Below are positions 1-36,336 of a stretch of 36,336 nt of DNA, piece after piece (the stretch's first letter is position 1; each line of letters starts with the position of its first letter). Source of the DNA: Desulfuromonas sp. Lineage in GTDB: Bacteria; Desulfobacterota; Desulfuromonadia; Desulfuromonadales; UBA2294. Under the pieces are notes generated by a model. The model ran no database searches. It had not been told where the DNA came from and worked only from the letters and a program-made list of their open reading frames with translations. The DNA is taken from the NCBI GenBank assembly GCA_002869615.1, contig PKUH01000079.1, positions 1 through 36,336 of the forward strand. Reading direction: 5' to 3'. The position numbers were made by a program, and so were the translations under genes.

Positions 1-94
1 CATGATCTTCAGGTCAGGGAAGTATCCCTGACTTGGGTCTGAAGACAGGAGACCGAAGAGAGTAAAACCGCGCGGTCGCGGCCGCGCACTCCGC

Positions 95-126
95 CATACT
101 CTTTTATTGAGCCATAAAAGAGTATG
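95..126. repeat. Perfect 13-bp inverted repeat
   Basis: CATACTCTTTTAT (95-107) is separated by TGAGCC from its exact reverse complement (114-126). It would form a stable hairpin with a 6-nt loop on either strand. No strong T-run follows on either side, so it is not a typical intrinsic terminator. Confidence 0.8.
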
Positions 127-369
127 CAGAAAACGGCTCCCTCGCCGGGGGCTTTTTCGTGCGGGTTGAATTGTTTCTGTTCAACTGTGCTGCCGGGGAG
201 TTTGCCTTGAGGCAAACGCAGTTCGTCGCTGTGGCGGTTGCGGTCGGGCTGCGGTTCGGTGATCGCGCTGCCGGAAGCGACCTCAAGAGCAACGGGGGTA
301 AGTCAAAGGCTTTGGATTTGACTGTTCCCACTGCTCTGCCGGGGCCCCATGTAAGACCGCCGAGCGAGT

Positions 370-420
370 AGATTTCAATCCGGCGCTCAGGTAACGCCAG
401 TGACTGACGGATTGAAATCT
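370..420. repeat. Perfect 13-bp inverted repeat, 25-nt spacer
   Basis: AGATTTCAATCCG (370-382) is matched by its exact reverse complement at 408-420. The 25-nt spacer contains a GGCG/CGCC pair (382-385, 394-397) that could form a competing small hairpin. Confidence 0.8.
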
Positions 421-474
421 GCGCAGTGAGGGAACCTGATCATCAGGCGGGTGAGCTGGGGTGTCTTTCTTTTG

Positions 475-506
475 CTTACTTTTCTTGGACAAGCAAGAAA
501 AGTAAG
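475..506. repeat. Perfect 13-bp inverted repeat
   Basis: CTTACTTTTCTTG (475-487) is followed after 6 nt by its exact reverse complement (494-506). It is the third perfect 13-bp palindrome in about 400 bp, which suggests a structured repeat unit and not chance. Confidence 0.8.
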
Positions 507-675
507 GAGCAAGCCGGGCGATACCGGCGACCTCGTATTCTGCTTTCAGGGTACGATTGAAAAAGTATGACAGAGTTTGAGTACGCGCCACTTAATTCCC
601 GGTAAAGTGTGGTGAACCAACATTTAAGGTAAAATAAAATCTGATCGATCATCTACCGACCAAGGAGTACAAGAT

Positions 676-1206
676 ATGCCCAAAGTTCTGGTTTCAATTC
701 TGACAATTCTGACACTGACCGGCTGCATGGCCGATAAAGACTGGCGCACCGCAAGCCGTGAACCGGCCGGGATTGCTCCCGACCCGGCAGAAACCAGCGA
801 AGCAGTCCTGCATGTTTACGGCGCAGACACCTGGGGATGGCGCGGGTGGTTTGCTATCCACACCTGGATCGCTGCGAAAAAAAGTAATCAGGATTACTAT
901 ACGGTTTACGAAGTGATCGGCTGGCGCCAGCATGGCGGAATGCCGGTTCTGCGGATTGCCAGGGATCATCCGGATCGTTACTGGTTCGGTGAAAGACCGG
1001 TTCTGCTCAAGGAGCATCAGGGCGCTGGCGTCGATGCCATGATCGATGCGGTTGCCGCCGCGGCAGGTACATACCCCTGGAAAAACGAATACCGGGCTTT
1101 TCCCGGCCCCAACAGCAACACCTTTACCGCCTGGATCGCCCGGGAAGTTCCTGAAATCGGACTTGAACTCCCCTTTTCAGCAATCGGTAGCGGCTATCTA
1201 AACTGA
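676..1206 (+). CDS. DUF3750 family lipoprotein
   Basis: This encodes a 176-residue predicted lipoprotein of unknown function. The N-terminus is a short hydrophobic signal ending in a lipobox (LTGC, Cys17), so the mature protein should be lipid-anchored. The DUF3750 hallmarks are visible: WGWRGWFAIHTWIA near residues 51-64, YEVIGW, and GPNSNTF near the C-terminal third. The start is supported by AAGGAG 8 nt before the ATG. It stands alone on the plus strand and converges on the TAXI receptor gene at 1272, with no clear terminator in the 65-bp gap. The family assignment rests on motif recognition; the biochemical role is unknown. Confidence 0.8.
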   Translation: MPKVLVSILTILTLTGCMADKDWRTASREPAGIAPDPAETSEAVLHVYGADTWGWRGWFAIHTWIAAKKSNQDYYTVYEVIGWRQHGGMPVLRIARDHPDRYWFGERPVLLKEHQGAGVDAMIDAVAAAAGTYPWKNEYRAFPGPNSNTFTAWIAREVPEIGLELPFSAIGSGYLN

Positions 1207-1271
1207 CCGGAGCCAAAAGGACCGGCCCTGATTGCAGCCGACTTGGTAATGCACGATCATTTTCCGGACCG

Positions 1272-2249
1272 TTAGTCGATCAGTCCGGACTCCTTGTAAT
1301 AGCGGACGGCACCACGGTGTAGCGGCGCTGACAAGCCCTGTAGCATGCTTTGCCTGGTCAGCACCGAATAGGCCGGGTGCATTTTCTTGAATTCAGCAAG
1401 ATGCTCGAAAACCTCTTTCACGATTGCATAGACCACCTCTTCATCGACAGAAGCCGATGTACAGAAAGTCGCCTTGACGCCAAAACCGGGAACATTATCT
1501 CTGTTTTTTACCCCGGGATAAAAAGCAACTGGAATTTCCGATGGCACGTAGTAGGGATATTTATCGATCAAACGATCGACAACAGCCTGATCAATCGGCA
1601 CAAACCGGGTTTTTCGCTTGCCTGAAGTCGCTTCACGGAAAGAGTCGTTCGGATGTCCAACGGTATAGAAATAGGCATCAATCTGTCCGGCCTGCAGCAT
1701 CTTGGCCGCTTCGGTTGCCCGCAAGTCTTCTGCTTTCAGGTCTGTCCTGTAATCGATCCCGGCCATTTCGAGAACATCGAGAGCATTGCCCTGTTGACCT
1801 GAACCCGGGTTGCCGATCAGTACGGTTTTCCCCCGCAGGTCATCAAGCCGGTTGATGCCGGCATCAACTGCAGCCAACAGAGTCACCGACTCGGGGTGAA
1901 TCGAGAATATCGAGCGGAGGTTTGGCTGTGGCTTTCCCGCCCATTCGGCGGTTCCATTATACGCCTGGTATTGCCGATCCGATTGAACAATCCCGAATTC
2001 AAGATCACCGACCATTATCGCGTTGACATTAAAAACCGAGCCGCCGGTCGACTCAACCGATACCCGCAGGTTGTATTGTTGACTCTTAGCATTCACCATC
2101 TTGCTGATGGCGATCCCGGTCGGATAATAAACCCCGGCAACCGCTCCGGTACCGATTGTCACGTATTGTGTTCGGGCCGAAACCGGAACAGTCGTGAGGA
2201 TGAACACGGCAAAGAAGAGCACCATGATCAGCTTGAGAGGTTGTTTCAT
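1272..2249 (-). CDS. TAXI family TRAP transporter substrate-binding protein (second copy)
   Basis: This is a 325-residue periplasmic receptor of a tripartite ATP-independent transporter. It has an N-terminal signal peptide (hydrophobic residues about 7-25, ending near VSARTQ). The mature protein opens with the TAXI signature: VTIGTGAVAGVYYPTG, then VESTGGSVFN and GIVQSD. Later GNPGSGQQG and the C-terminal LSAPLHRGAVRYYKE match the family. It binds a small carboxylate or amino-acid-like ligand, which cannot be named from sequence. It is the last gene of a run with the fused permease and a universal stress protein; the stress protein gene ends 22 bp upstream. The ribosome-binding site is weak. 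It is clearly paralogous to the receptor at 5542. Confidence 0.9.
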   Translation of the reverse strand: MKQPLKLIMVLFFAVFILTTVPVSARTQYVTIGTGAVAGVYYPTGIAISKMVNAKSQQYNLRVSVESTGGSVFNVNAIMVGDLEFGIVQSDRQYQAYNGTAEWAGKPQPNLRSIFSIHPESVTLLAAVDAGINRLDDLRGKTVLIGNPGSGQQGNALDVLEMAGIDYRTDLKAEDLRATEAAKMLQAGQIDAYFYTVGHPNDSFREATSGKRKTRFVPIDQAVVDRLIDKYPYYVPSEIPVAFYPGVKNRDNVPGFGVKATFCTSASVDEEVVYAIVKEVFEHLAEFKKMHPAYSVLTRQSMLQGLSAPLHRGAVRYYKESGLID

Positions 2250-2271
2250 TACATGCTCAGATCATTAGCGT

Positions 2272-2763
2272 TCATTTTTTCAGGGGCGGAATGATAACCA
2301 CCGTACGATGGGTTTTGTGTAATATCTTTTCGGCAACGCTGCCGAGAAATGCGTAATGAAGTTTCCCCTTGCTGTGGCTGCCAAGGACGATCATATCCGC
2401 ACTGATGCGATCAGCAACCTCGAGTATCTTTGATACCGGCTCGCCATGGCAGGCCTCGACTTTCGGGGGCCGGCTCATCTCCTCTTCGATAAGCTCTGCC
2501 TCCAGGGCGGTGACCTGACGCAACTGGGCGTGGGTCTTTTCCACCATCTCGGCTTCATTTTTCTTGTTGAATTCGGCCAGCTTATCAGCCCCCATGCTCA
2601 GGGCGACCATGTTGAGCACAGCCGGATCGACGGTCGGCATGACATGCAGAACGTGAACCTGGGCCTGAAACTTGGCCCCGAGTTCAAGGGCATAGCGAAT
2701 AACATCGGACGAATCCTCACTCAGATCCTTGGCAACCAGAATGTTCTTGATCGAAACGGTCAT
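2272..2763 (-). CDS. Universal stress protein (UspA family)
   Basis: This is a 163-residue single-domain universal stress protein. The N-terminus (KNILVAKDLSEDSSDVIRYAL) and C-terminal segment (ADMIVLGSHSKGK, then LGSVAEKIL and TVVIIP) are typical. The usual ATP-binding loop G-x2-G-x9-G-S/T is altered: the second glycine position is serine (GSHS), although the terminal LGS is intact. ATP binding is therefore uncertain. The start has a strong GGAGG 5 nt upstream. It lies between the TRAP permease and a TAXI receptor, and in other bacteria (for example TeaD of Halomonas) a stress protein encoded with a TRAP system regulates uptake. A similar role here is inference. Confidence 0.9.
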   Translation of the reverse strand: MTVSIKNILVAKDLSEDSSDVIRYALELGAKFQAQVHVLHVMPTVDPAVLNMVALSMGADKLAEFNKKNEAEMVEKTHAQLRQVTALEAELIEEEMSRPPKVEACHGEPVSKILEVADRISADMIVLGSHSKGKLHYAFLGSVAEKILHKTHRTVVIIPPLKK

Positions 2764-2794
2764 ACGGACCTCCTTTGACCAACCATAAATGGAA

Positions 2795-5392
2795 TCATAC
2801 CGCTACCGACATGGCTTCTGTCTTTTTCCTCCGCTTTAGCTGAAGAATCCAGATCAAGGCATACAGCCCGATAACAGGGAGATAAAGCCACTCCATGTAG
2901 GGCCGTTTATTCGGCATTTGAATATTGATAATTTCCTGATCGAAGTCGATTCCCATCTTTTCAGCTTCACTGCCGAACAGGACGTTGTCGATCAGAACTT
3001 TTTCATCATCAATACGAACTTCGAAACCGATTTCGGCAAGACGCTCCGCAGCAGTCTCACCATTCTGAATAGTGAGCATCATGACCTTGGTGAATTCCTT
3101 GCCGGTCATCATGTTTTCACCCTTAAGCTCCATGCGCAGAGCCGTGCCGGGGTCCATCTCCTCGACGAATTCGGTGATTTGACTCGGCGGATGCTCACTC
3201 AGTGGCGGATAGATCCGGTCCCAGACCAGCCCCGGACGAAACAGCACCAGAGCGATCAGAAGCATGGCCACGGTCTCCCATATCCGGTTTTTGATAATGA
3301 AAAAACCTTGCGTCCCTGAAGCGAATGCGAGCATAGCCAGCACGGCGCCGAGGATGACGATGAGAACATGAAACCAATGATCAAGGCCAATCAACAGAAG
3401 CTGGTTATTGAAGATGAACATGAACGGCAGAATCGCGGTCCGCATATCATAGGTAAAACCCTGGATACCAGTCTTGATCGGATCACCACCGGAGATCCCG
3501 GCTGCAGCGAACGCGGCCAGACCGACCGGCGGGGTATCATCGGCAAGGATACCGAAGTAAAAAACAAATAGATGCACGGCGATCAGCGGCACGATGAGAC
3601 CGTTCTGCGCTCCGAGGTTAACAATGACCGGTGCCATCAGCGTTGAAACGACAATGTAATTGGCCGTGGTCGGAAGCCCCATGCCGAGGATCAGGCTGAT
3701 CAGGGCGGTGAAAAGCAGAATCAGCATCAGGTTGCCGCCGGAGATAAACTCGACGAACTCGGTCATGACCAGGCCGATTCCGGTCAGGGTCACAGTCCCG
3801 ACGACGATCCCGGCGGCAGCCGTGGCGACGCCGATACCGATCATGTTGCGCGCCCCGGAAACCATGCCGTTCAGCAGATCATCAAAACCTTTCCTGAACG
3901 TGAAAAGTTCGTTGTCGCCCTGAATTTTGCGGAAAAATTTCTTCAGCGGCCATTGGGTCAGGACAATAACAATCATCAGTATCGTCGCCCAGTATGCGGA
4001 AAGCCCCGGAGAAAAGCGTTCGACCGTCAGGCACCACATAAGAACGACAACCGGCAACAGGAAATAGAGTCCCGACTGAACCGTCGGGCCGAAATCGGGA
4101 AGTTCCTTGATCTCGAAATCGCGCTCCAACTCCGGAACCCGGCAGGCGATCCAGACCAGAAGGAGATAGGCTAAAAACAGGAGGATTGCAGCGATATAGA
4201 TCGTCGCTCCACCAGCCACTCCCTTGATCCAGCCGAGACCGTAGTAAGTCACGCCGCCGATGATGATCAGGGTCAGGATGGTTATGACGAAAGAAATCAG
4301 TTTTTGCCGAAAAGGTGTAATAACCGGCCGTTCAAGACCCTTCAACCCCATCTTGCAAGCTTCGAGATGAACGATATAAACCAGGGCGATATAGGAAATG
4401 ATAGCGGGGAGGAAAGCGTGCTTGATGACATCAATATAACTGATTCCGACGTATTCGACCATCAGGAAAGCGGCCGCCCCCATGACCGGCGGCATCAGCT
4501 GGCCATTGGTCGAACAGGCCACCTCAACAGCACCGGCCTTCTCCGGCGAGAACCCGACTTTTTTCATAAGCGGAATCGTAAAGGTCCCGGTGGTGACGAC
4601 GTTGGCGATCGACGAACCCGAAACCAGACCGGTCAGGCCGGACGATACAACCGCGGCCTTGGCCGGACCGCCACGCATGTGGCCAAGAGCTGCAAAAGCC
4701 GAGCGGATGAAATAGTTCCCCGCCCCGGCCGCCTCAAGCAGTGCCCCGAACAGTACTAACATGAAAACCATGCTGGTCGAAACGCCGAGCGCAACCCCGA
4801 AGACCCCTTCGGTGCCGAGCCAGTAGTGCGACATCCCTTTCGAAAGGCTGGCCCCCTTATGAGCGATGATGTCCGGCATATATTGCCCGCCGAAGGTATA
4901 GATGATAAAGATCGTGGCAACGATCATCAGCGGCGGACCGAGCGCCCGGCGGGTCGCTTCGAGCAGAAAGATCAAACCGGCAACGGCGACAACCAGATCG
5001 GTTGTGGTCGGCATGCCGGGCCGCCCGGAGAGTGCCTCGTAGAAAATATAGAGATAGGCGGCGCAGAAAGCTCCGAGCAACCCGAGGATCCAGTCCTGAA
5101 CCGGGATGTAACTGGTCGGGGATCGCTTGAACGTTGGGAAAGCAGTAAACGACAAAAAGATAGCAAAGGCCAGATGAATGGCACGGGCCTCGGTCGAGTT
5201 GAGGACGAAAAAGTCCAAGATAAACGGTAGCGGCGAAGCAATCCAGAGTTGGAAGAGAGTCCAGACGAGGGGAACGAAAAAGAGGATTTTCTTCGGAACC
5301 GCCCCGGTCGGATTACGCGCTCCGGATTACGATTCGACGATCGCCTCAGGGTTCAGTTCAACCTTGGTGTCCTTATTATTGTCTATGCCCAT
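2795..5392 (-). CDS. Fused TRAP transporter permease (4TM/12TM), interrupted by an in-frame UAA at codon 22
   Basis: This is the membrane component of a TAXI-type TRAP transporter, with small (DctQ-like) and large (DctM-like) permease parts in one chain. About 865 residues are encoded. The GLPTTANYIVVSTLMAPVI segment and repeated helices are typical. A C-terminal soluble region (about residues 700-830, DUF3394-like) ends in a final helix and a KRRKK tail. I place the start at ATG 5392 because AAGGGGA lies 8 nt upstream and the frame reads ARNPTGAVPKK then WTLFQLWIASPLPF, normal for the family. A TAA at 5327-5329 breaks this frame. The next in-frame start is a TTG at 5216-5218 without a ribosome-binding site, which would remove conserved N-terminal sequence. 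Either the base is wrong or the gene is damaged. Confidence 0.85.
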
Positions 5393-5486
5393 AACAAAGG
5401 TCCCCTTGCACAAAAGATCATTTTAAATAACCGCGCCCCGAAACGCCATGTTGTCCATTTATGCCATCAACGTGGAGAAATCGGAC

Positions 5487-5525
5487 AAAAAAAATGCACC
5501 ACCGCTTGAGCGGCGGTGCATTTTC
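5487..5525 (-). terminator. Intrinsic terminator after the first TAXI receptor gene
   Basis: A 12-bp stem (5494-5505 with 5510-5521, one G-U pair, TTGA loop in plus-strand sense) is followed on the minus strand by eight T residues. It separates the receptor gene at 5542 from the permease gene. Partial readthrough would give more receptor than permease. Confidence 0.9.
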
Positions 5526-5541
5526 ATCACGAAGGATACAA

Positions 5542-6516
5542 TTACTTCAGCAGACCGACTTCCTTGTAGTACTTTTTCGCCCCGTCATGCAGAGGTGCCG
5601 AGAGACCGTCTTTGATCATCTCCTCTTTTTTCAGGACACCAAAAGCCGGATGCAGCTTCTTGAAATCATCGAAGTTGTCAAAGACCGCCTTGACAACATT
5701 GTAGATGACGTCGTTGGGGACCTTGGCGGACGATACGAAAGTAGCGCCGACACCGAAAGTCTGGGTGTCATTGGGGTTGCCGCGATACATGCCGCCAGGA
5801 ATCGTCGCCTTGCGATAATAAGGCTTTTCCTTGATCAGTTTATCAATGGCCGAGCCGACAACGTTAACCAGGACCGAATCACAGGAAGTAGTGGCTTCCT
5901 TGATCGAACCGTTCGGATGACCAACAACATAGACCATGGCGTCGATCTTGTTGTCACACAGGGCTCCGGACTGCTCGGCTGCCTTGAGCTCCGAGGCCAG
6001 CTTCAAATCATCAATCTTCATCCCCTTGGCATCCATTACGACTTCCATAGTGCCACGCTGACCGGACCCCGGGTTGCCGATATTGACCCGCTTGCCCTTG
6101 ATGTCACTGAATTCCTTGATCCCTGAATCGGCTCGCGCAACCATGGTGAACGGTTCGGGATGGACTGAGAATACAGCGCGCAAATCCTTGTTCGGGCCCT
6201 GCTCCTCAAATTTGCTGGTGCCGTTATAGGCGTGATATTGCCAATCGGACTGGGCAACGCCCATATCGAGTTCACCGTTAGCGATAGCATTGAGGTTGTA
6301 AATGGAACCACCTGTACTTTCGACCGAACACCGGATGCCATGCTCCTTCCGGGTTTTGTTGACCAGACGGCAGATCGCGCCGCCGGTCGGATAATAAACG
6401 CCGGTGACACCACCGGTACCGATCGTGACAAACTGGTTATCAGCAGCAACCGTTGTCATCGGTGTAAACGGTACCGCAAGAGCAACCGCAATCAACAATC
6501 CCAAAAACTTCTTCAT
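5542..6516 (-). CDS. TAXI family TRAP transporter substrate-binding protein (first copy)
   Basis: This 324-residue periplasmic receptor starts with a signal peptide ([17 protein letters not shown], cleavage near VAADNQ). The mature protein shows the TAXI motifs [36 protein letters not shown] and the C-terminal [16 protein letters not shown] chose ATG 6516 because GAGGAGG lies 7 nt upstream; an earlier in-frame start would add residues before the signal peptide. It has its own promoter-like sequence and terminator, so it is probably transcribed strongly and separately from the permease. It differs from the 1272 copy in having several cysteines in the mature part. The ligand is unknown. Confidence 0.92.
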
Positions 6517-6577
6517 GTCATGCCTCCTCATCTGGATAATAATTCTGTTTGGTTTGAACACCTGAAAATGAATTTTA

Positions 6578-6605
6578 ATTATAACAGCCGAATCCGCAGT
6601 TGCAA
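6578..6605 (-). promoter_or_regulatory. Promoter-like sequence for the TAXI receptor gene
   Basis: On the minus strand, TTGCAA (6600-6605) is followed after 16 bp by a perfect TATAAT (6578-6583). The predicted leader to ATG 6516 is about 55 nt. Confidence 0.6.
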
Positions 6606-6679
6606 GAAGTTGTTTGACTTAAATAAACTTCTGCAAAGTACAATCAAATCAAGAGGATAGTCCGGTCATCAACATCGTC

Positions 6680-7720
6680 TCAAAGGTCCGGGCTGAATGA
6701 ATTAATCCGCCGGATAAAAGCGTTGAGAAGGCCAAAATTTCGCCGATTGAACTCGAATGCAAGACGGGGCAACGACATCAGATCGGGCTGATCCTGTTCC
6801 TTTTCGAACGGACCGGTCAGCTCGAAACGGCTCACCGGAGCGAGGATCTCACTGAATTCATTATGCAGAGTCTCGATTTGTTCCGAATCGAGGGGAGAAT
6901 TCAGGCGGATAACAAAGGTATCACCGACGAAACGGCTGGAGTGATAAACCCTGTAGAAATCGTCGATTACCCGGACCGCTTCGGCAGCATCCCGGGTAAT
7001 GGTAAAAAGGCCGAAATCCTCACCCGAAATCAGGCCACGCTTTAACAGGCTGTCCCTGATAAAGTCGAACCAGACCTCCCAGTAATCACCATCGTCATCA
7101 TCGATCAGAACGAGCGGGATCGGTTGACTTTTCCCGGTCTGCATGAGGGTCAGCGCTTCCATCGCTTCATCGAGGGTCCCGAACCCGCCGGGGAAAAGGG
7201 CAACGGCGGCGGCCTCCTTGAGAAACGCCACCTTGCGGTTGAAAAAATATTGATACATCAGAACCTTGTCGTTCTCCGACATCACAGGGTTGGTATCCTG
7301 TTCAAAAGGCAGACGGATATTTATGGCAAAGGAGTTGTCGGCGCCGGCACCTTCGTTGCCGGCCTGCATGATACCGCCGCCGCCGCCGGTAATGACCATG
7401 TATCCCCGTTCGGCCAGCATTTGCGAAAAGCTGACGCACTTGTGATAGATCGGCTCATCCAGCCCGGTCCGGGCCGAACCGAAAATCGTGACCTTCCGCT
7501 TGTGCCGGTACGGTCCGAAAATTTTACTGGTATAACGCATCTCCTTCATCGTCGTCCTCATCTGTTTGAGGTCGGCCAGATAATCGATGTCATGCCCCGC
7601 CTTCAGGGCGCTGAGAATCATTTCGCGAATCATTCGCGGATGATTAACGCCAACCAGATCCATCAACTCAGTAATGCGATCTTCAATTTCCGGACTGTTT
7701 TTCTTGAAATTAAGTTCCAT
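6680..7720 (-). CDS. LOG family (lysine decarboxylase-like) nucleotide-binding protein
   Basis: This 346-residue protein has the Rossmann-like LOG/YgdH fold. Visible motifs are TIFGSARTG (about 78-86), the glycine-rich VITGGGGGIMQAGNEGA (about 109-125) and the hallmark PGGFGTLDE (177-185). Proteins with this motif include cytokinin-activating phosphoribohydrolases and nucleotide 5'-monophosphate nucleosidases such as PpnN; lysine decarboxylase activity is a historical misannotation. The extra N-terminal region (about 1-75) and C-terminal region (about 230-346) make it longer than the short LOG enzymes and closer to the long type. AAGGAG lies 7 nt before the ATG. The exact substrate is not evident. 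Confidence 0.88.
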   Translation of the reverse strand: MELNFKKNSPEIEDRITELMDLVGVNHPRMIREMILSALKAGHDIDYLADLKQMRTTMKEMRYTSKIFGPYRHKRKVTIFGSARTGLDEPIYHKCVSFSQMLAERGYMVITGGGGGIMQAGNEGAGADNSFAINIRLPFEQDTNPVMSENDKVLMYQYFFNRKVAFLKEAAAVALFPGGFGTLDEAMEALTLMQTGKSQPIPLVLIDDDDGDYWEVWFDFIRDSLLKRGLISGEDFGLFTITRDAAEAVRVIDDFYRVYHSSRFVGDTFVIRLNSPLDSEQIETLHNEFSEILAPVSRFELTGPFEKEQDQPDLMSLPRLAFEFNRRNFGLLNAFIRRINSFSPDL

Positions 7721-7765
7721 TAAAGACTCCTTGCCGGCAATTATCTAAATTAAAAAACATATCGA

Positions 7766-7792
7766 ATTATAACACGGGCAGAAGTCTGCCCG
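7766..7792 (-). promoter_or_regulatory. TATAAT box next to an 18-bp inverted repeat
   Basis: Upstream of the LOG gene, CGGGCAGA (7775-7782) and its reverse complement (7785-7792) flank 2 nt. Three bases further along the minus strand is a perfect TATAAT (7766-7771). No good -35 box is seen, so the repeat could be an operator for an activator or repressor, or just the hairpin ending the upstream transcript. No T-run follows it. Confidence 0.4.
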
Positions 7793-7801
7793 GTTGAAAC
7801 A

Positions 7802-8335
7802 TTATCGACGCCCCAGGTATGACGACAGCAATTCGCCACGGATGAGCAACCCGCGCATGCTGGCGCCGGTATAGCGCTCGACAAAAAGCGCGTATTCGCC
7901 GCGGATTTCATTTTCAAGAGCATAGAACTTCTCTTTGTTAGACGGGGCGAAAAGCTCTTCAATCTGTTCACAGATAAAAGAGACGCAATTGTATGGCCGG
8001 GCTTCGGGCGGGAACAGGCAACCGAGGTCACCAATATACGGGCAGTCTGCGGAAAAGTCGGGATCGGGTATCGGGAAATTGAGGATTTTACAGATCAGGA
8101 GATTGGTCAGGTTGGGGTGAAACTTGCCATGACCGCAACAGGATCCGTTACAGTCACAACAGAGATCGGCTCCGCCAACATCGAGAAAAAGCTGATGCAG
8201 TTCTCTCTGGAGTGTCGCAAGCCGGGCGCCATGTGTCGAAACCCAGTCCTTCTCTTCCGGATGCAGGTGTCGCCATTCATAGTTGACCCGATCGACGATG
8301 TCGTGCCAGAGCTTTTGATCCTGTTTCGGAGCCAT
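7802..8335 (-). CDS. YkgJ-type cysteine cluster protein
   Basis: This 177-residue protein has the YkgJ/CxxCxxxCC arrangement expected to bind zinc or iron: CCDCNGSCC near residues 59-67, then CPYIGDLGC and YNCVSFIC further on. Function is unknown for most of the family. I chose ATG 8335 (MAPKQDQ). An earlier in-frame ATG at 8416 would put the first 27 codons inside the RNase P RNA gene and reads as non-protein-like sequence. No clear ribosome-binding site precedes the chosen start. The gene begins only 18 nt after the mature RNase P RNA 3' end, so the two may share a transcript. Confidence 0.82.
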   Translation of the reverse strand: MAPKQDQKLWHDIVDRVNYEWRHLHPEEKDWVSTHGARLATLQRELHQLFLDVGGADLCCDCNGSCCGHGKFHPNLTNLLICKILNFPIPDPDFSADCPYIGDLGCLFPPEARPYNCVSFICEQIEELFAPSNKEKFYALENEIRGEYALFVERYTGASMRGLLIRGELLSSYLGRR

Positions 8336-8353
8336 AATGTCTATAAAGTGGCT

Positions 8354-8745
8354 GAAGAAGGCCGTAAGCCGGGTTCTGTTCCCTGGCACGGTTACCCGGA
8401 CCAGGACGATGATCATTCATCTAGGATTGCCGTTGCCGACAACCTCGAGCAGCCAACCCGGAAGCCTCGGACGGGCCGTCCTCAAACGCTTCCCTATTCG
8501 GCCTTGCTCCGGATGGGGTTTACCGAGCATCCGGTGTCGCCACCGGACCTGGTGAGCTCTTACCTCACCCTTTCACCCTTACTCCACCTTCGCACCGCAA
8601 GCGGTGCTCCGGCGAAGCGGTCTACTCTCTGTGGCACTTTCCCTGGGGTCGCCCCCGGTCCCCGTTAAGGACCATCCTGCCCTGTGGAGCCCGGACTTTC
8701 CTCCCGCCCGCCGAAGGGCGGACCGGCGATCATCTGGCCTTCTTC
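8354..8745 (-). ncRNA. rnpB: RNase P RNA (bacterial class A)
   Basis: This is the catalytic RNA that matures tRNA 5' ends. On the minus strand the ends pair as helix P1: GAAGAAGGCC at the 5' end with GGCCTTCTTC at the 3' end. Near the 5' side is the universally conserved GAGGAAAGTCCGGGCTCC, followed by ACAGGGCAG. Near the 3' side is ACAGAACCCGGCTTACGGCC, which completes the P4 core. The middle contains CATCCGGAGCAAGGCCGAA and GAATAGGG, the P15-P16-like region. The length of about 392 nt fits type A. It follows the zinc-ribbon protein gene by about 28 nt. Ends are set by P1 and may be off by a few bases. Confidence 0.96.
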
Positions 8746-8773
8746 AACCACAGATCAAACTGGATATGCCGAT

Positions 8774-9484
8774 CTATACCGAAGGATCGAGATAGAGCAT
8801 CCGGTTACAGTGCGGACAATCTATAATTTCGGTCGCAGTGAACAGACTGTTGAACAGCTGTGGCGGCAGATGCATATGACAGCCGAGGCAGGTGCCTTCG
8901 CGAGCCTCCACGATCGCAACACCGGCCCGCCGATCAAGCAACATCTCATATCGCCTGCGCAGTGACGATGGCAGTTTTTCGAGAAATCCATCCCGCTTGT
9001 CATCACCGGCTCCGAGGAACTGGTCATACTCTGCAATCGCTTCGGCGATCTCCGACTGACGACCCTCGACGCTGCTCTGCAAGGTTGAAAGTTCACCCAT
9101 CTTTTCATCACGATCGTCTGCCAGCGCCGAGATCTGCTCTTCGATCCTGTCGATTCTATCCTGGATATCCTTATTCATCTTTTTGGCTGAATCGACCTCT
9201 TTCAGAAGAGCGACATACTCTTTCTGGGTTTTGATGGTCGGCAGGCGTTCCTCGGCCCGCTTGATATTCGCCTCTTCGACCAGAAGGTCCTGCGCCAGAT
9301 CCTTGCGCTGGGCCTCAAGCCCCTCAATGTCGCCATTGAGGCTGTCAACCATTTCCTGGATCTTGTCGAGATCAGCAGTTATGGTCGACTGCTCTGCGAC
9401 AAGGGACCCCTTCCCTTTCCGTTTTTCGATAAGTTCCAGATCAAGTTCCTGCAAATCCCGTAACAGTTCCAACTTTTCTTGCAC
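8774..9484 (-). CDS. Zinc-ribbon coiled-coil protein (C4-type, HP0958/CT398-like)
   Basis: This 236-residue protein has a long N-terminal coiled coil (about 1-165, charged heptads throughout). It ends in a C-terminal C4 zinc ribbon: CLGC near 199-202 and CPHC near 223-226. The architecture matches the HP0958/CT398 group, whose Helicobacter member influences RpoN stability and flagellar mRNA; that function cannot be assumed here. The start is GTG 9484, supported by AGGAGG 7 nt upstream. It lies between the Nif3-like gene and RNase P RNA. The stop codon is TAG. Confidence 0.88.
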   Translation of the reverse strand: MQEKLELLRDLQELDLELIEKRKGKGSLVAEQSTITADLDKIQEMVDSLNGDIEGLEAQRKDLAQDLLVEEANIKRAEERLPTIKTQKEYVALLKEVDSAKKMNKDIQDRIDRIEEQISALADDRDEKMGELSTLQSSVEGRQSEIAEAIAEYDQFLGAGDDKRDGFLEKLPSSLRRRYEMLLDRRAGVAIVEAREGTCLGCHMHLPPQLFNSLFTATEIIDCPHCNRMLYLDPSV

Positions 9485-9523
9485 GTTTTTACCTCCTGAA
9501 GCATTTCTGCTGATTTAGTCTTT

Positions 9524-10651
9524 TTAAACGATGGCGAACGGATCCCGCGCTCCCTGAAGAGGCAGAATATCGATTTCGAATCCCTTTTCCCTGGTTAATT
9601 TACGCAACAATTCGGTCAGCTCTTCAACCATTATTATTTCGGTAGCAAAATGTCCGGCATCGACCAGGGCAACGCCGAGGGCTTCGGCGATTAAAGCGTC
9701 GTGGTACTTGACATCACCGGTCACCAGAACATCGGCACCCTGGCGCGCCGCTGCCGCCAGCAGTGATGCGCCGCTGCCACCGCAGACAGCAATCTTCTCA
9801 ACCAGCCGTCCGGCATCGCCAACGACCCGGACGTGATCAGCGCCGAGCGCCTGCTTCACCCCATCGGCAAAGCGCCCGAGGGTCGCAGGTTTCTCGAGTC
9901 GACCAATGCGGCCGAGCCCGACATCCGGTCGACCGTTGACGAGCGGAATAATATCGTAGGCGACCTCCTCGTAGGGATGAGCCTTCGTCATTTTCGCAAC
10001 AACCCGCCCCAGTTTATCTTTCGGCACAACCGTTTCGAGCCGGAGCTCCGGGACCTCTTCACTCTTCCCCCGATCGCCAATATACGGATCGGTTCCGTCA
10101 CCCGGCCGGAACGTACCAACACCTTCGGTCCGGAAGGAACATTGATCGTAGTTTCCGATCTGGCCACCACCGGCACTGAAAATCGCCGAAGCAACCGCCT
10201 CCCGATGATCTACGGGAACATAAACAACCAGCTTGCAGAGAAGGCCCTCGGGCGATTCCAGGGGAACCGTCGTCTCGACGCCGAGCCGCCCGGCCAGCCA
10301 GTCGTTGAGCCCGCCATGGGCCCGGTCAAGGTTGGTGTGGGCCGCGAGAATGGCAAAATCTTCGCGGATGGCCCGGATCACCAGTTTGCCGGTCTGGTCA
10401 TTCGGCGTGATCTGCTGCAAAGGTTTGAAGATCAGCGGGTGGTGACAGATCAGCATTTGAGCGCCGGCAGCAATCGCTTCATCGAGCGTTGCTTCGGTCG
10501 GGTCGAGCGCAATCGCAATCCGGGCGACCTCGGATGCCGGGTCACCGACCTGAAGGCCGACATTATCCCACTCTTCCGCCAGCGATGCCGGGCAGACCGC
10601 GTTGACCAGTCCGAGGATATCCTGTACGCGCGCTTTTTTGTTCGATGCCAT
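9524..10651 (-). CDS. Nif3-like dinuclear metal centre protein (YqfO/GTP cyclohydrolase 1 type 2 homologue)
   Basis: This 375-residue protein has the metal-ligand motifs of the Nif3/YbgI family: CHHPLIF (about 69-75), AHTNLDRAHGG (about 99-109) and the C-terminal VDAGHFATE. A central insertion (about 130-230, including the ATKxHPYEEVAYDI-like segment) matches the PII/CutA-like domain of YqfO-type members. The family's in vivo role is poorly defined. ATG 10651 is preceded only by a GGGG stretch. That ATG lies 9 nt after the T-run of an intrinsic terminator, so expression may depend on readthrough. Confidence 0.9.
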   Translation of the reverse strand: MASNKKARVQDILGLVNAVCPASLAEEWDNVGLQVGDPASEVARIAIALDPTEATLDEAIAAGAQMLICHHPLIFKPLQQITPNDQTGKLVIRAIREDFAILAAHTNLDRAHGGLNDWLAGRLGVETTVPLESPEGLLCKLVVYVPVDHREAVASAIFSAGGGQIGNYDQCSFRTEGVGTFRPGDGTDPYIGDRGKSEEVPELRLETVVPKDKLGRVVAKMTKAHPYEEVAYDIIPLVNGRPDVGLGRIGRLEKPATLGRFADGVKQALGADHVRVVGDAGRLVEKIAVCGGSGASLLAAAARQGADVLVTGDVKYHDALIAEALGVALVDAGHFATEIIMVEELTELLRKLTREKGFEIDILPLQGARDPFAIV

Positions 10652-10660
10652 AACGACCCC

Positions 10661-10695
10661 AAAAAAAAGAGTGCAACCCTGTTTAGTTGCACTCT
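10661..10695 (-). terminator. Intrinsic terminator downstream of the CAU tRNA
   Basis: AGAGTGCAAC pairs perfectly with GTTGCACTCT (10668-10677 with 10686-10695) around an 8-nt loop. A run of T follows on the minus strand (10661-10667). It ends the tRNA transcript just before the Nif3-like gene begins. Confidence 0.9.
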
Positions 10696-10758
10696 CCCTG
10701 TCTGATTTTGCTCAACTGTTCGTATGTATGAATGAGTCGATATCTCATTTTCTTAAAT

Positions 10759-10834
10759 TGGTGGGCCCACCAGGATTCGAACCTGGGACCGACCGGTTAT
10801 GAGCCGGTGGCTCTGCCAACTGAGCTATAGGCCC
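10759..10834 (-). tRNA. tRNA with CAU anticodon (elongator Met or Ile2)
   Basis: The 76-nt minus-strand gene starts GGGCCTATAGCTCAG and ends with an encoded CCA. The 7-bp acceptor stem, D arm, anticodon stem CCGG/CCGG around the loop CTCATAA, and T arm GGTTCGAATCC are all present. The anticodon is CAU. It lacks the initiator-type mismatch at the acceptor end. Elongator tRNA-Met and lysidine-modified tRNA-Ile2 cannot be separated with confidence by eye. It lies 47 bp after rpoD on the same strand. Confidence 0.96.
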
Positions 10835-10881
10835 TGGTAAAGGTTTCAATTGTCTGTTTCCATCGACAGAAACGTCCAAGA

Positions 10882-12642
10882 CTACTCGACAAAACTCTTG
10901 AGCCGCTTGGCCCGACTCGGATGACGGAGTTTGCGCAGGGCCTTGGCCTCGATCTGCCGGATCCGCTCGCGGGTTACAGCAAAATCCTGCCCGACTTCTT
11001 CAAGGGTATGGTCCGATTTTTCGCCGATGCCGAACCGCATCCGCAAAACTTTTTCCTCACGCGGGGTCAGGCTCGAAAGGACCGAAGAGGTCTGATCCGA
11101 GAGGTTCCCCTTGATAACCGCTTCAAGTGGTGTCACCACACCCTTGTCTTCGATAAAATCACCGAGCGAGGAATCTTCCTCTTCACCGATCGGCGTTTCG
11201 AGGCTGATCGGCTCCTTGGCAATTTTGAGAACCCGGCGCACTTTTTCCAGCGGCAGCTCCATTCGCTCGGCGATCTCCTCCGGGGTCGGTTCCCGGCCGA
11301 TCTCCTGAACCAGCTGACGGCTGGTGCGGATCAACTTGTTGATCGTTTCGATCATGTGAACCGGGATGCGGATCGTTCTTGCCTGATCAGCAATGGCCCG
11401 GGTAATCGCCTGCCGGATCCACCAGGTTGCATAGGTCGAAAACTTATAGCCTCGCTGGTACTCGAACTTGTCAACCGCCTTCATCAGGCCGATGTTCCCC
11501 TCCTGAATCAGATCGAGGAACTGCAGACCACGGTTGGTGTATTTTTTGGCGATGGAGACAACCAGGCGGAGGTTGGCCTCGACCAGTTCCGATTTGGCCT
11601 GCTTCGCCCGCCATTCACCCCGCTGAACCTCTTTCAGAGATGCAAGGAGAGCTTCCGGAGAGAACCCCGATTCTTCTTCGATTTTCTTAAATTTCCGTTG
11701 GGCCGACTTGAGCCGTTTTTCAACCGAGAGAAGTGTTTCAGCCGGCTTGCCGACTTCCTTGACAATTTTTTTGGCTTCGGCGTCACTCTTGCGCATGCGG
11801 CGTAAAAGGGAACGGATATCCCTGGCCGGCACCCCGAGCTCCGCTTCACAGGAGTTGATTTCCGTCAAACCCTTCTTGACCTGTCGGGCCAACTCCTTGA
11901 GCCGATCGACAATCTTGTCAACCTGGTAATCCTTGAGCCGAACCTGACGCATCAGCTCGAACATCTCTTCCTTTATCTTGTCCGAGCGGGCAATCAGCCG
12001 CTTCTTTTTGTCCTTGTCTTTCTCGACGCGGATCTTTTCCTGCTGTTTCTGCAGCTTCTCGTCGCGATCACGAATCCCCTCCATCAGATCGAGCAGGCGG
12101 GTCCGCTGTTTCTCTTCGGCTTCGCTCCCCTCTTCGTCTTCATAATCTTTGGTGATTTCGGAGACCTTGATCTGCATTTTCTCGAGCCGCTCGCCAATCG
12201 AGAGCAGCTCCTTGACCGCAATCGGAGTCTTCATTACCACCCGGCCGACCAGGGCATCGCCCTCCTCGATCCGCTTGGCAATTTCGACTTCCCCTTCCCG
12301 GGTCAGCAGGGAGACCTGTCCCATTTCACGCAGATACATCCGGACCGGATCACTGGTCCGCCCGAGGGTTCCGGCTGCGAATTCGGTCTCCTCTTCTTCC
12401 TCATTGTCGGAAGAGTCGGAATCATTGTTCGCCTGATCGGACCGCAGATCGGCCCCTTTTTGTTCGCTGTCGACAACTTCGATATCCATTTCACCGAACA
12501 TGCTCATCACATCTTCGATCTGGTCGGACGAAACCATATCGGCGGGCAGGACATCATTGACCTCATCATAGGTGAGATATCCCTTCTATTTACCGATATC
12601 AATCAGCTGTTGAACTTCTTCAATGCTGGTTTTCTTGGCCAT
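10882..12642 (-). CDS. rpoD: RNA polymerase primary sigma factor (sigma-70), with an in-frame UAG at codon 19
   Basis: This is the housekeeping sigma factor. Regions are clear: 1.2 ([11 protein letters not shown]), the long non-conserved charged region, region 2 ([50 protein letters not shown]), region 3, and 4.2 ([20 protein letters not shown]). The natural start is ATG 12642, giving [18 protein letters not shown], then TAG (12586-12588), then [17 protein letters not shown]. This is the normal region 1.1 sequence, with the stop where glutamate (GAG) is expected. Total length would be 586 residues. Without the stop being read, translation could begin only at ATG 12537 (551 residues), which has no ribosome-binding site and loses much of region 1.1. 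The true end of the gene is also TAG. Confidence 0.95.
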
Positions 12643-12671
12643 TCAGAACAACCCCCACGCCGATTTTTGGC

Positions 12672-12716
12672 GAAAATTTACGAAAGTAAACTTTTAACGT
12701 AAAAAAGGAAATTTTC
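12672..12716 (-). promoter_or_regulatory. Nested inverted repeat with promoter-like boxes before rpoD
   Basis: GAAAATTT (12672-12679) pairs with AAATTTTC (12709-12716), and inside it TTTACG (12677-12682) pairs with CGTAAA (12698-12703). On the minus strand TTTACG and TAAATT are 17 bp apart, a weak -35/-10 match. It lies in the 72-bp gap between dnaG and rpoD and may give rpoD its own promoter. Confidence 0.35.
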
Positions 12717-14517
12717 AAAGCTTTTTTTTCAATTTCTGGAATTCTTCAAGCTCCTCGTTAGTTATCTGCTGATCCGGTTTTTTGAGGCGCTGCTGCAATT
12801 CGCGATATCGCTTTTTGTCGCGGCCCTTGAAAAGGGTTTTTCGACACCCCTCAAAAATCGAGTCCGGGGAATCGGCAAGAGCGTCCTTGTCTTTGAGCAG
12901 CACCCCCGCCAGCAACCTGATCTGGTCGTCATTCAGTCTGTTTTGCAGGGCGTCGAAATCGACTTCGATCCCCTCATCGCCCAATGTAGGTATTAATTCG
13001 GCAATAGCAAGGTATTCCGGATCGATAAAATAATTGTCGACCCCCTCTTCAAGCACCCGCTGACATATCTCGGCATGCTCAATCATCAGACCGAGCACCC
13101 ACCTTTGTGCTTTCAGTTCGAGTTGGTCTTCGGCCGGAGCTTCATCCTTCCGGGGCCGGGTCTGGGCTGCCGTGCTCGCCGTGCTCGGCGAGGTATCGCG
13201 GGCTTGCCGGGCCGCCCCGGAAGATCGGCTGAACTGACTCCGCAGACGGGCCTCATCGAGACCGGTCCGTTCCGACAATCCCTTGATATAAAGATCACGT
13301 TCAATATCACTTTTGAGCAGGCGGAACTTTTCGAGAATCTGTTCAACAGCCCGCGCTTTCCCTTCAATACCGTCACCATGTTCGCGCAGAGTGGTCTCGA
13401 TAAAAAAATCGAGAACCGGTCGGGCCGCATCGAGCCGCGCCTGCATCTCGTCCGGACCTCTTGCTGCCAGAAACGAGTCAGGGTCCTCGCCGTCCCCGAG
13501 ATCGACAACCGCCACCGAGAGCCCCTGCGGCAGTAGCACCTCCATCGACCGGAAGGTGGCAGCCAATCCGGCCTTGTCCTGGTCAAACAGAAGCAGAACC
13601 TTTTCGGCATAACGTTTCAGCAACCGGCCGTGTTCGCCGGTCAGCGCCGTTCCACAGGTGGCGACCGCATTGGTGAAATCGTTGCGAAAGAGCGCCATCT
13701 GGTCGAAATATCCTTCGACAACAATGCCGTATCCGGCCCGCCGCATCGCTTCCCGCGCCTGATAGAGACCGAACAGGATGCGGCTTTTATTATAGATCGG
13801 CGATTCCGGAGAGTTGATGTACTTCGGCAACGAATCATCGAGAACCCGGCCGCCGAAGGCAACCACCTGACCGCGCACATCATGTATCGGGAAAAGCAGT
13901 CGCTTGCGGAAGAGATCGTAATCACCGCGGCCCTCCTTGCCCTCGCGAATCAATCCGGTCTTGTCCCGAACCAGCTTGGGATCAAACCCCTTCTCTTCAA
14001 GATGTTTGACCAGAGATTCCCAGCTCTCCGGTGCGTAGCCGAGTTGAAAGGCCTTGACCGTCTCGGCGTCGTAGCCACGCTGCCGCAGATAACGGCGGGC
14101 AACTCCACCTTCGTCGGAGTCAATCAGGATCTGGTGATAGAACTCGGCCGCAACCTCATTGATCCGGGCCAATCGGTCGAATTCCTCACGCCGCTTCTCT
14201 TCGGCCGGAGTCATCTCCTCATCCGGCACCTCGACCCCGACCTTCTCACCGATCCGACGAACGGCCTCCGGAAATGACAACCCTTCTATCTGCATCAGGA
14301 AGGAGAAAACATTGCCACCGACACCACAACCGAAACAGTGAAAGATCTGGCGGGTGCTGTTGACATTGAACGATGGTGTTTTCTCGGAATGGAACGGGCA
14401 GAGACCCTGATTGTTGGCGCCGGAACGTTTGAGCGAGACATAGCTTGAGATAACCTCGACAATATCGGCCCGGTCACGAATCTCCTGAATAATCTCTTCC
14501 GAAATACGCCTGCTCAT
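12715..14517 (-). CDS. dnaG: DNA primase
   Basis: This 600-residue protein synthesises RNA primers at the replication fork. The N-terminal CHC2 zinc-binding domain is intact (Cys40, His43, Cys61, Cys64). The TOPRIM core follows, with VVEGYFDQMAL (about 265-275) and the LFDQDKAG acidic motif (about 310-317). The C-terminal region (about 450-600) is the helicase-interaction part and is divergent, as usual. The gene overlaps the mutS2 stop codon in an ATGA arrangement, so translation is probably coupled. Its place between mutS2 and rpoD is the classical macromolecular-synthesis context. Confidence 0.97.
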   Translation of the reverse strand: MSRRISEEIIQEIRDRADIVEVISSYVSLKRSGANNQGLCPFHSEKTPSFNVNSTRQIFHCFGCGVGGNVFSFLMQIEGLSFPEAVRRIGEKVGVEVPDEEMTPAEEKRREEFDRLARINEVAAEFYHQILIDSDEGGVARRYLRQRGYDAETVKAFQLGYAPESWESLVKHLEEKGFDPKLVRDKTGLIREGKEGRGDYDLFRKRLLFPIHDVRGQVVAFGGRVLDDSLPKYINSPESPIYNKSRILFGLYQAREAMRRAGYGIVVEGYFDQMALFRNDFTNAVATCGTALTGEHGRLLKRYAEKVLLLFDQDKAGLAATFRSMEVLLPQGLSVAVVDLGDGEDPDSFLAARGPDEMQARLDAARPVLDFFIETTLREHGDGIEGKARAVEQILEKFRLLKSDIERDLYIKGLSERTGLDEARLRSQFSRSSGAARQARDTSPSTASTAAQTRPRKDEAPAEDQLELKAQRWVLGLMIEHAEICQRVLEEGVDNYFIDPEYLAIAELIPTLGDEGIEVDFDALQNRLNDDQIRLLAGVLLKDKDALADSPDSIFEGCRKTLFKGRDKKRYRELQQRLKKPDQQITNEELEEFQKLKKKL

Positions 14518-16877
14518 TTCGCTCTCATCTCCACGATCGTAACATTTTCTCCACCCTGATTCGGGCCGGCGCCATGGAATGCCGTCACTCCGCGATGAGC
14601 AGCAAGGTGCTCCCGAACCGCTTTGCGCAGGATCCCCTCACCGGAACCGTGGACCACTTCGACTTCACTGACTCCCTCAAGCAAGGCATCATCGAGAAAA
14701 CGTTCGAGTTCCGGCACGGCAGCGTCAACCCGCTTGCCGACCAGCAGCAGTCGCGGGTCAAAGCGATCCCGTTCAACCTTGCCTCGCACTGTAGCAGTAT
14801 TCTTCTTTGCGGCAAACCGTCGCGGCGAGTATTGTTCCACCTTGTCGAGGGTCAGACGCATTTTTTTGCCTTGAACATTCAGCTCGACCTTGTTGCCAGC
14901 AACCTCAACCACTTCGCCATCGACCCCGAGCGTTGCGACCTTCAGGATTTCACCCGGTTCAGTATTTTTAACCTGCTTTTTTGTTTCCGCTACCGGCTTC
15001 CGGGCCTGCTTAAGTTTTTCACCGACCCCCTTAACAGCCGAGACAACCTCGGCCTGTTCGGGTAGACGCTCGACCTGGTCGGCCCGCGACAGCAGCTCGC
15101 GAACTTCGCGCTCGGCTTCGCGAACCAATTGTTCACCTCGGCGCAAGGCCTTGTTGAGCAGCTCCGACTTCTGTTCTTCAACCTCGCGCAGAAGGGTCTT
15201 TCGCTTATTACGTTCGCGGCGCGCTGATTCGAGCTCGGCCGACGCCTCGCTCCGTTCGGCTTCAAGAACCCGGACCAGTTCGTTGAGGCGACTGATCAGC
15301 TCCCGACCTTCCTGTTCGCCGGTGCCAAGGTAGGACTCGGCGCGGGCGAGCACATCCTCCGGCAGACCATAATGCCGGGCGATGGTAAAGGCGCCGCTTT
15401 CACCCGGAATGCCGTAATGGAGGCGGTAGGTCGGACGCAGGGTATCGGGGTCAAACTCAACTGCCGCATTTTCCACATCGTCGTGCAGTTGAGCGTACCC
15501 CTTGAGCAGGTTGAGGTGGGTTGTCAGGACAACCTTGCTCCCCCGCTCACGCAGAGAGTCGACCGCCGCAATAATCAGGGCGGCGCCTTCGCCCGGATCG
15601 GTTCCGGTTCCCGCCTCGTCGAACAGGACCAGCGAGTCGTCATCCGCTTCTTTCAGAATCCGGCTGAGCCGGGTCAGGTGACCGGAGAAGGTCGAAAGGT
15701 GCTCTTCAATACTCTGCTCGTCGCCGATATCAGCAAAAAGTCGCGAAAAAAGGTGCAGGCGGCTGTCGGGATGACAGGGGACGGGCAACCCGGCCCGGAG
15801 CATCAGCAACAGCAGGCCGACCGTTTTCAGTGCGACCGTCTTGCCGCCGGTGTTGGGGCCACTCATGATCAGCACCGATCGATCGGCGCCGACCTTAAGA
15901 TCGATCGGGACAACCGGGCCCGCTTCCGGTCGGCCATCAGAAGCAAACAACAGCAGTGGATGTACCGCGGCGCGTAAATCGACAATCGGCTCAGCAACCA
16001 GATGGGGCACCTGGCCGCCGCAGGCCCGGGCAAACTTTCCGGAGGCGACCCGCAGGTCGAGGTGGGTCAGGATCTCCTGGTTGATCAGGATCTGCTGCCG
16101 CTCCTCGGCAACCAGCCAGCTCAGCTCCTGCAGGATCCGCAGCTCTTCCTGCTTCTCTTCACTGAGCAGTGACTGCAGGCGATTATTCTTCTCAAGCGTC
16201 TGCTCCGGCTCGACAAAGAGGGTCTGTCCGGTGGCCGAGGTGTCATGGACAAACCCCCTGACCTGACCCTTGAAATCGGCTTTGACCGGGAGGACATAGC
16301 GGCCGCTCCGCTCCGTAACAATCCGGTCCTGCAGGGCGCCGCTGAAGCGCTCACTGTTGAGCATTTCTTCCATCTCCTGCCGTACCGACAGCCGGAGCGA
16401 ATTGATTTCCCGGCGGGTGCGCGCCAGCTCGACCGAAGCGGAATCGAGGATGTCGCCCCTCTCATCGATGCAGGAGCGGATCGAAGCGGCGATACTGATC
16501 AGCGGATCAAGCTCATCGAGCAACGCTGAAAGTTCAGGAACGTTGTTAGGCTGCCGGAAGTATTGGCGGCACGACGCGGCGACCTCGAGTGACGAAAGAA
16601 CCGCCTGCAGGGCTTCGACATCGAGCCAGGCGCCCTCGACCCGGAGTGCCGCGAGGACCTCCTTCAGATCGAACAGGCCGCCAAGCGATGGAGCCGATGA
16701 TGTCTCGAGCAGGGTGACAACTTCGCTGACCTCGGTCAGAGATTGGCGGATCGCGGTATCATTATCGAGGGGAGCCAGAGCGAGCGCCCGATCACGTCCG
16801 GTGCCGGTCTGGGTGTAACCTGAAAGAAGCCGGACAATTTTATCGAATTCAAGAAGTCGCTCGGTTTCAGCCAGCAT
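14514..16877 (-). CDS. mutS2: Endonuclease MutS2
   Basis: This 787-residue MutS paralogue lacks the mismatch-recognition domain. Proposed roles are suppression of recombination and, in some bacteria, rescue of collided ribosomes. Visible parts are the N-terminal core and clamp, the Walker A motif SGPNTGGKT, the ABC motif region STFSGHLTRLS with LVLFDEAGTGTDP, a long coiled coil (about 510-620), and a C-terminal Smr nuclease domain (EVVHGSGEGILRKAVREHL). I chose ATG 16877 (MLAETERLLEFDKI) because homologues begin there; the earlier in-frame ATG would overlap the CvpA-like gene. It begins 31 bp after that gene and overlaps dnaG by 4 bp. Confidence 0.95.
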   Translation of the reverse strand: MLAETERLLEFDKIVRLLSGYTQTGTGRDRALALAPLDNDTAIRQSLTEVSEVVTLLETSSAPSLGGLFDLKEVLAALRVEGAWLDVEALQAVLSSLEVAASCRQYFRQPNNVPELSALLDELDPLISIAASIRSCIDERGDILDSASVELARTRREINSLRLSVRQEMEEMLNSERFSGALQDRIVTERSGRYVLPVKADFKGQVRGFVHDTSATGQTLFVEPEQTLEKNNRLQSLLSEEKQEELRILQELSWLVAEERQQILINQEILTHLDLRVASGKFARACGGQVPHLVAEPIVDLRAAVHPLLLFASDGRPEAGPVVPIDLKVGADRSVLIMSGPNTGGKTVALKTVGLLLLMLRAGLPVPCHPDSRLHLFSRLFADIGDEQSIEEHLSTFSGHLTRLSRILKEADDDSLVLFDEAGTGTDPGEGAALIIAAVDSLRERGSKVVLTTHLNLLKGYAQLHDDVENAAVEFDPDTLRPTYRLHYGIPGESGAFTIARHYGLPEDVLARAESYLGTGEQEGRELISRLNELVRVLEAERSEASAELESARRERNKRKTLLREVEEQKSELLNKALRRGEQLVREAEREVRELLSRADQVERLPEQAEVVSAVKGVGEKLKQARKPVAETKKQVKNTEPGEILKVATLGVDGEVVEVAGNKVELNVQGKKMRLTLDKVEQYSPRRFAAKKNTATVRGKVERDRFDPRLLLVGKRVDAAVPELERFLDDALLEGVSEVEVVHGSGEGILRKAVREHLAAHRGVTAFHGAGPNQGGENVTIVEMRAK

Positions 16878-16908
16878 ACCCTGCCTGCCATCCTCTCTGG
16901 TTGGTGAA

Positions 16909-17397
16909 TCAGGAGCCCGGAAAAAGTTTCGAACTACCCCTGAATACTTTTTCGCCGAGCTGAACAAACGGCGGATTAAGAGCCGAATCTTTTAATGCCA
17001 GCTTCCCCCAGTCAGGAAGCGGACTGACCGAAAGCCCGAACATGACCACCGACAAAATCAGTGCTCCCTGGACCAGGCCGAAAATACCGCCGGCCACCCG
17101 GTTCAGGCCGCCGACATAGAGTAACTTGACATATCGCGAAAGCAGCATGCCGATCAGACCGAAAACAAGCAGTATGGTCAGGAAGATTGCCAGAAAAGCC
17201 AGAACCACACAGATCGATGCCGGCAGCTTGAACGCCGAAACCATCGTTTCGGCCAGCGGCCCATGAAAGCGGAACGCCAGCAGGGCCCCGACAACCAGGC
17301 CGACGAGCGAACAGAGTTCTTTCATCAGCCCGCGCAACAGCCCCTTGAGCAGAAACACTCCGATAACGATCAGGATCAGGACATCAACAAAATTCAT
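16909..17397 (-). CDS. CvpA family membrane protein
   Basis: This 162-residue protein has about four hydrophobic segments (approximately residues 4-24, 28-48, 62-88 and 100-125). The opening MNFVDVLILIVIGVFLLKGLLRGLMKE matches the CvpA (colicin V production) family. The family affects envelope homeostasis in enterobacteria; its molecular activity is not settled. It lies 17 bp after the YqeY-like gene. The ribosome-binding site is weak. Confidence 0.88.
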   Translation of the reverse strand: MNFVDVLILIVIGVFLLKGLLRGLMKELCSLVGLVVGALLAFRFHGPLAETMVSAFKLPASICVVLAFLAIFLTILLVFGLIGMLLSRYVKLLYVGGLNRVAGGIFGLVQGALILSVVMFGLSVSPLPDWGKLALKDSALNPPFVQLGEKVFRGSSKLFPGS

Positions 17398-17414
17398 CGG
17401 CGACGTTCTTGCGG

Positions 17415-17858
17415 TTATTGTAATTTAGCGCGGACGAGATCACTGACCAGCCGGCCATCGGCCTGACCCCTGGTCTTTTCGGTCAGAACCTTCATGACCC
17501 GCCCCATATCTTTCATGGAATCGGCTTCAAGGTCAGCCACAACCGCGTCGACCAGCGCCCTGACCTCCTCTTCCGAGAGTTGGGCCGGCAGTAACTCCTG
17601 GGCGATCAGCATTTCTCGTTCTTCGCCTTCGGCCATATCGGCACGATCATTCTTGCGATAGACATCGGCCGCTTCGCGACGCTGCTTGACAAAGCTGGAG
17701 AGAACCTCGATCACCGCGGCGTCATCAAGCTCTTCCCGTTTTTCGATTTCCTTGTTCCTGATCGCGCTGATCAGCATGCGCAGGGTCCCGAGACGTTCAC
17801 TCTGCTTCGCCTTCATCGCTTCTTTCATCGCCGCGGTCATCTGTTCCTTCAGACTCAT
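17415..17858 (-). CDS. GatB/YqeY domain protein
   Basis: This 147-residue helical protein matches the stand-alone YqeY family, related to the C-terminal tail domain of the amidotransferase subunit GatB. Typical features are LGTLRMLISAIRNKEIEKR near the N-terminus, IEVLSSFVKQRREAADVY in the middle, and MKDMGRVMKVLTEKTRGQADGRLVSDLV at the C-terminus. Its role is unknown; tRNA-related binding is proposed from homology. AGGAG lies 7 nt before the ATG. In many relatives rpsU sits just upstream, but here the his cluster does. Confidence 0.92.
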   Translation of the reverse strand: MSLKEQMTAAMKEAMKAKQSERLGTLRMLISAIRNKEIEKREELDDAAVIEVLSSFVKQRREAADVYRKNDRADMAEGEEREMLIAQELLPAQLSEEEVRALVDAVVADLEADSMKDMGRVMKVLTEKTRGQADGRLVSDLVRAKLQ

Positions 17859-17876
17859 CTTCGACTCCTGTCAAAT

Positions 17877-18206
17877 TTATTTATCGCGGTTCGCTTTCTC
17901 TTCCAGACCCGAAAGCCCGAACCGGCGCTGCAGCTCGTCGAGAACCTTCGCCGGCGGCAGATCGTAGTAGCCGAGCAGAACCAGGCTGTGGAACCAGAGG
18001 TCGGCCGTCTCGTAAATCACCTGGTCGAGCTCACCCGACTTGCCGGCCACCGCCGTCTCGGTCGCCTCTTCGCCGATCTTGCCGAGGATCTTGTCGAGCC
18101 CCTTGGCGTAGAGGGAGGAAACGTAGGACGATTCGGGGTCGGCGCTCTTGCGTTGCTGGATCACCTCGTAAAGAGCTGCCAAGATGTCTTTGTTGGTTTC
18201 GGACAT
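17877..18206 (-). CDS. hisE: Phosphoribosyl-ATP pyrophosphatase
   Basis: This 109-residue MazG-like enzyme performs the second step of histidine synthesis, hydrolysing phosphoribosyl-ATP to phosphoribosyl-AMP and pyrophosphate. The motifs [25 protein letters not shown] (residues about 26-50) and [13 protein letters not shown] (about 66-78) carry the metal-binding acidic residues. It is a separate hisE, not fused to hisI, and no hisI is present in the window. AAAGG is found 10 nt before the ATG. Palindromic element A separates it from hisF. Confidence 0.95.
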
Positions 18207-18231
18207 AGCATCAAACCTTTTGAAATCTTTA

Positions 18232-18333
18232 TTTAACGCAAAGACGCCAAGAAGATATACAATAAAGAAAATCTTTTTTGGTTAACCCCTAAAAGAATTG
18301 TCTTTCTTTGCGACTTAGCGTCTTTGCGTTAAA
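18232..18333. repeat. Palindromic spacer element A (hisE-hisF)
   Basis: The arms TTTAACGCAAAGACGC (18232-18247) and its exact reverse complement (18318-18333) form a 16-bp stem enclosing about 70 nt. The loop side includes TTTTTTGGTTAACCCCTAAA, also found in element C. Arm sequence follows an 8-nt pattern of the type ACGCAAAG. Confidence 0.85.
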
Positions 18334-18344
18334 AAGCCTTTTGT

Positions 18345-19112
18345 CTACAACCGCACAGGCACATTATGCTCCCGCAGGTATTCCTTGCACTCGTCGATCG
18401 TATATTCCCGAAAGTGGAAGATGCTGGCGGCCAGGGCGGCACTCGCGCCCCCCTCGACCAGCCCTTCACGGATATGTTCGAGGTTGCCGACCCCACCGGA
18501 GGCGATGACCGGGATCGAAACCCGGTCACTGATCGCCCGGGTCAGCTCAATATCGTAGCCATCCCTGGTGCCGTCACAATCCATCGAGGTCAACAGGATT
18601 TCGCCGGCCCCGTACGCCTCCATGCGTTCGGCCCATTCGAGGGCATCGATTCCGGTCGGGTTGCGGCCGCCATGGGTGTAGACTTCCCAGGCCAGCGGAT
18701 CATTTCCCGGCACCCGGCGGGCATCGATGGCAACGACCGTGCACTGGGAACCGAACCGCTCGGCCGCCTCCTTGACAAATTCAGGATTATGGACCGCTGC
18801 CGTGTTGATCGAAACCTTGTCGGCTCCGGCGTTCAGGAGATTACGAATATCTTCACAACTGCGCACGCCGCCGCCGACCGTCAGCGGCATGAAGCAACGT
18901 TCCGCCGTTCGGGCAACAACGTCGAGGATGATCCCGCGGTTGTCACTCGAGGCGGTGATGTCGAGAAATGTCAGCTCGTCGGCGCCCTGCCGGTCATAGG
19001 CCTCGGCCGCTTCAACCGGGTCACCGGCGTCGCGCAGTTCGAGGAACTGCACGCCCTTGACGACGCGACCGTCCTTGACATCGAGACATGGGATAATTCT
19101 TTTGGTTAACAT
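18345..19112 (-). CDS. hisF: Imidazole glycerol phosphate synthase, cyclase subunit
   Basis: This 255-residue TIM-barrel subunit uses ammonia from HisH to form imidazole glycerol phosphate and AICAR. The opening [21 protein letters not shown] includes the conserved Cys9 and catalytic Asp11. The second catalytic Asp lies in the [14 protein letters not shown] motif (about 176-189). Phosphate-binding loops [12 protein letters not shown] and IASGGVG are intact. AAGG is 9 nt upstream of the ATG. The first 37 bases are part of a direct repeat whose second copy is a broken hisF start at 20012-20062. The stop codon is TAG. Confidence 0.97.
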
Positions 19113-19129
19113 CGTTTAAAACCTTTTGG
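19076..19129. repeat. 54-bp direct repeat, copy 1 (start of intact hisF)
   Basis: This covers the first 37 bases of hisF and 17 bases upstream. It aligns without gaps to 20026-20079, exactly 950 bp away, with 46 of 54 bases identical by my count. Confidence 0.85.
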
Positions 19130-19340
19130 CCACCAAGAACACGAAGAAATTCAAAATCTATTTCAACGGAGAGACGCTGAGGTGGAGAGAAAAGCAACTT
19201 CAAAATCTGTTATTATTTTGGGACAAACTAAAGCCTTTTTCTCTTTAGAGACTTATTGCTCTTCTCTGCGGCTCTCCGTCTCTCCGTTAAAGATGCTTTT
19301 ACGCTCTGGCCTTTCTTTGTGCCCTTGGTGTCTTCGTGGC
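19129..19340. repeat. Palindromic spacer element B (hisF-toxin)
   Basis: The outer arms start GCCACCAAGAACACGAAG and end CTTCGTGGC. The inner arms AACGGAGAGACG (19165-19176) and its exact reverse complement (19277-19288) are perfect. It belongs to the same family as elements A, C and D, with GGAGAGAC in place of GCAAAGAC. Confidence 0.8.
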
Positions 19341-19367
19341 TATTATTGCTTAATGTCAGTTCGACCT

Positions 19368-19676
19368 CTATTCCTGATCCAATGACGCCATGAACTTCCG
19401 CATATCCTGCTCCTGTCGCATGACGTGCAGGATCAGAACCTCGTCATCGGCAACACGATAGAAAACACGGCAGGGCGGAACAACGACCTCACAGTAGTTG
19501 AGCCCCTCCAGCTCCGGCGGAGTTCTCCCCGACTCCGGATGCTGCCCGAGGCGTGAAACCGTATCGAATACTGTCTGGATCAGCTTTTTTGCCGACGGCA
19601 GATTACTTAAAGCGATGTACTCGGCAATCGCATCGAGATCATCCAGTGCCGGTTCGGTCCATACTACTTGAGCCAT
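19368..19676 (-). CDS. ParE/RelE family toxin of a type II toxin-antitoxin pair
   Basis: This 102-residue protein has the ParE/RelE fold signature: VVWTEPALDDLDAIAEYIA at the N-terminus, FDTVSRLGQHPESGRTPPEL in the middle, then CRVFYRVADDEVLILHVMRQ. Family members act as ribosome-dependent mRNA endonucleases (RelE-like) or gyrase poisons (ParE-like), and the sequence alone does not decide which. It overlaps the antitoxin gene by 13 bp, typical of translational coupling. It interrupts the his cluster between hisA and hisF, so it is an insertion into an otherwise biosynthetic run. Confidence 0.92.
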   Translation of the reverse strand: MAQVVWTEPALDDLDAIAEYIALSNLPSAKKLIQTVFDTVSRLGQHPESGRTPPELEGLNYCEVVVPPCRVFYRVADDEVLILHVMRQEQDMRKFMASLDQE

Positions 19677-19921
19677 TTGCGCATCTTGTCCCGGGCCTCA
19701 TCTTCACCCAGGGTGCGCCCCTCAAGGGCAGCCCGCTCTCCCCGCGCCACCGCCTCGAGAATCTGCATGCGGCTCTGCATGAATTCGTAATCGCCGACAT
19801 CGACCAGGTAAGCCGAGGGGCGGCCATGCTCGGTGATCAGGACCGGCTCCTTCGATTCGTGCAGATCGGCGAGAATTTTTGTCGCCTGGCGTTTCAGGCT
19901 GGTGACAAGTTCGACCTTCAT
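19664..19921 (-). CDS. Phd/YefM family antitoxin
   Basis: This 85-residue protein neutralises the downstream toxin. The Phd/YefM DNA-binding N-terminus is recognisable: MKVELVTSLKRQATKILADL, then EPVLITEHGRPSAYLVDV (residues about 26-43). The charged C-terminal part is expected to wrap the toxin. I chose ATG 19921 because GGAGG lies 5 nt upstream; an earlier in-frame ATG at 19984 would cover the operator-like palindrome. Antitoxin first and toxin second is the usual order. It probably represses its own promoter through the palindrome at 19947-19964. Confidence 0.92.
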   Translation of the reverse strand: MKVELVTSLKRQATKILADLHESKEPVLITEHGRPSAYLVDVGDYEFMQSRMQILEAVARGERAALEGRTLGEDEARDKMRKWLK

Positions 19922-19946
19922 AACGACCTCCGTCCATAAATCAAAA

Positions 19947-19964
19947 GTGATACAATTGTACCAC
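19947..19964. promoter_or_regulatory. Operator-like palindrome upstream of the antitoxin
   Basis: A perfect TACAATTGTA (19951-19960) extends to GTG-N-core-N-CAC, 16 of 18 bases symmetrical, 26 bp before the antitoxin start. Phd/YefM proteins bind short palindromes with TGTAC-like cores in their own promoters, so autoregulation is likely but inferred. Confidence 0.55.
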
Positions 19965-20011
19965 TCTCGCCGGCGGCAATCCAACGAAATAGCACTTTTT
20001 TATATGAACGT

Positions 20012-20062
20012 TTAAAGAAGCCCCATGACATCGAGGCGCGGGATGATTCTTTTCGTCAACAT
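20012..20062 (-). pseudogene. hisF 5' remnant
   Basis: The minus strand reads [12 protein letters not shown] then MGLL and a stop, 16 codons in all. The first 12 residues match intact HisF except Cys9, which is Arg. Four of the codon differences (TTA/TTG, ACC/ACG, ATT/ATC, CCA/CCG) are synonymous, so the two copies diverged while coding. Homology with hisF ends at about 20026. It lies between hisA and the toxin-antitoxin pair and marks one edge of an insertion or allele replacement. Confidence 0.8.
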
Positions 20063-20079
20063 TGCTTAAAACCTTTTGG
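20026..20079. repeat. 54-bp direct repeat, copy 2 (hisF remnant)
   Basis: This is the partner of 19076-19129. It runs from the hisF remnant into the shared upstream stretch CTTAAAACCTTTTGG. Confidence 0.85.
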
Positions 20080-20281
20080 GGCACCAAAAGTAGGCGCCTT
20101 GAGGCGAGACACGAAGAAAACCAAAACCTTTTTCAACGCCAAGACGCCAAGAAAATCTAAAACAAAGAAAAGCTTTTTTGGTTAACCCCTAAAAGACTTG
20201 CCTTTCTTTGCGCCTTCGCGCCTTTGCGTGAGGCAAGGTTTTCTGTTTGGTCTTTCTTGGTGCCCTTTGTGCCTTGGTGGC
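20078..20281. repeat. Palindromic spacer element C (hisF remnant-hisA)
   Basis: Left arms contain GGGGCACCAAAAG and AACGCCAAGACGCCAAG (from 20135). Right arms contain TTTGCGCCTTCGCGCCTTTGCG (20208-20229) and CCTTGGTGGC (ending 20281). The central TTTTTTGGTTAACCCCTAAA is shared with element A. Pairing is imperfect but long. Confidence 0.8.
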
Positions 20282-20284
20282 AAA

Positions 20285-21013
20285 TTATTTCTTTTTCGTG
20301 AGCTCTACCGCCTCACGCAAATCCAGCGCGCCGGTATAAATCGCCTTGCCGGTGATGACACCGGAGACCCCCGACTCTTCGATACTCATCAGCTGCATGA
20401 TATCACGCAGATGCGACACACCACCCGAGGCGATGACCGGGATCGAGATCGCTTCGGCGAGCGCCTTCGTCGCCTCGATGTTCGGCCCCTGCATCATGCC
20501 GTCGCGGGCGATATCGGTATAAATGATCGCTTCGACACCGAACCCCTCCATCTCCTTGGCCAGCTCAGTCGCCAGCTTCTCGGTGACGTCAGCCCAGCCG
20601 CGCACTGCGACCAGACCGTCTTTGGCATCAATGCCGACGACAATTTTGCCGGGGAACTTGCGGCAGGCCTCTTCGACCAGGCCCGGATTCTCTTTGGCAA
20701 TCGTCCCGAGAATTACCCGGCCGACACCGAGTTGAAGATAGGCCTCGATCGTCTCGAGATCACGGATGCCGCCGCCGAGTTCGGTCGGGATATCAATCGC
20801 CTTGACGATCGCCTCGATCGCCTCCTTGTTCTTCGGCACACCGGCAAAGGCCCCGTCGAGATCAACGATATGCAGCAACTCGCCGCCCTGTTCCTCCCAG
20901 GTTTTGGCCTGGGCGGCCGGATCGTCACTGTAGACCGTATCTTTTTCCATCAGGCCCTGTTCGAGTCGAACACAGCGGCCTTCTTTCAAATCTATCGCGG
21001 GAATAATGATCAT
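20285..21013 (-). CDS. hisA: Phosphoribosylformimino-AICAR ribotide isomerase
   Basis: This 242-residue TIM-barrel enzyme isomerises ProFAR to PRFAR, the substrate of HisH-HisF. The catalytic Asp8 lies in [15 protein letters not shown], and the second Asp in [14 protein letters not shown] (about 131-144). The phosphate loops [13 protein letters not shown] and [10 protein letters not shown] are present. GAGG lies 11 nt before the ATG. The gene is flanked by palindromic elements C and D, which is unusual for neighbouring genes of one pathway. Confidence 0.97.
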
Positions 21014-21040
21014 GCTGAAAAATCCTCAAAAATAGTTTTT

Positions 21041-21270
21041 GCCACCAAGGCACCAAGAAAATCTAAATCAGTTTTCAACGCAAAGACGCGAAGGCGCAAA
21101 GAAAACCTGAAACAATCTATTGTTTAGTAAAGAAAGCGTAAGATTTTGATATTAGCCCTAAACCCGTAAATCCTGATTCCTCTTTTTTGCTCCTCTTGGC
21201 GTCTTTGCGCCTTTGCGTTAAATGATCTTCGAGCTTTTTGCCTTCCCTGGTGCCTTCGTGTCTTCGTGGC
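21041..21270. repeat. Palindromic spacer element D (hisA-hisH)
   Basis: Outer arms begin GCCACCAAGGCACCAAG (21041-21057) and end GTCTTCGTGGC (21270). Inner arms are AACGCAAAGACGCGAAGGCG (from 21077) against GGCGTCTTTGCGCCTTTGCG (to about 21218). The 8-nt unit repeat is clearest here: ACGCAAAG, ACGCGAAG, GCGCAAAG. It ends 6 bp before the hisH stop codon. Confidence 0.85.
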
Positions 21271-21275
21271 TATCT

Positions 21276-21908
21276 TTAAATTTCTCCAAAGTTCTTAAAT
21301 ATCTGCAGCCCGATCGCCTGGCTCTTCTCCGGATGAAACTGGGTCGCCATGAGGTTGCCTTTCCGGGCGGCCGCACAGAACTCGATATTGCCGTAGCGGC
21401 AGGTCGCGGCGACAACCGTCGAATCCTCGGCATCACAGTAGTAGGAGTGCACGAAATAGACGTAGCTCTGCTGATCGACATGGTTGAACAGCGGTGTCTC
21501 CGGATTGAACTCAATTGTATTCCACCCCATGTGCGGAACCTTGAGCCGTTCGCCGCCTTCTTCCATATCGAGCGGAAACCGGCGGACCTTGCCGGGCAGA
21601 AGCCCCAGCCCCTGATATCGACCGAACTCCTCACTCTCATCAAACAGCATCTGCATGCCGACACAGATACCGAGCAGCGGTTTTTCCTGCTCAACATGCG
21701 CCAGCAGCGGCTCGACAAAACCACCACTACGCAGGTTGCCGATACAGTCGCGGAAGGCACCGACCCCGGGCAGCACGATCTTGTCCGCTCCCGGAATATC
21801 GGCCGGGTCGGAACTGACGCGGGCCGAAAACCCGAGCTTTTCGAAGGCCTTGGCGACGCTTCGCAAATTACCCATTTCGTAGTCGATAATGACGATGTTG
21901 TTTTTCAT
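21276..21908 (-). CDS. hisH: Imidazole glycerol phosphate synthase, glutamine amidotransferase subunit
   Basis: This 210-residue class I amidotransferase supplies ammonia to HisF. The catalytic triad is visible: Cys82 in GICVGMQ, and His192 and Glu194 in QFHPEKS. The oxyanion-strand motif LPGVGAF (46-52) is intact. I chose ATG 21908 (MKNNIVIIDYEMGN) because homologues begin there. An upstream in-frame ATG adds 25 residues unlike the family. The ribosome-binding site is weak. It lies 99 bp after hisB. Confidence 0.96.
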   Translation of the reverse strand: MKNNIVIIDYEMGNLRSVAKAFEKLGFSARVSSDPADIPGADKIVLPGVGAFRDCIGNLRSGGFVEPLLAHVEQEKPLLGICVGMQMLFDESEEFGRYQGLGLLPGKVRRFPLDMEEGGERLKVPHMGWNTIEFNPETPLFNHVDQQSYVYFVHSYYCDAEDSTVVAATCRYGNIEFCAAARKGNLMATQFHPEKSQAIGLQIFKNFGEI

Positions 21909-22007
21909 AAAAAACCCGAAAAGCAGTCGCAGAACCGGGACACCAGGCTTCGGAAAAAACCTCCTTTCCCTGACGCCTGGCACCTGATAACTGCCACCTG
22001 TCTTTCC

Positions 22008-22598
22008 CTATTCCAGTTTGCCCTTCGACGACATCACGTCGGTAATCCGCGGGTCGATCCCGGTCGCCTCGTCGAGGGCCCGGCCGAGCGCCTTGAAGAT
22101 CGCTTCGATGATATGGTGCAGGTTTTCACCGTAGGCGAGATTGACGTGGATATTGGCCCCGGCGTGATTACAGAAAGCGACAAAGAACTCTTCGACCAGC
22201 TCGACATCGAAATCACCGACCTTGACCTTCGGCAGCTCGGCATTAAAGACCAGCAGCGGCCGGCCGGAGAAATCTACGATTACCGAAGCGAGCGCTTCAT
22301 GCATCGGCATGGTGCTGCGACCAAACCGGCGGATCCCCTTCTTGTTGCCAATGGCGCTCTTGAACGCTTCACCGAGGCAGATCCCGAGGTCCTCGACGGT
22401 GTGATGCGCATCGATTTCGAGATCACCGATCGCCTTGATCTTGATCCCGAAAAAACCGTGCCTGGCAACCTGGGTCAACATGTGGTCGAAAAAAGGGACG
22501 CCGGTATCGATATCGTAGTCACCCTTCCCCTCAAGGTTGAGATTCAACCGGATCTTCGTTTCCGTCGTTTTACGATCAATAGATGCCTTGCGGCTCAT
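22008..22598 (-). CDS. hisB: Imidazoleglycerol-phosphate dehydratase
   Basis: This 196-residue enzyme dehydrates imidazole glycerol phosphate. Manganese-binding motifs are clear: FFDHML (about 37-42), [10 protein letters not shown] (about 62-71), and the second set in [11 protein letters not shown] and [16 protein letters not shown]. It is the monofunctional type, without the histidinol phosphatase domain seen in enterobacteria. Two ATGs are adjacent (22601 and 22598). The GGGAGG sequence lies only 2 nt before the first but 5 nt before the second, so I prefer the second. It begins 11 bp after hisD. Confidence 0.96.
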
Positions 22599-22609
22599 CA
22601 TAACCTCCC

Positions 22610-23905
22610 TTAATCCTTCTTCAATCGAATAGAGACAGACCGGGCGTGGGCAGTCAGTCCTTCGAGTTCGGCGATAGTGACAATCTTGTCGCCGAGACGC
22701 TGCAACCCATCCCGGGAAAAATAAACCAGGCTCGATTTCTTGATAAAGTCATCAACCCCGAGCGGCGAAAAGAACCGCGCCGTGCCGCCGGTCGGCAGGG
22801 TATGGTTCGGACCGGCGAGATAATCACCGGCCGCTTCCGGAGTATGATGTCCGAGGAAGACAGCGCCGGCGTGACGGATGCCGTCAAGAAGATCAAACGG
22901 CTCATCGACCGCCAGTTCGAGGTGCTCCGGTGCGATCCGGTTGCTGAAATCGATTGCTTCGAGGATATCGGAGGTAACGATAATCGCGCCGTAGTCGGCG
23001 ATCGACTTGCGGGCGATCGCGGCGCGCGGCAGCTGTTCAAGCTGCTCGGCGACAGCCGCCTGCACCCGCCTGGCCATGGCCGCGTCGGTAGTCAGCAGGA
23101 TCGAGGAAGCGATCTCGTCATGTTCGGCCTGTGACAGCAGGTCGGCCGCGAGGTGGGCCGGGTTGCCGCTGCCGTCGTTGATAATCAGGATTTCACTCGG
23201 CCCGGCGATCATGTCGATGTCGACCTGTCCGAAGACCTGTTTCTTGGCGGTGGCGACATAAATATTACCCGGACCGGTGATCTTGTCGACCCGCGGCACC
23301 GACTCGGTCCCGTAGGCAAGGGCTGCCACCGCCTGAGCGCCGCCGATTCTGAAAATCCGGTCAACCCGGGCGATCTTCGCCGCCGCCAGCACATACGGAT
23401 TGGCCTCGCCGTCCGGCATCGGCACCACCATGATCACTTCGCCGACTCCGGCGACCTTGGCCGGGATGGCATTCATCAAAACCGATGAGGGATAGGATGC
23501 CTTGCCGCCCGGCACATAGATGCCGACCTTGTCGAGCGGCTGCACCAGCTGCCCGAGGTGGACATCCGGCTCTTCTTTTGAAATCCAGGTTTCGGTAAGC
23601 TGTTTTTCGTGGTAGGCGGCAATCCGTTCGGCCGCCAACTCGAGGGCGGCGAGCGCTTCCGGTTCAACCGCCGCCAGGGCCCGTTCGATCTCATCCGAAG
23701 TAACCTGGATGGTCTGCGCCGATAATTCGAGGCGGTCGAAGCGGGCCGTGTACCGGAACAGGGCGGCGTCGCCCTCCTGCCGAACCGCGGCAACGATCGC
23801 GCTGACCGTCTCCTCAACACCGGCGGGAGCCTGCGCCCCCCGATCGACAATCTTTTTCAGAGCCGCATCGAAACCGGGATCGTCAATTCCGTATATCGGT
23901 ATCAT
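22610..23905 (-). CDS. hisD: Histidinol dehydrogenase
   Basis: This 431-residue zinc enzyme oxidises histidinol to histidine in two NAD-dependent steps, the end of the pathway. Full-length family features are present: [25 protein letters not shown] (about 127-151), [15 protein letters not shown], the [12 protein letters not shown] motif, the zinc and catalytic region [13 protein letters not shown], and [10 protein letters not shown] with [19 protein letters not shown]. It follows hisG by 19 bp. No hisC is found in the window. Confidence 0.97.
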
Positions 23906-23924
23906 GTTCCGTGCCTTGCTTCGG

Positions 23925-24590
23925 TTAAACCGAAATTTTCACTTCGTCATCGATGACTTTCTCGAGATCATCGATGATTCGGGAAATCTTCGTGTGTTTT
24001 GTCTTCAGGCTCGCCCGGTTGACAATCAGCCGGGTCGTGATTTCGGCAATCGTCTCAACTTCGACCATACCATTGTCACGCAGAGTCGCACCGGTCGAAA
24101 CCAGGTCAACAATCCGCTCCGATAAACCGACCAGCGGCGCCAGCTCGATCGAACCGTAGAGCTTGATCAATTCGACCTGAACGCCCTTGGCCGCAAAATA
24201 TTTCTCGGTGACGTTCGGATACTTGGTCGCGACCCGGATGTTCGACCAGTTGGCCGGGTCATCATCCTGCAGCAATTCTTTCGGCTCGGCCACCACCAGC
24301 CGGCAATAACCGAACTTGAGGTCGAGCGGTTCGTACAGATCCTTCCCCTGTTCAAGCAGGGTATCCTTGCCGACGACACCGATGTCGGCGCAACCGTAAT
24401 CGACATAGGTCGGCACGTCGGTCGCCCGGACCGCCATGAACCGGTAACCGGCCTCGCGGTTTTCAAACACCAGCTTGCGATTATCCTCTTCCATCTCGGG
24501 ACAGGTGATGCCAATCCGGCCGAAGAGCTCCATCGAATCCTGCATAATCCGACCCTTCGGCAGGGCAAAGGTAATTATATCACTACTCAT
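23925..24590 (-). CDS. hisG: ATP phosphoribosyltransferase, short form
   Basis: This 221-residue enzyme condenses ATP with PRPP, the first committed step of histidine synthesis. Motifs include ITFALPKGRI, the DIGVVGKDTLLEQ segment, and the PRPP-binding loop ERIVDLVSTGATLRDNG (about 158-174). It lacks the C-terminal regulatory domain of the long form. Short enzymes normally require the HisS-like subunit HisZ for activity and feedback control; no hisZ is in this window. GGGAGG lies 5 nt before the ATG. It is the first his gene, 23 bp after murA. Confidence 0.96.
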   Translation of the reverse strand: MSSDIITFALPKGRIMQDSMELFGRIGITCPEMEEDNRKLVFENREAGYRFMAVRATDVPTYVDYGCADIGVVGKDTLLEQGKDLYEPLDLKFGYCRLVVAEPKELLQDDDPANWSNIRVATKYPNVTEKYFAAKGVQVELIKLYGSIELAPLVGLSERIVDLVSTGATLRDNGMVEVETIAEITTRLIVNRASLKTKHTKISRIIDDLEKVIDDEVKISV

Positions 24591-24613
24591 TATATCCTCC
24601 CGCCCCCCCGGGT

Positions 24614-25867
24614 TCAGGCCGACCGGCGCACAATATCGGCGCCGAGACCTTTCAGTTTCTCTTCCAGTTTTTCATAACCGCGGTCAAGGTGATAGATCCG
24701 TGCGACTTCGGTCGTATTCTCCGAAGCGAGAGCGGCAATGACCAGCGACGCGCTGGCCCGCAGGTCGGTCGCCATTACCGGCGCACCGCAGAGTGAGGCA
24801 ACCCCCTTGACGGTTGCGACGTGGCCGTCGATAACGATGTCAGCACCGAGACGCTGCAGCTCACAGACATGCATGAACCGGTTTTCAAAAATGGTTTCGG
24901 AAATCACGCTGGTTCCATCGCCAAGGGTCATCAACGCCATGAACTGCGCCTGCATGTCGGTTGGAAACCCGGGGTGCGGCTGGGTCCTGATATCGACTGA
25001 ACGGATTGTCTCCGGCCCCTGCACCCGGATGCCGTCTCCGGTCTCTTCGATGATTGCGCCGGCTTCCCGCAGTTTGCCGAGAAAAGCTTCAAGCGGCGCC
25101 GCATCAATCCCCTTGACCAGCACATTGCCACGGGTCATCGCTGCCGCAACCATGTAGGTGCCTGCCTCGATCCGATCGGCCATCACACGGTAATCCATCG
25201 GCTTGAGCTGCCCAACCCCTTCAATCGTTACCGTCGCCGTGCCGGCCCCCGTGATCTTCGCTCCCATACCGATCAGGGCGTTGGCAAGATCGACAATTTC
25301 CGGCTCGCGGGCGGCATTCTCGATAATCGTCGTCCCCGTCGTCAAAGCCGCCGCCATCATCAGGTTTTCGGTGCCGCCAACCGTCGGTATATCGAAGGTA
25401 ACCCGGCCGCCTTCAAGCTGCTCGGCATGCGCTTCGACGTAACCGTGATCGAGCTCGATCCGGGCGCCGAGGGATTCAAAACCCTTGAGATGAAGATTAA
25501 TCGGTCGCGCCCCGATCGCACAACCACCAGGCAGCGAGACCCTGGCATGGCCGAGCCGGGCGAGGAGCGGTCCGAGCACCAGCACCGAAGCGCGCATCGT
25601 CCGGACCAGGTCATAAGGTGCCTCGATGCTTTCGATGTTGGTTGAATCGATTTCGAATGTATCACCGTTGCGCACCACCTTGGCGCCAACAATCTCGAGC
25701 AGCCTGGCTGCCGTATCGATATCGCGCAGGGCCGGTACATTGCCAAGACGGTGGACGCCCGGAGCCAACAGAGTTGCAAAGAGTAACGGCAGCGCCGCAT
25801 TCTTGGCACCACTGACCCGAACCTCACCGCCAAGCGGGTGACCACCATGTATGACAATCTTGTCCAC
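24614..25867 (-). CDS. murA: UDP-N-acetylglucosamine 1-carboxyvinyltransferase
   Basis: This 417-residue cytosolic enzyme transfers enolpyruvate from PEP to UDP-GlcNAc, the first committed step of peptidoglycan synthesis. The catalytic cysteine is present (Cys116, in [11 protein letters not shown]), so the enzyme should be of the fosfomycin-sensitive type. SGAKNAALP near residue 19 and the DRIEAGTYM motif are intact. The start is GTG 25867 with AGGAAAAC just upstream; the prmC stop (TAG) is 6 bp before it. Confidence 0.97.
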
Positions 25868-25873
25868 GTTTTC

Positions 25874-26722
25874 CTACTTTTTCATGCCGCTGACGACCCG
25901 CGGAATCCCGGCGTAGTCATCACGGAGAGTTATTTCCTGGAGGCCGGCTTCGGCAAATAACTGCCGAACAGGATCAGCCTGGTTAATTCCGATCTCGACC
26001 AGCAACCGACCGCCGTCCGTCAACTCCTGCGGAGCCTGGCGCAGGATGGCGCGATAGGCATCGAGTCCGTCGGTACCACCGTCGAGCGCTCCGAGCGGCT
26101 CAAACTCCCGAACATCCGGCATCAGCCCGTCAAGATCCCGGTGCGGAATATAGGGCGGATTGCTGACTATCAGATCATACGGCCCGCCGGAAAAATCTTC
26201 AAGGTTTCCGATGGAAAAATCGACGCGCCCGTCAACCTGGTTGAGCCGGCTGTTTGCCCGGGCAATTTCGACCGCTTCCGGGCTGATATCGATACCGCGG
26301 ACCCTGACATTCTTGTTCTCATGGGCCAGGGCGATGGCTATGGCGCCGCTCCCGAGACCGATATCGAGGACCCGGCTGTTGTCCTCGAGACACTCGAGGG
26401 CCTCCTCGACCAGGACCTCGGTGTCGGACCGCGGGATCAGAACCGCCGGTGACACCCGGATCGGCAACGACCAGAATTCGGTTTCGCCAACGATGTAGGC
26501 AACCGGCTCGTGGGCCGCTCGCCGTTTGACCAGCTCGCGGTAGCCGGCCTGCTCCCGCTGGTTCAGCGGTCGATCGAATTGCAGATAAAGTCCGACCCGG
26601 TCGAGTTCGAGCAGACTGGCAAGGAGGAGTTCGGCATCAAGCCGACCGCTCTCGATTCCCTGCTGCCGGAAATAATCAGCTGTCCATTCCAGTATCCGCA
26701 GAACCGTCCAGGTCTCGGCCAA
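25874..26722 (-). CDS. prmC: Peptide chain release factor N5-glutamine methyltransferase
   Basis: This 282-residue SAM-dependent enzyme methylates the glutamine of the GGQ motif in release factors. The N-terminal helical domain (about 1-80) precedes the Rossmann domain with VLDIGLGSGAIAIALA (about 118-133) and the catalytic NPPY motif in IVSNPPYIPH. The start is TTG 26722, supported by AGGAG 9 nt upstream inside the end of prfA, whose stop is 2 bp before it. Its substrate, release factor 1, is encoded directly upstream, the usual arrangement. Confidence 0.96.
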   Translation of the reverse strand: MAETWTVLRILEWTADYFRQQGIESGRLDAELLLASLLELDRVGLYLQFDRPLNQREQAGYRELVKRRAAHEPVAYIVGETEFWSLPIRVSPAVLIPRSDTEVLVEEALECLEDNSRVLDIGLGSGAIAIALAHENKNVRVRGIDISPEAVEIARANSRLNQVDGRVDFSIGNLEDFSGGPYDLIVSNPPYIPHRDLDGLMPDVREFEPLGALDGGTDGLDAYRAILRQAPQELTDGGRLLVEIGINQADPVRQLFAEAGLQEITLRDDYAGIPRVVSGMKK

Positions 26723-26724
26723 GC

Positions 26725-27798
26725 TCAGTTCTCCTGACCGGCCAGAGATTCGGCCTGCGAATGGGTCACCAAAGGATCGATCACTTCGTTAAGCTCACCC
26801 TGCATGATCGCATCGAGCTTGTACAGGGTCAGGTTGATCCGGTGATCGGTGCACCGACCCTGCGGGAAGTTGTAGGTCCGGATCCGTTCGCTCCGGTCGC
26901 CGCTCCCGACCTGGGACTTGCGATCGGCCGCCTGGGCCTGCTGCTGTTCGGCAAGCATCATATCGTAAAGCCGCGACTTCAGAACCTTCATCGCCTTTGC
27001 CTTGTTCTTGTGCTGCGATTTTTCATCCTGGCAGGAGACGACCAGTCCGGTCGGCACATGGGTCAGGCGCACCGCCGACTCGGTCTTGTTGACATGCTGA
27101 CCGCCGGCACCGGATGCGCGGAACAGATCGAGCCGTAATTCCGAAGGATCGATCTGGATCTCGACATCATCGGCTTCCGGCAATACGGCGACCGTACAGG
27201 CCGACGTATGAATGCGGCCCTGCGACTCGGTTTCGGGGACCCGCTGCACCCGGTGGGTGCCGCTTTCGAACTTGAGCCGCGAATAGACCCGATTGCCGCT
27301 GACCATGGCAATGATCTCCTTGAAACCACCGTTGTCCGACTCGGATGACGACAGAAGTTCAACCTTCCAGCCGTTGTTGTCGGCGTAGCGACTGTACATC
27401 CGGAAGAGGTCGGCGGCAAACAGGGCCGCCTCCTCGCCGCCGGTGCCGGCACGGATTTCGAGAATGATGTTCTTGTCATCATTCGGATCTTTCGGCAGAA
27501 GGAGAACCTTCAACTTCTCCGAGAGCTCCTCATGCTGCTGTTCGAGGCCCGGGATTTCATCTTTCGCCATCTCCCGCATCTCGGGATCGGCGTCCTGGAG
27601 CAGCTCGCGGTTCCCCTCGAGCTCTTCCTCGACCTTGCGCCAGGCATGATAGACTTCAACCACTTCCGACAGGTCGGCATGTTCCTTGGTCAGGGCGCGG
27701 AATTTTTCCTGATTGTTGACAACAGACGGATCGGAGAGCAGGCCTTCGACCTCGCGAAAACGATCAACAACCCCTTCAAGTTTATCGATATTGAACAT
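26725..27798 (-). CDS. prfA: Peptide chain release factor 1
   Basis: This 357-residue factor terminates translation at UAA and UAG. The GGQ catalytic motif is at 232-234 ([14 protein letters not shown]). The RF1-specific codon-recognition tripeptide PxT is PET (188-190, in [14 protein letters not shown]). I chose ATG 27798 ([10 protein letters not shown]) as the family start; an upstream GTG/ATG adds 9 unlikely residues. The presence of an apparently normal RF1 argues that UAG and UAA are ordinary stop signals here, relevant to the interrupted rpoD and permease frames. Confidence 0.97.
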
Positions 27799-27854
27799 AA
27801 GTAAGAAACCGGGACCGCCGGGCACCGTTGGCGAACGGAGACCCGATCAATTGG

Positions 27855-28541
27855 TTAAAGGTCAGAGAATTCCTGCCGGACCTCTTTAACAGCACCACAG
27901 GTCATTGCCCCTTCAGGACAGGGGCCCTCGAGACAACCGGGACCGGCCGAGGCAAATAGCAGGGGGGCCGTCTGGCGGGCCAGCTTCAACATCTGCCTGG
28001 CCATAATCTGAATTTCCCATTGCGCCCGTCGACAGCAGCGCAGGTGGAAGAAATGTTTAAGCTCGCGGCCGTTCATGGTGATGACGATCTTGGTTGCTGC
28101 CGCATTCGGCAGCACGAACCGGGCATCTTCGGCCGGCACCCCGGCTTCGACAAGCTCAACGTAGCTCTGATGCAGCTGCTCGATCAGGGCGGCATACTTT
28201 CCCGCCAACTCCGGTTTCCCGGCGATCGACGGCGGCGTCACCGCATCAAAGGTATCGTCAAACGAAACGTAGCGCTGGCTCTGCTGGGAATAGGAAGCCA
28301 ACCGGTGGCGCACCAGTTGATGCGAACAGGCACGACTGATTCCCTCGACACCGAAAGTGAAGCTGGCATGCTCGAGGACTGACAAATGGCCGAGTTCGAG
28401 AATTTTGCGCAAAAGCTGTTCCTGTTCGGCCTGCTCCCGCCCGATCAGATCATCGATCGAAGAATCTGAATAGCAAAGCCTGGCCGCACCGGCAACAATC
28501 CGTTCGGGATCGGGGGTATGAGTCAACAGTTGCACATGCAT
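27855..28541 (-). CDS. thyX: Flavin-dependent thymidylate synthase
   Basis: This 228-residue FAD enzyme makes dTMP from dUMP using methylenetetrahydrofolate and NADPH. The ThyX signature RHR-x7-S-x-R is present (RHRLASYSQQSQR, residues 78-90). The later MNGRELKHFFHLRCCRRAQWEI segment is typical. It indicates ThyA-independent thymidylate synthesis. The gene is separated from rpmE by an intrinsic terminator and lies 56 bp upstream of prfA. Confidence 0.96.
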   Translation of the reverse strand: MHVQLLTHTPDPERIVAGAARLCYSDSSIDDLIGREQAEQEQLLRKILELGHLSVLEHASFTFGVEGISRACSHQLVRHRLASYSQQSQRYVSFDDTFDAVTPPSIAGKPELAGKYAALIEQLHQSYVELVEAGVPAEDARFVLPNAAATKIVITMNGRELKHFFHLRCCRRAQWEIQIMARQMLKLARQTAPLLFASAGPGCLEGPCPEGAMTCGAVKEVRQEFSDL

Positions 28542-28593
28542 GGAGCTTGGTCTCTAATCTCGGTTCCCTCTGGCGTAACTGAAAAAAAACCGG

Positions 28594-28620
28594 AAAAAGA
28601 AAACGGCCCCGGAGGGCCGT
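28594..28620 (-). terminator. Intrinsic terminator after rpmE
   Basis: ACGGCCC pairs with GGGCCGT around a TCCG tetraloop (28603-28620). On the minus strand it is followed by TTTCTTTTT. It lies just after the rpmE stop codon and ends the rho-rpmE or rpmE transcript. Confidence 0.9.
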
Positions 28621-28631
28621 CGTCGACAGTG

Positions 28632-28838
28632 TTATTTGCCCTGGCCGTACTTCTTGCGGAAACGCTCGATCCGGCCGGCGGTGTCGATCAGCTTCTGCTT
28701 CCCGGTAAAGAAGGGATGGCAGGCTGAACAGATCTCTGTCGTGATCTCTCCCGCCCTGGTCGAGCGGGTCTCAAAGCTGTTGCCACAGTGACACTTCACT
28801 GTCGCCGATTCGTATGCTGGGTGGATGCCTTCTTTCAT
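28632..28838 (-). CDS. rpmE: 50S ribosomal protein L31, zinc-binding type
   Basis: This 68-residue large-subunit protein opens [19 protein letters not shown]. The four zinc ligands are present (Cys16, Cys18, Cys37, Cys40), so it is the zinc-containing form, not the zinc-independent paralogue YkgM. AAGGAG lies 7 nt before the ATG. It follows rho on the same strand and ends at a strong terminator. A hairpin immediately upstream of its ribosome-binding site may serve autoregulation. Confidence 0.97.
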
Positions 28839-28854
28839 CTTCTATCTCCTTGTC

Positions 28855-28891
28855 GGCCTGGCGAGTACAGGCCCTGTCTTTCCTGATTATA
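28855..28891 (-). promoter_or_regulatory. rpmE promoter -10 box and leader hairpin
   Basis: On the minus strand a perfect TATAAT (28886-28891) is followed by the hairpin GGCCTG-7 nt-CAGGCC (28855-28873). The ribosome-binding site AAGGAG (28846-28851) comes just after. The -35 box is poor. A compact hairpin next to the Shine-Dalgarno would suit L31 binding its own mRNA, which is inference. Confidence 0.4.
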
Positions 28892-28960
28892 TGATCCTGA
28901 TAAGCGTACATTTCTACCATGTCTGAAAAGACGATGCAAGCCCCGGATGTAAGATTTTAA

Positions 28961-30208
28961 CTACTGATTCATCGATTCAAAAAACTCTTCGTTGGTCTTG
29001 GTTTCTCCGAGTTTGTCGAGCAGGAACTCCATACTGTCAACGACGTTCATCGTCGACAGGACCTTGCGCAACAGCCAGATACGCTGCAGGCTCTTCTCGT
29101 CGATCAGCAACTCTTCACGGCGGGTGCCCGACTTGTTGATATCGATCGCCGGGAAGGTCCGCTTGTCAACCAGGCGCCGGTCGAGAAGAAGCTCCATGTT
29201 GCCGGTTCCCTTGAACTCCTCGAAAATAACCTCGTCCATCTTACTGCCGGTATCGACCAGGGCGGTAGCGATGATGGTCAGACTGCCGCCTTCCTCAATG
29301 TTGCGGGCCGCGCCGAAGAAACGTTTCGGCTTGTGCAGGGCGTTCGAATCGACGCCACCGGAAAGGATCTTGCCGGAGGGCGGAACCACTGTATTATAGG
29401 CCCGGGCGAGACGGGTGATCGAGTCGAGCAGGATAACGACATCGCGCTTGTGCTCGACCAGACGCCGGGCTTTTTCGATGACCATTTCGGCAACCTGGAC
29501 GTGACGGGTCGCCGGCTCATCGAAGGTCGAGGAAATAACCTCGCCGTTAACCGAGCGCTGCATGTCGGTCACCTCTTCCGGCCGCTCGTCGATCAGCAGG
29601 ACGATCAGGTAGACTTCCGGGTGGTTGGTCGTAATCGCGTTGGCGATGTTCTGCAACAGCATGGTCTTGCCGGTACGCGGCGGCGCCACAATCAATCCAC
29701 GCTGGCCCTTGCCGATCGGCGAGACGAGGTCGATCACCCGGGAGGAAGTATCCTCGGGAGTTGTCTCCATGCTGATCCGCTCATCGGGGTAGAGCGGCGT
29801 CAGGTTGTCAAAGAGGGTCTTGTCGCGAGCGACCGCCGGATCTTCAAAATTGACCTCGGCGACCTTGAGCAGGGCGAAGTAGCGTTCCCCCTCCTTCGGC
29901 GGCCGGATCTGCCCGGCAACGGTATCCCCGGTGCGGAGAGTAAAGCGGCGGATCTGCGACGGTGATACGTAAATATCGTCCGGTCCCGGCAGGTAGTTGG
30001 CATCGGGGGCCCGCAGAAAGCCGAAGCCATCCGGCAGGATCTCGAGGACACCTTCACCATAAATGGCACCATTTTTCTCCGAGGTCGCATTGAGAATAGC
30101 GAAGATCAGGTCCTGCTTGCGCATCCCGGGGGTGTTTTCGATTTTCAGATCTTTGGCAATGCCTGCCAGTTCGGTCGCTTTTTTCTCTTTCAGATCCTTG
30201 AGATTCAT
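28961..30208 (-). CDS. rho: Transcription termination factor Rho
   Basis: This 415-residue hexameric RNA helicase ends transcription of untranslated RNA. The N-terminal helical part (about 1-45) and cold-shock-like RNA-binding domain with DGFGFLR (60-66) are followed by the ATPase. Walker A is APPRTGKT (175-182), Walker B is [17 protein letters not shown], and the Q-loop and R-loop region follows with [28 protein letters not shown] lies just before the ATG. Length is normal. A non-coding stretch of 371 bp precedes it. Confidence 0.98.
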
Positions 30209-30579
30209 AGCCCTTCCTTTGTTCTGTACCAGAAGCCAGCAACGTTTACGGTGTCCACGCGCAGGCCCATACAGAGGGGAACAGAAATAGTTCTGTCATT
30301 TATCAATATATTTTTATCGTTCTTATAAGTTGGAAAAATTCAGGAAAGAATCCTGGCCGCATTTTCCGGCCAGCCGTTTTCATATTTTATTTATCAACCT
30401 ATCCGATCAGCAAGAATTCCGATAATCAATCAGAAATAACAAGAGGCTTAAAAAGTTGATAGGTCCAGAGTCTGTTTATGGATTTGAAAATTACAACGGG
30501 CTAATAAACGTAGCAGTTATAATGCTATTTACATCCTTCCCCGCAGCTTGTCAATCAGATAATCGAAAGAAAGTTATGT
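30209..30579 (-). promoter_or_regulatory. Non-coding leader region of rho
   Basis: No gene is seen in these 371 bp. A candidate promoter has TTGACA (30549-30554) and, 17 bp away, TAAATA (30526-30531); the predicted leader would be about 310 nt. A hairpin CTGGCCG-7 nt-CGGCCAG lies at 30353-30373 without a clean T-run. A long rho leader fits the known autoregulation of rho by its own termination activity in other bacteria, but this is inference. Confidence 0.4.
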
Positions 30580-31344
30580 TTAGAGCCCTTTTTTGAGCTG
30601 ATCGACCAGTTCGAGGATCATCTGGTTGTATTTGCGCGGGATCGTCGTCTTGATGAAAAGTCCCGTGTCAAGTTCGGCCAGAGTCCGTTCCAGACCGGGG
30701 AGGGAGATCTCCTTGACCGCCACCTCTTTTGTCATATTCCAGTGGGCTTCGGTGAAATCGGGGTAATCGAGACGGAGGAAGTGAGCACTGGCGGCGACCG
30801 GTCGGGTCCAGAGGATGTCGGACGGAGCCGCGATCACCACGGCCGTGTAGAGTAGAGAACGGTATTCGGTCTGCAGGTACTCGAGGCGGGTGCTGTCCAG
30901 TCTCCACCGTTTTTCCGGCCGCTCAATTCCATTGATGATGACAACCAGGATGCCGTCTACCAGGCGATCCTGGATCAACCCGGAAACCCGGTCCGGATCG
31001 AAGCTGTAGCGATAATGCATCGCCGCACCCTCACCTTCGACCACCCGCGCTGCAACCAGCTGGCTGAACAGATCGGCACCTTCACTTTTGATCTGTCGAA
31101 TGTCAAAATAATAACCTTTGTCACGCAACATTTCGATCAGCCATTCATCAACATCCCGGCTGGTCTCTTCGAGCAGCGCAATCAGACCGTCGCGGTTCGA
31201 GTAATTGATGGTTTCAGCATCGACCAGGACCGGCAGAACGCCGAGCGTCTGAACCTTGCGCGGCGGAGCGGGCTGCTTCTGACCGGTCAACAGGGTGCAT
31301 CCAGCCAGGGCAAAAGCGACAATAATAAGGATGATTTTTTTCAC
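30580..31344 (-). CDS. Predicted lipoprotein of unknown function
   Basis: This 254-residue protein starts with a lipoprotein signal (MKKIILIIVAFALAGC, lipobox ALAGC, Cys16). The mature part has alternating helices and strands with no motif I can assign confidently. The segment VQTLGVLPVLVDAETINY and a later LVDGILVVIINGIERP resemble the nucleotide-free alpha/beta domains of outer-membrane-associated lipoproteins, which is a weak analogy. The start is GTG with GGAG upstream. It lies 33 bp after gluQ and probably shares its transcript. Confidence 0.7.
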   Translation of the reverse strand: MKKIILIIVAFALAGCTLLTGQKQPAPPRKVQTLGVLPVLVDAETINYSNRDGLIALLEETSRDVDEWLIEMLRDKGYYFDIRQIKSEGADLFSQLVAARVVEGEGAAMHYRYSFDPDRVSGLIQDRLVDGILVVIINGIERPEKRWRLDSTRLEYLQTEYRSLLYTAVVIAAPSDILWTRPVAASAHFLRLDYPDFTEAHWNMTKEVAVKEISLPGLERTLAELDTGLFIKTTIPRKYNQMILELVDQLKKGL

Positions 31345-31377
31345 AACGGGCTCCGGAAAGTTGAAGGATTTGATCCA

Positions 31378-32289
31378 TTATAACTGATCAGCGCGAACAG
31401 GCACCTGTGGAATGTCTTTTAATACGAAATTGTCAATCGCCCAGCGCAGAATTTCTTCCGCGGGTGCGCCCGACAAATCGGCGACAGGGTTCTGCCCGAG
31501 GAATTTCAGCGCCTGAATAAGGTTAGCAGACTGATCGTTATGATCAAGACCAAAATCGCCATGCCGCTTGCTCAGCTTCTCATCATCGCCACCGAGAGCG
31601 AGCGGCAGGTGAATGTACTTCGGCGGTACGGCATCGAGACAGGCATGCAGATAAATCTGCCGCGCCGTTGACGAGAGCAGATCAGCTCCGCGGACAACCT
31701 GGTTGACTCCGCAATCGATATCGTCGATGACCACCGCGAGCTGGTAGGCATAAATGCCGTCGGCCCGCTTCAACACGAAATCACCGACCGCGTCGGCAAG
31801 ATGCTGTTCAACCGCGCCGAATACGCCGTCGATGAAACAGAAGAGCCCGTCCGGAACCTTGATCCGCTGGGCCCGGGGGTGCCGCCCCGGCGGCAGTCCC
31901 TGTCGGCACGTTCCCGGATAACGCGGCCCCTCTTCGCCCGGAGCCGGCGCACTGGCAAGGATCTCCTTGCGCGTACAACCGCAGTCGAAAAGCAAGCCCC
32001 GGGAACGCAGCCACTGCAGAACCTCCTCATAGCGTTCGAACCGGCTGCTCTGGTAGAGCACGTCGCCATCCCACTCAAATCCGTACGCTTCGAGCTCCGC
32101 CAGAATGGAATCGGCGGCCCCGGGAACGACCCGTGGAGTGTCGATATCCTCCATCCGGAGCAACCACTTCCCGGCTGCCTGCCGGGCCAGGACATAACTG
32201 CCGACAGCAGCAACCAGTGAGCCGAAATGGAGAGTCCCGGTCGGGCTCGGGGCAAAACGACCAACGGTTTTTTTCTTTGCAAGGTTCAT
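31378..32289 (-). CDS. gluQ: Glutamyl-Q tRNA(Asp) synthetase
   Basis: This 303-residue protein is a truncated glutamyl-tRNA synthetase lacking the anticodon-binding domain. It attaches glutamate to queuosine at position 34 of tRNA-Asp. The catalytic core is intact: RFAPSPTGTLHFGSL (HIGH-like), LLRMEDIDTPR and EKLSKRHG (KMSKS-like). Zinc ligands are in DCGCTRKEI and YPGTC. I chose ATG 32289 because AGGAAACC lies 7 nt upstream and homologues start there. It is divergent from the Rrf2 regulator gene. Confidence 0.94.
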   Translation of the reverse strand: MNLAKKKTVGRFAPSPTGTLHFGSLVAAVGSYVLARQAAGKWLLRMEDIDTPRVVPGAADSILAELEAYGFEWDGDVLYQSSRFERYEEVLQWLRSRGLLFDCGCTRKEILASAPAPGEEGPRYPGTCRQGLPPGRHPRAQRIKVPDGLFCFIDGVFGAVEQHLADAVGDFVLKRADGIYAYQLAVVIDDIDCGVNQVVRGADLLSSTARQIYLHACLDAVPPKYIHLPLALGGDDEKLSKRHGDFGLDHNDQSANLIQALKFLGQNPVADLSGAPAEEILRWAIDNFVLKDIPQVPVRADQL

Positions 32290-32376
32290 GGTAAAGGTTT
32301 CCTGATTCAGGATGATGCCCTTGATGTTCAGGGCTGTCAAGTCGAGCAGAAAAGAAGATGACCGGTCAGGTTGGGA

Positions 32377-32406
32377 TTGACAAAAGTGAAGTTGCCAAGT
32401 ATTAAT
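32377..32406 (+). promoter_or_regulatory. Promoter of the Rrf2 regulator gene
   Basis: A perfect TTGACA (32377-32382) is followed after 17 bp by TATTAAT (32400-32406). The GTG start at 32439 has GGGAGGG upstream. It is one of the clearest promoters in the window. Confidence 0.65.
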
Positions 32407-32438
32407 GACTGAGACTGTTATCAATTGGGAGGGAAGCT

Positions 32439-32858
32439 GTGCTCATCACCCGTGCAACCGAATACGCTATCCGGGCTGTTCTTTATCTGTCGAAACAGCC
32501 CCCGAAAGAGGTCGTCCTGAAAAAAGACATCTGTAAAAGCCAGGACATCACCCCGGCCTTTCTGACCAAGATCCTGCAGCCGTTGATAAAAAAAGGGATT
32601 GTCGGCTCGCAGCGCGGTGTCGGCGGCGGCTTTTACCTGACCCGGGATCCCGCCGAAATCTCCCTGCTCGATATTGTCGAAGCCCAGGAAGGTCCGTTGC
32701 TGCTTAACACCTGCCTCGAACAACCGGGGACCTGCGAACGCGATGTCTTCTGCCCGGTGCATGGCGCCTGGAGCCAGATTCGCGAGGATCTTTCCAACAC
32801 TCTGTCGGATTACACCTTCGCCGAACTGGTCGACCGCGAAAAAGAAAAGATCAACTAG
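32439..32858 (+). CDS. Rrf2 family transcriptional regulator with a cysteine triad
   Basis: This 139-residue regulator starts at GTG 32439. The Rrf2 winged-helix opening MLITRATEYAIRAVLYLSKQP is followed by the helix-turn-helix region (DITPAFLTKILQPLIKKGIV, then SQRGVGGGFYL). A C-x6-C-x5-C-x2-H motif (Cys89, Cys96, Cys102 and nearby His) resembles the [2Fe-2S] ligands of IscR, so iron-sulphur sensing is likely. No isc genes are near. It is one of only two plus-strand genes here, converging on the acetyltransferase gene with 5 bp between the stops. The target genes are unknown. Confidence 0.9.
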   Translation: MLITRATEYAIRAVLYLSKQPPKEVVLKKDICKSQDITPAFLTKILQPLIKKGIVGSQRGVGGGFYLTRDPAEISLLDIVEAQEGPLLLNTCLEQPGTCERDVFCPVHGAWSQIREDLSNTLSDYTFAELVDREKEKIN

Positions 32859-32863
32859 CACCC

Positions 32864-33694
32864 TCAGCCAATACTTCCCAGGCTCGCCAGGGCAACCATC
32901 ATATTCTGATCAATGCCGTCTCGATCGCCAAGTACCATCAGCGCGTTCTCGCCAGCTTGTTCAAATCCGCATTCACTCAGTAATTTCTGTAGACCGGAAG
33001 ATCCATACAGATCAATGATGGTCTCGATCAACGGATCGACCAGGGCAACAATCTGCAGCAGCAGCTGCCGCTGGGCAACCGGGTCCTCACCAGTCGAATA
33101 CCACGGACCGACAACCTGGAGATCGGGGTCCTTTTGCAAAAGCGCCACTGTGTTGCGGCCAGAGACGAGCCGGCTGTCAGAGCTGAGGGCTGCCAACAGG
33201 TTACAACGATCTTCCCCCCAGGCCTTTCGATCAAACCGGGCCATCAGGCCGTTATCAGCATCGCCAGAAACAGCTGGAAGTTTCGCTTCAGTGCGGGGTG
33301 GAAGAACCCAGCGTTCGATCCGGTCAACGACTTCGAAACCGGCCTTTTCATAAAGGGGTTGTCCCATGGCGGAAGCGGTGAGCCAGAGCGAAGCGAGGTC
33401 TTGCCTCTGCAGAGCAGCGACCGCTTCGGCAAAAAGCCGACTGCCATATCCGCATCCGCGCCGATCGGCCGGAACGATCAGGTTGCCGATCCAGCCGCTC
33501 CGCTCATGGGCGACCGCGGTCACCATGCCGCAAAAGACCCCGCCATCGACGATGACACGGGCCGATTGACGCCAGCAGGAATTAAACATTTTCCGTTCCA
33601 GAGCCGGGACACGCCAACCTTCGCTGGCGGCGAGAACAGCAAACGCATCCCAGTCTTTTTCAACAGGTGTCCGGGTTTTCATCTTCGGTTTCAT
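32864..33694 (-). CDS. GNAT family N-acetyltransferase with C-terminal extension
   Basis: This 276-residue protein has a GNAT domain in the N-terminal half. The acetyl-CoA binding loop is RRGCGYGSRL (about 78-87), preceded by the strand WIGNLIVPAD and followed by LWLTASAMGQPLYEKAGFEVVDRIERW. The C-terminal half (about 140-276) matches the type of extension seen in YitH-like or Acetyltransf_18 proteins. The substrate is unknown. No good ribosome-binding site precedes the first ATG, and Met5 is an alternative start. It follows the selenoprotein terminator and so may have its own promoter. Confidence 0.85.
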   Translation of the reverse strand: MKPKMKTRTPVEKDWDAFAVLAASEGWRVPALERKMFNSCWRQSARVIVDGGVFCGMVTAVAHERSGWIGNLIVPADRRGCGYGSRLFAEAVAALQRQDLASLWLTASAMGQPLYEKAGFEVVDRIERWVLPPRTEAKLPAVSGDADNGLMARFDRKAWGEDRCNLLAALSSDSRLVSGRNTVALLQKDPDLQVVGPWYSTGEDPVAQRQLLLQIVALVDPLIETIIDLYGSSGLQKLLSECGFEQAGENALMVLGDRDGIDQNMMVALASLGSIG

Positions 33695-33715
33695 ATCAAA
33701 TCAGGACGCTATGTA

Positions 33716-33749
33716 CAAAAATACAGGCCCCCCGTTCCGGGGGCCCTGT
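33716..33749 (-). terminator. Intrinsic terminator after the selenoprotein gene
   Basis: ACAGG plus a C-rich arm (33723-33734) pairs with the G-rich arm ending CCTGT (33739-33749), with one bulged base. A run of five T follows on the minus strand. Confidence 0.8.
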
Positions 33750-33764
33750 TGTTAAAAACCGTAA

Positions 33765-34100
33765 TTACTTCAGCCAATCATTATAAAGATCGTCGCTGAA
33801 GCCGATGATATAATCGTCACCGGCCCGGTAGGTCGGCGCGCGCAGATTACCGCTCGGCCCCATCGCCTTTTTCAGCACCGCTTCGCGGCCGTCGGCCGGA
33901 GTGAATGCCTCGACCTTCTTCCCCTTGGCGATCCGGATCGATTTTGCCGACGCGAGCATCGCCCAGGCGGCATCCTCATCAAACCTTGTTTTCGTGGCAT
34001 CAACAACCTCTTCAATTTCAACATTTTTTGGCTCAAGGAACCCCTGAGCTTTCTTGCAGGAGGTTCAGCCCTTTCTCAGGTAGGCCCAATCGATTTTCAT
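33765..34100 (-). CDS. ArsC-like selenoprotein (UGA codon 12 read as selenocysteine)
   Basis: This 111-residue thioredoxin-fold protein of the ArsC/Spx type begins MKIDWAYLRKG, then UGA, then TSCKKAQGFLE. The UGA is at 34065-34067. A U-x-x-C motif at the ArsC active-site position, an unbroken frame with GNLRAPTYRAGDDYIIGF at the C-terminus, and AAGGAG 7 nt before ATG 34100 show it is one gene. I recall NCBI naming such proteins ArsC family (seleno)protein in Geobacter relatives. The likely role is thiol/selenol redox chemistry; arsenate as substrate is not established. A tool unaware of recoding would call only 33765-33959 from a downstream start. Confidence 0.92.
34031..34049 (-). promoter_or_regulatory. 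bSECIS-like hairpin of the selenoprotein mRNA
   Basis: On the minus strand GCUCAGGG pairs with CCUUGAGC (eight pairs including one G-U) around a GUU loop. The loop starts 23 nt after the UGA and its first base is G. This fits the usual bacterial SECIS spacing and the loop-G rule, so it is a good SelB-binding candidate. Confidence 0.65.
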
Positions 34101-34192
34101 AATATTCTCCTTTGACGATGTTTTTCTAATTACATAGCACATTTTTCACCCATGGAAACGATTCGATTGCAAATAAACCGCGGCCAGCCCGG

Positions 34193-35347
34193 CTAGATAA
34201 ACCGCTGCATCATCTCGAGGGTAAATTCGTCGATATTTTGCCTGGTCACCCGGTGCGCCGACCGGCAGTTTTCGGCGTGCCGCCGCAACTCGGCATCATG
34301 CAGGTCGTCGAGCCGGGAAAAGATGCCGCTGCGGCGGCCGACCATGTAAAGAAGCTGCTCGTCCTCAGCGAGAGCGAGAAAGCGGCGGAGCGGCGCCGTC
34401 ATTTTTTCCTTGTCCTCCGGCAAGGTTCCTTCGACTTCCTGCAGCAGGTTGAGGATGTGATCGCTTTTGACCGTGCTGGTGATGCCGTCGAGTTTTTCAA
34501 GCATCAGCAACAGCTCCTCGGCCATCGCCACGTCGCCGAGCCTGGCGAAAGCGCCGGACTTGTAATCATCGAAGAGTTCAATACTTTCCGGCAGGCCGAG
34601 GGTGCGAATGCGGATAAAGTCTGGATCGATCCGGTTCAGGGCGGCGGCGGTCTCGAGAGCATTCTGCCGCGAGAACTCGGCGCCGCCGAGCCCCGGCATG
34701 AAATATTCGGAGAGTTCAATGCCGGCCCGCCTGACCTTCTGCCCGGCCTTGATGTGAGTCTCCTTGTCAGCCCCCTTCCTGACGAAATCGAGGACTGCGT
34801 CGCAGGCCGATTCCATGCCGATATGAATCCGGTTGAGACCGGCGGTGGCGAGGCGCTGCAGATCGCTATCGCTGATCCGGGCGACAGTGTGTGAACGGGC
34901 GTAGGAGGTGATGCGCTTGACCGACGGGAAAACGGTTCGCGCATATTCGAGGATTTCGACCAGATCGTCCGGTCGGATGACCAGGGTGTTGGCATCCTGC
35001 AGAAAGATCGACTCCATCCCCCCCTGAATCCAGAGCCGGGCAATATGCAAAGCCATCTGCTCATCCGCCGGCCGCCCCACCAGCAGAGATTGACACTGCA
35101 TCTGCGTGGCGCTGCCGGTCTCTTGCCGGAGCCGTTCGATGGCATCGACATAATGACGGACCAGGTCGATATCCCGCCTGATCTCAGCCACCGGCCGGAT
35201 GCTGAATTTTTCTCCTTTGTAGAGACTGCAGAAGGTACATTTGTTCCACGGGCAGTTGCGGGTAATCCGGAGGAGCAGGCTGTGCGCTTCACTCGGTGGC
35301 CGGATCGGGCCGATCTCGAACCCCGAATAATTGTCGGAATCGTTCAT
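34193..35347 (-). CDS. Radical SAM protein
   Basis: This 384-residue protein has a radical SAM cluster motif near the N-terminus: Cys32, Cys37 and Cys40 in CPWNKCTFC, a C-x4-C-x2-C spacing in place of the standard C-x3-C-x2-C. Such CPWNxCTFC proteins form a recognisable but functionally unassigned group. The central TIM-barrel features follow: SYARSHTVARISDSDLQRL, then LNRIHIGMESACDAVLDFVRKGADK (about 172-196), and RIRTLGLPESIELFDD. GAGG is 9 nt before the ATG. It lies upstream of the selenoprotein gene with a 92-bp gap. Confidence 0.88.
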   Translation of the reverse strand: MNDSDNYSGFEIGPIRPPSEAHSLLLRITRNCPWNKCTFCSLYKGEKFSIRPVAEIRRDIDLVRHYVDAIERLRQETGSATQMQCQSLLVGRPADEQMALHIARLWIQGGMESIFLQDANTLVIRPDDLVEILEYARTVFPSVKRITSYARSHTVARISDSDLQRLATAGLNRIHIGMESACDAVLDFVRKGADKETHIKAGQKVRRAGIELSEYFMPGLGGAEFSRQNALETAAALNRIDPDFIRIRTLGLPESIELFDDYKSGAFARLGDVAMAEELLLMLEKLDGITSTVKSDHILNLLQEVEGTLPEDKEKMTAPLRRFLALAEDEQLLYMVGRRSGIFSRLDDLHDAELRRHAENCRSAHRVTRQNIDEFTLEMMQRFI

Positions 35348-35431
35348 GTTTAAAGCCTCGCGAGGACGGTTCGTGCGCTCGGACCGGTCTATCCAGTATA
35401 ACCGGATGACGTCCGGAAAGGGAGCCGGCGA

Positions 35432-36336
35432 TTACGCTTTTGTCGCGGTTATAATCGCCCGTAACGGCGCCGGATGGCCTTCCATGGTCTTCAGCGGATC
35501 ATCGGGATCGAGAAAGTCGGCAAGCGATTCCTCAATCATCCACTCGGTCGCCCGCTGCTCATCGACACCGGTCCGGTTGGCATCAACGCACCTGATCTCT
35601 GTGAAGCCGCAGCGGGCCAGCCAGATTTCAAGAACCGGTACCGAAGGAATGAACCAGACATTGCGCATCTTGGCATAGCGCCCGGCCGGGGTCAGCACGG
35701 TCGTTTCGTCCCCCTCGACCACCAGCGTTTCGAGTACCAGCTCTCCCCCCGGCTGCAGAGCGCCGCGCAACTCGAGCAGATGCTCAAATGGCGACTTGCG
35801 GTGGTAGAGGACCCCCATCGAAAAAACCGTATCAAAGCAGTTCAGATCGGCCGGCAGATCCTCGCCGCGCAACGGCAGGACATGGTGCTGCGGGTCAGCC
35901 AGGTAACGCTGTATCACCTGGTGCTGCAAAACGTAGAGCATCACCGGGTCGAGGCCGATCACCAGTCTGGCCCCTTCGCCACGCATGCGCCAGCCGTGAT
36001 AACCGTTGCCACAACCGACATCAAGCACCATCCGGCCCGCGAGCGGCGCAATGTGCGGTCGCAGCCGCTCCCACTTCCAGTCGGAGCGCCACTCGGTGTC
36101 GATGTTGAGACCGAAGAGTTCGAATGGTCCTTTGCGCCAGGGGTGCAGAACCTTCAGCTTTTTGACAAAGTCGTCACAATCGGTGATCGCCCCGGCCGGG
36201 CCGATCGCGACCCGTTCCTTCAATTCGACCGGCCCGGGTTCGATCAGCGGCAGGCCGTTCAGCGCCGCCTGCCATTCGGCCATCTTGCCGTGACGGCGGG
36301 AGGTGAACTCGGCCGCGATCGCCGTCCTCAGCCGGG
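35432..36336 (-). CDS. cmoB: tRNA U34 carboxymethyltransferase (5' end outside window)
   Basis: CmoB transfers a carboxymethyl group from carboxy-SAM to 5-hydroxyuridine at the tRNA wobble position, making cmo5U. Family segments are clear: [29 protein letters not shown], the SAM loop [33 protein letters not shown], and the C-terminal [20 protein letters not shown]. An ATG at 36283 is not the true start. The frame stays open to the window edge as [21 protein letters not shown], which matches the family, and about 30-40 N-terminal residues are missing. Its partner cmoA is not in the window. Confidence 0.95.

Follow-up and report, generated by a model that had tools for sequence, protein, structure and literature searches.

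A predicted selenoprotein of the ArsC-related family NF041106 in a Desulfuromonas genome

The locus described here raises the question of whether a TGA at codon 12 of a small ArsC-like reading frame is decoded as selenocysteine (Sec) or terminates translation, and of what the encoded protein might do. It is located in a stretch of 36,336 nucleotides from Desulfuromonas sp. (contig PKUH01000079.1), referred to as the window. We consider it very likely (with a probability of about 0.93) that the gene encodes a selenoprotein of family NF041106, and the frame, its homologues, a downstream hairpin and the Sec machinery of the same genome are discussed in turn as they bear on this assignment.

Reading frame and family membership

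The frame (Table 1) extends from ATG to TAA, contains a single in-frame TGA, and translates into 111 residues (MKIDWAYLRKGUTSCKKAQGFLEPKNVEIEEVVDATKTRFDEDAAWAMLASAKSIRIAKGKKVEAFTPADGREAVLKKAMGPSGNLRAPTYRAGDDYIIGFSDDLYNDWLK) with G-U-T-S-C as the redox motif. A preliminary description of the locus had proposed a frame leading from a strong ribosome-binding site through the UGA to a normal C-terminus, and this is confirmed on the minus strand for start codon, Shine-Dalgarno sequence, TGA and stop codon alike. The neighbouring genes are 92 and 71 bases away, and based on this spacing the selenoprotein gene probably constitutes a single-gene unit.

The alignment with ‘ArsC family (seleno)protein’ entries that had been proposed as a check places the protein in NCBIfam NF041106 (ArsC_rel_Se_1): the match scores 122.7 bits at a curated cut-off of 85 bits, covers the full length of the profile (positions 1–107 of 107), and exhibits the Sec (or Cys) required at the UxxC site in the form of the TGA at codon 12 along with Cys15. 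There is thus no difference of substance between the protein and the family, Sec being found at the same place of the motif. Glutaredoxin models match only weakly, and the protein is not among the matches of Pfam ArsC (PF03960) above the gathering cut-off; for the 67 family members introduced below, weak PF03960 matches were obtained in 43, with a best E-value of 5e-4.

Table 1. Coordinates of the selenoprotein gene in the window and of the Sec machinery on contig C106 of the same genome.
Feature	Position	Strand	Evidence
ORF, ArsC-like selenoprotein (Sec12, TAA stop)	33765..34100	minus	frame, NF041106 match, homologues
UGA codon 12, predicted Sec (U12 of U-T-S-C)	34065..34067	minus	TGA in 67/67 family members
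Cys15 codon (TGC), presumed resolving cysteine	34056..34058	minus	Cys in 65/67, Ser in 2
bSECIS-like hairpin, 8-bp stem, GUU loop, begins 15 nt 3' of UGA	34031..34049	minus	folding, recoding, covariation
Shine-Dalgarno AAAGGAG, 5' of ATG	34107..34113	minus	sequence
Terminator-like hairpin and T-rich tail, 3' of stop codon	33725..33746	minus	pattern match only
tRNA-Sec (selC)	C106:43545-43636		75.8 bits
selA	C106:43982-45346		606 bits
selB	C106:45397-47256		380 bits
selD (L019)	G000:C106:47319-48242		365 bits; one in-frame TGA of its own

The UGA codon, its hairpin and the selenocysteine machinery

Homologues were pooled from three samples, that is, (i) a phylum sample, in which 28 of 395 genomes contain a match above cut-off, (ii) a sample of relatives, in which 11 of 58 do so, and (iii) 84,980 species genomes scanned with a pattern that reaches close relatives only, which yielded 37 loci. 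The resulting set comprises 67 distinct full-length proteins, including the one described here, and codon 12 is TGA in all of them. No Cys version was found among these 67 members, the scan being limited to close relatives; since the search queries had Cys in place of Sec, they did not penalise a Cys form. Homologues with neither Cys nor Sec at the site, which had been named as evidence that would speak against a selenoprotein, were likewise not encountered (0 of 67 lack the Sec codon). The second cysteine of the motif is conserved in 65 of the 67 members. Two homologues (L045:1477-1821 and L081:3036-3368) exhibit UxxS in place of UxxC, which suggests that the resolving cysteine is not strictly required and may be dispensable in some members.

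Codons 2–11 are of key importance for deciding between Sec insertion and termination. Their diversity across the 67 members amounts to 0.134, 0.065 and 0.516 at the first, second and third position, respectively, and variation mainly at third positions indicates that the part of the gene located 5' of the TGA is translated and under purifying selection. A translated 5' part excludes a TGA serving as stop with a start located downstream. The locus might otherwise be considered a broken gene or the result of a sequencing error, with only the remnant beyond an ordinary stop being translated, and translation table 11 indeed closes the frame at codon 12. Such a reading is extremely improbable in view of the invariant position of the TGA, the purifying selection upstream of it and the presence of the Sec machinery in the genome; the homologue set rules out the pseudogene and ordinary-stop readings.

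Two further sequences remained outside the full-length set. L096 is a fragment, and L069:4236-4565 combines the conserved start and the same TGA with an in-frame TAG at codon 20, which reflects either a broken gene or a fault in the assembly. The distribution among relatives is patchy, owing to loss, transfer or incomplete assembly: the gene is absent from a congener (G395; 87% complete) and from a relative of the same family (G396; 100% complete). Cultured bacteria that carry the gene include Malonomonas rubra and Desulfopila aestuarii. No relatives were found in viral contigs.

The hairpin, for which the preliminary description had specified an 8-bp stem with a GUU loop beginning 15 nt after the UGA, is present exactly as described (minus strand; 5' arm 34049-34042, loop 34041-34039, 3' arm 34038-34031). 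When considered as a single sequence it is unexceptional, having a folding energy of −11.6 kcal/mol with a z-score of −0.84, and 33 of 200 shuffles fold equally well. The comparison across the 67 members yields a mean minimum free energy of −8.46 kcal/mol for the hairpin segment, versus −5.12 kcal/mol in synonymous recodings, where the standard deviation of the set means is 0.28 and none of 300 recoded sets reaches the observed mean. For the fixed register, the proportion of paired cells is 73% versus 65% in column shuffles, and 36 double changes are observed versus 9.8, these covariation counts deriving from related sequences and not from independent events; none of 2000 column shuffles reaches the observed value of either pairing or double changes. 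Slid registers pair less (26–57%), but a slide of −2 still exhibits 32 double changes, so that the double-change count by itself is weak. As an individual example, an A to G change at +34, which converts a Glu into a Gly codon, is accompanied by C at the Ala wobble base in 9 of 9 cases, versus 6 of 51 with A. The first loop position is G in 57 of 67 members. The common register does not suit every homologue: a sizeable minority have a hairpin that is shifted or does not fit it, and some clades use another register. It is thus the family comparison, and not the single sequence, that supports the view of a hairpin under selection.

The genome also encodes the machinery for Sec incorporation. Genes selC, selA, selB and selD, which had been suggested as a further check, are all present and form one cluster on contig C106 (43545-48242; Table 1), and a genome devoid of selB and selC, which would have argued against the proposal, is thus not what is found. 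An in-frame TGA in selD is common among users of selenoproteins. Across the 41 genomes containing the NF041106 family or its distant relative, selA scores above cut-off in 39; the assemblies of the other two are fragmented, with a completeness of 78 and 90%.

Fold, active site and possible role

The AlphaFold2 model (pLDDT 95.1; pTM 0.87) predicts a thioredoxin-like fold with U12-x-x-C15 at the redox site. Structural searches, for which Foldseek was also used, identify Spx (3l78, 1z3e), YffB (1rw1) and the ArsC-related proteins 3gkx and 2m46 as the nearest solved structures (Z-scores 7.5–8.9, with values near 8 indicating a shared fold only; 15–27% sequence identity, or 16–27% for the entries named here), and a profile search against solved structures retrieves Spx, YffB and ArsC-related proteins with E-values of 3.4e-5 to 1.8e-4. 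All of these have the thioredoxin-like fold with a redox Cys at the place of U12, whereas the present protein has Sec. Hence, both the ArsC/Spx-like fold and the position of the UGA at the redox cysteine of these families, as put forward in the preliminary description, are supported by the model and by sequence, structure and profile comparisons. Residues W5, Y7, R9, G11, U12, L86, R87, P89, G100 and Y106 are among those invariant in the 67 members.

Does the ‘ArsC-like’ architecture imply arsenate reduction? In such a case, Sec12 would attack arsenate like Cys12 in ArsC of plasmid R773, with which the protein has the fold and the position of the catalytic residue in common, and an own-genome profile search revealed no other PF03960 ArsC protein. 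In R773 ArsC, arsenate is bound by R60, R94 and R107. Direct alignment with hhalign was not useful (Prob 0.3). When Spx and two intermediate proteins serve as a bridge to an R773 sequence 100% identical to annotated arsC genes, the alignment shows that two of these three arginines are not kept: R94 corresponds to A88 (Ala in 66 of 67 members) and R107 to G100. For R60 the assignment to K59 (Lys or Arg in 62 of 67) is ambiguous. Arsenic genes do not recur next to the gene at the ∼45 loci considered. We thus regard a selenium-dependent arsenate reductase as improbable, and ‘ArsC-like’ as a description of the fold: neither the residues nor the gene context support arsenate reduction. A redox-sensing regulator of the Spx/MgsR type, binding RNA polymerase and operating an Se–S switch, is marginally less probable still. 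Spx proteins are indeed the best solved relatives by both profile and fold, but only the fold is shared, and the Spx/MgsR profile TIGR01617 matches the protein far below threshold (18.8 bits at a cut-off of 75; residues 7–33).

The protein is probably a selenol/thiol-disulfide oxidoreductase. Reduction of disulfides, whether general or confined to particular clients, is a likelier role than arsenate reduction, and we favour it with some confidence. Comparative evidence suggests that SelB and Sec-tRNA would read the UGA of codon 12 as selenocysteine, directed by the hairpin just 3' of it. Based on the UxxC motif and the fold, the selenolate of Sec12 would then attack an oxidised substrate, Cys15 would resolve the adduct to yield an Se–S bond, and a cellular dithiol reductant, thioredoxin or glutaredoxin-like, would re-reduce this bond. 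Conserved gene neighbours do not name a partner, the most recurrent one being a generic sensor kinase at 6 of ∼45 loci. It is also conceivable, albeit rather doubtful, that within the Spx/ArsC fold the family forms a branch with obligate Sec and with a reaction or client of its own other than arsenate reduction, for which selenium cannot be replaced by sulfur.

A related protein and place among known selenoproteins

A second small Sec-containing protein was observed at L050:1468-1809 and L051:1486-1827, starting with MKVDFxCWxxUTTCRK and having UxxC at codon 11. It scores 80.0 and 72.7 bits, respectively, against TIGR01617 (cut-off 75) and 39 bits against NF041106, and is much closer to the former. 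L050 had been considered as a Cys form of the present family, there being no stop in the matched stretch; this was rejected, since the TGA is located just beyond that stretch and the protein is a different one. Weak matches with an internal TGA in further genomes of the phylum (G347, G250 and G385) may belong to the same type.

The gene described here is a further member of a selenoprotein family already known, and not a new one. ‘ArsC-like’ and ‘distant ArsC homolog’ selenoproteins were described in 2006 for Desulfotalea psychrophila and Desulfuromonas acetoxidans (PMC1794560); they share with the present protein the broad bacterial group, the named fold family and Sec, and, likened by description, they likely belong to the same family. 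An arsenate reductase-like UxxC protein is listed in a 2022 review (PMC9312934), and NF041106 appears as ‘Arsenate reductase-like protein’, a UxxC selenoprotein family, in a 2026 review (PMC13188914), which states that such proteins are still largely uncharacterised, in agreement with the earlier remark that the substrate is undescribed. The expectation that automatic annotation would lose the active site needs qualification: with the family listed in that review and curated in NCBIfam as Sec-containing, current annotation models can recover the gene.

The reading of this one gene is unsurprising; with it, a curated selenoprotein family whose biochemistry is uncharacterised gains one clean member. 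Since the site is always Sec in the sampled members, the function of the family is testable: with Cys in none of them, it is well suited to asking why selenium is needed.
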